Assembly (NCBI RefSeq): GCF_023715325.1 | Contig: NZ_JAMBNX010000001.1 | Coordinates: 186,001-250,000, forward strand | Length of the DNA: 64,000 nucleotides | Source of the DNA: Agromyces mediolanus | GTDB lineage: Bacteria; Actinomycetota; Actinomycetes; Actinomycetales; Microbacteriaceae | Direction: 5' to 3' | Shown here: positions 1-64,000 of the stretch, piece by piece | Numbering within the stretch: the stretch's first letter is position 1 | How the letters are laid out: every line of letters begins with the position of its first letter | Made by a program: the position numbers and the translations under genes | Notes under the pieces: generated by a model | The model's input: only the letters and a program-made list of their open reading frames with translations | Told to the model about the DNA's origin: nothing | The model's database searches: none

Positions 1-31
1 CGCGGGGCGGCGCCGGACCGGCCGCTCCGCA

Positions 32-37
32 TATGGT
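32..37 (+). promoter_or_regulatory. -10 box of leaderless galM promoter
   Basis: TATGGT at 32-37 lies six bases before the ATG at 44, so transcription would start at or next to the start codon. No Shine-Dalgarno sequence is visible. The same geometry recurs at many genes in this window. The -35 region would fall at the edge of the window and cannot be judged. Confidence 0.5.
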
Positions 38-43
38 GGAAGC

Positions 44-973
44 ATGACCCTCCCAACGGGCGAACAGCTCGTCCTCGAGACCTCGACGTCGAGCGGGGAG
101 CTCACCGCCGTCGTCACCACCGTCGCCGCCGGCCTGCGCGCGCTCAGCCTCGACGGGGTCGAGCTGGTGCCCAGCTTCGGTGAGGACCGCACCCCACCCG
201 CCGCCGCCGGCATCGTGCTCGCCCCGTGGCCGAACCGCATCCGTGACGGTCGCTGGAGCCACGACGGCGTCGACCACCAGCTCGCGATCACCGAGCCGGC
301 GCTCGGTAACGCCATCCACGGCCTGCTGCGCTTCACCGAGTACCGCGTCGTCGCCCAGGACCGCGACTCCGTGACCCTCGAGGCGACCATCTTCCCGCAG
401 ACGGGCTACCCGTTCCTCATCGAGACCGCGGTGCACTACGAGCTCGTGTCCGACGGGCTCCGGGTCACCCATCGCCTCGAGAACGTGGGCGCCGACGCCG
501 CGCCCGTCGCCCTCGGCGCCCACCCCTACGTGAAGATCGGCGGCGTGCCCACGGCCGAGCTCGAGCTGCGCATCGAGGCCGACAGCCACATCGAGGTCGA
601 CGAGCGCAAGCTGCCCACCGGCGAGGTGCCCGTCGACGGCACGCCGTGGGACCTCCGCGGCGGGCGTCGAGTCGGCGAGCTCTCGCTCGACGACGCCTTC
701 GGCGAGCTCGCCTCCGACGAGGAGGGGGTCATCGAGCACGTGCTGAGCGCCCCCGACGGGCGCAGCGTCGCCGTCTGGGCCGACGACGACTTCGCTTACG
801 TGCAGGCGTTCACGACCGACCGCTTCCCGGGCGAAGCGCTCGCGATCGCGATCGAGCCGATGACCGCTCCCGCAGAAGCGTTCAACTCCGGCCGCGGTCT
901 GCGCTGGCTCGGGCCGGGCGAGCAGTGGGAGCTCAGCTGGGGCATCCGCTTCCGGGGCTTCACCGCGGACTGA
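44..973 (+). CDS. galM: aldose 1-epimerase (galactose mutarotase family)
   Basis: This 309-residue cytosolic protein is a beta-sandwich aldose 1-epimerase, which interconverts alpha and beta anomers of hexoses. The family catalytic residues are visible: His92 in NAIHG, His160 in GAHPY (the likely general acid) and Glu271 in AIEPMTAPAEAFN (the likely base). The length is close to the bacterial family norm. The ATG at 44 is chosen because a TATGGT -10 box ends six bases upstream. The gene converges on the MarP-like protease with nine bases between their stops; the palindrome CTGACGC-GCC-GCGTCAG (971-987) contains both stop codons and may act as a small two-way terminator. The exact sugar substrate cannot be told; the protein could also be a galM-like YihR or YeaD relative. 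Confidence 0.85.
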   Translation: MTLPTGEQLVLETSTSSGELTAVVTTVAAGLRALSLDGVELVPSFGEDRTPPAAAGIVLAPWPNRIRDGRWSHDGVDHQLAITEPALGNAIHGLLRFTEYRVVAQDRDSVTLEATIFPQTGYPFLIETAVHYELVSDGLRVTHRLENVGADAAPVALGAHPYVKIGGVPTAELELRIEADSHIEVDERKLPTGEVPVDGTPWDLRGGRRVGELSLDDAFGELASDEEGVIEHVLSAPDGRSVAVWADDDFAYVQAFTTDRFPGEALAIAIEPMTAPAEAFNSGRGLRWLGPGEQWELSWGIRFRGFTAD

Positions 974-982
974 CGCGCCGCG

Positions 983-2161
983 TCAGCGCGCGCAGCTGCC
1001 CGTTGCCACGGCCTGGTCGAGCGACGGGGCCGCCGCGGCCAGCGGGGCGAGCACCTCGATCGGCACCGCGAAGCCGACGTTCTGCACCGACTCCGACTTC
1101 GCGAAGACCACGCCGGCGACCTCCCCGGCGCCGGTGAGCAGCGGACCGCCCGAGTTGCCGTGGTCGACCTGCGCCGCGAACGTCGTCACCTCCCGGGTGG
1201 ACGTGCGGTCGCCCTCGACGATCGTGAGCGGGCCCGTCGACATCACCGAGCCCGAGCGCAGCGTGAACGGGCCGCCGAAGGGGTAGCCGGCGACCCCGAC
1301 GGCGGTGCCCGGTGCCGGCGGCTCCGCCAGCGGGAGCGGGGCGACGTCGAGCGGGTCGGTCGCGACGAGGGCGAGGTCGGCCTCCTGGTCGAAGGCGACC
1401 ACCCGACCCGCGACCGCACCGCGCCCCGGGGCCTCGACGATCGGCTCGTCGATGCCGGCGACGACGTGCGCGTTCGTCACGACCCGGTTCGGCGCGACCA
1501 CGAAGCCGGAGCCCGTCAGGGTGCTGCCGCACTGGAAGGCGGTGCCCGTGATGCGCACGACCGAGGCCGTCGCGGCGTTCACCGCGTCGCCCGAGGGGCC
1601 GTCGCTCGGCAGCTCCGGCGCGGCCGTCGGCCCGCCGATGACGTCGACGAGCCACGGCACGCCCTGGCCGAGCGCCGCGGTCCGGATCTCGGCGAGCAGC
1701 GCGCGGGCGGGTTCGGGAGTGACACGCTCGAGGCCGCGCAGCACCTGCGAGCCCGCGACCGCAGGCGAGAGCACGGGAACGCCCATCGACTGCACGCTCG
1801 AGCCGAGCAGGGCGACGACGAAGGCCGCGACGAGCAGGTTGCCGAGCGCCCCGAAGATGCGGTCGATCACGCCGAGCTTCACCGCCCGGGCGCCGCGACG
1901 CAGCATGCGGCCGAGCACCGCGCCGAGCGAGGCGCCGACCGCGAGGAGCAGCACCGCCGTCGCGATCACCGCGGGCGCGCGCCACTCGGGCGCCGCGACG
2001 AGCGAACCGACCCACGGCATCGCGAACCAGGACGCGACACCGCCCGCGACGAGCCCGACGAGCCCGGCGGCGGTGCGCAGCAGCCCCGCGCGCCAGCCGT
2101 TCACGAGCGCGCCGATGCCGATCACCACGAGCAGCACGTCGAGCACCAGGCTCCAGCCCAT
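983..2161 (-). CDS. marP: MarP-type membrane-anchored serine protease (CvpA domain plus trypsin-like domain)
   Basis: The protein has 392 residues. The first 125 form a CvpA-like region with about four membrane helices (near 5-22, 31-50, 63-85 and 103-120). A chymotrypsin-fold protease of the HtrA/MarP kind follows from about 195. The triad is intact: His232 in VVTNAHVV, Asp262 in QEADLAL and Ser337 in HGNSGGP. Cys211 and Cys390 match the disulfide pair known in mycobacterial MarP, which supports that orthology over a generic HtrA. MarP acts in the periplasm-like space in acid and oxidative stress resistance. GGAGGTGAC sits just before the ATG at 2161, so this start is secure. Transcribed alone; divergent from the oxidoreductase at 2357. 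Confidence 0.85.
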   Translation of the reverse strand: MGWSLVLDVLLVVIGIGALVNGWRAGLLRTAAGLVGLVAGGVASWFAMPWVGSLVAAPEWRAPAVIATAVLLLAVGASLGAVLGRMLRRGARAVKLGVIDRIFGALGNLLVAAFVVALLGSSVQSMGVPVLSPAVAGSQVLRGLERVTPEPARALLAEIRTAALGQGVPWLVDVIGGPTAAPELPSDGPSGDAVNAATASVVRITGTAFQCGSTLTGSGFVVAPNRVVTNAHVVAGIDEPIVEAPGRGAVAGRVVAFDQEADLALVATDPLDVAPLPLAEPPAPGTAVGVAGYPFGGPFTLRSGSVMSTGPLTIVEGDRTSTREVTTFAAQVDHGNSGGPLLTGAGEVAGVVFAKSESVQNVGFAVPIEVLAPLAAAAPSLDQAVATGSCAR

Positions 2162-2356
2162 CCGTCACCTCCGTCGCGCCCCGCGGCGCGTTTGTGGATT
2201 CCACCCTCTCGTACCCGGCTCGGGAACCGCTGAGGACGCGGCGGTCGACAAGCCGGATGCCTCGACCGCACGGCTCGGCTATCGTCGTGATGCCCGTGGC
2301 TTGTGCCGCGGGCGTGCCCCGGACCGGCCGGGGCGCACCCCGGCGAGGAGGCTTGG

Positions 2357-3397
2357 ATGCGGGTCGGCATGTTCCTGAACTACGCGGGCGGATTCGCGGA
2401 GGTCGCCGACGAGGTCGGCGAGCTCGAAGCCGCCGGCGTGGACCTCGTCGCCGTCCCCGAGGCGTACTCCTTCGACGCCGTCAGCCAGCTCGGCTTCCTC
2501 GCCGCGCGCACCTCGACGATCACGCTCGCCTCCGGCATCCTCCAGCTGTACACGCGCACGCCGACCCTCACCGCGATGACCGCGGCGGGCCTCGACTACG
2601 TCTCTGGCGGCCGCTTCGAGCTCGGCATCGGCGCCTCCGGGCCGCAGGTGATCGAGGGCTTCCACGGCGTACGCTACGACGCGCCCGTCGGCCGCACCCG
2701 CGAGATCATCGAGATCTGCCGGGCGACGTGGCGGCGCGAGCCCCTCGTGCACGAGGGCCGGCATTACCGGATCCCGCTGCCCGCGGGCGAGGGCACCGGA
2801 CTCGGCAAGCCGCTGAAGCTCATCAACCACCCGGTCCGCGACCGCATCCCGATCACCGTCGCCGCCCTCGGCCCGAAGTCCGTCGAGCAGACGGCCGAGA
2901 TCGCCGACGGCTGGCTGCCGATGTTCTTCCATCCCGAGCGGGCCGGCGCCGTGTGGGGCGACGCGCTCGCCGCGGGCACGGCGCGACGCTCGAGCGGCCT
3001 CGCCCCGCTCGACGTGTTCGCGAGCCCGGCGCTCGCGATCACCGAGCGACCGGACGAGGTGCTGCCGCTCGTGAAGCCGCAGCTCGCCCTCTACGTCGGC
3101 GGCATGGGGGCGAAAGGCAAGAACTTCTACAACGACCTCGTGGGCAGCTACGGCTTCGCCGCGGAGGCGGAGCGGATCCAGGAGCTCTACCTCGCCGGGC
3201 GCAAGGAGGAGGCGGTCGCCGCAGTGCCCGACGAACTCGTGCGGGCGATCTCACTCATCGGGCCGGCGTCGTATGTGGCCGAGCGGGTCGCCGCCTTCGC
3301 GGAGGCCGGCGTGACGACGCTCACGGTGACGCCGCTCGCGCGGAACTCCGCCGAGCGGGTGGCCCTCATGGCCGGCTTCCGCGGCCTCGTCGGCTGA
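2357..3397 (+). CDS. LLM-class flavin (probably F420)-dependent oxidoreductase
   Basis: A 346-residue luciferase-like TIM-barrel protein. It shows the LLM family pattern of an N-terminal MRVGMFLNY strand, PEAYSFDA, the substrate/cofactor loop LASGILQLYTRTP and the GIGASGPQVIEG glycine loop. Actinobacterial members of this type usually bind coenzyme F420; the sequence alone does not exclude FMN. The substrate is unknown. The ATG at 2357 is preferred over an upstream in-frame ATG at 2303 because GGCGAGGAGG lies just before it and homology begins there. Followed by the tRNA-Lys gene on the opposite strand. Confidence 0.75.
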   Translation: MRVGMFLNYAGGFAEVADEVGELEAAGVDLVAVPEAYSFDAVSQLGFLAARTSTITLASGILQLYTRTPTLTAMTAAGLDYVSGGRFELGIGASGPQVIEGFHGVRYDAPVGRTREIIEICRATWRREPLVHEGRHYRIPLPAGEGTGLGKPLKLINHPVRDRIPITVAALGPKSVEQTAEIADGWLPMFFHPERAGAVWGDALAAGTARRSSGLAPLDVFASPALAITERPDEVLPLVKPQLALYVGGMGAKGKNFYNDLVGSYGFAAEAERIQELYLAGRKEEAVAAVPDELVRAISLIGPASYVAERVAAFAEAGVTTLTVTPLARNSAERVALMAGFRGLVG

Positions 3398-3437
3398 CGG
3401 CGGGCGGCCGGCGCCGGTGTTGGCGCCTACCGTGCTC

Positions 3438-3761
3438 TGGTGCCCCCAGAGAGGCTCGAACTCTCGACCCACGGATTAACCTGCTGCACTGAGTTTCCCC
3501 AGCCACCGCTCGCGCGGCTTGCAGTCTGGACTATCTCACCACCTTCGGCCGGGCCGGTCAGGTGCGCCGCGTATAGTCTCTGAGGTTCCCTTTCGGTTAC
3601 CTGCTGATTGCCCAATCCCTCGGATTGTCACTGCCTCTCGGCGAGTACCTCGGGCTCTCAGGGGGTCCCAGCATACAGCGGCGTTCATCCGGCGCATTTC
3701 GGCGCCGGCGCTCCTATTTTCTGTTGAAGTCCGTTGCTCTAACCAACTGAGCTATGGGGGC
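3438..3761 (-). tRNA. tRNA-Lys (anticodon UUU) interrupted by a group I intron
   Basis: Exon 1 (3761-3727) carries the acceptor strand GCCCCCA, the D arm and half of the anticodon arm up to CTT. Exon 2 (3479-3438) carries TTAATCCGT, the T arm GAGAG-TTCGAGC-CTCTC, the acceptor strand TGGGGGC, discriminator A and an encoded CCA. Joining them gives a perfect cloverleaf: a 7-bp acceptor stem, anticodon stem ACGGA/TCCGT and loop CTTTTAA, so the anticodon is UUU (Lys). A TAGGCT -10 box (3768-3773) lies six bases before the 5' end. An alternative splice choice one base upstream would give GUU (Asn). The U.G pair at the splice site and the A discriminator favour Lys. A search for ordinary uninterrupted tRNAs would miss this gene. 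Confidence 0.85.
3480..3726 (-). ncRNA. group I intron in tRNA-Lys anticodon loop
   Basis: The 247-nt insert has the group I core. The P element with GGATTGGGCAATC lies at 3606-3618. A Q-like CAGCAGGTAACC is followed by a CC-GAAA-GG tetraloop hairpin. The R element CAGAGACTATA is at 3572-3582 and the S element GAGATAGTCC at 3528-3537; GACTA pairs with TAGTC to form P7. The last intron base is G (omega-G). P1 can form between exon end CGGACTT plus intron C1 and intron GGAG..CCG, which places the last exon U opposite G, as group I splicing requires. It sits after U34, the same site as the cyanobacterial tRNA-Leu(UAA) intron. No open reading frame is inside it. Confidence 0.85.
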
Positions 3762-3850
3762 CGGGCCAGCCTATCAGGCCGACCCTCGCGCCGATTCGTG
3801 CGCTCCTGACGGACCCGGACCGTGTCGGAGGCCGCCGATACGGTCGTGCC

Positions 3851-4378
3851 ATGAAGCGGTGCACGATGTGCCGGGCGGAGCTGCCGCCCGTCGAGTTCAA
3901 CGTGCGTCGCGCCTCCCGCGACGGGCTGCAGAACGTGTGCCGCACCTGCAATCGGGCACGAGCCAAGCGCTACTACGACGAACATCGAGACGAGCACGTG
4001 CAGCTCATGATGCAACGCCGCGCGGCGGCACGCGACCAGGCGGTGGTCGCGGTGGGTGAGCATCTCCTGGCCAATCCCTGCGTCGACTGCGGCGAGGGCG
4101 ACGTCCGCGTGCTCGATTTCGACCACCTGCCCGGTTCGGGCAAGTCTGCGGAGGTCATGCGACTCGTGCGCAACGGCTACTCCGTCGCCCGGGTGATGGT
4201 CGAGATCGCCAAGTGCGAGGTGCGCTGCCGCAACTGCCACGCCAAGGTCACGTATGAGCGGCTCGGCAACGACTGGCGCACGGCGCTCATGCGGCGAGTG
4301 GCCGACGAGGGCGAAGAGACGACCGAGCCCGACGCAGGCGAACGTGACGATCACCGCGATCTCGCCGATCCCGGGTGA
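3851..4378 (+). CDS. HNH-endonuclease-like zinc protein
   Basis: A 175-residue protein. The N-terminal half has two CxxC knuckles (CTMC and CRTC) in a KxCxxC...F...DGxxxxCxxC pattern. The second half has CVDC, then LDFDHL, then CRNCH, which resembles HNH nuclease domains found in actinophages and actinobacterial genomes. The C-terminal 25 residues are acidic and probably disordered. TACGGT (3839-3844) ends six bases before the ATG, so the transcript is probably leaderless. The gene runs divergently from the intron-bearing tRNA-Lys, whose 5' end is 90 bases away. Nuclease activity and target are not shown by the sequence; it could also be a non-catalytic DNA-binding protein. Confidence 0.55.
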   Translation: MKRCTMCRAELPPVEFNVRRASRDGLQNVCRTCNRARAKRYYDEHRDEHVQLMMQRRAAARDQAVVAVGEHLLANPCVDCGEGDVRVLDFDHLPGSGKSAEVMRLVRNGYSVARVMVEIAKCEVRCRNCHAKVTYERLGNDWRTALMRRVADEGEETTEPDAGERDDHRDLADPG

Positions 4379-4409
4379 GCGACCGCCGACGGCGGGTATC
4401 CTTGCCGGA

Positions 4410-5048
4410 ATGGCCTCCAGCTTCCACCGCCCCACCAAGTTCCCGCCCGGCATGTTCGAGGCGTTCCTGGGCGGCGAAGACCCGGCTCAGCTGAATCGGG
4501 TCGCGCACGACACCGCGGCGGCCCTGCTCGCCCGGGTGCGCAGCGATCCCGATCCCGAGATCGTGTCCCGCCTCGTCGCCTACACGGACCGGCACGGCAT
4601 CGACGCGATCGCCGAGCTCTGGTCGCGGTCGTCCGCGAAGAGCCTGCCGGGGGCGCTCTGGCGCATCTATCTGCTGCGCACGCTCATCCGGCAGGATCCC
4701 GAAGCACTGAGCCTCGCCTATCGTCGCGGCACGGAGGTGTCGCACACCATCGACCAGGTCGTCGCCGGAGCGGCCGCGCCGGCCGGCCCCGGCGAGGTCA
4801 TCGAGCTCGCCGACCGCATCCTGCACGGGGTGTTCGCCGGTGACTTCGCGGTCGCGCTCGATCGGGCCGCGGCGTTCGGCCGGGTCACCGCCGCGGGCTT
4901 CGCCAGCCTCGCCGACGACGCCGATGCCGCCGACGCGGTGCATCCTGACCGGCCCGCCTCGTTCACCCGCCGGGCGCTGCGGCTCACCGAGCTGTCCGAC
5001 GAGTTGACCGCCTGCGCGAAGCTCTGGCGCCGCGACGCCCTCGACTGA
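4410..5048 (+). CDS. conserved actinobacterial protein of unknown function
   Basis: This 212-residue, predicted cytosolic, mostly alpha-helical protein has no signal peptide or membrane segment. It starts MASSFHRPTKFPPGMFEAFLGG and carries an Ala/Asp-rich middle. I recognise the general look of a conserved Microbacteriaceae hypothetical but no defined catalytic motif. The ATG at 4410 is chosen because TATCCT (4397-4402) lies seven bases before it. A 52-codon upstream in-frame extension overlaps the preceding gene and looks non-coding. It is followed by the structured element at 5093-5174. Confidence 0.7.
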   Translation: MASSFHRPTKFPPGMFEAFLGGEDPAQLNRVAHDTAAALLARVRSDPDPEIVSRLVAYTDRHGIDAIAELWSRSSAKSLPGALWRIYLLRTLIRQDPEALSLAYRRGTEVSHTIDQVVAGAAAPAGPGEVIELADRILHGVFAGDFAVALDRAAAFGRVTAAGFASLADDADAADAVHPDRPASFTRRALRLTELSDELTACAKLWRRDALD

Positions 5049-5082
5049 GCGTCGCACGGAATACTCGGTCATGGCGGTCCGT

Positions 5083-5088
5083 TACACT
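5083..5088 (+). promoter_or_regulatory. possible -10 box before structured element
   Basis: TACACT at 5083-5088 lies four bases before the left arm of the inverted repeat at 5093, so a transcript would begin at the base of the stem. No clear -35 box is seen. Confidence 0.3.
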
Positions 5089-5092
5089 CGAT

Positions 5093-5174
5093 ATGCCGGG
5101 CCGCAGTAACCCCGGGCTCCAATATTCGCCGCTTCGAGCGGCCTCGCGCCGAGAGGCGTTCTGCGGCCCGGCAT
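5093..5174 (+). ncRNA. candidate structured RNA bounded by 14-bp perfect inverted repeat
   Basis: ATGCCGGGCCGCAG (5093-5106) is the exact reverse complement of CTGCGGCCCGGCAT (5161-5174). Between the arms lie a perfect hairpin GCCGCT-TCG-AGCGGC (5128-5142) and a second hairpin CCTC...GAGG (5142-5156), which gives a three-way-junction fold. The right arm is followed by TTTCCC, a weak U tract. The next gene has its own -10 box (5193-5198), so this element is separate. It is not a tRNA: the outer stem is too long and no T-arm lies next to it. It may be a small RNA, an elaborate terminator of the preceding gene, or a small mobile palindrome. Confidence 0.4.
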
Positions 5175-5204
5175 TTCCCGTCTTCGGGCGCGTACGATCG
5201 GAGC

Positions 5205-6092
5205 ATGCCCGCCACCGTGACGCTCCTCATCGAGCCGCTCGCCGCCGACGATCTCCACTCCGACCTCGAATCGACGTTCCGCGAGGTGGACGCCTCCGCC
5301 CCCGCCCTGCGGGTCGGCGAGCTCTCCACGCAGCGCGGCGACGGCATCTTCGAGACCCTGGCGGTCGTGAACGGGCACGCCCAGGAGGCCGAGCCGCACC
5401 TGCAGCGGCTGCGCAACTCCGCCGCGATCTGCGAGCTGCCCGAGCCGAACCTGGCGCAGTGGCACGCCGCGATCGAACGCGCGACCGCCTCGCTGCCGAA
5501 CGAGGGCGAGTTCGCGATGAAGCTCGTCCTGAGTCGCGGCGTCGAGCACGGTCCGGCGCCGACCGCCTGGCTCTCCGCGGCCCCCGCCGCGGACTTCACC
5601 GCACCGCGCGAGCAGGGCATCCGCGCGGTCACCCTCGACCGCGGGCTGGCGCACGACGCCGCGGCGAGCGCGCCCTGGCTGCTGCTCGGCGCGAAGACGC
5701 TGAGCTACGCGACCAACATGGCGGCGCTCCGGGAGGCGAAGCGCCGGGGCGCCGACGACGCGATCTTCGTCTCCTCGGACGGGTTCGTGATGGAGGGGCC
5801 GACCTCGAGCGTCATCCTCCGCCACGGCGACGTCTATTCGACGCCGGCGCCGAGCGGGGCGATCCTGCACGGCACGACCCAGCTGAGCCTCTTCGAGCAC
5901 CTGGGCGAGCTCGGTCATCGCACGGAGTACCGCGACCTCCCCGTCGCCGAGCTCATGACGGCGGAGGCGATCTGGCTCGTCTCGAGTGTGCGGCTCGCCG
6001 CGGGCGTCACCGCCCTCGACGGCACCGCCGTCCCCTTCGACGCCGACGAGACGCGCGCCTTCAACGCTTACCTGCTGAGCCCGCGCGACTGA
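5205..6092 (+). CDS. pabC: aminotransferase class IV, probable aminodeoxychorismate lyase
   Basis: A 295-residue fold-type IV PLP enzyme. The Schiff-base lysine is in GAKTLSYATNM, and the family motifs QRGDGIFETL (N-terminal domain) and MEGPTSSVI (near the glycine loop) are present. The family includes 4-amino-4-deoxychorismate lyase (folate pathway), branched-chain aminotransferases and D-amino acid transaminases. The length and SxRGDGIFET pattern favour the lyase, but the assignment rests on general resemblance. TACGAT (5193-5198) ends six bases before the ATG, so the message is probably leaderless. It converges on pstB across a hairpin terminator. Confidence 0.7.
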   Translation: MPATVTLLIEPLAADDLHSDLESTFREVDASAPALRVGELSTQRGDGIFETLAVVNGHAQEAEPHLQRLRNSAAICELPEPNLAQWHAAIERATASLPNEGEFAMKLVLSRGVEHGPAPTAWLSAAPAADFTAPREQGIRAVTLDRGLAHDAAASAPWLLLGAKTLSYATNMAALREAKRRGADDAIFVSSDGFVMEGPTSSVILRHGDVYSTPAPSGAILHGTTQLSLFEHLGELGHRTEYRDLPVAELMTAEAIWLVSSVRLAAGVTALDGTAVPFDADETRAFNAYLLSPRD

Positions 6093-6113
6093 CGGGGTTC
6101 GGGCCGGAGACGA

Positions 6114-6148
6114 CGGATGCCCCGGCGCTGTTCTCGCCGAGGCATCCG
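6114..6148. terminator. two-way hairpin between convergent pabC and pstB
   Basis: CGGATGCCCCGGCG and CGCCGAGGCATCCG form a stem with one mismatch around a seven-base loop. It lies 21 bases past the aminotransferase stop and 24 bases from the pstB stop, so it can end both transcripts. No long U tract is seen on either side. Confidence 0.6.
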
Positions 6149-6172
6149 CTGAACCGGGCCGGAGCGGCCGGA

Positions 6173-6952
6173 TCAGCCGAAACGGCCCGAGACGTAGTCC
6201 TCGGTCGCCTTGACCGTGGGGTTCGAGAAGATCGTGGTGGTGTCGGCGTACTCGATGAGCTTGCCCGGCTTGCCCGTGCCCGCGATGTTGAAGAACGCGG
6301 TCTTGTCGCTCACGCGCGAGGCCTGCTGCATGTTGTGGGTCACGATCACGATCGTGTACTCCTGCTTCAGCTCCTCGATGAGGTCCTCGATGGCGAGGGT
6401 CGAGATCGGGTCGAGCGCCGAGCACGGCTCGTCCATCAGGATCACCTCGGGCGACACGGCGATCGCGCGGGCGATGCACAGGCGCTGCTGCTGGCCGCCG
6501 GAGAGGCCGGAGCCGGGGCGGTCCAGGCGGTCCTTGACCTCGTTCCAGAGGTTCGCGCCCTGCAGCGACTTCTCCACGAGGTCGTCGGCGTCCGACTTGC
6601 TCATCTTGCGGTTGTTCAGCCGCACGCCCGCGAGCACGTTCTCCCTGATCGACATCGTCGGGAAGGGGTTCGGCCGCTGGAAGACCATGCCGACCTGGCG
6701 GCGGACCAGCACGGGGTCGACGCCCGGGCCGTAGAGGTTGTTGCCGTCGATCAGCACTTCGCCCTCGACGCGGGCGCCCGGGATGACCTCGTGCATGCGG
6801 TTCAGGGTGCGGAGGAAGGTCGACTTGCCGCAGCCGGAGGGGCCGATGAACGCCGTCACGGTGCGCGGCTCGATCTCGAGGGTGATGCCCTCGACGGCGC
6901 GGAAGCTGCCGTAGTACACGTTCAGGTCGTTGACTTCGATGCGCTTGGACAC
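6173..6952 (-). CDS. pstB: phosphate ABC transporter ATP-binding protein PstB
   Basis: The 259-residue ATPase powers high-affinity phosphate import through PstA/PstC. Walker [10 protein letters not shown], signature LSGGQQQR, Walker [12 protein letters not shown] and the H-loop (IVTHNMQQ) are all intact. The length matches the family. It is the last gene of the minus-strand pstS-pstC-pstA-pstB run and lies 49 bases after pstA. Expression should depend on the Pho box upstream of pstS (10344-10376), reduced by the hairpin between pstS and pstC. Confidence 0.97.
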
Positions 6953-7001
6953 GTGGCTTCGATTCTCTCTGGGGGCTCGGGCGGGTGGCGGTCGGGGCCG
7001 A

Positions 7002-8111
7002 TCAGCGGCCGGTCTTCGGCGAGAAGAGCTTCGACACGATACGGGCGATGACGTTCAGCAGGGCGACGATGAGGATGAGCGTGAGCGCACCGGCCCAGGC
7101 GCGGTCGATGTACGCCTGCACGTCGGTGCCCTGGTTCATGTACTGGGTGTAGACGAAGACGGGCAGCGTCATCATCCGACCCTCGAACAGGTTGTAGTTC
7201 ATGCTCGTCGTGAAGCCCGCGATGATGAGCAGCGGCGCGGTCTCGCCGATGACGCGGGCGATGGCGATCATGACGCCCGTGATGATGCCGGCGATCGAGG
7301 TGGGCAGCACGACCTTCACGATCGTCAGCCACTTCGGCACGCCGAGGGCGTAGCTCGCCTCGCGCAGCTCGTTCGGCACGAGCTTCAGCATCTCCTCGGA
7401 GGAGCGCACGACGACCGGGATCATCAGCACCGACAGCGCGACCGCGCCGCCGAAACCCATCCGGATGCCGGGGTCGCCGGTGAAGAGCGCGAAGAGGGCG
7501 AAGGCGAAGAGACCGGCGACGATCGAGGGGATGCCGGTCATCACGTCGACGAAGAAGGTGATGCCGTGCTTCAGCTTGCCGCGGCCGTACTCGACGAGGT
7601 AGATCGCGGTGAGCAGGCCCACCGGCACCGAGATGAGCGCCGCCATGCCGGTGATCAGCAGCGTGCCCATGATGGCGTGCAGGGCGCCGCCGCCGGCGCC
7701 GACGACGTTACGCATCGACTCGCTGAAGAACTGCAGGTCGAAGCGGGGGACGCCGTTCGCGATGGTCGTGTACGCGACCGAGATGAGCGGCAGCAGCGCG
7801 ATCGTGAACGCGGTCGAGACGAGCGCGGTGACGAGGCGGTCCTTCGCCTTGCGGGTGCCTTCGACGACGCGGGAGAGCACCCAGATCACGACGCCGTAGA
7901 GCACCACGCCGAGGAACACCGCGGCCGCGATGTTGAAGCCCGTCTCGCTCGCCACCGCCAGGATCACGAAGAAGGCGGTGGTGACGGCGAGGCAGCCGAG
8001 GAGCACCCAGAGGGCGGCGAAGCGGGGCAGCTTGCCCGCGGTCAGGGTGTTGGCGATGGGGCCGGTGCTCCGGCCCGTCGGCGCCTGCTGCGGGGTGACG
8101 GTGAGGCTCAT
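7002..8111 (-). CDS. pstA: phosphate ABC transporter permease PstA
   Basis: The 369-residue inner-membrane permease has an N-terminal cytosolic arm of about 30 residues. Two or three hydrophobic segments precede the six-helix MetI-like domain (about 150-369). The EAA-loop region reads [21 protein letters not shown]. It is longer than the about 300-residue E. coli protein because of the extra N-terminal helices, as is usual in actinobacteria. The ATG at 8111 shares one base with the pstC stop (TGATG), which shows translational coupling and fixes the start. Confidence 0.93.
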
Positions 8112-9055
8112 CAGTTGGCTCCCGAGAATTCCTTGCGGCGCTCGACGATGTACCGCGCGAGCATGTTGACGGCGAGGGTAATGACGAAGAGGATCAGACC
8201 CGTCGCGATGAGGATGTTGACGCCGATGTCGTGGGCCTCGGGGAAGTTCAGGGCGATGTTCGCGGCGATCGTGGTCGGGTTCTGCGACTGCAGCACCGCG
8301 AAGCTGATGACCGCGGCGGGCGAGAGCACCATCGCGACGACCATCGTCTCGCCGAGGGCGCGGCCGAGGCCGAGCATCGAGGCCGAGATGATGCCGGGAC
8401 GGCCGAACGGCAGCACCGCGAGCTTGATCATCTCCCAGCGGGTCGCGCCGAGCGCGAGCGCCGCCTCCTCGTGCAGCACGGGCGTCTGCAGGAAGACCTC
8501 GCGGCTGAGGGCGGTGATGATCGGCAGGATCATCACCGCGAGCACGATGGCGACGGTGAGGATCGTGCGGCCGGTGCCCGAGACGGGACCGGCGAAGAGC
8601 GGGAACCAGCCGAACCACTCGGTCAGGCTCGTGTAGAAGGGCTGCACGGCGGGGGCGAGGACGGTGATGCCCCAGAGGCCGAAGACGACCGAGGGCACGG
8701 CAGCCAGCAGGTCGATGACGTAGCCGAGCGCTTGGGCGAGCCGGCGCGGCGCGTAGTGCGAGATGAACAGCGCGATGCCGATCGCGACCGGCACGGCCAT
8801 CAGCAGCGCGAGGGCGGCGGCCCAGATGGTGCCGAAGACGAGGGGGCCGACGTACTGCCAGAAGTTCTCGGCGTCGCCCTTGAAGGCCGTCGGCTCCGCA
8901 GTGAAGGCAGGCAGGGCCTGGGCGACGAGGAAGATCGCCACCGCGGCGAGGGTGACGAGGATGAGGCTGCCGGACACGACGGTCGCGGTGGAGAACACAC
9001 GGTCGCCGGGGCGCTGCTTCGCTTTGATGGCGGGGGCCGCGGGGGCTGTCGTCAT
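8111..9055 (-). CDS. pstC: phosphate ABC transporter permease PstC
   Basis: This 314-residue permease has six predicted membrane segments and the binding-protein-dependent transport motif EAALALGATRWEMIKLAVLPFGRPGI (about 205-230), which contacts PstB. It pairs with PstA to form the phosphate channel. The length is normal. The start ATG at 9055 has AGGA-type Shine-Dalgarno bases (TCCTGG complement) upstream. It lies 102 bases after pstS, and the gap holds a perfect 18-bp hairpin. Confidence 0.95.
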   Translation of the reverse strand: MTTAPAAPAIKAKQRPGDRVFSTATVVSGSLILVTLAAVAIFLVAQALPAFTAEPTAFKGDAENFWQYVGPLVFGTIWAAALALLMAVPVAIGIALFISHYAPRRLAQALGYVIDLLAAVPSVVFGLWGITVLAPAVQPFYTSLTEWFGWFPLFAGPVSGTGRTILTVAIVLAVMILPIITALSREVFLQTPVLHEEAALALGATRWEMIKLAVLPFGRPGIISASMLGLGRALGETMVVAMVLSPAAVISFAVLQSQNPTTIAANIALNFPEAHDIGVNILIATGLILFVITLAVNMLARYIVERRKEFSGAN

Positions 9056-9112
9056 GGCCGGGTTCTTTCCAGGAGGTGGGCCGTCGGGGGAGGCGCCGCG
9101 TGACCGCGGCGA

Positions 9113-9151
9113 GCCGGTCCGGCCGGAGCAGGGTGCTCCGGCCGGACCGGC
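9113..9151 (-). terminator. perfect 18-bp hairpin between pstS and pstC
   Basis: GCCGGTCCGGCCGGAGCA (9113-9130) pairs perfectly with 9134-9151 around a GGG loop. It begins six bases after the pstS stop and lies inside the pst operon. It lacks a U tract. It therefore probably acts as a partial terminator or mRNA-end stabiliser that keeps the binding protein in excess over the permease. Confidence 0.75.
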
Positions 9152-9157
9152 GATCGC

Positions 9158-10249
9158 TTACTTGACCGACTCGAGCGCGGCGGCGACCTTGTCGGCCAGC
9201 TCGCTCGAGAGCGGGGCGGAACCGGCCTGCTCGGCGGCGGTGGCCTGGCCGGCCTCGCTCGCCAGGTAGCCGACGTAGTTCTTCACGAGCTCGCCCTGCT
9301 CGGCGTCCGCGTACTCCTGGCAGACGATCGCGTAGCTCACGAGCACGAGCGGGTAGTGGCTCGGGTCCGTGGTCTTGCGGTCGAGCGCGATGGCGAGGTC
9401 GTTCGCCTCGCGACCCTCGACGAGGGGCGACTCGGCGACGACCGCGGCAGCGGCCTCGGCGGTGTAGCTGACGAACTCGTCGCCGACCTTGATGTTCGCG
9501 ACACCGAGGTCGCCGGCGCGCGAGGCGTCCGCGTAGCCGATGGTGTTCACGCCGTTGGTGACGGCGTCGACGACGCCCGAGGTGCCCTGGGCGCCCTCAC
9601 CGGCCTGGAACGGGAACGTGTCGGCCGGCTTCTGGTCCCAGACCTCCGGGGCGTTCTGGTTCAGGTAGTCCGCGAAGTTCTTCGTGGTGCCCGAGTCGTC
9701 CGAACGGTGCACGGCGGTGATGTTCGAGGCGGGGAGCGTCGCGCCCGGGTTGAGCGAGGCGATCGCCGCGTCGTTCCAGGTGGTGATCTCGCCCTTGAAG
9801 ATCTTCGCGAGGGTGGCCGCGTCGAGGTTCAGCTCGTCGACGCCCTCCACGTTGTAGATCACGGCGATCGGGGAGATGTACACCGGGAGGTCGATGGCCT
9901 TGGTGTCGGGGGCGCACGCAGCGAAGGTGCCGGCGAGCTCGTCGTCGTTCAGGAACGAGTCCGAGCCGGCGAAGTCGACGCCGCCGGCGATGAAGGCCTC
10001 GCGGCCCGCACCCGAGCCCGAGGGGTCGTAGTTGATGGTGACGTCGGGGTTCTCCGTCTGGAAGGCGGCGACCCATGCCTCCTGGGCCGAGCCCTGCGAC
10101 GAGGCGCCCGCAGCGTTGATGGTGCCCGAGAGCGACGAGGCCGACTCCGAGGGAGCGGCCCCGCCGCCCTCGTTCGCGGCACAGGAGCTGAGCGCAACGG
10201 CGGCGACAGCGGCAACGACCGCGGCGCGGCCGAGACGTGAGACGTTCAC
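9158..10249 (-). CDS. pstS: phosphate-binding lipoprotein PstS
   Basis: The 363-residue precursor has a lipoprotein signal with lipobox LSSC at residues 20-23, so the mature protein would be lipid-anchored outside the membrane. Phosphate-contact segments typical of PstS are visible: AAGASSQGS, DPSGSGAGRE and HRSDDSGTT. The GTG at 10249 is used because AGGG (rc of CCCT) lies just upstream and the signal peptide begins there. The much longer open frame upstream is not coding. A three-unit Pho box lies at 10344-10376. It is the first gene of the pst operon. Confidence 0.95.
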   Translation of the reverse strand: MNVSRLGRAAVVAAVAAVALSSCAANEGGGAAPSESASSLSGTINAAGASSQGSAQEAWVAAFQTENPDVTINYDPSGSGAGREAFIAGGVDFAGSDSFLNDDELAGTFAACAPDTKAIDLPVYISPIAVIYNVEGVDELNLDAATLAKIFKGEITTWNDAAIASLNPGATLPASNITAVHRSDDSGTTKNFADYLNQNAPEVWDQKPADTFPFQAGEGAQGTSGVVDAVTNGVNTIGYADASRAGDLGVANIKVGDEFVSYTAEAAAAVVAESPLVEGREANDLAIALDRKTTDPSHYPLVLVSYAIVCQEYADAEQGELVKNYVGYLASEAGQATAAEQAGSAPLSSELADKVAAALESVK

Positions 10250-10343
10250 TGTGTTCCCTTCAGGGGATCGTTTGCAGGTTCCGGGTCGGTGCTCCGGCCC
10301 GATGCTGGTGACGCTAAGCGCCTCGGATGACGAGCATCCGCCC

Positions 10344-10376
10344 CATTGGTGAACGGCAGGTGAACGGGACGTCAAC
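10344..10376 (-). promoter_or_regulatory. Pho box (RegX3-type, three 11-nt direct repeats) upstream of pstS
   Basis: Read on the minus strand, three contiguous 11-nt units occur: GTTGACGTCCC, GTTCACCTGCC and GTTCACCAATG. The GTTCACC core and 11-nt spacing match the actinobacterial Pho-box direct-repeat unit bound by PhoP/RegX3 regulators. The box lies about 95 bases before the pstS start. Confidence 0.85.
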
Positions 10377-10388
10377 GCGCGATGCGGC

Positions 10389-11336
10389 TCAGCCGCGCGG
10401 CGCGTGCGTCTCGATGGCGACGATGCCCGACGATGGGTTCGTCGCCGAGAGGTGGACGACGCTGAACGCGCCGGGTTCGAGCTTCGCGGCATCGCTCGCG
10501 TAGTCGCCGATCGGCGTGCCGGTGGCGAGCGCGAACTCGCGCAGCACGTCCGGGAGCAGCGGCCGGTGCGTGCACAGCACCGCCGGCTTGCCGACGCGGA
10601 CGCGTTTGCCGACGACGCGGCGGATCTCGGCGGTTCCGGCGTCCCAGGCGTCCTGGGAGAGGCCGGCGTCGCGCTTGATCGGCACCCCGGTCGCGGCCGA
10701 GAGCGGGGCGACGGTGGTGACGCAGCGGACGGCGGGGCTCGAGACGATCCGCTTCGGGCCCCAGGCCGCGAGCGTGGCGGCGAGGCCGGCGGCCTGCTGC
10801 ACGCCGCGCTCCGCAAGCGGTCGCGCCTCGTCGGGGCCGTCCCACTCGCTCCGGCCGATCGCCTTCGCGTGCCGGAGCACCGTGAGCGCCACGGTGCCGA
10901 GCACTCCCTGGTCGACGAGCGCCGCGAAGGCATCCAGGATCTCGACGTCCGGCTGGTAGCTGAGGTAGCCGCGCGCGCGTTTGATCGTGACCCACTCGAG
11001 CGCGGCGACCTCGCCGTTCGGCCGGAACGTCGAGCGCTGCACGGCCCGCTCGCCGACCTCCGCGGCCCAGTAGTGCACGACCTTCTCGCGGCCGGAGGGC
11101 AGGGGGTAGCGGGAGATGCCGAGCGGCACGCCGAGCGCGACGCCGAGGCCCGTCTCCTCCGCGATCTCGCGCACCGCGGTCTGCGGCAGGGTCTCGCCAG
11201 GGTCGACCTTGCCCTTCGGGATCGTCACGTCGCCGTAAACGGTGCGGTGGATGACGAGCACGTGCACCCGGCCGTCGATGAGCCGCCAGCACACGGCCCC
11301 CGCCGCGTACACCGCCGTCTGCATGGCCGGGCTCAC
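10389..11336 (-). CDS. mutT1: Nudix hydrolase fused to histidine phosphatase (MutT1-like)
   Basis: The 315-residue protein has two domains. Residues 8-135 hold the Nudix domain with a complete Nudix box (G42...E48...R56-E57-I-A-E-E61-T-G). Residues 150-315 are a histidine phosphatase domain with R155-H156 and a second His in CTHRPLLP. The architecture equals mycobacterial MutT1, which removes 8-oxo-(d)GTP and hydrolyses diadenosine polyphosphates. The GTG at 11336 overlaps the ppk stop (GTGA), so it is translated after ppk. An internal ATG four codons later is a possible alternative start. Confidence 0.85.
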
Positions 11337-13504
11337 CGGCGCTTCCCGGGGCGCGGGCGCTGGGCCATCTGCTGCATGAGGCTATTCTGCAGGTCCTCGA
11401 GCGGTCGCCCGTCGGCGTCGAGGGAATGGCGCGTCCACACCCCCTCGCCGTCGAGGTGCCAGGAGCTCGTGCGCTCGTCCATCCCGCGGTCGAACAGGGA
11501 CTCGATCTCGACGAGATGCTCGGGGTCGACCAGCCGCACGAGCGCTTCGACGCGGCGGTCGAGGTTGCGGTGCATCATGTCGGCCGAGCCGATGTACACC
11601 TGCGGGTCGCCGTCGCCGAGGAAGGAGAAGATGCGCGAGTGCTCGAGGTAGCGGCCGAGGATCGAGCGCACCGTGATGTTCTCGCTGAGCCCCGGGATGC
11701 CGGGGCGGAGGCTGCAGATGCCGCGCACCCAGACTTCGACGGGGACGCCGGCGTTCGAGGCCCGGTAGAGCGCGTCGATGATGGCCTCGTCGACCATCGA
11801 GTTCACCTTGATGCGGATCCGGCTCGGTCGCCCCTCCTCGGCCGCGCGGGTCTCGGCCTGGATGAGCTTCAGCAGGCCCTTGCGGAGGTGCAGCGGCGCC
11901 ACGAGCAGGCGCTTGAACTTCTTCTCGATCGCGTAGCCGGAGAGTTCGTTGAAGAGCCGGGTGAGGTCCTTGCCGACCTGGTCGTCGGCGGTGAGCAGCC
12001 CGAGGTCCTCGTAGATGCGGCTCGTCTTGGGGTTGTAGTTGCCCGTGCCGATGTGGCTGTAGTGGCGCAGCCCGCCCTTCTCCTGGCGGATGACGAGCGC
12101 GAGCTTGCAGTGCGTCTTCAGTCCGACGAGGCCGTAGACGACGTGCACGCCGGCCTTCTCGAGCTTGCGCGCCCAGCTGATGTTCGCCTGCTCGTCGAAG
12201 CGCGCCTTGATCTCGACCAGCGCGAGCACCTGCTTGCCGGCCTCGGCGGCGTCGATGAGTGCCTCGACGATGGGGCTGTCGCCGGAGGTGCGGTACAGCG
12301 TCTGCTTGATCGCCAGCACGTCGGGGTCGGCGGCGGCCTGCTCGAGGAAGGCGACGACGCTCGTCGAGAAGGACTCGTAGGGGTGGTGGAGCAGCACGTC
12401 CCGGCGGGCCACGGCCTTGAAGATGTCGGCCGGGCGGTTCGGCTCGCTCGGCTGCAGCTGCGGATGCGTCGTCGGCACGCGGGGCGGATAGTGCAGCTCG
12501 GGCCGGTCGACCCTGGCGAGGTCGAAGAGGCCGCCGAGGTCGAGGGGCGCGGGCAGCCGGTAGACCTCGCGGTCGGTGATGTCGAGCTCGCGCACGAGGA
12601 GGCCGAGGGTGACGTCGTCCATGTCGTCGGTCACCTCGAGCCGGATCGGCGGACCGAAGCGGCGGCGGCGGAGCTCCTTCTCGAGCGCCTGGATGAGATT
12701 CTCGGTCTCGTCCTCCTCGACCTCGACGTCCTCGTTGCGCGTCACGCGGAACACATGGTGCTCCACGATCTCCATGCCGGGGAACAGGTCGCCGAGGTGG
12801 TTCGCGATGAGGTCCTCGAGGGTCAGGTAACGCCCGTCGTCGGTGCGGTCGCCCGTGCCGACGGCGACGAAGCGCGGCAGCATCTGCGGCACCTTCACCC
12901 GGGCGAACTCCTGGCGGCCGGTCTTCGTGTTGCGCACGCGCACCGAGAGGTTCAGCGAGAGCCCGGAGATGTAGGGGAAGGGGTGCGCCGGATCGACGGC
13001 GAGGGGCATCAGCACGGGGAAGATCTGCTGCGAGAAGTATTCGCGCAACCGCGCCCGCTCGTCGTCGGCGAGCTCGGTCCAGCGCACGACGCGGATGCCC
13101 TGCTCGGCGAGGGCTGGGCGGACGAGCTCCTGGTACGCGGCGGCGTGGCGCTCCTGCAGTTCGTGCGCGGCGCGGGAGATGTCGTCGAGCACGTCGACCG
13201 GCGAGCGGCCGACGTTCGTCGGCACCGCGAGCCCGGTGTCGATGCGGCGCTTGAGACCGGCGACGCGCACCATGAAGAACTCGTCGAGGTTCGACGCGAA
13301 GATCGCGAGGAAGTTCGCCCGCTCGAGCACCGGCTGCAACGGATCCTCGGCCAGTTCGAGCACGCGCTGATTGAAGGCGAGCCAGCTGAGCTCGCGATCG
13401 AGGTAGCGCTCCGCGGGCAGCTCGGGGGCGCCCTCGAGGTCGAACGGCTCGAAGTCGTCGTCGAAGTCGCTCGACGTCCGGTCCTCGTCGATCATGTCCG
13501 TCAT
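11333..13504 (-). CDS. ppk: polyphosphate kinase 1
   Basis: A 723-residue PPK1, which transfers the terminal phosphate of ATP onto polyphosphate. Motifs include the N-terminal [16 protein letters not shown] and the phosphorylated-histidine region [11 protein letters not shown] with His465. A second conserved His lies near residue 645 in [14 protein letters not shown]. The length fits actinobacterial PPK1. The N-terminal 20 residues are Asp/Glu-rich. It lies between glnR and mutT1 on the minus strand, forming a likely glnR-ppk-mutT1 operon. A weak Pho-box-like triplet lies just upstream of its start. Confidence 0.95.
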
Positions 13505-13521
13505 CCCGCCATCATGCCACC

Positions 13522-13554
13522 GGGCGGTGACCGGCAGGCATCGAGCGGGTCAAC
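13522..13554 (-). promoter_or_regulatory. weak Pho-box-like triplet upstream of ppk
   Basis: On the minus strand, 11-nt units begin GTTGACC, CGATGCC and GGTCACC. The first and third match the GTTCACC core at six of seven positions, and the middle one is poor. The site overlaps the glnR stop codon and ends 18 bases before ppk. It may be chance. Confidence 0.3.
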
Positions 13555-14242
13555 GCGCAGTGACCTGCTCGCCGGCGGGCTCGTCGTCCTCGTGCACATT
13601 GAAGCGGTAGCCGACGTTCCGCACGGTGCCGATGAGGCTCTCGAGCTCGCCGAGCTTCGCGCGGAGCCGCCGCACATGCACGTCGACGGTGCGGGTGCCC
13701 CCGAAGTAGTCGTACCCCCACACCTCGCTGAGCAGCTGCTCGCGAGTGAAGACGCGCGAGGGGTGCGCCGCGAGGAAGCGGAGCAGCTCGAACTCCTTGT
13801 AGGTGAGGTCGAGCGGACGCCCGTGCACCTTGGCCGAGTAGCTGGCCTCGTCGATGACGACACCCGAAGCCTGGATCTTCTCGTTCGGCAGGGCGTCGCG
13901 GCTGCGGCCGAGGGCGAGCCGGATCCGCGCGTCGAGCTCGGCCGGCCCGGCGCCCTCGAGCACGAGGTCGTCGACGCCCCACTCGGGGGTGACCGCCATC
14001 AGGCCGCCCTCGGTGCAGATGAGGATGAGCGGCACGGACAGGCCGGTCGTGCGCAGGATCTGCGCGAGGGCCTTCGCCCCGGCGAGGTTCGTGCGAGCAT
14101 CGAGGAGGATCAGGTCGCAGTCGGGCGCGTTGACGAGCTGCTCGGGCGAGGCGGGGATCACCCTCGTCCGATGCGCCAGGAGCGCCAGGGCCGGGAGGAC
14201 GTCATCGTCGGCGGCCGGCGACAAGATCAGCAGCTGCGCCAC
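13550..14242 (-). CDS. glnR: GlnR-family winged-helix response regulator
   Basis: A 230-residue OmpR-type regulator. The N-terminal half is an atypical receiver ([19 protein letters not shown], then [10 protein letters not shown] and [15 protein letters not shown]) that matches GlnR, the nitrogen regulator of actinobacteria. The C-terminal half is a winged helix ([28 protein letters not shown], then [18 protein letters not shown]). The GTG at 14242 follows GGAGGG and gives an N terminus like that of mycobacterial GlnR. GlnR usually works without a partner kinase, and none is adjacent here. Its position directly before ppk and the pst genes links nitrogen and phosphate control. Confidence 0.8.
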
Positions 14243-14321
14243 GCACACCCTCCAGTAGTAAGGTGCGGTCAATACTACGGGCAACGGCGAGCGGTCGCCG
14301 CGAACGAGGAGACGGAGCGGG

Positions 14322-14642
14322 ATGGACACCAGCGAGGCCGAGGGCGGACGAGTCGGCATCGTCCTGATCTGGCTGATCGCGCTCGCGGGATCGGTGCTCG
14401 TCGTCGCCCTCGCGTACGGCGGTCAGCGGGTGTGGTTCGGCGACACCAGCGCGCTCGGCGTCTACCGGGCGCTCGGCGTCGTGTTCGCGGCATCCGTCCT
14501 CGGTGCGCTGCTCGTCCAGCTCGCCACGCGGCGCCCGGTCGGGTACGTGGCCAGGGCGAGCGCCTCGGTCGGCGGGGCCGCGGTGCTCATCGCACTCGCG
14601 GCCGCGGCCGTCGCGCCCCTCGCCGTCGGCCTCAGCGGGTAG
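14322..14642 (+). CDS. small three-helix membrane protein, unknown function
   Basis: The 106-residue protein has three hydrophobic segments (about 12-34, 48-68 and 78-102) and no charged catalytic motif. It is first in a tight plus-strand group with the 38-residue membrane peptide, nitrobindin and ygfZ. GAGGAGACGGAG precedes the ATG. It is divergent from glnR, so the roughly 80-base gap must hold both promoters. I do not recognise a family. Confidence 0.65.
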
Positions 14643-14652
14643 ACTTCGAGAC

Positions 14653-14769
14653 ATGGATCAGCTGGTCGCTCTCGAACTCCTCTTCATCGGTCTGCTCGGC
14701 CTCGCGACCGTCACGATCGCGTGGATCTCGGGCGTCGTCGTCTACAAGCTCTTCAAGGGCCAGCGCTAG
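14653..14769 (+). CDS. 38-residue single-span membrane peptide
   Basis: The peptide MDQLVALELLFIGLLGLATV continues with one hydrophobic helix and ends in the basic tail YKLFKGQR. It starts 10 bases after the preceding gene, and the next gene starts 16 bases later. The codon bias is normal for the window and the amino acid make-up is that of a genuine membrane peptide. Function is unknown. Its size means automatic annotation could easily drop it. Confidence 0.65.
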   Translation: MDQLVALELLFIGLLGLATVTIAWISGVVVYKLFKGQR

Positions 14770-14785
14770 GCGCTGCGGCATCGCG

Positions 14786-15394
14786 ATGATCGAGCTGCCA
14801 GTCGGCCTGCCCGCCGAGCTCGTGCCGCTCTCCTGGCTCCTCGGAGTCTGGGAGGGCTCGGGCGTCATCGACTACAAGATCGGCGAGGAGTCGGTCACGC
14901 GCGAGTTCGGTCAGCGCGTCAGCTTCAGCCACGACGGGCTGCCGCACCTGAACTACACTTCCTATACCTGGCTCTTCCCGGCCGAGGAGGGCGGCGAGCC
15001 CACCCCGCTCACGACCGAGACGGGCTACTGGCGCATCGCCCGTCAACGCGGCGAAGGCGACCCGGGCCCGGCGATGCTGCCGGCCTCCGGTGAGTCGGCC
15101 TACACCGACGCCGAGCAGGTCGAGGCGCTCCGCAACGACGAGGGCGGCTTCGACCTCGAGGTGCCGATCGTGCATCCCGACGGCGTCACCGAGCTCTACC
15201 TCGGCCAGGTGAAGGGCCCGCGCATCGACCTCGCGACCGACGCCGTGATCCGCACGAGCGGCGCGAAGCCCTACGCCGCCGCCACCAGGCTGTACGGGCT
15301 CGTCGATGGCCATCTCCTCTGGGCCTGGGACATCGCGGCCCTCGGGCAGGACCTCCGCACCCACGCCTCGGCACGTCTCGCGAAGGCCGACTGA
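14786..15394 (+). CDS. nitrobindin-like heme-binding beta-barrel protein (DUF1794/FABP-like)
   Basis: This 202-residue protein shows the nitrobindin-family opening SWLLGVWEGSGVIDY and a 10-stranded beta-barrel pattern. Family members bind ferric heme and react with NO or peroxynitrite. A His near the C terminus (RTHASARL) fits the usual proximal ligand region, though I cannot prove it. The stop overlaps the ygfZ start (TGATG), so the two are translationally coupled. The start ATG at 14786 is the first one in frame after the small membrane peptide. Confidence 0.8.
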   Translation: MIELPVGLPAELVPLSWLLGVWEGSGVIDYKIGEESVTREFGQRVSFSHDGLPHLNYTSYTWLFPAEEGGEPTPLTTETGYWRIARQRGEGDPGPAMLPASGESAYTDAEQVEALRNDEGGFDLEVPIVHPDGVTELYLGQVKGPRIDLATDAVIRTSGAKPYAAATRLYGLVDGHLLWAWDIAALGQDLRTHASARLAKAD

Positions 15395-16551
15395 TGACCG
15401 ACCCGTTCCTCTCCCTGCCCGGCGCGGTCGTCGCCGAGGGCGTCGACGCCGGAGTGCCCGGCCACTACGGTGAGCCGATGCGCGAGCAGCGCGCGCTCGA
15501 GCGGGGCCAGGCCGTCGTCGACCTCGGCGACCGCGGCATCGTCACCGTCGCCGGCCCCGACCGGCTGAGCTGGCTGCACTCCATGGCCAGCCAGGCGCTC
15601 GACCGCCTCGCACCCGGCGACAGCGCCGAGGCGCTCTTCCTCGACGCCAACGGCCACATCGAGCACGTCGCGCACGTGATCGACGACGGCGAGCGCAGCT
15701 GGCTCGTCGTCGAGGGTGACGAGGCCGCGGCGCTCGCCGCGTTCCTCGACCGCATGCGCTTCATGCTCCGGGTCGAGGTGGCCGACGTGAGTGCCGAGTT
15801 CGCCGTCCTCGCGGCCCTCTCGAGCGAAGCGCTCGACGCCGCCGTCCCCGCCGCCGCTCCGGCCGGTGTCGCGCTCGACTGGCGCGACCCCTGGGCCGCG
15901 GGCAGCCCGGGCGGCCATCGCTACGCGCCCGAGGCCGGCCACCCCGCGGCATCCTGGACCTGGGTGGAGCGCATCGTCCCGCGCGCCGCGCTCGCGGACG
16001 CTGCGGCCGCCGTCGCGGCCGGCCGGGTCGCCGCCGCCGGATCGCTCGCGGCCGAGGCGTTGTGCATCGCCGCCTGGCGCCCGCGCCGGGCGACCGAGGT
16101 CGACGAGAAGGCGATCCCGCACGAACTCGACTGGCTGCGCAGCGCCGTCGACCTCGGCAAGGGCTGCTACAAGGGGCAGGAGACCGTCGCCAAGGTGCTG
16201 AACCTCGGCCGGCCGCCGCGTCGCCTCGTGCTCCTGCACCTCGACGGCAGCGACACGGTCCTGCCGGCCGCCGGCGACGAGGTGGTCGCGCTGAAGGTCC
16301 GACCGGAGCCCGCCGAGGGCGAGGCGCCCGAGCGGCGCCCGGTCGGCCGCATCACCTCGAGCGCGATGCACTACGAGCTCGGCCCGATCGCGCTCGCGGT
16401 GGTGAAGCGTGCGGTGCCGGCCGATCTCGAGCTCATCGTCGAGAGCCACGGCATCGACGTGGCCGCCGCGCAGGTCGAGATCGTGCCGGCCGACGCCCGC
16501 TCCGCCATCGACGTGCCGCGGCTGCCCCGCCTCGGCGTCCGCCGCCCCTAG
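15394..16551 (+). CDS. ygfZ: YgfZ/GcvT-type folate-binding Fe-S cluster maintenance protein
   Basis: The 385-residue protein has the GcvT-like folate-binding fold and the diagnostic YgfZ motif KGCYKGQET near residue 258. YgfZ helps assemble or repair certain iron-sulfur enzymes using tetrahydrofolate. The start shares a base with the nitrobindin stop. It converges on the methyltransferase at 16559 with seven bases between stops. Confidence 0.9.
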   Translation: MTDPFLSLPGAVVAEGVDAGVPGHYGEPMREQRALERGQAVVDLGDRGIVTVAGPDRLSWLHSMASQALDRLAPGDSAEALFLDANGHIEHVAHVIDDGERSWLVVEGDEAAALAAFLDRMRFMLRVEVADVSAEFAVLAALSSEALDAAVPAAAPAGVALDWRDPWAAGSPGGHRYAPEAGHPAASWTWVERIVPRAALADAAAAVAAGRVAAAGSLAAEALCIAAWRPRRATEVDEKAIPHELDWLRSAVDLGKGCYKGQETVAKVLNLGRPPRRLVLLHLDGSDTVLPAAGDEVVALKVRPEPAEGEAPERRPVGRITSSAMHYELGPIALAVVKRAVPADLELIVESHGIDVAAAQVEIVPADARSAIDVPRLPRLGVRRP

Positions 16552-16558
16552 CCGGGCC

Positions 16559-17404
16559 TCAGCCCGGGGGAGCGACCGCGGCCCAGTCCAGCGTGAGTTC
16601 GCCGAGGCGCCAGCGGCGGATGCCGTCCCGCACCGGCCAGCCCTCGTCGCGCAGCCGGCCGGCGACCTCGATCCAGCGCTGCGCCGGGCCGTACACCGAG
16701 AGCGGGGCCGCCTGCGCCCACGCACGGTCGAGGCTCAGGAGGAGCTCGTGCACCCGTTCGCCGGGCACGTTCCGGTGGATGAGCGCCTTCGGCAGCCGTT
16801 CGGCGACGACCGAGGGGCGCTCGAGCTCGCGCAGGCGGAGGCTGATCGTGAACGTCCGCGGCCCCTCGGCCGTGACTCCCGCCCAGCTCGCGATGCGGCC
16901 CAGCTCGTCGCAGGTGCCCTCGACGAGCAGGCCGCCCGGGGCGAGCCGATCGGTCATCCGCGTCCACGCCGCCGCCACCTCTTCCTCGCCGTACTGGCGC
17001 AGCACGTTGAAGGCCCGCACGATCGCGGGCCGCCGCCCGGCGGTGGGCACCTCGAACCCGCCGCGGGCGAACGCGACCGGTGTGTCGACGGCGAAGTGAC
17101 TGCGGCCGGCCCGCAGCTCGGCGAGCTGGGCGTCGGCGGTGCGCACCCGCGCCGGATCGATCTCCAGCCCGAGCACCTCGACGTCGGGCCGGCGGCGACG
17201 GAGCCGGGTCGCGAGCTCGAACGCGGTCACGCCGCTCGCGCCGTAGCCGAGGTCGACCACGAAAGGATCGACGGCGCGACGGAAGGCGGGCTGCTCGGCG
17301 ATCCAGCGATCCACGCGGCGCAGCCGGTTCGTGTTCGTGGTGCCGCGGGTGATCGCGCCCTCCGGGCCGGCCGGGGCGCGACGGGACGGCGGGGGCGGCG
17401 ACAT
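16559..17404 (-). CDS. class I SAM-dependent methyltransferase-like protein
   Basis: A 281-residue protein with a Rossmann-type SAM-binding pattern: motif I FVVDLGYGASGVTAFELA (about 48-65) and motif II VLGLEIDPARV. The rest (LAPGGLLVEGTCDELGR) resembles the post-I region. The substrate is unknown. The first 20 residues are Pro/Arg-rich. The ATG at 17404 has GAGACT six bases upstream, a poor -10 match. It is transcribed alone. Confidence 0.65.
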   Translation of the reverse strand: MSPPPPSRRAPAGPEGAITRGTTNTNRLRRVDRWIAEQPAFRRAVDPFVVDLGYGASGVTAFELATRLRRRRPDVEVLGLEIDPARVRTADAQLAELRAGRSHFAVDTPVAFARGGFEVPTAGRRPAIVRAFNVLRQYGEEEVAAAWTRMTDRLAPGGLLVEGTCDELGRIASWAGVTAEGPRTFTISLRLRELERPSVVAERLPKALIHRNVPGERVHELLLSLDRAWAQAAPLSVYGPAQRWIEVAGRLRDEGWPVRDGIRRWRLGELTLDWAAVAPPG

Positions 17405-17489
17405 GCCTCCAGTCTCGCAGGCGTCCCGCCGTCACCGGATCGAGCGGCCGTCCGCGAGGCTGCGCGCCGCCCGCCGGTAGGCTGGGCAC

Positions 17490-18236
17490 ATGCCTCACAC
17501 CCTCGTGCTGCTTCGCCACGGCAACAGCGAATGGAACCAGCAGAATCTCTTCACCGGATGGGTCGACGTCCGGCTCTCCGAGCTCGGTCTCGGCGAAGCC
17601 GCCCGCGCCGGCGAGCTGCTCGCGGCCGAGGGCGTGCTGCCCGACGTGCTGCACACCTCCGTGCTGAGCCGGGCCATCCAGACCGCCGACATCGCCCTCG
17701 ATGTCGCGGACCGGCTGTGGATCCCGGTGCGCCGCAGCTGGCGGCTGAACGAGCGCCACTACGGCGCGCTGCAGGGCCTCGACAAGGCCGAGACCCTCGA
17801 GAAGTACGGTCCTGAGCAGTTCCAGCTCTGGCGTCGCTCCTTCGACGTTCCGCCGCCCGCCCTCGCCGACGACGCAGAGTACTCGCAGGTCGGCGACCCC
17901 CGCTACGCGGAGCTCAGCGACGACGAGCTGCCGCGCACCGAGTGCCTGAAGGACGTCATCGCGCGCATGCTGCCGTACTGGGAGCAGGACATCATCCCCG
18001 ACCTCGCGGCCGGCAAGACAGTGCTCGTGACCGCGCACGGCAATTCGCTCCGCGCGCTCGTGAAGCACCTCGACGGCATCAGCGACGCCGACATCGCCGA
18101 GCTCAACATCCCGACCGGCATCCCGCTCGTGTACGAGCTCGACGACGAGTTCCGCCCGCTCGCACCGGGCCGGTACCTCGACCCCGAGGCGGCCGCGGCC
18201 GGGGCGGCGGCCGTCGCGGCCCAGGGCAAGAAGTAA
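17490..18236 (+). CDS. gpmA: 2,3-bisphosphoglycerate-dependent phosphoglycerate mutase
   Basis: The 248-residue glycolytic enzyme interconverts 3- and 2-phosphoglycerate. It has the catalytic motif [18 protein letters not shown] with His11, a second active His in [15 protein letters not shown], and the tetramer-type length. TAGGCT (17478-17483) ends six bases before the ATG, so the transcript is probably leaderless. It is followed by a strong two-way hairpin. Confidence 0.95.
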
Positions 18237-18276
18237 GACCGACCGGGCGCGCGGCACGCGTCCGCCCGGAATACAA

Positions 18277-18310
18277 CGGGGCCGGTGGATCGGATGATCC
18301 ACCGGCCCCG
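18277..18310. terminator. two-way terminator hairpin between gpmA and phoU
   Basis: CGGGGCCGGTGGAT (18277-18290) pairs perfectly over 14 bp with 18297-18310 around a six-base loop. It lies between the convergent gpmA and phoU genes. Confidence 0.8.
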
Positions 18311-18340
18311 TGTGCGTCGCCGGTGCTGCCGGCGAGCGGG

Positions 18341-18994
18341 CTACGGCGCCTCGGGCGCCCAGTCGCCGGTCGCGAGGTACTGCACCTTCTTCGCGATCGA
18401 CACCGCGTGGTCCGCGAACCGCTCGTGGTACCGGCTGGCGAGCGTCGCGTCGACGGTGTCGACGGCCTCGCCCTTCCACGTCTCGCCGAGCACCTTGTCG
18501 AACACCTGCAGGTGCAGGGCGTCGATCTTGTCGTCCTCGTTGCGGATCTGCTCGGCGAGCTCCACGTCCTCGCTCGTCAGCAGCTCCGTGAGCTTCTTCG
18601 CGATCTCGACGTCGAGCCGGCCCATCTCGGCGAAGGTCGGCCGGAGCGTCTTCGGCACCACCTTGTCGGGGAAGCGGTAGCGGGCGAGCTGCGCGATGTG
18701 GGTCGACATGTCGCCCATCCGCTCGAGCGAGGCGCTGATGCGCAGGGCGCTCACGACGATGCGCAGGTCGCGGGCGACCGGCTGCTGACGGGCGAGGATC
18801 GTGATCGCCAGTTCGTCGAGCGCGAGCGCTGCCTGGTCGATGCCGTGGTCGTCGGCGATGACCTCCTCCGCGAGCGAGACGTCGGACTCGTTGAACGCAC
18901 GGGTGGCCTTGTCGATCGACTCCGCGACGAGACCGGCGATCTCGACGAGCCGGTCCTGGACCTCGCGCAGCTCCTGCTGGAACACCTCACGCAT
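18341..18994 (-). CDS. phoU: phosphate signalling regulator PhoU
   Basis: A 217-residue all-alpha protein made of two similar three-helix bundles, each with the PhoU metal-site pattern (ERMGDMSTHIAQLA near 105 and RYHERFADHAVSIAKKV near 190). PhoU links PstSCAB activity to SenX3 and lowers Pho regulon output when phosphate is plentiful. It is divergent from senX3. A Pho box sits about 80 bases upstream of its start, so it is probably under RegX3 control itself. Confidence 0.95.
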   Translation of the reverse strand: MREVFQQELREVQDRLVEIAGLVAESIDKATRAFNESDVSLAEEVIADDHGIDQAALALDELAITILARQQPVARDLRIVVSALRISASLERMGDMSTHIAQLARYRFPDKVVPKTLRPTFAEMGRLDVEIAKKLTELLTSEDVELAEQIRNEDDKIDALHLQVFDKVLGETWKGEAVDTVDATLASRYHERFADHAVSIAKKVQYLATGDWAPEAP

Positions 18995-19074
18995 GACTTG
19001 GAATCCTCACCTCTCCTGCATCGGCGCGGACGCGCTGATGCACCGGTTCCGACCGGCGCGGCAATCCTCCCGAT

Positions 19075-19107
19075 CGAAGGTGAACAGCAGGTGCCGTTCT
19101 CCTGAAC
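19075..19107 (-). promoter_or_regulatory. Pho box between phoU and senX3-regX3
   Basis: On the minus strand, three contiguous 11-nt units read GTTCAGGAGAA, CGGCACCTGCT and GTTCACCTTCG. Unit three is a perfect GTTCACC core, unit one shares GTTCA, and unit two ends in CACC. Spacing equals that of the pstS box. It fits RegX3 control of phoU and autoregulation of senX3-regX3. Confidence 0.7.
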
Positions 19108-19179
19108 ACTGACCAACGTACCGTCGTATTCGGTCTGATCGGCGACGAGCACCCTTCACGCATCGTTAGTGTGGGAGCC

Positions 19180-20379
19180 ATGGACTCCACCTGGGTGGTG
19201 GTCGCAGCGCTCGCCCTCGGCCTCTTCCTCGGCGCCGCCTTCATGGTCGTGCTGCACATGGCCGAACGACGTGGGCAGAGCGCGGCGAGCGTCGCGACCC
19301 CGAGCGTTCCCGAGGGCGTCGACCAGGTGCTCGAGGTGCTCGACTCGGCCGGCGTCGTCGTCGACCCCTCGAACAACGCGCTGCGCGCCTCGCCCGGCGC
19401 CCTCGCGATGGGGCTCGTGCGCGGGCAGACGCTCGCCCATCAGGAGCTGCTCGACCTCGCGGCCGGCGTGCGGCGCACGGGGGAGCCGGTCGCCCAGGAG
19501 CTCGAGCTGGCCCGCGGGCCGTTCGGCGAGCAGACGATGCTCGTGAGCGCGAGGGTGGCGCGGCTCGGCACCCGCTTCGTCGTCATCGTCGTCGAGGACC
19601 GCACCGAGGCGCACCGTCTCGACGAGGTGCGCCGGGACTTCATCGCGAACATCAGCCACGAGCTGAAGACGCCGATCGCCTCGGTGGGGCTCCTCGCCGA
19701 AGCGCTCGGCGAGGCGGCGGAGGAGCCCGTGCAGGTGCAGCGCTTCGCGAGCCGGCTCGGAGTCGAGGCGCAGCGGCTCGCGCGGATCACCGGGGAGATC
19801 ATCGAGCTCTCGAAGCTGCAGGCGAAGGACGCGCTGCGGCCGGACACGATCGTGCGGATCGACGAGGTCGTCGCCGCCGCCGTGGACCAGAACCGCGTGG
19901 TCGCCTCGGCGAAGGACGTCGACGTCGCCGTGCGCGGGGCCAAGCGGGCCGAGGTCTACGGCGACCGCGCCCTCCTCGCGGTGGCCGTGCACAACCTCAT
20001 CGCGAACGCGATCGCGTACTCCAACGAGGGCGGACGCGTCGGCGTGGGCGTCTCGACGAAGAAGGGCGCCGTGGAGATCTCGGTGACGGACCAGGGCGTC
20101 GGCATGACCGCCGACGAGCTGGATCGCGTGTTCGAGCGGTTCTACCGCGTCGATCAGGCGCGCAGCCGCAACACCGGCGGCACCGGACTCGGTCTGAGCA
20201 TCGTGAAGCACACCGTGCAGAACCATGGCGGCGACGTGCGCGTCTGGTCGCAGCCGGGCCGCGGCTCGACCTTCACGATCCGGCTGCCGCTCGCCGCAGC
20301 GGTCGAGACCCCCGACCCGGTGGGCGAGCCGCCCGCCGCGAACGATCCCACCCCCGCATCCCGAGGAGCCGTCACGTGA
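19180..20379 (+). CDS. senX3: sensor histidine kinase SenX3
   Basis: A 399-residue kinase with one clear N-terminal membrane helix (about 2-25), a degenerate PAS-like segment (about 40-140), HisKA with His160 in FIANISHELKTP and a complete HATPase (N box NLIANAIAYS, G boxes DQGVGM and GGTGLGLSIVKH). It phosphorylates RegX3 under phosphate limitation. TAGTGT (19167-19172) lies seven bases before the ATG at 19180, favouring this start over a GTG three codons earlier. Its stop overlaps the regX3 start. Confidence 0.93.
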   Translation: MDSTWVVVAALALGLFLGAAFMVVLHMAERRGQSAASVATPSVPEGVDQVLEVLDSAGVVVDPSNNALRASPGALAMGLVRGQTLAHQELLDLAAGVRRTGEPVAQELELARGPFGEQTMLVSARVARLGTRFVVIVVEDRTEAHRLDEVRRDFIANISHELKTPIASVGLLAEALGEAAEEPVQVQRFASRLGVEAQRLARITGEIIELSKLQAKDALRPDTIVRIDEVVAAAVDQNRVVASAKDVDVAVRGAKRAEVYGDRALLAVAVHNLIANAIAYSNEGGRVGVGVSTKKGAVEISVTDQGVGMTADELDRVFERFYRVDQARSRNTGGTGLGLSIVKHTVQNHGGDVRVWSQPGRGSTFTIRLPLAAAVETPDPVGEPPAANDPTPASRGAVT

Positions 20380-21056
20380 CTCGAATCCTGCTCGTCGAAG
20401 ACGAGATCGCCCTGTCCGACCCGCTCAGCTTCCTGCTCGAGCGCGAGGGCTACGAGGTGGAGGTCGCCGCCGACGGCCGTGACGCCCTCGACGCGTTCGA
20501 CCGCGACGGCGCCGACCTCGTGCTCCTCGACCTGATGCTCCCGGGCCTGCCGGGAACGGAGGTCTGCCGGGAGCTTCGCAACCGCTCGAGCGTGCCGATC
20601 ATCATGCTGACCGCGAAGGACTCGGAGATCGACATCGTGGTGGGCCTCGAGCTCGGCGCCGACGACTACGTCACGAAGCCCTACTCGACCCGTGAGCTGC
20701 TCGCCCGCGTCCGGGCGGTGCTGCGCCGCCGCGTCGAGGCGAGCGATTTCGACGACTCGGTGCTCGAGGCGGGGCGGGTCCGGATGGATGTCGACCGGCA
20801 CACGGTCGAGGTCGACGGCGTCGCCGTGCCCATGCCGCTGAAGGAGTTCGAGCTGCTCGAGCTCCTGATGCGCAACGCGGGCCGGGTGCTCACCCGCGGT
20901 CAGCTCATCGACCGGGTCTGGGGCTCGGACTACTTCGGCGACACCAAGACGCTCGACGTGCACATCAAGCGCATCCGTTCCAAGATCGAGGTCTCCCCGT
21001 CGGAGCCGGTGCAGCTCGTCACCGTGCGCGGCCTCGGCTACCGCTTCGAGGCCTGA
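20376..21056 (+). CDS. regX3: response regulator RegX3
   Basis: A 226-residue OmpR/PhoB-type regulator. The receiver has the acidic pair in VEDEIAL, the phospho-acceptor Asp in LVLLDLMLPG, and the conserved Thr and Lys (MLTAKD, YVTKPY). The winged helix reads LKEFELLELLMRNAGRVLTRGQLIDRVWGSDYFGDTKTLDVHIKRIRSKIE. It is expected to bind the Pho boxes upstream of pstS and phoU/senX3. The GTG start overlaps the senX3 stop (GTGA). Confidence 0.95.
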   Translation: MTRILLVEDEIALSDPLSFLLEREGYEVEVAADGRDALDAFDRDGADLVLLDLMLPGLPGTEVCRELRNRSSVPIIMLTAKDSEIDIVVGLELGADDYVTKPYSTRELLARVRAVLRRRVEASDFDDSVLEAGRVRMDVDRHTVEVDGVAVPMPLKEFELLELLMRNAGRVLTRGQLIDRVWGSDYFGDTKTLDVHIKRIRSKIEVSPSEPVQLVTVRGLGYRFEA

Positions 21057-21077
21057 CGGGTCGGCGTCGACGACGAA

Positions 21078-21120
21078 AACCCCGAGCCACCCGACGGCTG
21101 CGCGTCGGTGGCCCGGGGTT
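21078..21120. terminator. two-way terminator between regX3 and lipoprotein gene
   Basis: An imperfect long stem (AACCCCG...GCCACC...GACG with CGTC...GGTGGC...CGGGGTT) is followed on the minus strand by TTTTCG. It lies between convergent genes. Confidence 0.7.
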
Positions 21121-21134
21121 CGTGCGTCAGTGCC

Positions 21135-21617
21135 TCACGGCACGAGTGACGAGTACTCCGCGAGGGTGCCGTCGAGCACGGGGACGTTGATCTCCTGGCC
21201 CTCGGCGCCGGTGTACTGGAAGAAGATCGGCATGAGCGAGCCGGGGATGGAGTCGATGCCGTCGAGCAGCACGGGCTCCTGCACCTCGAGGCCCTCGACT
21301 TCGTCGACGCCGAAGGCGACGGTGCTGCCGGCGGAGACCACGATGGGCTCGGTGACGCGGCTGCCATCGCCGAACTCGACGTTCAGCTCGGCGTCGTCGT
21401 CGCCGCGGTTCACGACCGTCATGACGAGGTTGCCCTGCTCTCCGTCGTCGCTCACGACGAGCACGTTGCGAAGGTCGAGGTCGCCGACGTTGACGGAGAC
21501 GCCGTCGCTCGCGTCGTACTGCTCGGTGGTCGCCTGGTACGTGATCATCGAGCAGCCGCTGGCGCCGATGACGATACCGAGAGCGAGGGCGGCGGATGCC
21601 GCGAGACGCGCCTTCAC
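21135..21617 (-). CDS. small secreted lipoprotein of unknown function
   Basis: The 160-residue precursor begins VKARLAASAALALGIVIGASGC, a lipoprotein signal with the lipobox Cys at about residue 22. The mature part is an acidic beta-rich domain (VNVGDLDLRNVLVVSDDGEQGNLVMTV) resembling conserved actinobacterial lipoproteins of unknown role. The GTG at 21617 is preceded by GGAGGTTCT, which settles the start. It is transcribed opposite to carD. Confidence 0.75.
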   Translation of the reverse strand: MKARLAASAALALGIVIGASGCSMITYQATTEQYDASDGVSVNVGDLDLRNVLVVSDDGEQGNLVMTVVNRGDDDAELNVEFGDGSRVTEPIVVSAGSTVAFGVDEVEGLEVQEPVLLDGIDSIPGSLMPIFFQYTGAEGQEINVPVLDGTLAEYSSLVP

Positions 21618-21777
21618 AGAACCTCCAAGTCCGAAGCCGTGCGCGCGGATCGGCCGTCGCGCACGCGTGGGAATCGTGTCGAGCATAGCCTACGGACGTG
21701 CATGCTCGTGGAGGGCCGCATACCTTAGCACGATCCTCGATGTGATATCCTGAAAGTTGCCGAAAGGACTATCATTC

Positions 21778-22260
21778 ATGCTTTTTGAGGTTGGCGAGAC
21801 CGTCGTTTACCCGCACCACGGCGCTGCAACGATCACCGAGGTGAAGAAACGGATCATCAAGGGCGAAGAGAAGCTCTACCTCAAGCTGAACGTCACGCAG
21901 GGCGACCTCGTCATCGAGGTTCCCGCTGAGAACGTCGATCTGGTCGGCGTTCGCGACGTCATCGGCAAGGAGGGCCTCGACCGCGTGTTCGAGGTGCTGC
22001 GTGCGCCGTTCACCGAGGAGCCGACCAACTGGTCGCGCCGCTACAAGGCGAACCTCGAGAAACTCGCCTCCGGCGATGTGATCAAGGTGTCCGAGGTCGT
22101 CCGCGACCTGTGGCGCCGCGATCAGGACCGCGGGCTCTCGGCCGGCGAGAAGCGCATGCTCGCGAAGGCCCGGCAGATCCTCATCTCCGAGCTCGCGCTC
22201 GCCGAGAAGACCGACGAGGAGCAGGCCTCGGTCGTGCTCGACGAGGTCCTCGCCTCCTGA
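21778..22260 (+). CDS. carD: CarD-family RNA polymerase-binding regulator
   Basis: A 160-residue CarD. The N-terminal Tudor-like RNAP-interacting domain reads [19 protein letters not shown], and the C-terminal helical DNA-binding domain holds [27 protein letters not shown] with the conserved Trp. CarD stabilises open complexes, notably at rRNA promoters. The ATG at 21778 matches the family N terminus; an upstream TTG would add seven non-conserved residues. The ispDF gene follows, as in most actinobacteria. Confidence 0.95.
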
Positions 22261-22323
22261 GCCTCGGTCGCCGAAGCCCTCGGCGCCCGACCGGCGTCGA
22301 GGTCGTGGCGGTACGCTCGGAGG

Positions 22324-23580
22324 GTGAGCACACCCTCCGTCGCCGTCATCGTCGTCGCCGCAGGCAGCGGAACCCGGCTCGGTCGGCCCGAACCGAAGGC
22401 CTTCGTCCCGCTCGGTGACGGCACGCTGCTCTCGCACGCCGTCGACCGGGTGCTCGGCATGCGCGAGCCCGTGCAGCTCGTCGTCGTGGTCCCGGCCGAG
22501 CGCGCCGAGGCGACGCGCTCGGAGCTGGCGGCGCGGGCGGATGCCGCGCACCCTGTCGTCGTCGTCGCGGGCGGCGAACTGCGCCAGGACTCCGTCGCCG
22601 CCGGCCTGGCGGCGATCGCGCCCGAGGTCGGCGTCGTGCTCGTGCACGACGCGGCGCGGGCGCTCACGCCGTCGCTGCTCTTCGACGAGGTCGCCGCCGC
22701 GGTGCGCACCCGCGGCCACGGCATCGTGCCCGGCCTCCCCGTGGTCGACACCGTGAAGCGGGTGGCCGACGGCCGCGTCGTCGAGACCGTCGATCGCGCC
22801 GAACTGGCGGCGGTGCAGACGCCGCAGGGCTTCCCGCGCGGCGCCCTGGAGCGCGCCTACCGGCTGGCGGGCGGCGAGTTCACCGACGACGCGGCCCTCG
22901 CCGCGGCGGCGGGGGTGTCCGTCGAGGTCGTGCCCGGCGACGTGCGAGCCTTCAAGATCACGGTGCCCGCCGACCTCCGCCGAGCCGAGCAGCTCGTCGC
23001 AGTGGGCGACGCCGACGACGCGGCATCCGCCGACCGCCATGAGGCTCGGCAGGCCGAGCCCGGGCCGTCCATCCTCCCGCCGGAGCCGATCACGGAGCCG
23101 CGCCTGGTCACGCCGCGGGTCGGCACCGGCGTCGACGTGCACGCCTTCGCCGACGACGACACGCCGCTGTGGCTCGCCGGGCTCGAATGGCCGGGGGAGC
23201 GCGGCCTCGCAGGGCACAGCGACGGCGACGCCGCGAGCCACGCGATCTGCGACGCGCTGCTCGCCGCGGCCGGACTCGGTGACGTCGGCCGCATCTTCGG
23301 CACCGCCGACCCGGAGCTCGGGGGCGCGCACGGCGAGGTGTTCCTCCGCGAGACGGTACGGCGGGTCCGCGAGGCGGGCTTCGTCGTCGGCAACGTCAGC
23401 GTGCAGCTCGTCGGCAACCGGCCGAAGCTCGCGCCGCGCCGCGAGGAGGCCGAGGCGCTCCTGAGCCGCTTCGTCGGGGCCCCGGTCAGCGTCTCCGCGA
23501 CGACGAGCGACGGGCTCGGCTTCACCGGCCGTGGCGAGGGCATCGCCGCGATCGCGACCGCGCTGCTGCTGCCCGCCTGA
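22324..23580 (+). CDS. ispDF: bifunctional IspD/IspF enzyme of the MEP isoprenoid pathway
   Basis: This 418-residue fusion has IspD in residues 1-235 (nucleotide loop [24 protein letters not shown] and PQGF motifs). IspF occupies about 260-418 ([39 protein letters not shown] with its metal ligands, and [19 protein letters not shown]). IspD makes CDP-methylerythritol and IspF cyclises its phosphorylated form. The two steps are not consecutive, since IspE acts between them. A Pro/Glu-rich linker joins them. The GTG start follows TACGCT (22312-22317) by six bases, so it is probably leaderless. Confidence 0.93.
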
Positions 23581-23634
23581 ACTCCCGGGCCGCCCGCCCA
23601 GGTTCACGTCCCCGCCCGCCGGTAGGCTGGAGCG

Positions 23635-25065
23635 GTGACGCTCAGACTCTACGACACGAAGGCCCAGGCACTGCGTGACTTCGTCCCCCTCCACGAGGGA
23701 CGCGTCGGCATGTACGTGTGCGGCCCGACCGTGCAGTCGAGCCCGCACATCGGCCACCTCCGCAGTGCTCTCGTCTACGACCAGCTGCGGCGCTGGTTCG
23801 CCTACCGCGGCTTCGACGTGAGCTTCGTGCGCAACGTCACCGACATCGACGACAAGATCCTCGACGCCGCCCACCGCGAGGGGCAGGGCGGCGCGGCCGA
23901 GCCGTGGTGGGCGCTCGCGTACCGCATCGAGCTCGAGTTCACCGCGGGTTACGCGGCACTCGGCATCCTGCCGCCGAGCTACGAGCCGCGCGCCACCGCG
24001 AGCGTGCAGCAGATGCAGCAGCTCATCGACCGACTGATCGAGGGCGGCCACGCCTATCCCGCCGCCGACGGCTCGGGCGACGTCTACTTCGACACGGGGA
24101 GCTGGGCCGACTACGGCTCGCTCACCCGGCAGTCGCGCGAGCACATGGAGGCGGCGGCCGACGCCGACCCCCGCGGCAAGCGCGACCCGCGCGACTTCGC
24201 CCTCTGGAAAGGGCGTAAGGCCGACGAGCCCGACTCGGCGGCCTGGGCCTCGCCGTGGGGCGAGGGCCGCCCGGGCTGGCACATCGAGTGCTCGGCGATG
24301 GCGGCCCGGTACCTCGGCCCCGAGTTCGACATCCACGGCGGTGGGCTCGACCTCCGCTTCCCGCACCACGAGAACGAACTCGCCCAGTCGACCGCGGCGG
24401 GCGACGGCTTCGCCCGGTACTGGGTGCACAACGGCCTGGTGAACGTCGGCGGCCAGAAGATGTCGAAGTCGCTCGGCAACTCGGTCTACGCGGCGGAGCT
24501 GCTGGCACTCGCGTCCCCGCTCGCCGTGCGCTACCTCCTCGGCCAGGCGCACTACCGCTCCACGCTCGACTACAGCCCGGAGTCACTCACCGTCGCCGAG
24601 GCGGCGGTCGACCGCATCCGCACCTTCCTCGCCCGGGTCGAGCGCCGGCTCGCGGGCACCCGCTTCGCGGGGATCGGCGCGCCCGTCGTGCCGGAGGCCT
24701 TCGCCGAGGCGATGGACGACGACCTCGGGGTGCCGCAGGCGCTCGCCGTGCTGCACGACACCGTCCGGGCGGGCAACAACGCGCTCGACGCCGAAGAGCT
24801 GCACGAGGCCGCCGTCGCGCACGGGCAGGTCTCGGCCATGGTGCAGGTGCTCGGCATCGACCCGCGCGACCCGCACTGGGCGAGCGACGACGCCGGCCCC
24901 GCGGCCACTGCGCTGGGCGTGCTCGTCGAACGGCTGCTCGACGACCGCCGCGCCGCGCGCGAGGCGAAGGACTGGGCCGCCGCCGATCGCATCCGAACCG
25001 AGCTCGCCGAGGCGGGCATCACCATCGAAGACAGTCAGACCTCGACTCATTGGAGCCTCTCATGA
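23635..25065 (+). CDS. cysS: cysteinyl-tRNA synthetase
   Basis: A 476-residue class I synthetase with the zinc-ligand Cys29 (YVCGPTVQ), HIGH motif at 38-41, WHIECSAM zinc-site region, the HHENE segment and the KMSKS motif at 275-279. The length is normal. TAGGCT (23623-23628) ends six bases before the GTG, so it is probably leaderless. The stop overlaps the rlmB start (ATGA). Note that the MshC ligase of mycothiol synthesis is a shorter paralogue; this protein has the full anticodon-binding C terminus and is the housekeeping enzyme. Confidence 0.95.
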
Positions 25066-26087
25066 AGGGCAGCAGCGGAAAGCCGCGCGCTGGAGCCGTC
25101 CGCAAGGCCGCGCACTCGAAGCAGGTCGGCACCGGCGGACACGGGCGCAAGGCGCTCGAGGGCAAGGGCCCCACGCCGAAGGCCGAAGACCGGAGCTGGC
25201 ACGTCGCCGGCAAGCGGAAGGCCGCCCAGGAGCGGTACGAGGCCGCGGGCGGCAAAGGCCGCGCCGGCCAGAAGGGGCGCCCGGGCGCCCCGCGCGGCGC
25301 CTCGGGCGCCTCGCAGCGCTCCCGCTCGGGCGACGAGTCCGAGATCGTGACGGGCCGCAACGCGGTCGTCGAGGCGCTCCGCACGAAGGTGCCGGCCACG
25401 ACGCTCTACCTCGCGCAGCGCGTCGAGATGGACGACCGGGTGCGCGAGTCCCTGAAGATGGCGACGAACCGGGGCATCCCCGTGCTGGAGGTCACCCGAC
25501 CCGAGCTCGACCGTCTCTCCGGCGACGGGGGCGTGCACCAGGGCATCGCCCTGAAGGTGCCGGCCTACGAGTACGCCCACCCCATCGAGCTGCTCGACGA
25601 GGTGCTCGCCTCGGACGAGACGCCGCTCTTCGTCGCCCTCGACGGCATCACCGACCCGCGTAACCTCGGCGCAATCATCCGGTCGGCCGCCGCGTTCGGC
25701 GGCCAGGGCGTCATCGTGCCCCAGCGCCGCTCGGTCGGCGTCACCGCGGCCGCCTGGAAGACCTCGGCGGGCGCCGCGGCGCGCATCCCCGTCGCGATGG
25801 CCCCGAACCTGACCCAGACGCTCAAGGCGCTCAAGGAGCGCGGGGTGTTCGTGCTCGGCCTCGACGGTGACGGCGACGTGTCGCTGCCCGGGCTCGAGTT
25901 CGCCGACCGCCCGGTCGTGATCGTCGTCGGCTCCGAGGGCAAGGGGCTCTCGCGGCTCGTCACCGAGACCTGCGACGCGATCGTCTCGATCCCGATCACC
26001 GCCGCGACGGAGTCGCTCAATGCGGGCATCGCCGTCTCGGTCACGCTGTACGAGATCGCGCGGCTCCGCGCCGCCGAGTCGGCGTAG
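25062..26087 (+). CDS. rlmB: 23S rRNA (guanosine-2'-O-)-methyltransferase RlmB (TrmH/SpoU family)
   Basis: A 341-residue SPOUT methyltransferase. The first 85 residues are a basic, low-complexity Gly/Lys/Arg extension, probably an RNA-binding tail. A substrate-binding domain follows (IVTGRNAVVEALRTKVPATTLY). The knotted SAM domain carries motifs NLGAIIRSAAAFG, IVVGSEGKGLSRL and ITAATESLNAGIAVSVTLYEIA. E. coli RlmB modifies G2251 of 23S rRNA. It is translationally coupled to cysS, a conserved actinobacterial arrangement. Confidence 0.92.
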   Translation: MKGSSGKPRAGAVRKAAHSKQVGTGGHGRKALEGKGPTPKAEDRSWHVAGKRKAAQERYEAAGGKGRAGQKGRPGAPRGASGASQRSRSGDESEIVTGRNAVVEALRTKVPATTLYLAQRVEMDDRVRESLKMATNRGIPVLEVTRPELDRLSGDGGVHQGIALKVPAYEYAHPIELLDEVLASDETPLFVALDGITDPRNLGAIIRSAAAFGGQGVIVPQRRSVGVTAAAWKTSAGAAARIPVAMAPNLTQTLKALKERGVFVLGLDGDGDVSLPGLEFADRPVVIVVGSEGKGLSRLVTETCDAIVSIPITAATESLNAGIAVSVTLYEIARLRAAESA

Positions 26088-26155
26088 GGTCTCTCGGGCC
26101 GCCCGCGCTGTCAAGGGGGCCGCGTCGCGGCGCCGGGCTCCGTAGCGTCGAGGGC

Positions 26156-26635
26156 ATGGAACAGGACGCATACGACCGCATCTCCGAGCTCGTCCACGCC
26201 GCCGACGTGGCGATGCTCACCACGACCGGAGCGGACGGCGCACTGCACGCGAGGCCGCTCGCGGCGCTGCAGGACCGCTTCGACGGCACCCTCCGCTTCC
26301 TCGTCGAGGACCCGAGCCCGAAGGTCGAGGAAGTCGTCGCGCATCCCCGGGTGAACGTCGCCTACTCCTCCAAGCGCGGCTACCTGTCCATCGCCGGCTC
26401 CGCCCGCGTGGTCGACGACGAGGGCGCCGTGGACGAGCTCTGGGGCGCGGCCGCCGAGGCATGGTTCCCCGGTGGACGCGCCGACCCCGAGATCGTCGTG
26501 CTCGAGGTGCTCCCCGAGAGTGCGGAGTACTGGGCGCTGACGGAGCCCGGGGTCCTCGCCGCGGCGAAGGCCGTGAAGGCCTTCTTCACGAAGGAGCAGC
26601 CCGACATCGGCGAGAACCGCGTCGTCGAGCTGTGA
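26156..26635 (+). CDS. pyridoxamine 5'-phosphate oxidase-like flavin protein (general stress protein 26 type)
   Basis: This 159-residue split-barrel protein has the PNPOx-like pattern (AMLTTTGADGALHARPLAAL, then VAYSSKRGYLSIAGSARVVDD and a Trp-rich PEIVVLEVLPESAEYW end). Relatives bind FMN or F420 and include stress proteins such as YdaG. The reaction is unknown. TAGCGT (26143-26148) lies seven bases before the ATG, suggesting a leaderless transcript. Confidence 0.75.
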   Translation: MEQDAYDRISELVHAADVAMLTTTGADGALHARPLAALQDRFDGTLRFLVEDPSPKVEEVVAHPRVNVAYSSKRGYLSIAGSARVVDDEGAVDELWGAAAEAWFPGGRADPEIVVLEVLPESAEYWALTEPGVLAAAKAVKAFFTKEQPDIGENRVVEL

Positions 26636-26662
26636 GCGCCGGCGCGCCGGGGCGCCGGCGGC

Positions 26663-27979
26663 TCAGACCTTGAGCCGCCAGTCGCCCTCGTCGTCGGGGT
26701 CGACGACGGCGACGGATGCCGTGTCGGGGACGACCTCGATCGCCGCCGTGAAGGCGTCGGTCGGCGGGCCGATGACCGTGGCCTCGTCGCGGCGGTGGCG
26801 GAGCACGGTGTTGATGTAGCTCGTCACGGCCTCGGCGAGCGGGATGTCGTGGCCCGCACGCTGCGCCATGAACCAGCGGTGCTCGAGCAGCTGGTGGAAC
26901 ACCTCGGCCGGCTCCAGTTTGCCGCGCAGCTCGGTCGGGATGGCGCGCACGACCGGCTCGAACACCCGCATCAGCCACTCGTGCGCGACCATCTCCTCGT
27001 CGAGCTCGGTCTTGCCGTAGCTCGCGCGGTAGGAGTCGAGGTCGTTCAGGAGCCGCCGGGCCTGGTTCTCGCCGGTGTCGAGGCCGGTGAGGCGCAGCAG
27101 GCGGCGCTGGTGATGCCCGGCGTCGACGACCTTCGGCTGGATCCGCACGGTCGTGCCCGACTCGTCCGTCTTGATCGCGAGCTCCTCGATGTCGAAGCCC
27201 AGCGCGTTCAGACGCTGCACCCGCTCGTTGATGCGCCAGCGCTCGGCGGCCTCGAAGGACTCGGAGCCCGTGAGCTCGGTCCAGAGCGCCCGGTAGGCGT
27301 CGACGATGCCGTTCGAGATGCGCACCGGGTCGAGCTCGTCGGCGACCCGGCCGCCGGCCTCGAGGTCGAGGAGTTCCCCGGCGATGTTCACCCGGGCGAT
27401 CTCGAGATCGTTCTCGCGCTGGCCGTTGGAGAGGCCGCCCTCGTAGAGCTTGCCGGTCTCGGCGTCCACGAGGTAGGCCGCGAAGGCGCCGGCGTCGCGG
27501 CGGAACAGCGTGTTCGAGAGCGAGACGTCGCCCCAGAAGAACCCGACGATGTGCAGGCGCACGAGCAGCACCGCGAGCGCGTCGACGAGCCGGGTCGCGG
27601 TGTCGGGCCGGAGCGTCTGGGAGAACAGCGCGCGGTAGGGGAGCGAGAAACGCAGGTGCCGGGTGACGAGCACCGGCTTCAGCTCCTCGCCCTCGGCATC
27701 CGTGCGGTTCGTGATGACGGCGACCGGCTCGACGCAGGGGATCTCGAGCCGCTGCAGCGTGCGCAGCATCTCGTACTCGCCCTTGGCCATCTCGGCCGTG
27801 GTCTCCTTGATCGCGACGATGTGCTCGCCGAGATGCGCGAAGCGCACCAGGTGGCGCGAGATGCCCTTCGGGAGCGCGGCGATGGTGTCGCTCGGCCACG
27901 ATTCGAGCGGGAGGTCCCACGGCAGGTCGAGCAGGGCCGGATCGGCCATCGCCGAGGTGATCGAGAGGGAGCCGCTCAT
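26663..27979 (-). CDS. DUF4032 domain protein with kinase-like fold
   Basis: The 438-residue protein has an N-terminal Rio/lipopolysaccharide-kinase-like region with LHIVGFFWGDVSLSNTLFRRDAG and LVDAETG, which correspond to the catalytic loop and metal-binding DxE/DxD of kinase folds. The C-terminal half is the DUF4032 domain. It probably phosphorylates a small molecule or protein, but the substrate is not known. The GTG or ATG choice is uncertain: MSGSL at 27979 and an internal Met 11 codons later both fit. It is alone on its strand between two terminator-like regions. Confidence 0.7.
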   Translation of the reverse strand: MSGSLSITSAMADPALLDLPWDLPLESWPSDTIAALPKGISRHLVRFAHLGEHIVAIKETTAEMAKGEYEMLRTLQRLEIPCVEPVAVITNRTDAEGEELKPVLVTRHLRFSLPYRALFSQTLRPDTATRLVDALAVLLVRLHIVGFFWGDVSLSNTLFRRDAGAFAAYLVDAETGKLYEGGLSNGQRENDLEIARVNIAGELLDLEAGGRVADELDPVRISNGIVDAYRALWTELTGSESFEAAERWRINERVQRLNALGFDIEELAIKTDESGTTVRIQPKVVDAGHHQRRLLRLTGLDTGENQARRLLNDLDSYRASYGKTELDEEMVAHEWLMRVFEPVVRAIPTELRGKLEPAEVFHQLLEHRWFMAQRAGHDIPLAEAVTSYINTVLRHRRDEATVIGPPTDAFTAAIEVVPDTASVAVVDPDDEGDWRLKV

Positions 27980-28032
27980 GGGGCCATCCTTCCAGGTGCA
28001 GGCCGTCCCGGTCCGCGGACGGCCCAGAACGG

Positions 28033-28068
28033 CGGATGCCGGTCGGGATCGCTCCCGACCGGCATCCG
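28033..28068. terminator. perfect 16-bp hairpin downstream of the ABC ATPase gene
   Basis: CGGATGCCGGTCGGGA pairs perfectly with 28053-28068 around TCGC. It lies 19 bases past the stop of the minus-strand ATPase gene at 28087 and carries the GGATGCC motif in both arms. Confidence 0.75.
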
Positions 28069-28086
28069 GTGTCCGTCGATCGTGAC

Positions 28087-29187
<1,101 letters not shown>

Positions 29188-29435
29188 GATGATTTCTCCT
29201 TCACCGGCAGGTACGTGCCGGACGATCCGTAGTGATGGAAGTGCGTCGACGGTGACGCCCGCTCAGTATCGCACACGGTGGAGGGGGTGCCGACCCGGCC
29301 CCCGAGCGGGGGCGTCCCGACGGGCTCCGCGCGCGTCCAGCCGCCGTTTGGGTGATTCCCAGGCACCGTTCCTACTATCGTGGGTGCGTTCGCATGCAGA
29401 CGTGCGCCCCCCACAGCGACCCGGAGTGACCATCG

Positions 29436-30371
29436 ATGAGCAACGGCGGATCGAATCAGCCTCGCCCCAACAAGAATGACCGTCGAGAGGCGGCGCGCGA
29501 GAAGGCTCGAGCCCTCCGCGAGGAGCAGAAGAAGCGGGAACGCCGCAACAAGGTCCTGCTCCAGGGCGGCATCATCGTGGCCGTGGTCGCCATCGCGGCG
29601 CTCATCGGCGGGCTGATCTTCAACAGTGTGAAGCCGGCGGGCCCCGGTCCGCGCAACATGGCGAGCGACGGCATCGTGTTCACCGGCACCGACGGCGCGC
29701 TGACGCCCACCGAGACGCCGGCGACCCCGGCCGGCGGCAAGCCGACGCCGACGAAGCAGGACGACTCGGGCGAGGTCGCGAACATCGTGACCTACATCGA
29801 CTACCTCTGCCCCTACTGCGGCCAGTTCGAGCAGACCAACCGCGACGCCATCAAGACGATGGTCGAGCAGGGGGCGGCGACGCTCGAGGTGCACCCCATC
29901 GCCATCCTCACGAACCGCTCGGCCGGCACCCAGTACTCGCTCCGTGCTGCGAACGCGGCCGCGTGCGTCGCCGACGTGTCGCCCGAGAACTTCCTCGACT
30001 TCAACGACGCGCTGTTCGAGAACCAGCCCGCCGAGGGCTCGACCGGCCTCAGCAACGACGACATGAAGAAGCTGGCGGAGCAGACCGGAGTGGGGTCGCT
30101 GTCGAAGGTCGAGAAGTGCATCGACGACATGCAGTTCAAGAGCTGGGTGCAGGATGCGACGAACCGCGCCCTGAGCGGCCCGCTGCCGAACACGACCGAG
30201 GTCGAGTCCGTGAAGGGCACGCCGACGGTGCTCGTGAACGGCAAGCAGTACACCGGGTCGCTCTCCGAGCCGACCGAGTTCCAGGCCTTCGTCACGCAGG
30301 CGGCGAGCCAGAGCTTCACGAACTCGACGCCGAGCCCCAGCGAGACGCCCACCCCGGCGCCGGCCCAGTAG
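29436..30371 (+). CDS. membrane-anchored DsbA-like thiol oxidoreductase
   Basis: A 311-residue protein: a charged cytosolic arm (1-40), one membrane helix (about 42-63), a Pro/Thr linker (90-112) and a thioredoxin-fold domain with the active site CPYC at 125-128, facing outward. A cis-Pro (GTPTVLVNGK) is present. The C terminus is a Ser/Pro/Thr tail. It probably oxidises or isomerises disulfides in exported proteins. A hairpin terminator follows. Confidence 0.85.
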   Translation: MSNGGSNQPRPNKNDRREAAREKARALREEQKKRERRNKVLLQGGIIVAVVAIAALIGGLIFNSVKPAGPGPRNMASDGIVFTGTDGALTPTETPATPAGGKPTPTKQDDSGEVANIVTYIDYLCPYCGQFEQTNRDAIKTMVEQGAATLEVHPIAILTNRSAGTQYSLRAANAAACVADVSPENFLDFNDALFENQPAEGSTGLSNDDMKKLAEQTGVGSLSKVEKCIDDMQFKSWVQDATNRALSGPLPNTTEVESVKGTPTVLVNGKQYTGSLSEPTEFQAFVTQAASQSFTNSTPSPSETPTPAPAQ

Positions 30372-30396
30372 CGGCCAGCGCCGAGGCATCCGCCTT

Positions 30397-30438
30397 CGAA
30401 CGGCCCGTCCCCGCCCACGTGCGGAGACGGGCCGTTCG
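30397..30438 (+). terminator. hairpin terminator after the DsbA-like gene
   Basis: CGAACGGCCCGTC (30397-30409) pairs with GACGGGCCGTTCG (30426-30438). It lies 26 bases past the stop. Confidence 0.7.
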
Positions 30439-30501
30439 GCGTCTGCGCCGCGCGCAGGTGCCGGCGACGGCCGCCGCTAAGATGGGCGTGGCCACTCGCC
30501 C

Positions 30502-30574
30502 GCCGGCTTGGCGCAATTGGTAGCGCACCGTACTTGTAATACGGGGGTTGCAGGTTCAAGTCCTGTAGCCGGCA
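30502..30574 (+). tRNA. tRNA-Thr (anticodon UGU)
   Basis: Acceptor GCCGGCT/AGCCGGC, D arm GCGC..GCGC, anticodon stem CCGTA/TACGG with loop CTTGTAA (anticodon TGT), T arm GCAGG-TTCAAGT-CCTGT and discriminator A are all in place. CCA is not encoded. TAAGAT (30477-30482) is a likely -10 box. Confidence 0.95.
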
Positions 30575-30713
30575 CTGAAAAGGCCCGGAATCTCGCCGGA
30601 GCTCTCCCATCTCGCCGCCGTACGCGATTCCGCTCGAGTCTTGTGCTTTCCTCATGAAGGTACGAGACTGACGTGGTCGGCGACGCCCCGCCGACTCGGG
30701 GGGAGGCTGGGCG

Positions 30714-32198
30714 ATGTCGAAGACGAGGAAGCGTGGTTCGCGGCTGGCGGCGGTGGTGATCGCCGCCGTACTCGCCGCATCCGGAGGGGTGCTGCTCGCT
30801 GGCCCGGCCAATGCGGAACCCAATCCGGGCACGCCGGTCGACGGCGGTCTGGGCGATATCGCCACCGAGACCAGGATCTCGCAACTGCTGAACGTCGGGT
30901 CCGTGTCCGGTGGGCAGAATCCGGCCGTCGACCCCGCAGCGACGCCGTACCCGGCGGTGCCGGGAGTGCCGGTCGCGGCGACGACCACGGCGCAGGCGGT
31001 GCTGAAGGACATCCACGATCCCACCGGCCCGATCCAGGGACTCGCGTACTGCATCGACCTCGAGTCCGACACGACCGTGGGGGTGAACTACAAGCTCGGC
31101 CCGTGGACCGAGGCGAGTGTGCCCAACCTGGTCTACGTCAACTACATCCTGACGAACTACTTCCCGAACGTCCCGTCCGTCCCGGCCGGCACGATCGTGC
31201 AGAAGGTCGCCGCCGTCCAATCGGCGATCTGGTACTTCACCGATCACTTCATCCTCGCCGACACGGACCCGGTCCGGGCCGCCACGGCGGCGATCATCCT
31301 CGATGCCCAAACGAACGCGGGCGGTGGCGCACCGCCACTGCCGACCCTCACGCTCACGCCGAACAGCGCCCAGGTGCCCACCACCGGTGACCTGGTCGGG
31401 CCGTTCACCGTCGGCGGGACCGCCGCGACCGCCACCTTGCAGGCGCTCGGCGTCGAGGTCTTCGCCGACGCCGCCGGCACGCAGCCGCTCGCGGACGGCG
31501 ACACCGTCGCACTGGGCGCGCAACTCTGGATGCGATATCTCTCGACGACGACTCCACAAGGATTCCGCCTGACGTCGATCCAGTCCGTCGTGCAGGGGAA
31601 CGTCTTCCTCTACGACGGGTCGAACGCCGGCCGCACGACCGCGCAGAAGCTGATCCTCGCGCAAGCCACCGACCTGCCGATCCGCGCCGGCGTCACGGCC
31701 ACGCCCTACGCCGCGGGATCGCTGCAGATCACGAAGATCATCACCGGAGAGACAGCCGGACTGCAGGGACCGCTGGAGGTCACCGCGAGCTGTTCCGACG
31801 GCGAGACGATCACCGAGTACACGACGACGTTGCCCGCGGGTACCGGGGCCGGGTCCCACCCGATGCCGGTCATCTCCCCGATCCCGGCGGGTGCGGTCTG
31901 CACCATCACCGAGACCGCGGACGGGGTGAACGAGCAGGTCGTCCTCGTCTCCAGTACCATCGAACCGTCGGACGTCACGATCATCGAGCAGGAGACCGCG
32001 CAGGTCGAGGTGACCGACGAGTACGGTCCCGCCCCGACCCCGACGCCGACCCCGACGCCGACGAAGACACCGAGCGCGGGCGCGCTGCCCGCGACGGGAG
32101 CGTCGGGCGGTCTCGGCCTGGGGCTCCTCGCGGGTGTGCTCCTGCTCGCGGGCGCCGGGATCGCGGTTCAGCGGCGGTTCGCCAAGACGGCACGATAG
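30714..32198 (+). CDS. LPXTG-type surface protein with thioester adhesion domain
   Basis: The 494-residue protein has a signal peptide (1-34, cut after PANA). A thioester domain (about 90-200) shows Cys113 in AYCIDLES and Gln169 in VQSAIWYFTD, the pair that forms the internal thioester in Gram-positive adhesins. A beta domain (about 205-330) and a DUF5979-like module (about 342-445) follow. A Thr-Pro repeat wall-spanning stretch precedes the sorting signal LPATG at 458-462, a hydrophobic helix and an RRFAKTAR tail. Such proteins bind host or environmental surfaces covalently. Codon use includes more AAT, GAA and CAA than its neighbours, and it lies directly after tRNA-Thr, which suggests a late acquisition. 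No att repeat was found. Confidence 0.85.
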   Translation: MSKTRKRGSRLAAVVIAAVLAASGGVLLAGPANAEPNPGTPVDGGLGDIATETRISQLLNVGSVSGGQNPAVDPAATPYPAVPGVPVAATTTAQAVLKDIHDPTGPIQGLAYCIDLESDTTVGVNYKLGPWTEASVPNLVYVNYILTNYFPNVPSVPAGTIVQKVAAVQSAIWYFTDHFILADTDPVRAATAAIILDAQTNAGGGAPPLPTLTLTPNSAQVPTTGDLVGPFTVGGTAATATLQALGVEVFADAAGTQPLADGDTVALGAQLWMRYLSTTTPQGFRLTSIQSVVQGNVFLYDGSNAGRTTAQKLILAQATDLPIRAGVTATPYAAGSLQITKIITGETAGLQGPLEVTASCSDGETITEYTTTLPAGTGAGSHPMPVISPIPAGAVCTITETADGVNEQVVLVSSTIEPSDVTIIEQETAQVEVTDEYGPAPTPTPTPTPTKTPSAGALPATGASGGLGLGLLAGVLLLAGAGIAVQRRFAKTAR

Positions 32199-32214
32199 CC
32201 CTCGCACCGGGAAC

Positions 32215-32248
32215 GGAGGGGGCCGCCCCGTGCGGGACGGCCCCCTCC
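32215..32248 (+). terminator. hairpin terminator after the surface protein
   Basis: GGAGGGGGCCG and CGGCCCCCTCC, with inner C/G pairs, form a long stem 17 bases past the stop codon. Confidence 0.7.
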
Positions 32249-32360
32249 GGCCCCGTGCACGGCGGGCGGGCGGCCGGCTCCACGGAGCCGGCCGCCGTGC
32301 CTTACCGTGGGATGCGGCCGACCCGCCGCCGGACGGGCCGCGGCGAGCGAGAGGACCCGG

Positions 32361-33428
32361 ATGACCGAATCGACGCGGACACCGCGAGTGCGACCGCTCC
32401 CGACCGTCGCCGGAGGATCGCCCGATGCCGGCCCGCCCGAGGCTCGGCACGACGCGCACGGGCACCTCGAGCGCGGGCAGTTGCCCGTCGCGCTCGCCCT
32501 CGTCGTCGCGGTGACCGCGGGCGGGCTCACCGCGGTGCAGTCCCGGATCAACGGCGAGTTCGCCCGCGTCGTCGGCGACCCCTACACGGCCGCGGCGATC
32601 TCCTTCGGCAGCGGCCTGGTGATCCTCTCCCTCGCGCTGCTGGTCTGGAAGCCGGGCCGCGTCGGCCTCCGCCGGGTGCGCGAGGCGCTCGCCGACCGGC
32701 GGCTCGCCTGGTGGATGCTGCTCGGCGGTCTCGCCGGGGCCTGGTTCGTGACGACGCAGGGCCTCTCCTCGGCGACGCTCGGCGTGGCGCTGTTCACGGT
32801 GGCGATCGTCGCGGGGCAGACCGTCGGCGGCATCGTGTTCGACCTCGTCGGGCTGGGACCGGGTGGTCGTCGTCGGCTGACCCCCACCCGGGTGCTCGGC
32901 GCCGTGCTCGCGCTCGGGGCGATCGCGTGGGCCGTCTCGGCGCAGCTCGCGCACCACGTGCCGCTCCTGCTCATGCTCCTGCCGTTCACCGCCGGCGTCG
33001 GCGTGGGCTGGCAGCAGGCGGTCAACGGGCGCGTCAAGCAGGCGGCCGGCAGCGCGCTGACGGCGACCTTCGGCAACTTCCTCGGCGGCACGATCGCGCT
33101 CGTCGTCGCCGCGCTCGTGCACGGAGCGGTGGCGGGCTTCCCGCAGCTGCCCGGGATCTGGTGGCTCTACGTCGGCGGCGCGCTCGGCTGCATCTTCATC
33201 GCCGCGCAGGCGGCGGTCGTCCGCACGATCGGCGTGCTGCTGCTCGCCCTGTGCGGAGTGGCGGGGCAGCTCGCCGCGGCCCTGGCGCTCGACCTCCTGC
33301 TGCCGACCGCCGAGCGGCCGCTCGAGCTCGCGACCGTCGGCGGCACCGTGCTGGCGCTCGTCGCGGTGCTCGTCGCGAGCATCCGATGGTCGCGGCACGC
33401 GCACGCGGCGAAGGCCGGCGGCGAGTAG
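32361..33428 (+). CDS. DMT-superfamily (DUF606-type) membrane transporter
   Basis: A 355-residue membrane protein with an about 50-residue Pro/Arg-rich cytosolic arm and then about ten hydrophobic helices arranged as two similar five-helix halves. Each half carries a pattern like AVQSRINGEFA...ISFGSGLVIL and WQQAVNGRVKQAAGSALTATFGNFLGGTIAL. This internal repeat is typical of the EamA/DUF606 group, exporters of unknown small solutes. The ATG at 32361 is the first good start after the terminator; an upstream in-frame ATG at 32307 is less likely. Confidence 0.75.
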   Translation: MTESTRTPRVRPLPTVAGGSPDAGPPEARHDAHGHLERGQLPVALALVVAVTAGGLTAVQSRINGEFARVVGDPYTAAAISFGSGLVILSLALLVWKPGRVGLRRVREALADRRLAWWMLLGGLAGAWFVTTQGLSSATLGVALFTVAIVAGQTVGGIVFDLVGLGPGGRRRLTPTRVLGAVLALGAIAWAVSAQLAHHVPLLLMLLPFTAGVGVGWQQAVNGRVKQAAGSALTATFGNFLGGTIALVVAALVHGAVAGFPQLPGIWWLYVGGALGCIFIAAQAAVVRTIGVLLLALCGVAGQLAAALALDLLLPTAERPLELATVGGTVLALVAVLVASIRWSRHAHAAKAGGE

Positions 33429-33431
33429 CGC

Positions 33432-33980
33432 TCAGCCGCGGGATTCGAACCGTTCGGCGATGCCGGGATCGCGCCGTTCGGGGCGGGGCTCGTCGGGCCG
33501 ACCGCCGACGTAGAGCCAGCCGAGCAGGAGCTCGCCGTCGGCGAGACCGTGGAACTCGGCCACGGCCGCGTCGCGGGTGTACGGGCCGGAGCGCCACATG
33601 ACGCCCCAACCGGCCTCGTCGAGCAGCAGGCTCAGCACATGGGCGACGCCGGAGGCGACCGCCTCCTGCTCCCACGCATGCACCTTGAAGTGCGGGCGCG
33701 TCGTCGCGATGACCGCCACGAGGAGCGGCGCGCGCAGTGGCTTCGCCGCGACCTTCCCGGGATCGGCGCCGCGGGCCGCCGCGGCATCGCCCAGTGCGCG
33801 GCCGAGGCCGGCGCGGGCCTCGCCGCGCAGGGCGATCACTCGCCAGGGCGCCAGGGAGCCGTGATCGGCCACCCGCCCGGCGGCCTCGAGCAACGCGAGC
33901 AGCTCGGCGTCGTCGGGTGCGCGCTCGGTCACCTTGGGGGAGGAGCGGCGCCGGAGCGCCGCCTCCCTCGCGGAGGCCAC
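33432..33980 (-). CDS. nitroreductase-family flavoprotein
   Basis: A 182-residue protein with the nitroreductase FMN-binding opening (LRRRSSPKV, APDDAELLALLEAAGRVADHGSLAPWRVI) and the C-terminal LLLGWLYVGG strand. It is short for the family but complete, like YdjA/TdsD forms. The natural substrate is unknown. The GTG start lies two bases after the msrB stop, so the two are likely co-transcribed in a redox-related pair. Confidence 0.8.
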   Translation of the reverse strand: MASAREAALRRRSSPKVTERAPDDAELLALLEAAGRVADHGSLAPWRVIALRGEARAGLGRALGDAAAARGADPGKVAAKPLRAPLLVAVIATTRPHFKVHAWEQEAVASGVAHVLSLLLDEAGWGVMWRSGPYTRDAAVAEFHGLADGELLLGWLYVGGRPDEPRPERRDPGIAERFESRG

Positions 33981-33982
33981 GC

Positions 33983-34384
33983 TCAGGATTCCGGCGTGAA
34001 GTCGAGCGCGATCGAGTTCATGCAGTAGCGATCACCGGTCGGGGTGCCGAAGCCGTCGGGGAACACGTGTCCGAGGTGGGACCCGCAGTTCGCGCAGCGC
34101 ACCTCGGTGCGCACCATGCCGAGGCTCGTGTCCTCGATCAGCTCGACCGCCTCGGGGCGGACCGACTCGTAGAAGCTCGGCCAGCCGCAGCCGGAGTCGA
34201 ACTTGGTGCCGCTCTTGAACAGTTCGGCCCCGCACGCCGCGCACTGGTAGACGCCGGCGCGCTGCTCGTCGAGCAGCTCGCCCGTCCACGGGCGTTCGGT
34301 CGCCGCCTCGCGCAGCACGGAGTACTGCTCGGGATCGAGCTCCTGGCGCCACTGCTCGTCGCTCTTGTCGACCCGATAGCTCAT
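33983..34384 (-). CDS. msrB: peptide methionine-R-sulfoxide reductase MsrB
   Basis: A 133-residue cytosolic MsrB. Zinc ligands are Cys48/Cys51 and Cys97/Cys100. The catalytic Cys is Cys121 in GDRYCMNS, and Cys66 in SGCGWPSF is a candidate resolving Cys. It repairs oxidised methionine in proteins using thioredoxin. The ATG at 34384 matches the family N terminus; a longer upstream frame is not conserved. Confidence 0.95.
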   Translation of the reverse strand: MSYRVDKSDEQWRQELDPEQYSVLREAATERPWTGELLDEQRAGVYQCAACGAELFKSGTKFDSGCGWPSFYESVRPEAVELIEDTSLGMVRTEVRCANCGSHLGHVFPDGFGTPTGDRYCMNSIALDFTPES

Positions 34385-34650
34385 TTCCCGGAATCCTCTC
34401 GATTCGTGCCCCGCCGGGCGGATCCGCGAGCCGGGGGTAGCTCGCACGCTCATCGCCAGCTCCATCGTGGCAGGCCCGGCGCGCCGGACAAACCCGGCAC
34501 CGTCATACAACACGAGCGCGTCCGGCCCTGTTCCCGTCGGCGGTGCCGGATGCCGAACACACGCCTCCCGCGCGGCATCCTCCCGGCGGCCCGAGCCTAG
34601 GATGTGCTTCGAGGCGCGCGAACGCGCCATCGAGGCGGGAGGCGAGACGC

Positions 34651-34941
34651 ATGGGCGCAGGCGGGAACGGGGTCGCGGATGCCTCGCTCGACGACCGTGC
34701 GCTCCGGATTCTCGCCTTCGAGGCACGCGCCTGGCCCGACGCCGATACGAAGAGCGAGGCCATCCGTCACGAGCTCGGGCTCAGCGGAGCCAGGTACTAC
34801 CGTCTTCTCGGCGGCATCATCGAGCAGCCCGCGGCGCTGCGACATGATCCGCTCCTCGTCAATCGCCTGCTGCGCCTTCGCGACGCCCGTGTCGCGGCCC
34901 GAGCGCATCGGGCGCCCACGCCCGGCCGGGCGCTCGACTGA
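34651..34941 (+). CDS. DUF3263 family small helix-turn-helix-like protein
   Basis: A 96-residue protein with the DUF3263 pattern (LDDRALRILAFEARAWPDADTKSEAIRHELGLSGARYYRLLGGII) that looks like a compact helix-turn-helix. The C terminus is Arg-rich. GGCGGGAGG precedes the ATG. It lies directly upstream of the LytR_C gene, a pair conserved in actinobacteria. The role is not established. Confidence 0.8.
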   Translation: MGAGGNGVADASLDDRALRILAFEARAWPDADTKSEAIRHELGLSGARYYRLLGGIIEQPAALRHDPLLVNRLLRLRDARVAARAHRAPTPGRALD

Positions 34942-34969
34942 GCCCGGCCCCGACGATCGAACTGGACCC

Positions 34970-35515
34970 ATGGCGCAGAACTTTCCCCGCGACCGATTCG
35001 ACAGCCTGCCGAACGGCATCGACCGCGTCGGCGCGCATCGCGCGCCGGAACGCCGCGGTCGCGGATGGATCGCCTTCGGGATCGCGGCGCTCGTCACCGT
35101 CGTGCTCGTCGCCGCGGGCATCGTCGGTCTCATGATCTTCAACGGACGGCTCGACTTCGCCGAGCCCTCGCCGCCGCCGCCGTCGGAGCAGCCGGTCGAG
35201 ACCGCCGTGCCGACGGTCGCTCCGGACGTGCCCGTGCTCGTGCTGAACGGAACGGATGCGAGCGGCCTCGCGGGCACCGCCTCCGAGACGTTGCAGGCGG
35301 CCGGGGTCCCGGTGTCCTCGGCGGCGAACGCGAGCGAGAGCACGATCGAGACGACCACCGTGTACTACGCGAGCGAGGAGCTCGAGGGGGCGGCTCGCGG
35401 CGTCCTCGGCGCGCTCGGGGTCGGCGACGTCGGCCTCGATCCCTCCATCGCGGAGACCGGCGGCACCATCACCGTGGTGCTCGGGGCCGACTACGCGGCG
35501 GCAGTCGCCGGCTGA
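34970..35515 (+). CDS. membrane protein with LytR C-terminal (LytR_C) domain
   Basis: A 181-residue protein with a cytosolic arm, one membrane helix (about 33-56), a Pro-rich linker and an extracellular LytR_C domain (VPVLVLNGTDASGLAGTASETLQAAGVPVSS, TTVYY, GGTITVVLGADYA). LytR_C occurs at the end of LCP phosphotransferases and alone in small proteins such as VirR-like envelope proteins. It follows DUF3263 by 28 bases. A hairpin terminator follows. Confidence 0.85.
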   Translation: MAQNFPRDRFDSLPNGIDRVGAHRAPERRGRGWIAFGIAALVTVVLVAAGIVGLMIFNGRLDFAEPSPPPPSEQPVETAVPTVAPDVPVLVLNGTDASGLAGTASETLQAAGVPVSSAANASESTIETTTVYYASEELEGAARGVLGALGVGDVGLDPSIAETGGTITVVLGADYAAAVAG

Positions 35516-35618
35516 CCAGGTGCTCGAGGAGGGCCGGCGGCTCGCCTTCGAGCTCGGCACGGGGTCGAAGGCCCCGCAGGCCGAATCGGTCCGCCCGGCC
35601 TGAGTCCCGACCGTCGCA

Positions 35619-35649
35619 GAACGCGCCTCCGATCGGTGGGGGCGCGTTC
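35619..35649 (+). terminator. hairpin terminator after the LytR_C gene
   Basis: GAACGCGCC (35619-35627) pairs with GGCGCGTTC (35641-35649), extended by a few further pairs. It lies about 100 bases after the stop and before the groL promoter. Confidence 0.65.
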
Positions 35650-35695
35650 CGTCGTCTTCGCCCAGCGTCGGCTCGCGGACGGCCCTCCGCTCGCC

Positions 35696-35723
35696 TTGCA
35701 CTCTCGGACGCAGAGTGCCAGAA
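35696..35723 (+). promoter_or_regulatory. groL promoter with second, degenerate CIRCE-like repeat
   Basis: TTGCAC (35696-35701) and CAGAAT (35718-35723) are spaced 16 bases and fit a housekeeping promoter. GCACTC (35698-35703), a 9-nt spacer and GAGTGC (35713-35718) form a CIRCE-like inverted repeat laid over the promoter itself. Confidence 0.65.
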
Positions 35724-35728
35724 TCGTC

Positions 35729-35755
35729 TTAGCACTCGTTCGTTTCGAGTGCTAA
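35729..35755. promoter_or_regulatory. CIRCE operator (HrcA-binding site)
   Basis: TTAGCACTC, a nine-base spacer and GAGTGCTAA form a perfect CIRCE element 42 bases before groL. HrcA binding here would repress groL outside heat shock. Confidence 0.97.
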
Positions 35756-35779
35756 ACACCATTCTTTTGACGTCCGTGA

Positions 35780-37417
<1,638 letters not shown>

Positions 37418-37477
37418 TCCGAACGCGGGCGCTCACCGCGAGCGCACCGTATCGGGGTCTCGTACCCTGCTGAGCGC

Positions 37478-37508
37478 GAAGGGCGCCTCCGAGCCGGAGG
37501 CGCCCTTC
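37478..37508 (+). terminator. terminator hairpin after groL
   Basis: GAAGGGCGCCTCCG pairs perfectly over 14 bp with 37495-37508 around an AGC loop, 60 bases after the groL stop. Confidence 0.85.
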
Positions 37509-37596
37509 GTCGTCGCGGCTCGTGGTCGCGGCTCGTCGTCGCGGGCTGCGGCCGAGCAGCCGCTCTGGCCGCAGCCCGGCCGTCGCCCGGGGTGTA

Positions 37597-37887
37597 CTAG
37601 CGCAGGAACAGCCTCGTGTTGGCCTGCTCGGCCTCGGCATACGCGGTCCCCGCCATGGTGAGCGCCTGCCGTAGCGCGGCGAGGTTCGCCTCGACCTGCT
37701 GCTGGGTGGCGCGCCAGTCGGCGACCGCCCCCTGGAAGGCGGCCGAAGCCGACCCGCTCCACACCGACTGCAGGCCGGCGAGCTGGGCCACGAGGGCCCC
37801 CACCTCGCTCTGCAGCCGATCGATCGTGCTCTGCACCACCTGCGTGGCACCGAGCACCTGGCCGCTGTCGACGGCGTAACTGGTCAT
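37597..37887 (-). CDS. WXG100-family (ESAT-6-like) protein, isolated
   Basis: A 96-residue helical hairpin protein with the central W-S-G turn (LQSVWSGSASAAFQGAVADW), the size and pattern of type VII secretion substrates. The second helix lacks an obvious YxxxD/E export motif in canonical position (AYAEAEQANTRLFLR ends the protein). No EccC or partner gene is nearby. GGAGGGAGCACG precedes the ATG at 37887. An unusual G-rich tract lies 17-41 bases upstream. Confidence 0.8.
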   Translation of the reverse strand: MTSYAVDSGQVLGATQVVQSTIDRLQSEVGALVAQLAGLQSVWSGSASAAFQGAVADWRATQQQVEANLAALRQALTMAGTAYAEAEQANTRLFLR

Positions 37888-37903
37888 CGTGCTCCCTCCG
37901 GTC

Positions 37904-37928
37904 GGGGGGGGGCGGGGGGGGGCGGGGG
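37904..37928. repeat. G9-C-G9-C-G5 tract upstream of WXG100 gene
   Basis: Runs of nine, nine and five guanines, separated by single C residues, lie in the leader or promoter spacer of the minus-strand WXG100 gene. The tract could form a G-quadruplex. Homopolymers of this length are prone to slippage. Confidence 0.85.
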
Positions 37929-38036
37929 CGCGCTTCGACGCTAGGCGGCCCCGGCGCATTCCGAGCGCGGGCGGCGCCGGCTGTGGATTCCGAGCGCCGG
38001 CGCGCCGCGGGGGAGGAGGGGCGTCTCCCTCGCGGG

Positions 38037-39833
38037 TCAGAGGCCGCCGACGCGCTGCGGTGCTGCGGCCGAGTCCGCGAGCGGGAGCGAGACGCGGAAC
38101 GTGGCCCCGCCGCCCGGCGTCTCGACGACGTCGACGCTGCCGTTGTGCGCGGCCACGATCGAGGACACGATCGCGAGCCCGAGCCCGGTGCCGCCCGTCT
38201 CACGCGCGCGCGACGTGTCGGCGCGCCAGAACCGCTGGAAGATCTTCTCCCGGATCTGCGGTGGGATGCCTTCGCCGTGATCGACGACCTCGAGCATGGC
38301 TCGCTCGGCCGCGGCATCCAGGCTCACCCGGATCTCGATCGGCGAGTCGTCCGCCGTGAAGCGCATCGCGTTGCCCATGAGGTTCGTGATGACCTGACGG
38401 AGCTTGTTCTCCTCGGCGAGCACGATCGCGCGCTGCACGGGCGCCGGGGTGCCGGAGCCGATGGGCACGGGCACCGTGGGGGCCGGATCGACGACGACCT
38501 CGTCGTCGTGCTGCACGCGAGCGGCGTCGGCGTCGAGCTGACGGCGGCGCTGCGCCTCGCGGGTATCGCGGGACGGCTGCTTGGCCGCCGGCCGGCGGGG
38601 CGGCTGGGAGAGCCGGCGCCCACGCAACCGCGCGAGCGTCGCGCCGGCGAAGGCGATCGGTCCGGTGGCGCGCATGGGCGGCGAATCGAGGTCGACCGCG
38701 AGTTCCGCCGGTTCCTCCCCCTCGCCGTCGCCGCTCGCCTCCGGCGCGATCACGGTGACGGTGCGCGCCGGTGCCGCGGCCATGGCGTCGAGCGCGGCAT
38801 CACGGGCGAGCGGCACGAGGTCGACCTCCGCGAGCGTGAGCGGCTTCGCCTCGTCGAGTCGGGCCAGCGCCAGCAGGTCCTCGACGAGCAGGCCCATGCG
38901 GATCGCCTCCTTCTCGATGCGGTCCATCGCCTGCCCGACGTCCTCCGGGGTCTGCAGCGCGCCCATGCGGTAGAGCTCGGCGTAGCCGCGGACGGAGACG
39001 AGCGGAGTGCGCAACTCGTGGGAGGCGTCCCCGACGAAGCGGCGCATCTGGTCGATCGTGCGCGCCCGGTCGCGGAAGGCCCGGTCGATGCGGTTCAGCA
39101 TGGTGTTCAGCGAGCGGTTCAGCCGACCCACCTCGGTGTTCGGGGTCGCGCCGTCGAGGCGCTGGCTGAAGTCGCCGTCGGCGATCGCCGCTGCCGTGCG
39201 CTCCACCTCGCGGAGCGGGGTGAAGGTCGAGGTGACGAGCATGCGAGTGAGCAGGGCGCCCACGATGACGACGCCGAGCCCGAAGCCGAGGAAGATCGTG
39301 AGGTACGCGGCGAGGAGGCGCTCGGTCTCGGCGGTGGAGATCGCGATCACGATGGGCATGAAGCTGCCGTGGGTGTCGATGAGCGCCGTCACGGCGCGGA
39401 AGGTCTGATCGCCGCGCTGGTCGGGCAGCGGGAGCACGACGTAGCCGTTCGCGTTCATCTCGTTGACCTTGGCGATGCTGAGCTCCGACGGGAACAGCGG
39501 CACCTCGTCGCGGGGCCGGCCCTGCCAGTTGTGCGCCAGGAAATCGCCGGTCTCCGGGTCGTACTTCGCGACGAAGACGTCGTCCGAGGGGCGCACGTCG
39601 AGGGCGTCTGCGCTCGAGTCGCCGTCGTCGCCGTAGAAGTAGCGGGAGACCACGTCGCCGGAGGCGATCGTGCGCAGCCGGCTCTCGAGCTGCTGCTCGG
39701 CGTAGCTGCGGAGCATCGCGGCCGTGCCGATGCCGGAGACGAGCAGGCCGAGGGTGAGCATCAGCACCGTCACGCCCGTGATCTTCGTGCGCAGCGAGAC
39801 GCGGTTCCACCGCTCGAAGATCGTCTGGTTCAT
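38037..39833 (-). CDS. membrane sensor histidine kinase with a large insertion before its ATPase core
   Basis: A 598-residue kinase: membrane helix 17-39, extracellular sensor (about 40-172), membrane helix 174-198, HAMP (about 200-252), HisKA with His272 in GDASHELRTP, then the HATPase. The N box NLMGNAMRF is at 484-492, with later G boxes intact. Between the first HATPase strand (about 363) and the N box sits an about 100-residue Pro/Arg/Asp-rich low-complexity insert (364-465), absent from usual kinases. It is the partner of the regulator at 39875, 41 bases upstream in the same operon. Confidence 0.88.
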   Translation of the reverse strand: MNQTIFERWNRVSLRTKITGVTVLMLTLGLLVSGIGTAAMLRSYAEQQLESRLRTIASGDVVSRYFYGDDGDSSADALDVRPSDDVFVAKYDPETGDFLAHNWQGRPRDEVPLFPSELSIAKVNEMNANGYVVLPLPDQRGDQTFRAVTALIDTHGSFMPIVIAISTAETERLLAAYLTIFLGFGLGVVIVGALLTRMLVTSTFTPLREVERTAAAIADGDFSQRLDGATPNTEVGRLNRSLNTMLNRIDRAFRDRARTIDQMRRFVGDASHELRTPLVSVRGYAELYRMGALQTPEDVGQAMDRIEKEAIRMGLLVEDLLALARLDEAKPLTLAEVDLVPLARDAALDAMAAAPARTVTVIAPEASGDGEGEEPAELAVDLDSPPMRATGPIAFAGATLARLRGRRLSQPPRRPAAKQPSRDTREAQRRRQLDADAARVQHDDEVVVDPAPTVPVPIGSGTPAPVQRAIVLAEENKLRQVITNLMGNAMRFTADDSPIEIRVSLDAAAERAMLEVVDHGEGIPPQIREKIFQRFWRADTSRARETGGTGLGLAIVSSIVAAHNGSVDVVETPGGGATFRVSLPLADSAAAPQRVGGL

Positions 39834-39874
39834 GGCACGACGAGCCTACGCCGAGGAATCTGGCCGAGCGCTGT

Positions 39875-40567
<693 letters not shown>

Positions 40568-40675
40568 GGCGCCATTCTCTTGACGTTCGCTGGGAGCCGC
40601 CTGGGAGTCCGTTGCGCGCCTCGCCGGAGTCGGCCGGTGACGAGCGCGCCGCCGCACCCGGCTACGATTCGGGGT

Positions 40676-41428
40676 ATGCCTGCCTCCCCGACTCGACCGT
40701 TGGGCTGGGTCGAGCCCCACTACCGGCACCCGGTGCGGCGGATCGCCGGCCGCGAGGTCGACTACCGGCGCGAGATCCAGATCCGGATGAACTTCGTGAT
40801 GAGCCTCGACGGCGCCGTCACCCTCGACGGACGGAGCGGCGGGCTCGGCGACCCCGCCGACCGGCTCGCGATGGGGGTGTTGCGCACGCTCGCCGACGTC
40901 GTGCTCGTCGGGGCGGGCACCGTCCGGGCGGAGGGCTACGGCGGCCTCCGGCTGCGCGCGGCGAACCGCGACTGGCGGCGCGAGCACGGCCTGCCCGACG
41001 CCCCGCGCGTCGCGATCGTGTCCTCGGCGCTCGAGCTCGACCCGGACGACCCCGTGTTCGCCGAGGCCGAGGCGCGGCCCCTGCTGCTCACCCATGAGGC
41101 AGCCGATCCGGCTCGTCGGACGGCGCTCGCCGAGGTGGCCGAGCTCGTCGATTGCGGAGCCGACCGCGTGGACCCGCTGCGCGTGCGCGACGCCCTCGCG
41201 GCGCGCGGCATGCCGCAGGTCCTCTGCGAGGGCGGTCCGCACCTGTTCGGCGCGCTCCTCGACGCCGACCTCGTCGACGAGCTCTGCCTGAGCCTCAGCC
41301 CCCTCCTCGTCTCCGGGAGCGCCGGGCGCATCGCGCAGGGCCTCACCCAGCACACCCGGCGGATGCGCCTCGTGCACGCGCTTCCCGCGGGGGAACTGCT
41401 GCTGCTCAGGTACGCCCGGGCCCGCTAG
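40676..41428 (+). CDS. RibD C-terminal-domain reductase (dihydrofolate reductase-like)
   Basis: A 250-residue single-domain reductase of the RibD-C/DHFR-like fold: MNFVMSLDGAVTLDGRSGGLGDPADR, LVGAGTVRAEGYG and the NADPH-loop LCEGGPHLFGALL. The deaminase half of RibD is absent, so it acts as a stand-alone pyrimidine-type or other NADPH reductase. TACGAT (40663-40668) lies seven bases before the ATG, a leaderless pattern. It converges on the XPB helicase gene. Confidence 0.8.
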   Translation: MPASPTRPLGWVEPHYRHPVRRIAGREVDYRREIQIRMNFVMSLDGAVTLDGRSGGLGDPADRLAMGVLRTLADVVLVGAGTVRAEGYGGLRLRAANRDWRREHGLPDAPRVAIVSSALELDPDDPVFAEAEARPLLLTHEAADPARRTALAEVAELVDCGADRVDPLRVRDALAARGMPQVLCEGGPHLFGALLDADLVDELCLSLSPLLVSGSAGRIAQGLTQHTRRMRLVHALPAGELLLLRYARAR

Positions 41429-41449
41429 GCGGACGTCCGCCCTCCGGGC

Positions 41450-43096
41450 TCAGGCGGCCGCGTCGAGGGCGTGCGCGTCGAGGATCGTGTACGAGTAGCC
41501 CTGCTCGGCGAGGAAGCGCTGCCGGTTCTGGGCGAAGTCCTGGTCGACCGTGTCGCGCGCGACGAGGGTGTAGAAGTTCGCGGAGAGCCCCGACTCCTTC
41601 GGGCGGAGCAACCGGCCGAGCCGCTGCGCCTCCTCCTGGCGGGAGCCGTACGAGCCCGAGACCTGGATCGCGACGGTCGCCTCGGGGAGGTCGACGGAGA
41701 AGTTCGCGACCTTCGAGACGACGAGCACGGGGGTGCGGCCGTCGCGGAACTCCTGGAACAGGCGCTCGCGCTCGTCGACCGGGGTGGCGCCCGTGAGCTG
41801 CGGGGCGCCGAGCGTCTCGGCGAGCTCGTCGATCTGGTCGAGGTACTGCCCGATGACGAGGATGCGCTCGCCGGCGTGCCGCTCGACGAGCTGCTTCACG
41901 ACGCCGAGTTTCGCCGGCGCGGTCGCGGCGAGTCGGTAGCGCTCGTCGTCGGCGGATGCCGCGTACGCGAGCCGCTCGGACTGCGGCAGGTCGATGCGCA
42001 CCTCGTAGCAGGCGGCGGGCGAGATGAAGCCCTGGGCCTCGATCTCCTTCCACGGGGCGTCGAAGCGCTTCGGGCCGATGAGGCTGAACACGTCGCCCTC
42101 GCGGCCGTCCTCGCGGACGAGCGTGGCGGTGAGCCCCAGGCGGCGACGGGCCTGCAGCTCCGCCGTGAGCTTGAAGACGGGCGCCGGCAGCAGGTGCACC
42201 TCGTCGTAGACGATGAGGCCCCAGTCGAGGGCGTCGAGCAGCGAGAGGTGGGCGTACTCGCCCTTCCGCTTCGCGGTGAGGATCTGGTACGTCGCGATCG
42301 TGACCGGCTTGATCTCCTTGATCTGGCCGGAGTACTCGCCGATCTCCTCGGCGGTGAGGCTGGTACGGCGCAGCAGCTCGTCGCGCCACTGCCGCGCCGA
42401 GACGGTGTTCGTCACGAGGATCAGCGTGGTGGTCTTCGCGGTGGCCATGGCGCCCGCGCCCACGAGCGTCTTGCCCGCGCCGCAGGGGAGCACGACGACG
42501 CCCGAGCCGCCGTCGAAGAAGTTGTCGACCGCCTTCTGCTGGTAGTCGCGCAGGTGCCAGCCGTTCTCGGCGAGGTCGATGACGTGCGGCGTGCCCGGCG
42601 TGTATCCGGCGAGGTCCTCGGCGGGCCAGCCGAGCTTCACGAGCTCCTGCTTCAGCTGGCCGCGGGCCCACGGCTCCACGAGGAAGCTCGTCTCGTCGAT
42701 GCGCGCACCGATCAACGGCGAGATGCGCTTCGCCCCGACGACCTCGGTGAGCACCGCGAGGTCGTCGCTGCGCAGGCGGAGCTCGCCGTCGTCGGTGCGG
42801 TCGATCACGAGCCGGCCGTAGCGGCCGACGGTCTCGCGCATGTCGACCGAGACCGTCTGCGGCACGGGGAACTTCGCGTAGCGCTCGAGCGTGCCGAGCA
42901 TGTCGTCGGCGGTGTGCCCCGCGGCTCGCGCGTTCCAGAGGCCGAGTCTCGTGATCCGGTACGTGTGGATGTGCTCGGGGGCGCGTTCGAGCTCCGCGAA
43001 GACCGCGAGATCGTGCCGCGCGTCCTCGGCGAGCGGGTTCGCGACCTCGAGGAGCACGGTGCGGTCGCTCTGCACGATGAGGGGGCCGTCTGACAT
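41450..43096 (-). CDS. bacterial XPB-type DNA helicase
   Basis: A 548-residue SF2 helicase. The N-terminal XPB damage-recognition-like region (about 1-180) precedes helicase domain 1 with Walker A VLPCGAGKTLVG and DEVH. The XPB-specific RED motif lies in LVREDGREGDVFSL. Domain 2 has motif VI QEEAQRLGRLLRPK. Bacterial XPB unwinds DNA and is thought to act in repair. The ATG at 43096 is preferred; a TTG three codons upstream would overlap the TAGACT -10 region. It lies 68 bases after a helicase-like partner, a pair conserved in actinobacteria. Confidence 0.88.
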   Translation of the reverse strand: MSDGPLIVQSDRTVLLEVANPLAEDARHDLAVFAELERAPEHIHTYRITRLGLWNARAAGHTADDMLGTLERYAKFPVPQTVSVDMRETVGRYGRLVIDRTDDGELRLRSDDLAVLTEVVGAKRISPLIGARIDETSFLVEPWARGQLKQELVKLGWPAEDLAGYTPGTPHVIDLAENGWHLRDYQQKAVDNFFDGGSGVVVLPCGAGKTLVGAGAMATAKTTTLILVTNTVSARQWRDELLRRTSLTAEEIGEYSGQIKEIKPVTIATYQILTAKRKGEYAHLSLLDALDWGLIVYDEVHLLPAPVFKLTAELQARRRLGLTATLVREDGREGDVFSLIGPKRFDAPWKEIEAQGFISPAACYEVRIDLPQSERLAYAASADDERYRLAATAPAKLGVVKQLVERHAGERILVIGQYLDQIDELAETLGAPQLTGATPVDERERLFQEFRDGRTPVLVVSKVANFSVDLPEATVAIQVSGSYGSRQEEAQRLGRLLRPKESGLSANFYTLVARDTVDQDFAQNRQRFLAEQGYSYTILDAHALDAAA

Positions 43097-43164
43097 GACC
43101 GTCAAGTCTACGCCCGATCCGGGCTCCCTCGGCGGGGTCCGCCGGGATCGGCCGCGGTCCGCGC

Positions 43165-45033
43165 TCAGAACTCGGGCGCCGGGGCGACCGAGGCGATCGC
43201 GGAGATCGGCAGCGTGCGCTCGATGTCGGCCTTGCGGTCGCGGGCGCGCAGGCGTCCGTTCGCGACGCTCGCGGGCGCGAGCAGGTAGTCGGCGGTCTGG
43301 CCGCCGGGCATCCGGACCGTCACGGTGAGGGTCTCCTTCGCCCGCGCCGCCGCTTCGAGCTGGCGGGCGAGCCAGGCCTGCTCGGTCGCCGGGCCGTCGG
43401 TGGGTGCGGCGAGGAGGACGTCGAGCAGTTTGCCGACCGGATCGCCCGCCGGTGCCGGCGTCGGGGTCGGCGCGAGTCGGTGCCGCTGCAGCCGGAGGAT
43501 CCGGCCCTCCGCATCTTCCGCGGCGACCGGGTAGCGGGCGTCGGAGAGGGCCCAGAACACGACGTCCGGCGCGAACCTGGAGAGGAGGCGGTGCGGGCCG
43601 ACGCGCCGCAGTCCGATCGCGCTCAAGGACTGGTCGACCTCCAGCGTGCCGACGAGCTGCTCGTCGTCCGAGCGGACGGAGCTCTTCGCGGGCGCATCGC
43701 CGTCGTCGGCGACCGAGACGCGCACCGCGCCGAAGCGCGCGGCGGCTTCGGCGACGAGGTATTCAAGGGGCTGGGGGATGCCGGTGAGCGACAGCGTGCC
43801 GAGGAACTCCCGGATCGAGTCGGCGCTCTCGCCTGCGGCGAGCCCGCGGTTCACGGAGGCGGCCGTGACCCGGTAGCTCGAGGCGAGGTCGCGGCCCTCG
43901 ACGTCGGCGAAGCCACGCAGCCGGGCATCGAGCGCGGGTTCGAGCGGTCCCGGCGACACGATCGTGAGATCGTGCTGCACGTAGACCCGGTCGACCTGCG
44001 CGGGGAAGTGGGCGCCGAGGAGCGCGGCCGCCTCGTCGAGCCGGCCGCCGAGCACGAGCCGGCCGGGTTCGACCGGTTCGCCCGAGACGGCGAGGCCGAG
44101 CGCCTCGGCCTCGCCCGCGAGCCGGGCGAGGCCGGCATCGAGCCACTCGCCACCGACCGGGTAGAGCCAGCGGACGTCCTCGCGGAACGCGGCGGCGGAG
44201 AGCGTCTCGCTGCGGCGCGTCACGAGCTCGCGGAGTGCCGGCGGCACGCGCTCGCGCCAGCACTCGGCGAGGGCGGCCCACCGCCGGGTCGGTCCGGACA
44301 GCGACCAGTTCGCGCCCGCGTCGGACTCGAGCCAGTAGGCGCCGTCGCGCACGACGAGTCCGGCCTCGACGGCCCGGCCGAACAGGCGCGGCACCTCGTC
44401 GAGGGCGACACCGGCGACCTCCGCGAGGCGGCGTGCGTCGGGCAGCGCGAGCCCGCCCTTCGCGAGTTCTCGAGCCGGCTGGGCGCCGAGCGCGGCGAGG
44501 AGCTCGGCGGTGGCCGCGACGGTCGCGTAGGCCTGCTCGGACGCGCGACGAGCCAGCAGCGAACGGTCGACCTCGTCGACCGCCTGCAGCACGGGCGGGG
44601 CGGGCGAGAGGAGGGCCTCGACGCTCGGCAGGTCTTCACCGAGGCGAGGCGCGAGCCGGGCGACGATCGCGGCGGGGACGTGCAGCGCACCGGGCGGGCC
44701 GCCCTCGGCGTCGACGACGAGCAGGCGCGCCCGGAGGCCCGTGAGGAGGCCGGGCAGCCGGCGCTGGAACTCCGCCGGGGCGCCCAGCGCGGCGACGCGC
44801 TCGGCGAGCGCCACCTCGTCGAGCTGGTGTTCGGCCGTGGCGAGTGCGGCGAGCACGGCGAGGTGCGGCCGGTCGAGGCGCCCGACGACGTGATCGAGCG
44901 AGTCCTGGTGCAGGAGCGCCTCGGCGAGGTCGAAGAGGTCCGAGATGCCGTCGGTCGAGAACTCGCGGAGGGCGAGCGCGTCGCGCAGCTCGTCGCGGCC
45001 CATGCCCCGGAGCTGTGCGGCGAGCTGCAGCAT
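43165..45033 (-). CDS. XPB/Ssl2-like helicase-associated domain protein
   Basis: The 622-residue protein is built mainly of winged-helix-like helical repeats (ELRDALALREFSTDGISDLFDLAEALL; RPHLAVLAALATAEHQLDEVALAERV). A C-terminal domain contains the helicase-C-3/XPB-like segment (VYVQHDLTIVSPGPLEP, ASSYRVTAASVNRGLAAGESADSI). No Walker motifs are present, so it is not an ATPase by itself. It may play the role that Bax1 plays for archaeal XPB, as partner or regulator. It is co-transcribed with XPB. Confidence 0.7.
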   Translation of the reverse strand: MLQLAAQLRGMGRDELRDALALREFSTDGISDLFDLAEALLHQDSLDHVVGRLDRPHLAVLAALATAEHQLDEVALAERVAALGAPAEFQRRLPGLLTGLRARLLVVDAEGGPPGALHVPAAIVARLAPRLGEDLPSVEALLSPAPPVLQAVDEVDRSLLARRASEQAYATVAATAELLAALGAQPARELAKGGLALPDARRLAEVAGVALDEVPRLFGRAVEAGLVVRDGAYWLESDAGANWSLSGPTRRWAALAECWRERVPPALRELVTRRSETLSAAAFREDVRWLYPVGGEWLDAGLARLAGEAEALGLAVSGEPVEPGRLVLGGRLDEAAALLGAHFPAQVDRVYVQHDLTIVSPGPLEPALDARLRGFADVEGRDLASSYRVTAASVNRGLAAGESADSIREFLGTLSLTGIPQPLEYLVAEAAARFGAVRVSVADDGDAPAKSSVRSDDEQLVGTLEVDQSLSAIGLRRVGPHRLLSRFAPDVVFWALSDARYPVAAEDAEGRILRLQRHRLAPTPTPAPAGDPVGKLLDVLLAAPTDGPATEQAWLARQLEAAARAKETLTVTVRMPGGQTADYLLAPASVANGRLRARDRKADIERTLPISAIASVAPAPEF

Positions 45034-45041
45034 AGGCCCGC

Positions 45042-45314
45042 TCAGCTCCCGGTTCGCGCCTCGCGCGAGCGGCGCACGGCGTTGAGGATGAGGAGGACGA
45101 CGAGCAGGAGGAAGCCGAGGGGGAGGCCGACGACCGGGATGAAGAAGACAACCGGCCAGATGCCGCGGCTGAAGCCGTCACCGGCGCCGGCGCCGGCGGC
45201 CGTGGCGATCAGCACGGCGAAGATGCACAGCACCGACAGGCCGACCGAGCCGGCGACCATGAAGGCGAGCACGCGCTCGAGGCGGTTCTCGGAGGTGGGG
45301 CGATCGGTGCTCAC
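45042..45314 (-). CDS. small two-helix membrane protein
   Basis: A 90-residue protein with membrane helices at about 17-40 and 54-77 and a basic tail (NAVRRSREARTGS). The GTG at 45314 follows GGGAGG. Its stop lies nine bases before the XPB partner gene, suggesting one transcript. Family and role are not recognised. Confidence 0.65.
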   Translation of the reverse strand: MSTDRPTSENRLERVLAFMVAGSVGLSVLCIFAVLIATAAGAGAGDGFSRGIWPVVFFIPVVGLPLGFLLLVVLLILNAVRRSREARTGS

Positions 45315-45421
45315 CCTCCCAGGATAGCCAGCGCGAGCCGAGAGCGTCGGCCGCAACTAGACTGGGGACCGGAGGGCGACGAGTTCCGGTGCGCCCGCAT
45401 GGACACGAGCGAGGTCACGCG

Positions 45422-45802
45422 ATGCCCAGCGGCAAGGTCAAGTTCTACGACGAGGAGAAGGGGTTCGGCTTCATCAGTGGTGATGACGGCCAGGAGGTCT
45501 TCCTGCACGCCTCCGCCCTCCCCGCCGGCGCCGTGGTCCGGGCGGGCTCGAAGGTCGAGTACGGCATCGCCGACGGCAAGCGCGGCCCGCAGGCGCTCTC
45601 GGTCCGGGTGCTCGAGACGCCGCCGAGCCTCGCCCGCATCAACCGACGCTCCGCCGACGACATGGCCGTCGTCGTCGAAGACCTGGTGAAGTGGCTCGAC
45701 GCCGCCGGCAGCGATCTGCGCCGCGGACGGTACCCCGACAAGGCGCGCGGCCGTCAGATCGCGACGCTGCTGCGGAAGGTGGCTGACGAGCTGGATGCCT
45801 GA
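45422..45802 (+). CDS. cold-shock domain protein with C-terminal extension
   Basis: A 126-residue protein. Residues 1-67 form a cold-shock domain with RNP1 KGFGFI and RNP2 VFLHAS, binding single-stranded nucleic acid. The 60-residue extension (SADDMAVVVEDLVKWLDAAGSDLRRGRYPDKARGRQIATLLRKVADELDA) is helical and typical of actinobacterial members near DUF3027. TAGACT (45358-45363) is a possible -10 box, leaving a leader of about 50 nt. The stop overlaps the next start. Confidence 0.9.
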   Translation: MPSGKVKFYDEEKGFGFISGDDGQEVFLHASALPAGAVVRAGSKVEYGIADGKRGPQALSVRVLETPPSLARINRRSADDMAVVVEDLVKWLDAAGSDLRRGRYPDKARGRQIATLLRKVADELDA

Positions 45803-46526
45803 GCCCACCGAGACTGAGACGACCCCGGCCGAGCCGGTGACCGCGCTCGAACCCGCCGAGACCCAGGCCGAGGCGGTCGAGGAGCCGGTGTCGCCCGTCG
45901 AGCCGCTCGCCGCCGACGAGGTGCTGCTCGCCTCGGCCGCCCTCGCCCAGCGCGCGCTGCTCGAGGTGACGCCGCCCGAGACCGTCGGGTCGGTCGTGGG
46001 GCACCTCGTCGAGGGCGAGCACGTGCTGACGCTGCTCTTCGCGGCAGACCTGGCCGGCTACCCCGGCTGGCACTGGAGCGTCACGATCGCCCGCGTCGAG
46101 GATGCCGAGCCGACCGTGCTCGAGACCGAGCTCATGCCGGGGGAGCAGGCCCTGCTCGCGCCGGAGTGGGTGCCGTGGTCCGAGCGGCTCGCCGACTACC
46201 GGGCCGCACAGGCGGCCGCGGCGGAGACGGCGGCGCTGGCCGGTGACGACGAGGCCGATGTCGAGTCCGAGGACTACGAAGACGACGAGCTCGACGATGC
46301 CGAAGACGACGACGCCGAAGACGACGATGACGATGACGACGACGAGGCGGACGACGACGAGTTCGACGATCACGACGACGCCTTCGACGGCATCGAGATC
46401 GACGCGCTGGGCGAGGAGCCCGACGACGCGTCAGACGACGACGGCGACTCCGACGACGACGCGTCGGACGACGACGATTCCGACGACGACGACGCTCACG
46501 ACGAGGACGACGACGAGCGCGACTGA
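45795..46526 (+). CDS. DUF3027 family protein with long polyaspartate tail
   Basis: A 243-residue protein. A Pro/Glu/Thr-rich N terminus (1-40) precedes the conserved DUF3027 core (about 40-150: VGHLVEGEHVLTLLFAADLAGYPGWHWSVTIAR...PEWVPWSERL). The last 85 residues are overwhelmingly Asp/Glu with a few Ala/Ser. The tail arises from runs of GAC/GAT codons and is probably disordered. The ATG overlaps the cold-shock gene stop. The 3' end overlaps the convergent DUF2530 gene by 31 bases. Confidence 0.8.
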   Translation: MPEPTETETTPAEPVTALEPAETQAEAVEEPVSPVEPLAADEVLLASAALAQRALLEVTPPETVGSVVGHLVEGEHVLTLLFAADLAGYPGWHWSVTIARVEDAEPTVLETELMPGEQALLAPEWVPWSERLADYRAAQAAAAETAALAGDDEADVESEDYEDDELDDAEDDDAEDDDDDDDDEADDDEFDDHDDAFDGIEIDALGEEPDDASDDDGDSDDDASDDDDSDDDDAHDEDDDERD

Positions 46527-46759
46527 CGTCGCCTGAGCAGTTGCACGGCGGCGATGCCGACGACGCCGAGTGCGGCGCCGATCACCGTCGTCGGTACCAG
46601 CAGCGCCCGCGCCCGCGGATCGATCCCCTCGCCGAAGGCGAGGACGACCCCCAGCGCGACGAGCCAGGCGATCGTGCCGACGAGCAGCGCCTTCCGCGCG
46701 TCGGCACGGGCGGGCGCCGGGTCCGGGCGGCGCTCGTGCTCGGCGAGCCAGAGGCGCAT
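46496..46759 (-). CDS. DUF2530 small membrane protein
   Basis: An 87-residue protein starting MRLWLAEHERRPDPAP, with two membrane helices (about 24-44 and 54-76), matching the actinobacterial DUF2530 family. It begins two bases after the serC stop, so it is read from the serC message. Its C terminus RRRQSRSSSSSS is encoded antisense to the Asp-codon tract of DUF3027. Confidence 0.75.
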   Translation of the reverse strand: MRLWLAEHERRPDPAPARADARKALLVGTIAWLVALGVVLAFGEGIDPRARALLVPTTVIGAALGVVGIAAVQLLRRRQSRSSSSSS

Positions 46760-46761
46760 CG

Positions 46762-48644
<1,883 letters not shown>

Positions 48645-48732
48645 GCGGCCGACGGCCGCCGCGCCCTCGCCGCACCAGGCCGGGCCCGGAGCTTGGGATC
48701 CGCTGTGAGTCCGGCTCCGTCGTGACCGGAAT

Positions 48733-48761
48733 GTGACATCGCCCGGGGCCTCGCGTATCCT
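48733..48761 (+). promoter_or_regulatory. promoter of the NlpC/P60 gene, matched to that of the CHAP gene
   Basis: GTGACA (48733-48738), a 17-base spacer and TATCCT (48756-48761) form a good housekeeping promoter. Flanking TGTGACATCGC and downstream CGAGTCC are shared with the promoter at 50623. Confidence 0.75.
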
Positions 48762-48767
48762 CGTTCG

Positions 48768-48900
48768 AGTCCACCGGCGCGAAGCCAGACGGTGGAACCG
48801 AGATCGAGACGCCCCCGATGTCCACCGCTCGATCCTGAAACCCGTGACGCGCTCCGGCGCAGCCAGGTGGAACGCCGTTTCCGGCCGTGGGCGACGGAGG
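48768..48900 (+). promoter_or_regulatory. candidate structured 5' leader of the NlpC/P60 gene
   Basis: The roughly 140-base leader contains a repeated block, AGCCAGACGGTGGAACC (about 48783) and AGCCAGGTGGAACGCC (about 48860), and several complementary segments. Cell-wall hydrolase genes of actinobacteria often carry c-di-AMP (ydaO) riboswitches, whose fold has two similar halves. I cannot confirm the conserved ydaO core, so this is only a candidate. Confidence 0.35.
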
Positions 48901-48907
48901 TAGTGTT

Positions 48908-49738
48908 TTGGCTCGTTCCCCCAAGCGTCGCCTTCCCGGCGGTCGCGTCAGCAAAGCTGCGACCAAGGCCATCGTGCAGGCGAAGACCCGGGCGGATGAT
49001 TCCGAGACGGCGATCGCGCCGGTCTCGACGATCTCCACCCGCAGGCTCCGCCGCGGTGGGGTCGCCAACCTCGTCGTCATGACGATCTCGGCCGGACTCG
49101 TCGGCACCCTGGCGATCCCCGCCTACGCCTTCGCGCCCGGCAGCGAGGACCCGGAGTTCGCCACGAGTGCGAGCGCCGCGCTCACGAAGGCCGACCCGCA
49201 GTCCGTCGCGGTCGACGCGGATGCCTCGGCCGCTCCGGTCTCGCAGGACACCCTGGCGGTCACCACCGGCGCCTCGATCCAGGAGGCGGCCGAGGCGGAG
49301 GCCGCGCGGCAGGCCGCGCAGACGGCGATGACCTCGTACGCGGCGTCGTACGACGGCCCCTCCGTCGGCGAGCTGCTCGCCAGCCCGCCGTACCCGAACT
49401 TCGACCTCGCGAGCGTCTACAACGTGGCGACGCAGTACATCGGGGTGCCGTACGTCTACGGCGGCGCGACGCCGGCCGGCTTCGACTGCTCCGGCTTCAT
49501 CATGTACGTCTACGCGCAGTTCGGCGTCTCGATGCCGCACTCCTCCGCCGGGCAGGGCGCCATGGGCACCCCGATCTCCGAGGCGGCCGCGGTGCCGGGC
49601 GACCTCGTCATCATGCCGGGACACGACGGCTTCTACGCCGGCGGCGGCATGATCCTGCACGCCCCCTATGAGGGTGCGTCGGTGCGGGTGCAGCCGATCT
49701 GGACCAGCGACTACTCGATCGTGCGCATCGGCATCTGA
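48908..49738 (+). CDS. exported NlpC/P60 peptidoglycan endopeptidase
   Basis: A 276-residue protein with an Arg-rich start, a signal/anchor helix (about 57-80, ending IPAYAFA), an Ala-rich helical stretch (about 118-140) and a C-terminal NlpC/P60 domain. The catalytic Cys194 is in FDCSGF, His239 in GHDGFY and His251 in LHAPYEG. It cuts peptide stems of peptidoglycan. TTG at 48908 is chosen because GGAGG lies seven bases before it and no nearby ATG/GTG fits. The N-terminal layout resembles the CHAP protein at 50735. Confidence 0.85.
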   Translation: MARSPKRRLPGGRVSKAATKAIVQAKTRADDSETAIAPVSTISTRRLRRGGVANLVVMTISAGLVGTLAIPAYAFAPGSEDPEFATSASAALTKADPQSVAVDADASAAPVSQDTLAVTTGASIQEAAEAEAARQAAQTAMTSYAASYDGPSVGELLASPPYPNFDLASVYNVATQYIGVPYVYGGATPAGFDCSGFIMYVYAQFGVSMPHSSAGQGAMGTPISEAAAVPGDLVIMPGHDGFYAGGGMILHAPYEGASVRVQPIWTSDYSIVRIGI

Positions 49739-49763
49739 GATGAACATCGGGTGACCGCCCGAG

Positions 49764-49801
49764 GGAAACGGCGCGCCGGAGGCATCCTGCGCGCCGTTTC
49801 C
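49764..49801 (+). terminator. terminator after the NlpC/P60 gene
   Basis: GGAAACGGCGCGC (49764-49776) pairs perfectly with GCGCGCCGTTTCC (49789-49801). Confidence 0.75.
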
Positions 49802-49806
49802 TGTCG

Positions 49807-49981
49807 TACGCTGGAGGCCTGACGAACCGAACCGAACGGGGAGGCCGATGGTGCAGCGTGAGCGCGTCCATGCCAGGAACGCGCGCGCGCACTTCCACCA
49901 ACGGCCGAGTCATCAGCCGAGCCACCTGAGCGCTAGCGCGCCGAACGGGCACCGTCCTCTGGACGGTGCCCGTTCTTGTTT
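49807..49981 (+). ncRNA. candidate short terminated transcript (leader or small RNA) upstream of HNH gene
   Basis: TACGCT (49807-49812) is a possible -10 box. A start codon with GGGGAGGCCG before it lies at 49848, and the palindrome GCGCTAGCGC follows near 49931. The best intrinsic terminator of the window, 49943-49981, closes the unit. The short frame from 49848 encodes a His-rich beginning (VHARNARAHFHQRPSHQPSH) and runs through the hairpin to overlap the HNH start at 50063. This could be an attenuation leader for the HNH gene or an independent small RNA. It fills the 324-base space between the two genes. Confidence 0.4.
49943..49981 (+). terminator. strong intrinsic terminator upstream of the HNH gene
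   Basis: GAACGGGCACCGTCC (49943-49957) pairs perfectly over 15 bp with 49961-49975 around TCT and is followed by TTGTTT. It lies about 80 bases before, not after, the HNH gene, so it either ends a short upstream RNA or attenuates the gene. Confidence 0.85.
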
Positions 49982-50062
49982 CCGGCGACCCCCGACGGTC
50001 TCGATCCGCCGTCCCGTATCCCGCGGCCGGAAGCCACCCGGCCCCGTACGAAAGGTGACGTC

Positions 50063-50581
50063 ATGAGCGGCACCCTCATCCTGAACGCGAGCTACGAACC
50101 GCTCGCCGTGGTCCCGATGCGCCGGGCGATGCTCCTGGTGCTGAACGGCAAAGCCTCGGTCGTCGAGGCGGCCGAGGGCTGGCTGCACTCGCGGTCGGCG
50201 CGGTACGCCGTGCCGAGCGTGGTGCTGCTGCAGCACTACGTCCGGATCCCGCTCCGCCCCGTTCCGCTCACCCGTCGCGCGGCGCTGCAGCGCTACGGCT
50301 ATCGCTGCGCGTACTGCCGCGACTACGGCGACACGCTCGACCACGTCGTGCCGCGCTCCCGCGGCGGCGGCCACAGCTGGGGCAACGTCGTCGTCGCCTG
50401 CCGGCGCTGCAACCACAAGAAGGCCGACAAGATGCTTGCGGAGATCGGCTGGCGACTCCCGTTCGAGCTCACGGAACCGGTGCCCACGCCGCAGGCGAGG
50501 GCGGGGCTCTGGTCGACGCGCCACCCGGAGTGGGCGCAGTACCTCGGCTCGATGCCGCAGCCCGCGCTGCTCGCCGGGTGA
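50063..50581 (+). CDS. HNH endonuclease domain protein
   Basis: A 172-residue protein of the common actinobacterial family that starts MSGTLILNASYEPLAVV. The HNH domain has CAYC, LDHVVPRSRGGGHSWGN and CRRCNHKKADK, that is, two zinc CxxC knuckles and the catalytic His. GAAAGGTGACGTC precedes the ATG. The family is widespread and probably a host protein rather than a mobile element, but its role is unknown. It is preceded by a terminator-closed leader and sits between the two cell-wall hydrolase-like genes. Confidence 0.85.
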   Translation: MSGTLILNASYEPLAVVPMRRAMLLVLNGKASVVEAAEGWLHSRSARYAVPSVVLLQHYVRIPLRPVPLTRRAALQRYGYRCAYCRDYGDTLDHVVPRSRGGGHSWGNVVVACRRCNHKKADKMLAEIGWRLPFELTEPVPTPQARAGLWSTRHPEWAQYLGSMPQPALLAG

Positions 50582-50622
50582 GCCCCCATCCGGGCCGGCC
50601 CGCGACGGTCCGTGATCGGATC

Positions 50623-50651
50623 GTGACATCGCGTGCGGTGTGCCCTATGGT
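50623..50651 (+). promoter_or_regulatory. promoter of the CHAP gene, matched to that of the NlpC/P60 gene
   Basis: GTGACA (50623-50628), a 17-base spacer and TATGGT (50646-50651) reproduce the arrangement at 48733-48761, including the flanking GTGACATCGC and CGAGTCC four bases past the -10 box. Confidence 0.75.
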
Positions 50652-50734
50652 GGTACGAGTCCGGTGCGGTACACGCCCTCCGGTCGCCCGAGACCACCCC
50701 GCGTCCCTCTGCGCGGGATCCGGAGGAACATCAC

Positions 50735-51577
50735 GTGAACGGTGACACCACGCGCGACGCGATCGAGCGGCCGCGCGCAGGACGGCAATCGGCTTCCCCG
50801 GTCTCCGGCCCCCGTGGGGCGAGCGTCTCCGACGGGCGCGTTCGCCGTCGTGGCCCGCTGCGCGTCCTCGGCGCCGTCGTGGCCGTACCCGCCATCATCG
50901 GCACCGTGGCGATCCCGGCGTACGCCATGATGCCGAGCAGCGACGAGTACGCGAGCAGCGCGAGCTACAGCCTCACGCAGAGCCAGGCGCAGGACCTCAT
51001 CGTGCCGGGCCTCGTCAACAAGGCCGGCGTCGCCGCCGACAGCTACGCGGTCACCACGAAGGAAGAGATCGATCGTCAGGCGCGAGACGCCGCCGCCGCG
51101 GAGCAGGCCGCCTGGTCCGCCGAGCTCGCGTCGCGCACCCCCAACGGCAACTACGCGGTGTACACGGTGAAGGCCGAGGGCGACGACTACCCCTGGTGGG
51201 ACCAGCTGCCCGACGACTACGGCGGCGGGCTCTCGCCGTTGCGCTACTACTACCGCGAGTGCGTCGACTTCGTCGCCTGGCGGTTGAATCGTGACGCCGG
51301 CGTCACGAGCGCCCCGTGGAAGTGGGACTGGTCGAACCTCGCCTCGGGCAGCGCGTACGCCTGGGCCGACGCCTGGGCCGAGAAGGGCTGGCCGACCTCT
51401 TCGACGCCCGTCGTCGGGGCCGTCGCCTGGTTCCCGTACAACCACGTGGCCTATGTGCAGTCGATCAACGGCGACGGCAGCGTGAACCTCGAGGAGTACA
51501 ACCAGAACTCCGACCACTCGTACCACCGGCGCACCATCCCGGCGGGCGAGGCGCTGTACCTCTACCCGCCCGCCTGA
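50735..51577 (+). CDS. exported CHAP-domain protein
   Basis: A 280-residue protein with an Arg-rich N terminus, signal/anchor helix (about 45-67, ending IPAYA), an Ala/Glu-rich coiled segment (about 105-130) and a CHAP amidase domain. Cys176 is in YRECVDFVAWR, His237 in YNHVAYVQS, with LEEYN after it. CHAP enzymes cleave peptidoglycan amide bonds. GGAGGAACATCAC precedes the GTG at 50735. The N-terminal design parallels the NlpC/P60 protein at 48908. Confidence 0.83.
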   Translation: MNGDTTRDAIERPRAGRQSASPVSGPRGASVSDGRVRRRGPLRVLGAVVAVPAIIGTVAIPAYAMMPSSDEYASSASYSLTQSQAQDLIVPGLVNKAGVAADSYAVTTKEEIDRQARDAAAAEQAAWSAELASRTPNGNYAVYTVKAEGDDYPWWDQLPDDYGGGLSPLRYYYRECVDFVAWRLNRDAGVTSAPWKWDWSNLASGSAYAWADAWAEKGWPTSSTPVVGAVAWFPYNHVAYVQSINGDGSVNLEEYNQNSDHSYHRRTIPAGEALYLYPPA

Positions 51578-51587
51578 CCGGCCCCCG

Positions 51588-52616
51588 TCAGCGCGGCAGC
51601 CGGGCCAGGCACGCCGGCGCGGGCGTCGGCACGGTGTCGACGAGCTCCTGCGGCACGCCCTCGGCGTCGAGGGCGACGATCGCGATCGAGTCGGAACCCT
51701 GATCGGCGACGAGCGCGAACCGCTCGTCGTGCGTGAGCTCCAGGTCGCGGGGATGGATGCCGCCGGTCGGCACGCTCGCGACGTGCACGAGGGTGCCGGT
51801 GTCTCGATCCAGGCGGAGCCCGGCGAGCGCGTCGGCGTCGCGGTCGCCGACGAGGACGACCCCGCCCCGGGTGAGGCGGATGGCCGAGACGCCGAGGCCG
51901 CGGAACGCGATCCGCGCGTCGACCGGGTACCAGCCGAGCTCGGTGCGCGCGTCGAGGTCGACGACCGAGACGGTGCGGTCGAGTTCGTTCGCGACGAGCG
52001 CGCGACGACCGGTCACGACGAGATGCCGGGGGCCGGCGCCGGCGTGCACCGCGATCTCGCCGACGGCGGCCAGCGAGCCGGTGGCCTCGTCGAGCTCGAG
52101 CAGCCGGATGCGGTCGGCACCGAGATCGGGAGCGAGTGCGAGTCCGCCGTCGAAGACCACCTGGTGCAGGTGGGGGGACCCCTGCCGGTCGAGTACGGGC
52201 CCGCTGCCCGTGAACGTCGAGCGGGCGGCGGCAGCCGCCGGACCGAGGCCGTCGACGGGGTGCGCCGTGACCGAGCCGCCGGAGTAGTTCGCGGCGAGCG
52301 CCCAGCGACCGCCGGGGCTCAAGGCGACGTGGCACGGGTCGCCGTCGGCGACGCCGAGCGGAGCGAGCGGGATCAGCGTCTCGGCGTCGTCTCCCGCCGC
52401 CCACACCGAGATACCGCCGGGGGCGAGCTCGTGCGAGACGACGATCCGCTCGTCGCGGAGCGCGAGGAACATCGGGTTCTCGCCGACCTGCACGGCTTCG
52501 CCGAGGCGCCAGGCGCCGGCGCCGTCCACCTCGAGCCGGCGGATGCCACGAGCCGGTGCGCCGAGCCCGCCGGAGGTCGAGGCGCCCACCCAGAAGACCG
52601 TCGGCTCGCCGCTCAT
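51588..52616 (-). CDS. lactonase-family beta-propeller protein (6-phosphogluconolactonase-like)
   Basis: A 342-residue protein with repeated beta-propeller blades and the lactonase-family signature regions (LSPGGRWALAANYSGGSVTAHPV, GSPHLHQVVFDGG, GAGPRHLVVTGRRALVANELDRTVSV and GGIHPRDLELTHDERFALVADQGSDS). The usual role is hydrolysis of 6-phosphogluconolactone, though many members are uncharacterised. It has no signal peptide. It is convergent with the CHAP gene. Confidence 0.8.
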   Translation of the reverse strand: MSGEPTVFWVGASTSGGLGAPARGIRRLEVDGAGAWRLGEAVQVGENPMFLALRDERIVVSHELAPGGISVWAAGDDAETLIPLAPLGVADGDPCHVALSPGGRWALAANYSGGSVTAHPVDGLGPAAAAARSTFTGSGPVLDRQGSPHLHQVVFDGGLALAPDLGADRIRLLELDEATGSLAAVGEIAVHAGAGPRHLVVTGRRALVANELDRTVSVVDLDARTELGWYPVDARIAFRGLGVSAIRLTRGGVVLVGDRDADALAGLRLDRDTGTLVHVASVPTGGIHPRDLELTHDERFALVADQGSDSIAIVALDAEGVPQELVDTVPTPAPACLARLPR

Positions 52617-52701
52617 GCTGCTCCGTTCCGCGGCGGGGCCGCGCTCAGGGCGCGCGTGCGCCGATCGTCAGGCTATCGCGAGCCGGTAGACTCGCTAGGC
52701 C

Positions 52702-52774
52702 GCCCCCGTAGCTCAGAGGATAGAGCGTCGGTTTCCTAAACCGTGCGTCGCAGGTTCGAGTCCTGTCGGGGGCA
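52702..52774 (+). tRNA. tRNA-Arg (anticodon CCU)
   Basis: Acceptor GCCCCCG/CGGGGGC, D arm GCTC..GAGC, anticodon loop TTCCTAA (anticodon CCT), T arm GCAGG-TTCGAGT-CCTGT and discriminator A are present. The first anticodon-stem pair (27-43) is T-T, the only irregularity. CCA is not encoded. TAGACT (52687-52692) is a likely -10 box. Confidence 0.93.
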
Positions 52775-52839
52775 CTCTCCCGCCCCTTCGCGATCGCTCG
52801 GCCGTTCAAGACGCCTGGTGCCGCTCGCCCAGCGGGAGC

Positions 52840-53919
52840 ATGATGGGTCGCATGGACCTGCCGGTGATGCCGCCCGTTGCGCCGATGCTCGCGAAGTCGG
52901 TGAAGGAGATCCCCGACGTCGGGCATGTCGAGCCGAAGTGGGACGGGTTCCGCACGATCGTCTTCCGCGACGGCGACGAGGTGGAACTCGGCAGCCGGAA
53001 CGAGAAGCCGATGACCCGGTACTTCCCCGAGCTCGTCGAGGCGCTGCGCCGCGAGCTGCCGGAGCGGTGCGTCGTGGACGGCGAGATCGTGCTGGTGCGC
53101 GACGGGCGGCTCGACTTCGAGGCCCTGCAGCAGCGCATCCACCCCGCGGCGAGCCGGGTGAAGCTGCTGGCGGGGGAGACGCCCGCGTCGTTCGTCGCGT
53201 TCGACCTGCTCGCGCTCGGCGACGAAGATCTGACCGGCACCGCGTTCGGCGAGCGGCGGCGCCGGCTCGAGGCCGCGCTCGCCGAGGCATCCGATCCCGT
53301 CTTCGTCACGCCGGCGACGGCGGACCTCGACGTCGCCCGGGACTGGTTCGAGCGTTTCGAGGGGGCGGGCCTCGACGGGGTCGTCGCGAAGCCGCTCGAC
53401 GGCACGTACCAGCCCGACAAGCGGGCGATGTTCAAGATCAAGCACGAGCGCACGGCCGACTGCGTCGTCGCGGGCTTCCGCTGGCACAAGAGCGGGGACG
53501 TCGTCGGCTCACTGCTGCTCGGGCTCTACGGGGACGACGGCCGGCTGCATCACGTCGGCGTGGTCGCCGCATTCTCGATGGCGCGGCGGGCCGAACTCGT
53601 CGGCGAGCTCGAGCCGCTCGTCGAGACGGATCTCTCGCGGCATCCGTGGGGCGAGTGGGCCGACCAGGCGGCGCACGAGCAGACGCGCATGCCGGGCGCG
53701 GTGAGCCGCTGGAGCGGGGGCAAGAACCTGTCGTTCGTGCCGCTGCGTCCCGAGCTCGTCGTCGAAGTGGCCTACGACCACATGGAGGGCGATCGCTTCC
53801 GCCACACCGCGCAGTTCCGGCGCTGGCGGTCCGACCGCGACCCGGAGAGCTGCGGCTACGGCCAGCTCGAGGTGCCCGGGGCGCTCGAGCTCGGCGAGAT
53901 CCTGCCGCTCAGGGGCTGA
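52840..53919 (+). CDS. ligC: ATP-dependent DNA ligase, LigC type
   Basis: A 359-residue ligase with nucleotidyltransferase motif I EPKWDGFR (catalytic Lys33), motif III (VDGEIVLV), motif IV (EGAGLDGVVAKPLD), motif V (AMFKIKHERTADCVVAGFRWHK) and a C-terminal OB domain. Actinobacterial LigC acts in Ku-independent repair, including excision repair gap sealing. No Ku or LigD polymerase gene is adjacent. Several ATGs cluster at 52840-52852; the exact start is uncertain by a few codons. It is convergent with the Lrp-type gene. Confidence 0.9.
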   Translation: MMGRMDLPVMPPVAPMLAKSVKEIPDVGHVEPKWDGFRTIVFRDGDEVELGSRNEKPMTRYFPELVEALRRELPERCVVDGEIVLVRDGRLDFEALQQRIHPAASRVKLLAGETPASFVAFDLLALGDEDLTGTAFGERRRRLEAALAEASDPVFVTPATADLDVARDWFERFEGAGLDGVVAKPLDGTYQPDKRAMFKIKHERTADCVVAGFRWHKSGDVVGSLLLGLYGDDGRLHHVGVVAAFSMARRAELVGELEPLVETDLSRHPWGEWADQAAHEQTRMPGAVSRWSGGKNLSFVPLRPELVVEVAYDHMEGDRFRHTAQFRRWRSDRDPESCGYGQLEVPGALELGEILPLRG

Positions 53920-53928
53920 CGGCCGCGC

Positions 53929-54432
53929 TCAGAGGACGACGCCGATGCCCGCCGACAGGGCGGTGTGGTGCTCGAACACGAGGTTCGTCTCGGTCAGGGC
54001 GACCGCCGGGTTGGCCGAGAGGTTCTTCAGCACGAACTGCCGCACGTGGTCGCTGTCGCGCACCCGGACGTGGATCAGGAAGTCCTCGGTGCCGCCGAGG
54101 AAGAACAGCTGCGCCACCTCGGGCTCGCGGCGGAGCTCGTCGGAGATCTGCTCCATGAGGTGGCGCGCGCCCGGGCGGATGCGGACGCTCACGAGCGCCT
54201 GCAGGGTGAGCCCGAGGGCGACGGGGTCGATCTCCGCCGTGTAGCGCGTGATGACGCCGCGTTCGCGCAGCGAGCGGACCCGGGCGAGACAGGTCGACGG
54301 CGAGATGCCGACCGAGCGGGCCAGGTCGATGTTCGGGGTGCGGGCGTTCTCGTGCAGCCGCGCGATGATCGCGCGGTCGACCTCGTCGAGCACGACCGGT
54401 CCCTGGTCGCGGATCTGCGGCGCCTCGGCCAT
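53929..54432 (-). CDS. aldR: Lrp/AsnC-family regulator, probable AldR
   Basis: A 167-residue regulator: N-terminal helix-turn-helix (LDEVDRAIIARLHENARTPNIDLARSVGISPSTCLARVRSLRERGVI) and C-terminal RAM effector domain (PEVAQLFFLGGTEDFLIHVRVRD). It is divergent from ald, exactly as AldR in mycobacteria, where it senses alanine and controls alanine dehydrogenase. The ATG at 54432 has GGAGG six bases upstream; a GTG two codons earlier overlaps that site and is rejected. Confidence 0.85.
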   Translation of the reverse strand: MAEAPQIRDQGPVVLDEVDRAIIARLHENARTPNIDLARSVGISPSTCLARVRSLRERGVITRYTAEIDPVALGLTLQALVSVRIRPGARHLMEQISDELRREPEVAQLFFLGGTEDFLIHVRVRDSDHVRQFVLKNLSANPAVALTETNLVFEHHTALSAGIGVVL

Positions 54433-54562
54433 GAACACCCTCCAGAACGCATGAATGACCTTGAAATCACCAGTCTACCGAATTCTGTTCGGAGCAGCTT
54501 CCGTTTGAACGAATAAGCGGTGACCATTGAGGGTACCCACCCAATAGCATTCGGAGTCTGAA
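54433..54562. promoter_or_regulatory. divergent control region between aldR and ald
   Basis: This 130-base AT-richer gap holds both promoters and presumably the AldR binding sites. Short AT-containing segments such as GAATGACCTTGAAATCA and GAACGAATAAGCGG stand out against the high-GC background. I cannot assign exact boxes. Confidence 0.45.
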
Positions 54563-55660
54563 ATGCACATCGGCGTGCCCGCTGAGATCAAGAACAACGA
54601 ATTCCGCGTCGCCATCACCCCGGCCGGCGTCCACGCCTTCGCGCAGCGCGGCCACCGCGTCGACGTGCAGGCGGGGGCCGGCACCGGTGCCGGCTACACC
54701 GACGAGGAGTACCGCGAGGCCGGCGCGACGATCGTCGCGACCGCCGAAGAGGCCTGGAGCGCCGAGCTCGTCCTGAAGGTGAAGGAGCCGATCGCTCCGG
54801 AGTACGGCTTCCTCCGCAGCGACCTCACGCTCTTCACCTACCTGCACCTCGCCGCCGACCGGCCGCTGACCGAGGCGATCCTCGCCTCCGGCGTCACGGC
54901 GATCGCCTACGAGACGGTGCAGCTCGCCGACCGTTCGCTGCCGCTGCTCACCCCCATGAGCGAGGTCGCCGGACGACTCGCCCCGCAGGTGGGCGCCGCG
55001 TCGCTGCACGCCTCGAAGGGCGGCCGCGGCGTGCTGCTCGCGGGCGTCCCCGGCACGAGCCCCGCGAAGGTCGTCGTCATCGGCGGCGGCGTCGCGGGCG
55101 AGCAGGCCGCGGCGACCGCGCTCGGCCTCGGCGCCGATGTCACCGTCTTCGACATCTCCCTGCCGAAGCTCCGCGAGATCGACGCGCGCTACCAGGGCCG
55201 GATCAAGACGCTCGCGTCCTCGCCCTACGAGATCGCCCGCCAGGTGAAGGACGCCGACCTCGTCGTCGGCGCCGTGCTGATCCCGGGCGCCGCCGCGCCG
55301 AAGGTCGTCACCGACGAGATGGTCGCCACGATGAAGCCGGGCGCCGTGCTCGTCGACATCGCCATCGACCAGGGCGGCTGCTTCGAGGGCTCGCGCCCGA
55401 CGACGCACGCCGACCCCACCTTCAAGGTGCACGACGCGATCTTCTACTGCGTCGCGAACATGCCCGGAGCGGTGCCCGCGACCTCGGCCCCCGCCCTCAC
55501 CAACGCGACCCTGCCGTACGCGCTGAAGATCGCCGACCTCGGCTGGGAGGCCGCCCTCGACGCCGACCCGGCGCTCGCCAAGGGCCTGAACGCGACCGCG
55601 GGCAAGCTCACCAACGAGCCCGTCGCCGTCGCCCTCGGCCTCGAGTACCAGGCGCGCTGA
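54563..55660 (+). CDS. ald: alanine dehydrogenase
   Basis: A 365-residue NAD-dependent enzyme interconverting L-alanine and pyruvate plus ammonia. It opens MHIGVPAEIKNNEFRVAITP; the active Lys lies in LKVKEPI, the catalytic His in TYLHLA, and the Rossmann loop is VVVIGGGVAGEQAA. The length is normal. It is divergent from its probable regulator AldR. A hairpin terminator follows. Confidence 0.95.
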   Translation: MHIGVPAEIKNNEFRVAITPAGVHAFAQRGHRVDVQAGAGTGAGYTDEEYREAGATIVATAEEAWSAELVLKVKEPIAPEYGFLRSDLTLFTYLHLAADRPLTEAILASGVTAIAYETVQLADRSLPLLTPMSEVAGRLAPQVGAASLHASKGGRGVLLAGVPGTSPAKVVVIGGGVAGEQAAATALGLGADVTVFDISLPKLREIDARYQGRIKTLASSPYEIARQVKDADLVVGAVLIPGAAAPKVVTDEMVATMKPGAVLVDIAIDQGGCFEGSRPTTHADPTFKVHDAIFYCVANMPGAVPATSAPALTNATLPYALKIADLGWEAALDADPALAKGLNATAGKLTNEPVAVALGLEYQAR

Positions 55661-55764
55661 GCCGCGCCGAACCGCCTCGCCCCTCGCAGCCGATCGACCG
55701 CTTCACGCGGTCGCGAGGGGTGACGGAACGTCGCGGCGGGCCGACTCCCAGTGCCCGCCGCGAC

Positions 55765-55803
55765 CGGATGCCCCGACTGCACACGATGCGGTCGGGGCAT
55801 CCG
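55765..55803. terminator. two-way terminator between ald and the rhodanese gene
   Basis: CGGATGCCCCGAC (55765-55777) pairs perfectly with GTCGGGGCATCCG (55791-55803). It carries the GGATGCC motif in both arms. Confidence 0.75.
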
Positions 55804-55840
55804 TCCGTTCGGGACGATGCCTCGGTGCCGGCGGCGTGAC

Positions 55841-56146
55841 CTAGCCTTCGCCGAGCACGACCGGCAGCCCGCTCTGGTACCAGGCCAGGATGCCGCCCTC
55901 GACGTTCACCGCGTCGATGCCCTGCTGCTCGAGGTACTGCACCGCCTGGGCGCTGCGGCCGCCGACGTGGCACATGACGTAGACCGTGCGATCGCGGGGC
56001 ACCTCGTCGAGTCGGGCGACGAGCTCGCCGAGCGGCAGATGATGGGCGCCTTCGACGCGGGCCTGCGCGAGCTCCTGGGCTTCGCGGACATCGATCAGGT
56101 AGGCATCGGCCGCGGCGTGCACCTCGGCAGGGGAGCTGGACTGCAT
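55841..56146 (-). CDS. single-domain rhodanese-like protein
   Basis: A 101-residue rhodanese with the persulfide loop Cys in VMCHVGGRS and the upstream YLIDVREAQE motif. It may carry sulfane sulfur in thiosulfate or sulfur-transfer reactions. The protein is cytosolic with no signal peptide. It is transcribed alone. Confidence 0.85.
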   Translation of the reverse strand: MQSSSPAEVHAAADAYLIDVREAQELAQARVEGAHHLPLGELVARLDEVPRDRTVYVMCHVGGRSAQAVQYLEQQGIDAVNVEGGILAWYQSGLPVVLGEG

Positions 56147-56249
56147 GGATCGGCCTCTCGACCCTCGTCACGATACCCGAGACGCGGCAAACCCGAGGTT
56201 CCGGGCGTCGCTGCGGGGAATTCCGCGAGGGGCGACATAAGGTGGCCGT

Positions 56250-59200
56250 GTGCAACGGCTGGAACGCGACCAAGGCGACGAGCGACTGCTCGCGCGCGAG
56301 ACGGATGCCGCGGCCGACGAGCTCACCCCCGACCCCGTTCCCCACGAGGCCGGGCGGCCCACGAGCCTCAGCCTCGGTGATCCCGCACTCGTGGCGGGCA
56401 ATGTCGCGGAACCCACCTGGCGACGGTGGCAGGAGGAATTGCGCGCGGCAGGCGGGCGCTCGCCGCTCGTGCGCTTCGAGGACACGCCGCGCACCCGCAT
56501 CGAGCTCTCGACCACGCACCCGGGCGGGCTGCCGCAGTTCATCACCGGCAAGTCGACGCTGCTGTCGAGCCTCATCCGCGACGAGCTCGCCCTGCGCAAC
56601 GCGCGCCTGGCCGCCGCCGAGATCACCCAGAAGGGCATCGAGCTGCGCTCGGTGCGCGGCATCGAATCGGTGCACCTCGCCATCGGGCTCGCGTCGTGGC
56701 GGCACAACGGCCAGGAGTACACCGCCCCGGTGCTGCTCCGGCCCCTCGCCATCCGCCGCTACGGCCGCGACTTCGAGCTGAAGCTCAAAGGGCAGCCGTT
56801 CCTCAACCCGGCGCTCGCCCGCGAGCTGCACGAGCAGTTCAAGATCACGCTCGACGCCGACGCCTTCGTCGCGCTCGCGATCACCAACGGCGTGTTCAAG
56901 CCGCAGCCGGTCATCGACCGCCTGCGCGGCCTGACCTCGCACCTGCCGTGGTTCAGCGTCGCGCCGCGTCTCGTCGTCTCCTCCTTCGCCGAGGTCGGGC
57001 CCGCGCTCGCCGCCGACGCGGACGGCACGGGGCATCCCGTCGTCGATGCGATCGCCGGCAACAAGGCCGCGCGGGCCTCGCTCGCCGCGCTGCCGGAGCT
57101 GCCGCGCCCCGTTCCCCAGGACGAGCGGCCGCCGTCGACCGACGTGCTGCTGCTCGACGCCGACCAGGAGCAGGAGCAGGTCGTCGCCGCGATCGCCGCG
57201 GGCGCCTCGATCGTCGTGAAGACCCTCCCCGGCACCGGTGGCACCCAGACGATCGTGAACGCGATCGGCGCCCTCGTCGCCGCCGACAAGCGCGTGCTCG
57301 TCGCGGGCGCCCGGAAGGCGAGCCTCGACGGCATCGCGCACCGCCTCGGACAGGTCGGCCTCGGTGGCATGGCGGTCACGACCGCTGGGCTGCGGCGCGA
57401 GCTCATCCAATCGATCTCCCGCAACGAGAAGGCCGAGCGACCCCGAGTCACCGACGTCGACGATGCGCTCGTCCGGCTCCGCAAGGTCCTGCTCGACTAC
57501 CGCGCCGCGCTCACCCGGCGCGACCCCGAGTTCGGCGCGTCCGTGCTCGAGGCGCTGACCGCGCTCGCCGATCTCGCGGCGCTGCCGGCGGCGCCCGACA
57601 CCACGGCGCGCCTCGACCACGCGGCGCTCGTCGCGCTCTCGGGCGACCGCACGCGCGCCGCGCAGGATCTCGCCCGTGCTGCCGCGCTGGGGGAGTTCCG
57701 CTACGGACCGGGCGACTCGCCCTGGTACGGCGCCTCCTTCTCGACCTCCGAGGATGCCGCACAGTCCCACGAGCTCGCGAAGCGCCTGAATCGCACTGAG
57801 GTGCCGCGGCTGCTCGAACGGGGCCGCGCGCTCATCGCCCAGACTCGGCTGCGGCCGTTCGAGTCGGTGGCCGAGCTCGGGGTCTTCCTCCGCTTGCTGC
57901 TCGACGTCCGCGAGACGCTCGACAAGTTCCAGCCCTCGGTCTACGACCGGCCGCTCGGCGAGCTCATCGCGGCGACCGGCTCCCGGCGCGATTCGGAGGG
58001 GATGAGTGCGGCGAACCGCCGCCGACTCCGCCGGCACGCGACCGAGTTCCTGCGACCGGGTGTGCACGTCTCCGATCTGAACGCCGCCCTCCGCGGCATC
58101 CAGCAGCAGCGCACGCTGTGGCAGCGATACTCCGAAGCGGGCGCGATCCCCGGCGTGCCGGCCGGCATCGACGACGTGCACGTCGCGTACCGGACGGTGG
58201 CGGCCGACCTCGCCTCGCTCGACGGGCCGCTGGGCGTCGCCGGAACGCCGCGACAGCTCGCCGCCCGGCCGATCCGCGAGCTGCAGTCGACGCTCTCCGG
58301 GCTCGCCGAGGAGTCGGAGGTGCTGCTGAACCTGCAGGAGCGCACCGCCCTGCTCTCGCGACTGCGCGACCTCGGCCTCGACCCGCTCCTGCTGGACCTC
58401 TCCAAGCGGCACGTGCCGGAGCTCCGGGTGGCGGCGGAGCTGGAGCTCGCCTGGTGGCAGTCGGTCCTGGAGACGATGCTCGCGCGCGAGAAGGCGCTGC
58501 TCGGCGCGAACACGACGGTGCTCGACCGGCTGGAGGCCGACTTCCGGCTCGTCGACGAGGCGCACGCCGCCGCCGCCGGGCCGCTCGCCGCCTGGCGCCT
58601 GGCCGAGAACTGGAAGGTCGCGCTCGTCGATCACCCCGACGAGGCCGAGCGGCTGAAGAAGCTGCTGCGCAGCGACCGCATGCGGTCCGCGCAGCTGCAG
58701 CTGGAGGCGCCCACCCTGTTCCGGGTGCTGGCTCCGGTCTGGCTCGCCTCGCCGTACGAGGTGCCCACGATCGACGACGGCATCGGCTTCGACACGGTGA
58801 TCCTCGTGGATGCCGGCGCGACGACGATCGCCGAGAACCTCGGGGCGATCCGGCGGGCGAAGCAGATCGTCGCCTTCGGCGATCCGGTCACGCAGACGCC
58901 GACGCTGTTCGAGACGGGTATCTTCGACCGCGATCAGCCGGGCGAGGCCGCGCACGGCGTCGACGCGGCGCACGCGGACTCCGCACTGGCGAGGCTCGGC
59001 GAGCTGCTGCCGACGATGACCCTGACCCGCAGCTACCGCGCGGGCGGCGAGGATCTCGCCGAGCTCGTGAACACCTGGTTCTACGGCGGGCGCATCGTGT
59101 CGATGCCGTGGGCGGGCAGCTTCCTCGGTCATGGCAGCCTGGGCCTGCACTACGTGCCGGGGAACGGTCTGCCCGACCCGGTGACCGGGACCGTCGAGTC

Positions 59201-60002
59201 GATCGACACCGAGGTGGCGAAGGTCGTCGAGCTCGTCATGGAGCACGCCGTCAAGCGGCCTCGCGAGTCGCTCATGGTGATCACGGCGAGCCAGCGGCAC
59301 GCCTCGCGCGTCTATCAGGCGGTGCTCGCCGCGTTCACGAAGCGCAGCGATCTCTCCGACTTCATCCTGAAGGACCGGGCCGAGCCGTTCACCGTGCTCA
59401 CGCTCGAGCAGGCCGTCGCCCAGAGCCGCGACCGGGTGATCTTCTCGGTCGGCTACGGTCGCACGCCGCACGGCCGCCTGCTGTCGAACTTCGGCGCCCT
59501 CGGTGAGCCGGGCGGCGACCGGCTGCTCGCGGTCGGCATGACGCGCGCTCGTCGCTCGATGGACATCGTGTCGGCGTTCCGGCCCGAGCACATCGACGAG
59601 GATCGGCAGTCGCACGGCGTGCTCGCCCTCGCGAACGTGCTCGCGCAGACCGAGGAGCGGCAGGCCGCCCCCGTCGAGTCGGAGACCGACGACGCCATGC
59701 TCGCCGATCTCGGCGCGCGGCTCGAGCGTCGGGGCATCCGGGTGAGCGTCGGCCACCGCGGCAGCCTCGCCCTCGCGGCGGCGAACGCCGGCAAAGCGGT
59801 GGTGGTGGAGACGGATGCCTCGCTCGACGGCATGAGCCTCCGGGAGTCGCTGCGCCTCCGTCCGGAGGTGCTGCGACGACTCGGTTGGCACTACCTCCGC
59901 GTGCACAGCTTCGAGCTGTTCAGCAATCCCGACGCGGTGGCCGAGCGGGTGGCGACGCTGCTCGGCAAGCCGAGCCCGCGCCGGGCCGCCGCGCAGCGGT
60001 GA
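56250..60002 (+). CDS. giant helicase-nuclease-like protein with inactivated ATPase motifs
   Basis: A 1250-residue relative of actinobacterial UPF1-like SF1 helicases with a C-terminal MTES_1575-type nuclease. The overall order is kept: N-terminal domain (1-300), a Walker A region at 325-333, a long helical insert, a Walker B region at 847-857, a motif-III-like GDPVTQTP, a motif-IV-like TRSYRAGGEDL, and motifs V/VI (TLEQAVAQSRDRVIFSVGYGRTP...VGMTRARR). The nuclease-like end is about 1160-1245. The Walker A reads TLPGTGGTQ, so the catalytic Lys is Gly331. Walker B reads ILVDAGA, without the DE pair. The nuclease acidic pattern is also degraded. It looks like a pseudo-enzyme kept as a structural or signalling protein. 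TAAGGT (56238-56243) ends six bases before the GTG. Confidence 0.8.
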   Translation: MQRLERDQGDERLLARETDAAADELTPDPVPHEAGRPTSLSLGDPALVAGNVAEPTWRRWQEELRAAGGRSPLVRFEDTPRTRIELSTTHPGGLPQFITGKSTLLSSLIRDELALRNARLAAAEITQKGIELRSVRGIESVHLAIGLASWRHNGQEYTAPVLLRPLAIRRYGRDFELKLKGQPFLNPALARELHEQFKITLDADAFVALAITNGVFKPQPVIDRLRGLTSHLPWFSVAPRLVVSSFAEVGPALAADADGTGHPVVDAIAGNKAARASLAALPELPRPVPQDERPPSTDVLLLDADQEQEQVVAAIAAGASIVVKTLPGTGGTQTIVNAIGALVAADKRVLVAGARKASLDGIAHRLGQVGLGGMAVTTAGLRRELIQSISRNEKAERPRVTDVDDALVRLRKVLLDYRAALTRRDPEFGASVLEALTALADLAALPAAPDTTARLDHAALVALSGDRTRAAQDLARAAALGEFRYGPGDSPWYGASFSTSEDAAQSHELAKRLNRTEVPRLLERGRALIAQTRLRPFESVAELGVFLRLLLDVRETLDKFQPSVYDRPLGELIAATGSRRDSEGMSAANRRRLRRHATEFLRPGVHVSDLNAALRGIQQQRTLWQRYSEAGAIPGVPAGIDDVHVAYRTVAADLASLDGPLGVAGTPRQLAARPIRELQSTLSGLAEESEVLLNLQERTALLSRLRDLGLDPLLLDLSKRHVPELRVAAELELAWWQSVLETMLAREKALLGANTTVLDRLEADFRLVDEAHAAAAGPLAAWRLAENWKVALVDHPDEAERLKKLLRSDRMRSAQLQLEAPTLFRVLAPVWLASPYEVPTIDDGIGFDTVILVDAGATTIAENLGAIRRAKQIVAFGDPVTQTPTLFETGIFDRDQPGEAAHGVDAAHADSALARLGELLPTMTLTRSYRAGGEDLAELVNTWFYGGRIVSMPWAGSFLGHGSLGLHYVPGNGLPDPVTGTVESIDTEVAKVVELVMEHAVKRPRESLMVITASQRHASRVYQAVLAAFTKRSDLSDFILKDRAEPFTVLTLEQAVAQSRDRVIFSVGYGRTPHGRLLSNFGALGEPGGDRLLAVGMTRARRSMDIVSAFRPEHIDEDRQSHGVLALANVLAQTEERQAAPVESETDDAMLADLGARLERRGIRVSVGHRGSLALAAANAGKAVVVETDASLDGMSLRESLRLRPEVLRRLGWHYLRVHSFELFSNPDAVAERVATLLGKPSPRRAAAQR

Positions 60003-60250
60003 CGGTCGCCACGATGAGCGGCTCCGGGCCCGGCCCCGAAGGGCAGCGCGAGGGTCCCGCCGACGAGCGCGGCGAGGCGGCCGACGCGCCGCGTCAGCGG
60101 GTCGTCCGCGCGCGGGGAGCGCGGCGGGCGAAGCTCACGCCGGCTCCGGGCAGCGACCCCGCGCCGGAGTCGCCGGTCGAGCGGGGCCGAAGCGGGGCGA
60201 AGAGTCCCGACGACGAGCGGATCACCAGGGAGCGTCCGCCGCACTGGTGA
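59999..60250 (+). CDS. small basic protein coupled to the helicase-like gene
   Basis: An 83-residue Arg/Pro-rich, probably disordered protein ending DDERITRERPPHW, a conserved-looking C terminus. The GTG at 59999 overlaps the helicase stop (GTGA), so it is translationally coupled. An internal ATG at 60014 is an alternative. The function is unknown; the coupling suggests it partners the large protein. Confidence 0.6.
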   Translation: MTVATMSGSGPGPEGQREGPADERGEAADAPRQRVVRARGARRAKLTPAPGSDPAPESPVERGRSGAKSPDDERITRERPPHW

Positions 60251-60343
60251 GCGTCCCGCCTCCGAGGAGTGGCTCCTCGGACCCGGCGGAGACGGCGACG
60301 CCCGCCGCGCTCGGTGAGCGCGACGGGCGTCGAACGGAGGAGG

Positions 60344-60781
60344 TCAGCCGCTGTGCCGGCCGGAGCCGCCCGGTGCCGGTGCGCCGCCGTTCTGCGCCGC
60401 GAGCAGGTCGCGGATCTCGGCGAGCACGTCGAGCTCGGTCTCGGGCGTCTCGGGGTCGGGCTGTCCCGCCTTACGCTTCGCCTCGGCGCGCTCCTTGAAG
60501 TGGTTCATCGGCATCACGAAGACGAAGTACACGACGGCCGCGACGGCGAGGAACGAGATGATCGCGCCGATGATCGCGCCGAAGGAGAACTTCGCGTCGC
60601 CGACCTCCCAGACGAGCGCGTTGTTCAGGCTGTCGGCCTTGAAGAGCAAGCCGAGCAGGGGATTGATGAGGTGCTCGACGATCGAGTTCACGACGGCGGT
60701 GAACGCGGCGCCGATGACGACCGCGACGGCGAGGTCGATGACGTTGCCGCGCATGATGAATTCTTTGAAGCCCTTGATCAT
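60344..60781 (-). CDS. mscL: large-conductance mechanosensitive channel MscL
   Basis: The 145-residue channel subunit has the MscL signature GFKEFIMRGNVIDLAVAVVIGAAFTAVV, a periplasmic loop, a second membrane helix (about 73-95) and a long cytosolic C-terminal helix (PETPETELDVLAEIRDLLAA). It releases osmolytes on hypo-osmotic shock. GGAGGGAGC precedes the ATG at 60781. It is the last gene of the fthC-fmdB-mscL group. Confidence 0.95.
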   Translation of the reverse strand: MIKGFKEFIMRGNVIDLAVAVVIGAAFTAVVNSIVEHLINPLLGLLFKADSLNNALVWEVGDAKFSFGAIIGAIISFLAVAAVVYFVFVMPMNHFKERAEAKRKAGQPDPETPETELDVLAEIRDLLAAQNGGAPAPGGSGRHSG

Positions 60782-60829
60782 GGCTCGCTCCCTCCGGGGT
60801 GGACTGGTCGTCGCCACGATAACGCAGGC

Positions 60830-61147
60830 TCAGGCGGATGCCGTGGAGGTGCTCCCGCCCGTTCCATTGCTCGTCGAACCGGACTTCGCGGGCGCGCTGC
60901 CGCTGGACGGGGTGCCGCCGGAGCCGGAGCCGGCGGGGGCGGCGGCCTTCTGGGAACCGCCGCCGTCGGCCGAGCGGGAGTCCGTCCGGTAGAAGCCGGA
61001 GCCGTTGAACGTCACCCCGATGGTGTTGAAGAGCTTGCGCAGCTTGCCGCCGCAGACCTCGCAGACCGTCAGCGCGTCGTCGCTGAACGCCTGGTGGATG
61101 TCGAAGGCGTTCCCGCACTCGGTGCAGCGGTAGGAATAGGTGGGCAT
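60830..61147 (-). CDS. FmdB-family zinc ribbon protein
   Basis: A 105-residue protein with the FmdB zinc ribbon MPTYSYRCTECGNAFDIHQ...CEVCGGKLRKLFNTIGVTFNGSGFYRTD (two CxxC pairs) and a Gly/Ser/Ala-rich disordered tail (about 60-105). Members are putative regulators of unknown target. It lies between fthC and mscL, a conserved actinobacterial order. Confidence 0.9.
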   Translation of the reverse strand: MPTYSYRCTECGNAFDIHQAFSDDALTVCEVCGGKLRKLFNTIGVTFNGSGFYRTDSRSADGGGSQKAAAPAGSGSGGTPSSGSAPAKSGSTSNGTGGSTSTASA

Positions 61148-61179
61148 GGGGATCTCCGGATGGTGCGGGGCCTCGTCGC

Positions 61180-61758
61180 TCAGAAGGCGACGATGCGGGT
61201 GGGGGTGACGACGCCGTTCACGCCTTGGTCGTGGAGCTCGTGCGGAACCCGCTCGACGAACTCGCTCTCGAAGACGACGGCGTACACCGGAGGGCATTTT
61301 GCCATCGAACCGAGGGTCTTGTCGAAGTAGCCGCGGCCCCAACCGAGCCGCATGCCGCTCGCATCGACGGCCGCGGCCGGGACGACGATGAGGTCGACGT
61401 CGTTGATCGCCATCGGGCCGAGCAGCTCGCCGACCGCCTCGGGGGTGCCGTGCAGGCCGAGCTGCTCGGTGTCGTCCTCGCCGACCGTCCAGTCGAGCAG
61501 GCCGTCCTCCCGGGTGACCGGGAAGAGCACCCTGAGCCCCTGCGCCTCGGCCCAGTTCACGAAGGGGCGGGTGTTCGGTTCGCTCGGCATCGACAGGTAG
61601 CAGGAGAGGGACGTGGCCCCGGTCTGGGCGACGAGCTCCTGCAGCCGGGCGGTGAAGCCCTCGGTCGCGAGTTCGCGCTCGTGGTTCGAGCGGTTCTGCC
61701 GGCGCTCGCGGAGCTCGGCGCGGAGGATGCGCTTCTGGACGTCCGGATCGTCGGGCAT
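61180..61758 (-). CDS. 5-formyltetrahydrofolate cyclo-ligase
   Basis: A 192-residue enzyme turning 5-formyl-THF into 5,10-methenyl-THF. It has the conserved YLSMPSEPNTRPFVNWA substrate region and the C-terminal LGWGRGYFDKTL motif with nearby ATP-binding residues. The ATG at 61758 is preferred because AGGA lies about 10 bases upstream; an ATG three codons earlier is possible. It is divergent from galU, as in many actinobacteria. Confidence 0.9.
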   Translation of the reverse strand: MPDDPDVQKRILRAELRERRQNRSNHERELATEGFTARLQELVAQTGATSLSCYLSMPSEPNTRPFVNWAEAQGLRVLFPVTREDGLLDWTVGEDDTEQLGLHGTPEAVGELLGPMAINDVDLIVVPAAAVDASGMRLGWGRGYFDKTLGSMAKCPPVYAVVFESEFVERVPHELHDQGVNGVVTPTRIVAF

Positions 61759-61801
61759 GCTCAACATCCTAGACAGCGGGGCGGTCGGATAGGCTTGCGG
61801 G

Positions 61802-62698
61802 ATGACCGAGCGTATTACGAAGGCCGTTATCCCTGCGGCCGGTCTGGGGACTCGCTTCCTGCCGGCGACCAAGGCGATGCCGAAGGAGATGCTCCCGGTC
61901 GTCGACAAGCCGGCGATCCAGTACGTCGTCGAGGAAGCGGTCAACGCCGGGCTCAACGATGTGCTCATGGTGACCGGGCGCAACAAGTACGCGCTGGAGA
62001 ACCATTTCGACCGAGTCGCCGAGCTCGAGGCGACCCTCGAGGCCAAGGGCGACACCGCCAAGCTCCAGAAGGTCAACGAGTCGACCGATCTCGCCGACAT
62101 GCACTACGTGCGCCAGGGCGACCCGCTCGGGCTCGGCCACGCCGTGCTGCGCGCGAGCATGCACGTCGGCGACGAGCCGTTCGCCGTCCTGCTCGGCGAC
62201 GACATCATCGACGCCCGCGACGAGCTGCTCACCCGCATGCTCGCCGAACAGGGCAAGCGCGACGCTTCGATCGTCGCCCTCCTCGAGGTCGACCCCGACA
62301 GCATCCACCTCTACGGCGCCGCCGAGGTGGAGCCCACCGACGACCCCGAGGTGGTGCGCATCACGGGGCTCGTCGAGAAGCCGGCCAAGGAGGTCGCCCC
62401 GTCGAACTACGCGGTCATCGGGCGCTATGTGCTGAAGCCCGAGGTCTTCGAGGTGCTCGAGCGCACCGAACCCGGCAAGGGCGGCGAGATCCAGCTCACC
62501 GACGCGCTGATGGAGATGGCGGGCGATGTCGAGGGCACCGGCGGCGTCTACGGCGTCGTGTTCCGCGGCCGGCGCTACGACACCGGCGACAAGCTCGACT
62601 ACATCAAGGCCGTCGTGCAGCTCGCCGGCGACCGTGACGACTTGGGCGCCGACCTCAAGGACTGGCTCCGCGGCTACGTCGCCGGGCTCGACGACTAG
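61802..62698 (+). CDS. galU: UTP-glucose-1-phosphate uridylyltransferase
   Basis: A 298-residue nucleotidyltransferase with the nucleotide-binding VIPAAGLGTRFLPATKAMPKEMLPVVDKPAIQY motif, LLGDDIID, LVEKP and the FRGRRYDTGDKLDYIKA end. It makes UDP-glucose for envelope polysaccharides and trehalose. TAGGCT (61790-61795) ends six bases before the ATG, a leaderless pattern. Confidence 0.95.
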   Translation: MTERITKAVIPAAGLGTRFLPATKAMPKEMLPVVDKPAIQYVVEEAVNAGLNDVLMVTGRNKYALENHFDRVAELEATLEAKGDTAKLQKVNESTDLADMHYVRQGDPLGLGHAVLRASMHVGDEPFAVLLGDDIIDARDELLTRMLAEQGKRDASIVALLEVDPDSIHLYGAAEVEPTDDPEVVRITGLVEKPAKEVAPSNYAVIGRYVLKPEVFEVLERTEPGKGGEIQLTDALMEMAGDVEGTGGVYGVVFRGRRYDTGDKLDYIKAVVQLAGDRDDLGADLKDWLRGYVAGLDD

Positions 62699-62749
62699 TC
62701 CGCCGAGCGGCGCACCCCGCCGGCGCCTCCGGGCCGCTACCCTCTCACC

Positions 62750-63412
62750 ATGGCTTCAGCCGCCCTTCCCACGCTCCGCGACGGCGAGCTCGTGCTCCGG
62801 GGCATCCGGGTGCGCGACGCGCGTGCGTTGGAGCGCGTCCTCGTCGAGAATCGGGCGTGGTTGCGGCGCTGGGAGGCCACGTATCCGGGCGGCGGCTTCG
62901 CGATCGACGTGAAGAGCTCCATCCGGAACCTGCTCTCGCACGCCCGCGCCGGACACGGCCTGCCGTTCGTGCTCGAAGTCGACGGCGAGCTCGTGGGGCA
63001 GCTGAACGTGTCCTCGATCTCCTACGGTTCTCTGTCGTCGGCGACGATCGGGTACTGGGTGGCGCAGAGCGCGGCGGGCCGCGGACTCACCCCCGCTGCC
63101 GTCGCCCTCGCCACCGACTATTGCTTCCGCACGCTGCGCCTGCATCGGATGGAGATCTGCATCCGCCCGGAGAACGCGCCCTCGCTTCGCGTCGTCGAGA
63201 AGCTGGGATTCCGGTACGAGGGGCTGCGTCGCCGGTACATCCACATCGACGGCGACTGGCGCGACCACTTCGCGTTCGGACTCGTCGCCGAGGAGGTGCC
63301 ACGAGGTGTCCTCCAACGGTGGCGCGACGGCCGGGTGCCGCCCGCCGCGGCGGAGATCCATCCGGCCGACCGCGTGGCGGCGTCGCACCCCCTGCAACTC
63401 GACGGTCGCTGA
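62750..63412 (+). CDS. GNAT-family N-acetyltransferase (RimJ/RimL type)
   Basis: A 220-residue acetyltransferase with the GNAT core: LRGIRVRDARALERVLVENRAWLRRW, GYWVAQSAAGRGLTPAAVALATDYCF (acetyl-CoA pyrophosphate loop) and NAPSLRVVEKLGFRYEGLRRRYIHIDGDWRDHFAFGLVAEE. RimJ-like enzymes acetylate ribosomal protein N termini; the target here is unproven. TACCCT (62738-62743) ends six bases before the ATG. The galU-acetyltransferase order is typical of actinobacteria. Confidence 0.85.
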   Translation: MASAALPTLRDGELVLRGIRVRDARALERVLVENRAWLRRWEATYPGGGFAIDVKSSIRNLLSHARAGHGLPFVLEVDGELVGQLNVSSISYGSLSSATIGYWVAQSAAGRGLTPAAVALATDYCFRTLRLHRMEICIRPENAPSLRVVEKLGFRYEGLRRRYIHIDGDWRDHFAFGLVAEEVPRGVLQRWRDGRVPPAAAEIHPADRVAASHPLQLDGR

Positions 63413-63508
63413 CGGACGGATGCCTCGGCGCGGGCCGGCGCGGCATCCCGCACTGACACACCCGCGAATCGCGCGGGACCTCGGGCGTCTGTGCCCTACC
63501 GTTGATGC

Positions 63509-64000
63509 ATGGACGTGGTGGGCGGGGGCGTGCTGGTGGCGGTGGCCGCCGCGCTGTGGATCGTCTACCTGCTGCCCAACTGGTTCCGCCGTCGCCAGTA
63601 CGAGGTGAGCGAACGCCACGCCATCCGGCTCCAGCAGACCCTCCGGGTGCTCGCCGAGACGGCGGAGACGCCGGACGCGGTCCGGCTGGAGGCGACGGCC
63701 CGCGAGGTCGTCGCCCAGCAGCGCATCCTCGCCGCCCAGGAGCAGGCCGCCGCGCACCAGGCCGAGGCCGCTCGCCTCGCGGCGGAGGCCGAAGCGCAGA
63801 TGGCGCTGGTCGAGCGCCGCGCGGCTGAGCAGGCCGTCGCCGCCGCCCGCGAGCGCGCCACTCGCCTCGCCTTGACGCAGTCGATGCCCGCGGTCCCGGT
63901 TCCGAGCGCAGCGCCGCTCGTCCCGGCGTCGAGCGGTGCCGCGCGCGCCGCGCGCCGCCGTGGGCGTGCCCTCTGCTCGCTGGCCGTGCTCGTCTCGACC
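63509..64000 (+). CDS. membrane protein with coiled-coil region, cut by the window end
   Basis: At least 164 residues: an N-terminal membrane helix (about 7-22, ending LLPNWFRRRQYEVSERHA), an Ala/Glu/Arg-rich coiled coil (about 55-125), a Pro/Ala linker and the start of a second hydrophobic stretch (ALCSLAVLVST) at the window edge. It resembles the conserved hypothetical after galU/rimJ in actinobacteria. TACCGT (63497-63502) ends six bases before the ATG. Function is unknown. Confidence 0.65.
   Translation, partial: MDVVGGGVLVAVAAALWIVYLLPNWFRRRQYEVSERHAIRLQQTLRVLAETAETPDAVRLEATAREVVAQQRILAAQEQAAAHQAEAARLAAEAEAQMALVERRAAEQAVAAARERATRLALTQSMPAVPVPSAAPLVPASSGAARAARRRGRALCSLAVLVST

What the first reader, a model, noticed from the sequence alone, without database searches (positions are those of the whole stretch)
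3438..3761. tRNA-Lys(UUU) carries a 247-nt group I intron inside its anticodon
Two halves of a perfect tRNA-Lys flank a segment with group I P, Q, R and S elements, a GACTA/TAGTC P7 pairing, a terminal G and a P1 helix with the splice-site U.G pair. Known bacterial tRNA group I introns sit mainly in tRNA-Leu(UAA), tRNA-Ile(CAU), tRNA-Arg(CCU) and tRNA-fMet. I do not recall a well-described actinobacterial tRNA-Lys case, though I cannot search. The insertion after U34 equals the cyanobacterial tRNA-Leu site. UUU reads AAA, a rare codon in this GC-rich genome, so slow splicing may be tolerated and could even gate AAA-rich genes.
Basis: partly seen in the sequence, partly recalled or inferred. 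Interest (0 to 1): 0.85.

Follow-up and report, generated by a model that had tools for sequence, protein, structure and literature searches.

The report
Self-splicing intron in lysine tRNA gene
In this actinobacterium the only gene found for the transfer RNA that reads the codon AAA is split by a small self-splicing RNA, and in related species this tRNA gene has been swapped many times, often beside a gene for a probable DNA-cutting enzyme that may drive the swapping.

Summary
On the minus strand, tRNA-Lys(UUU) exons 3761-3727 and 3479-3438 flank a 247-nt group I intron (3726-3480): RF00028 38.9 bits, E 1.2e-8. Fifteen related introns fit one P1-P9 fold (99.7% of pair cells paired; 11 pairs change on both sides). 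Joined in silico, the exons give tRNA-Lys(UUU); no other UUU gene was found in the genome.

It is not unique: 15 of 60 genomes of the genus (by inference Agromyces) carry it, 44 have intronless genes, 1 is unresolved. Four other Microbacteriaceae loci have the same intron; a second type sits at the same site in other actinobacteria, Gordonia phage Daredevil and 11 viral contigs.

The tRNA gene alternates among at least six alleles (24 changes on an rpoB tree). Against its closest relatives the window differs over the tRNA and most of a neighbouring HNH gene (3851-4378). In a family-wide search all 19 hits of that HNH protein lay by tRNA-Lys(UUU) (9) or tRNA-Arg(UCU) (10). I read it as a tRNA-directed free-standing homing endonuclease, with introns as one form of resistance ("collaborative homing"). 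Lateral replacement rests on sequence; splicing and endonuclease activity are inferred. AAA gating has no support.

The parts
3727..3761 (-). 5' exon of tRNA-Lys(UUU), ends at U34
3480..3726 (-). group I intron, 247 nt, no ORF of note; model R1 291 bits (built from it and 14 relatives), RF00028 38.9 bits
3438..3479 (-). 3' exon of tRNA-Lys(UUU) with encoded CCA
3711..3729 (-). P1: 5' exon CUU plus first intron base paired with GGAG, U.G at the splice site
   Evidence: invariant in 15 sequences, so neither supported nor contradicted by covariation
3574..3578 (-). P7 5' strand GACUA; partner UAGUC at 3529-3533
   Evidence: invariant
3534..3539 (-). J8/7, GUGAGA here and in G019; AAGAUA in 15 of 18 introns parsed, GUGAUA in G165
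3851..4378 (+). HNH endonuclease gene, divergent from the tRNA; candidate free-standing homing endonuclease
   Evidence: PHROG 2255 E=8.7e-30; linkage
3400..4190 (.). approximate tract replaced relative to G003 and G030: tRNA gene plus about two thirds of the HNH gene
2360..3397 (+). flanking gene, luciferase-like monooxygenase (PF00296, E=5.7e-73); found in the fetched flank of 32 of 59 typed genomes
4410..5048 (+). other flanking gene, no Pfam or NCBIfam match; found in the fetched flank of 51 of 59 typed genomes

Best explanation
A precursor tRNA-Lys(UUU) is transcribed leftwards. The ORF-less group I intron folds (P1-P9), pairs the end of the 5' exon (C32-U33-U34) with GAG in its own 5' part, and removes itself by the two group I transesterifications, leaving the only tRNA found in this genome that reads AAA (structure shown; splicing inferred). 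The tRNA gene, with or without an intron, has been replaced repeatedly between species by unlike alleles (shown by sequence). The neighbouring HNH gene is most likely a free-standing homing endonuclease that cuts unlike tRNA-Lys(UUU) alleles, so that repair copies in the allele beside it; an intron in the anticodon loop would protect the carrier's gene and travel along, as in collaborative homing (inferred from linkage, not tested). The confidence is for the whole chain; for the group I intron alone it is about 0.95, for lateral replacement of the locus about 0.85.
For: Fold and covariation. Restored tRNA and no other UUU gene. Window groups with intronless G003 and G030 on rpoB (support 100; 98.2 and 98.1% identical) but its intron groups with that of G019 (98/97; 95.1% identical against 91.6% in rpoB). 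Flanks match G003/G030, tRNA and most of the HNH gene do not. 24 allele changes on the rpoB tree. HNH identity by PHROGs, constraint dN/dS 0.05-0.33 in 8 of 11 pairs tried. HNH beside tRNA-Lys(UUU) or tRNA-Arg(UCU) in 19 of 19 hits of the family search; beside 10 of 15 intron alleles, 14 of 15 allele III, 5 of 29 others in the genus, Fisher 1.5e-6; beside both intron types in Microbacteriaceae.
Against: No activity was tested. Five of 15 intron alleles of the genus lack the HNH gene nearby, as do G165 and G180 (short contig), M. ihumii and L107. Allele III keeps the HNH gene without an intron. With shared ancestry removed the allele-HNH association is only suggestive: independent pairs median p 0.06 (intron or III), 0.22 (intron alone). 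In the HNH tree Microbacterium proteins group together across both intron types, so the HNH gene follows the tRNA locus rather than the intron. The alleles are also partly inherited: both the intron and all alleles are more clustered on the rpoB tree than shuffles. No control for turnover of other tRNA genes (one search failed). No significant fold match for the HNH model. J8/7 of the window copy is unusual.
Confidence: 0.55

Rival explanations
1. Ordinary group I intron inherited vertically and lost many times; the HNH gene is an unrelated selfish gene that settles beside tRNA genes.
For: The intron is more clustered on the rpoB tree than shuffled labels (10 changes against a mean of 13.5, as low in 4 of 500). 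HNH and intron are not strictly paired.
Against: Intron and rpoB trees disagree with support for G000 and G019; a local tract was replaced in the window against G003/G030; intron and rpoB identity are hardly correlated over 105 pairs (Spearman 0.18, p 0.06).
Confidence: 0.2
2. tRNA-Lys(UUU) alleles are exchanged because selection favours variants that escape tRNA-cutting defences or toxins (tRNA-Lys is a known target of the PrrC anticodon nuclease, recalled); intron and HNH are passengers.
For: Strong allele turnover of a tRNA of that kind; phages carry the same split tRNA-Lys; tRNA dosage as an answer to tRNA-cutting defence is shown for SegB and phage T6 (PMC13096335, passages).
Against: Does not explain why the HNH family sits beside tRNA-Lys and tRNA-Arg(UCU) in 19 of 19 hits. 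No defence gene was sought here.
Confidence: 0.15
3. The intron gates translation of AAA-rich genes by slow, regulated splicing.
For: AAA is rare in the window (12 of 352 Lys codons); no other UUU gene was found.
Against: 44 of 60 genomes of the genus have an intronless gene; no sensing element was seen.
Confidence: 0.04
4. The gene is spliced one base earlier and encodes tRNA-Asn(GUU), or the intron is dead.
For: ARAGORN's intron mode reports tRNA-Asn; J8/7 is divergent.
Against: G010's intron would then end in A; a tRNA-Asn(GUU) exists elsewhere and no other tRNA-Lys(UUU) does; intronless alleles at the locus encode Lys.
Confidence: 0.03

Closest known systems
[quoted passage not shown] from recall and references seen in PMC3984707 and PMC5733544 passages)
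   Same: Small intron in the anticodon loop, P1-P9 core with P7 and terminal G; in tRNA-Leu(UAA) the same site after U34 (recalled)
   Different: tRNA-Lys(UUU), actinobacteria, extended P5 and a branched P9 in type A; linked HNH gene
Collaborative homing, F-CphI and the psbA intron of cyanophage S-PM2 (PMC6083498, passages)
   Same: A free-standing endonuclease gene beside an intron-bearing target gene; the intron prevents self-cleavage
   Different: There shown by cleavage, in phages and a protein gene; here a bacterial chromosome and a tRNA gene, activity unknown; the HNH gene also sits beside intronless alleles
SegB of T-even phages (PMC13096335, passages; original 2008 paper not held)
   Same: Free-standing homing endonuclease linked to tRNA genes, cutting within them
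   Different: GIY-YIG, phage-borne and without preference for tRNA isotype; here HNH, chromosomal, and confined in the family search to tRNA-Lys(UUU) and tRNA-Arg(UCU)

Membership tests
Group I intron | Covariance-model match to the family | tested here: met
   RF00028 38.9 bits, E=1.2e-8 in a 371-base search, below the curated cut-off of 50; 12 of 13 genus relatives matched by RF00028 exceed the cut-off
Group I intron | Conserved core P3-P8 with P7, terminal G, P1 with U.G | tested here: met
   core helices are invariant, peripheral helices covary
Group I intron | Canonical J8/7 | tested here: not met
   GUGAGA in the window and G019, AAGAUA in 15 of 18 introns parsed; variation at this junction lowers the odds of efficient catalysis, not the family assignment, which rests on the whole core
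Group I intron | GTP-dependent self-splicing | not testable with these tools
   needs the bench
Free-standing homing endonuclease (HNH) | HNH motif and family | tested here: met
   PHROG 2255 E=8.7e-30; D91-H92, N128, H130 and cysteines invariant in 13. Pfam and NCBIfam give no match above cut-off, Foldseek none at E<=0.001
Free-standing homing endonuclease (HNH) | Optional gene beside a fixed target gene | tested here: met
   present in 29 of 59 typed genomes of the genus plus remains in G004; 19 of 19 family hits beside two tRNA species
Free-standing homing endonuclease (HNH) | Cuts alleles lacking the gene | not tested
   needs purified protein
Collaborative homing pair | Endonuclease gene consistently linked to the intron | tested here: inconclusive
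   10 of 15 intron alleles against 5 of 29 other non-III alleles (Fisher 0.002), but independent pairs median p 0.22
Collaborative homing pair | Intron blocks self-cleavage | not tested
   needs cleavage assay

The most novel reading that the evidence does not exclude
Actinobacteria hold a family of chromosomal, tRNA-directed homing endonucleases, one branch fixed on tRNA-Lys(UUU) and one on tRNA-Arg(UCU), that drive wholesale replacement of these tRNA genes. Group I introns of at least two types provide or exploit resistance at the tRNA-Lys anticodon, and temperate phages such as Gordonia phage Daredevil carry the same kind of split tRNA with an HNH relative between hosts.
Probability: 0.42. 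Interest if true: 0.85.

Novelty: new variant of a known kind. Interest (0 to 1): 0.72.

Why it matters
A 2014 review states that there is little evidence that bacterial introns move horizontally among bacterial species, and that all phage introns observed to date lie in protein-coding genes despite many phage tRNA genes (PMC3984707, section 11 read). Here one tRNA gene shows lateral replacement, with and without an intron, between close species, beside a candidate endonuclease gene, and the same kind of split tRNA-Lys stands in an isolated phage and in metagenomic viral contigs. That makes the question of how tRNA introns spread testable with one enzyme and a few DNA substrates. It also warns that a default tRNA finder misses the only AAA-reading tRNA found in such a genome.

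Tried and rejected
Rejected: the tRNA-Asn reading; a second UUU gene; the weak guanidine-III match at 3026-3086 (18.4 bits, cut-off 36); L108 and L109 of the class scan (23.1 and 17.1 bits), where L109 reads by eye like the end of 23S rRNA and L108 shows no tRNA.

Flawed or led nowhere: one search aligned the wrong stretch and strand (not used). One search used a mis-spaced tRNA pattern (0 of 21); one search repeated it correctly (20 of 21). One search, meant as a control on turnover of tRNA-Lys(CUU), matched 0 of 60 because my pattern misfits its variable loop; there is no control for turnover of other tRNAs. One search missed the window's own intron and that of G019, which one search found by DNA, so RF00028 counts are lower bounds; one search covered only 37 of the 60 genomes of the genus. 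Plasmids: no match. PDB sequence search with the HNH profile: two chance matches. Foldseek: none at E<=0.001; of five AlphaFold models the best has pLDDT 86.4, the others 68-73. ARAGORN's intron mode often names the isotype wrongly in viral loci, so isotypes of viral tRNA-Lys genes were set by exon sequence. PMC5733544 reports a 'group I intron' in a cyanobacterial tRNA-Lys, but the introns given there are 22-49 nt (passages), too short for a group I core (my judgement).

Literature on tRNA-Lys or phage tRNA group I introns was sought, and tRNA-linked or collaborative homing; in these listings, of open-licence papers only, I saw no report of an actinobacterial tRNA-Lys group I intron.

Full report
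Observation. The finding lies on the minus strand. Exons 3761-3727 and 3479-3438 form a tRNA gene with encoded CCA; between them lie 247 nt (3726-3480) ending in G. Rfam RF00028 matches 3515-3736 at 38.9 bits, E=1.2e-8, when a short stretch is searched, under the curated cut-off of 50, and not in a 2.5 kb search. Default ARAGORN misses the gene. With introns allowed it finds exactly 3438-3761 with a 247-nt intron, but as tRNA-Asn(GUU). Joining the exons at the group I site gives tRNA-Lys(UUU); one base earlier gives tRNA-Asn. I take Lys: one relative's intron (G010) ends AAG, so the shifted intron would end in A; the genome has another tRNA-Asn(GUU) and a tRNA-Lys(CUU) but no other tRNA-Lys(UUU) among its 45 Rfam tRNA hits (44 typed; the 45th is a decayed tRNA-Pro(GGG) copy).

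Structure. Fifteen introns of the genus were aligned and a hand-drawn P1-P9 structure was counted on them: 70 pairs, 99.7% of 1044 cells paired, 11 pairs with changes on both sides (shuffled mean 5.0, 0 of 500 as high), slid controls 28-43% paired; the number of further pair types does not stand out (114 of 500 shuffles as high). P2, part of the P5 extension, the outer part of P8, P9a and P9b change on both sides. P1, P3, P4, P5, P6, P7, inner P8 and P9 never vary, so covariation neither supports nor contradicts them. P1 is short: CUU and the first intron base pair with GGAG, with U.G at the splice site. The window copy and G019 have GUGAGA in J8/7, where 15 of 18 introns parsed have AAGAUA and G165 has GUGAUA. 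J8/7 contacts the substrate helix in known group I ribozymes (recalled), so the window copy may splice less well.

Distribution. Of 60 held genomes of the genus, 15 carry this intron, 44 have an intronless tRNA-Lys(UUU) (24, 20), and one fragmented assembly (G014) showed neither. Covariance model R1 matched 3 of 398 genomes of the family: the window's own, G165 and G180, of two other genera. Named loci add Microbacterium sp. oral taxon 186 and M. yannicii with the same intron, type A. In a class-wide scan (5 of 394 with a match, one of them the window's own) one hit, L107, is a different intron, type B, at the same site of tRNA-Lys(UUU). M. ihumii (L139), an uncultured Microbacterium (L218) and G336 (L469) also have type B. 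R1 scores these four at 73-77 bits and Daredevil at 59; it scores an unrelated 23S rRNA intron (L106) at 75 too, so these scores show group I kinship, not near relationship to type A. RF00028 gives L218 36.7 bits, E=5.4e-8.

Phages. A blastn search matched the start of the gene in Gordonia phage Daredevil. The phage holds a complete tRNA-Lys(UUU) with a 238-nt type B intron, not annotated in its record, between the integrase gene gp54 and small genes that include an HNH gene, gp51; RF00028 alone sees only part of it (15.4 bits). An IMG/VR scan gave 20 contigs; 12 of 20, Daredevil among them, show both tRNA-Lys exons around introns of 183-238 nt, 9 of the 12 stretches being distinct, and all 20 match R1 at E<=0.01. 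One of them, L237, passes the RF00028 cut-off (52 bits). Twelve type B genes, four of actinobacteria, Daredevil and seven viral, align over their length. The 2014 review knew phage introns only in protein genes (PMC3984707, section 11).

The locus is swapped. Intron-bearing and intronless genes of the genus lie between the same two neighbours: the unnamed gene (4410-5048 here) is in the fetched flank of 51 of 59 typed genomes, the luciferase-like monooxygenase gene (2360-3397) of 32, both of 26 (alleles II 11, intron 8, III 5, VI 1, IV 1); flanks were only about 1.5-3 kb. The tRNA sequences fall into at least six unlike alleles: intron 15, II 18, III 15, V 5, IV 3, VI 2, one other, of 59 typed genomes. 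On an rpoB tree (58 genomes with both) they need 24 changes (shuffled mean 33.1, so they are also partly inherited), and the intron alone 10, of which 9 are forced by starred branches (shuffled mean 13.5). Of 28 genome pairs with rpoB at least 97% identical, 7 differ in allele. The window's species groups with intronless G003 and G030 (support 100; rpoB 98.2 and 98.1% identical), yet its intron groups with that of G019 (98/97; 95.1% identical where rpoB is 91.6%). In 50-base bins the window matches G003 and G030 at 78-100% up to about 3390 and at 74-100% after about 4190, but at 37-81%, with many gaps, between. So a tract of about 790 bases holding the tRNA gene and about two thirds of the next gene was replaced. 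In G165 the 3' exon is of the common type while the 5' exon differs, leaving a T.T mismatch at the first anticodon-stem pair; I read this as possible co-conversion, not tested further.

The neighbour. That next gene, 3851-4378, encodes a 175-residue protein matching PHROG 2255, HNH endonuclease (E=8.7e-30), with cysteine pairs, D91-H92, N128 and H130 invariant in 13 sequences. Pfam and NCBIfam give no match above cut-off (Pfam HNH matches one of 13 members at E 0.067). Its AlphaFold model (pLDDT 86, pTM 0.59) has no significant Foldseek match; the weak ones include HNH nucleases (Cap5, E 0.8; a Cas9, E 5.4; that these are HNH enzymes is recalled). It evolves under constraint: dN/dS 0.05-0.33 in 8 pairs; 3 further pairs were dropped because an aligned stretch ran past a stop codon. 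Those stops, at aligned columns 150-154, are ordinary gene ends; G004 has only broken remains, and G012 matches over 97 residues only.

Linkage. In 398 genomes of the family the protein has 19 hits in 17 genomes (four of these genomes are of the window's genus, and two genomes have two hits each). All 19 lie within half a kilobase of a tRNA gene: 9 beside tRNA-Lys(UUU), 10 beside tRNA-Arg(UCU). With 46 tRNA genes in 4.04 Mb, about 1% of random positions lie so near any tRNA (my arithmetic). Of 394 genomes of the class 11 had hits; of the 5 hits outside the family two lie beside tRNA-Lys(UUU), two beside other tRNAs, one beside none within 1.5 kb. The eight Arg-linked rows put in the tree (two identical) form one side of a branch (97*). 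Within the genus the gene sits 10-194 bp from the tRNA, in 28 of 29 cases divergent on its 5' side. It lies beside 10 of 15 intron alleles, 14 of 15 allele III and 5 of 29 others (Fisher 1.5e-6 for the first two together; intron alone against others 0.002), but with shared ancestry removed the association is only suggestive (independent pairs median p 0.06 for both together, 0.22 for the intron alone). It also lies beside type A introns of two Microbacterium and the type B intron of L218, and of L469; Daredevil gp51 is a 34% relative some 450 bases beyond the tRNA. It was not found beside G165, G180 (short contig), M. ihumii or L107.

Mechanism and standing. Shown by sequence: the intron, its fold, the restored tRNA, no other UUU gene found, patchy and laterally exchanged distribution, HNH linkage. 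Inferred: self-splicing, endonuclease activity, and that cutting of unlike tRNA alleles drives the replacement. Collaborative homing, in which an intron shields its gene from a neighbouring free-standing endonuclease that in turn lets the intron invade, is known from cyanophage psbA (PMC6083498, passages) and discussed for other phages (PMC10448857, passages); tRNA-linked SegB is known in T-even phages (PMC13096335, passages). What differs here is the setting, a bacterial chromosome and a tRNA gene, and the restriction of the HNH hits in this family to two tRNA species that read A-ending codons. Against a strict intron-HNH pair: five intron alleles of the genus lack the gene, allele III has it without an intron, and Microbacterium HNH proteins group together across both intron types. 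The HNH gene thus seems tied to the tRNA locus, with introns as one of several ways to be resistant.

The identification was right. AAA is rare in the window (12 of 352 Lys codons, 41 crude ORFs). Gating of AAA-rich genes has no evidence, and most species of the genus manage without the intron.

Noticed in passing
L228:3001-3312 (Gordonia phage Daredevil, NC_048021.1): Complete tRNA-Lys(UUU) with a 238-nt group I intron beside the integrase gene, not annotated in the record.
   Followed up: partly
IMG/VR loci (L249-L326 and further stretches, 121 loci with the R motif read): ARAGORN's intron mode places the group I core in a tRNA intron in 92 of 121 loci, most often tRNA-Leu(UAA) (46) or a Tyr(AUA) call (23) that may be a miscalled Leu; isotypes not checked by hand and some contigs may not be viral.
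   Followed up: no
L238 and L248 (IMG/VR): By eye, the DNA just before the group I core seems to encode an HNH protein, so some viral tRNA introns may carry their own endonuclease.
   Followed up: no
L472-L481: HNH relatives beside tRNA-Arg(UCU) in ten family hits, two of them in tandem in G304.
   Followed up: partly
L094, L097 and other allele III loci: Intronless tRNA-Lys(UUU) allele III has an unusual T-loop region and short D-loop and is mostly missed by ARAGORN; the HNH gene starts about 10-15 bases from its 5' end, leaving little room for a promoter.
   Followed up: partly
L106:1515-1809 (G480): Group I intron (RF00028 71.3 bits) inside a 23S rRNA gene of another actinobacterium.
   Followed up: no
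window 3534-3539, minus strand: J8/7 reads GUGAGA in the window and G019 instead of AAGAUA; effect on splicing unknown.
   Followed up: partly
G000:C87:166769-166839 (L062:140-210): Decayed second copy of tRNA-Pro(GGG) upstream of the intact one, 31.5 bits.
   Followed up: yes
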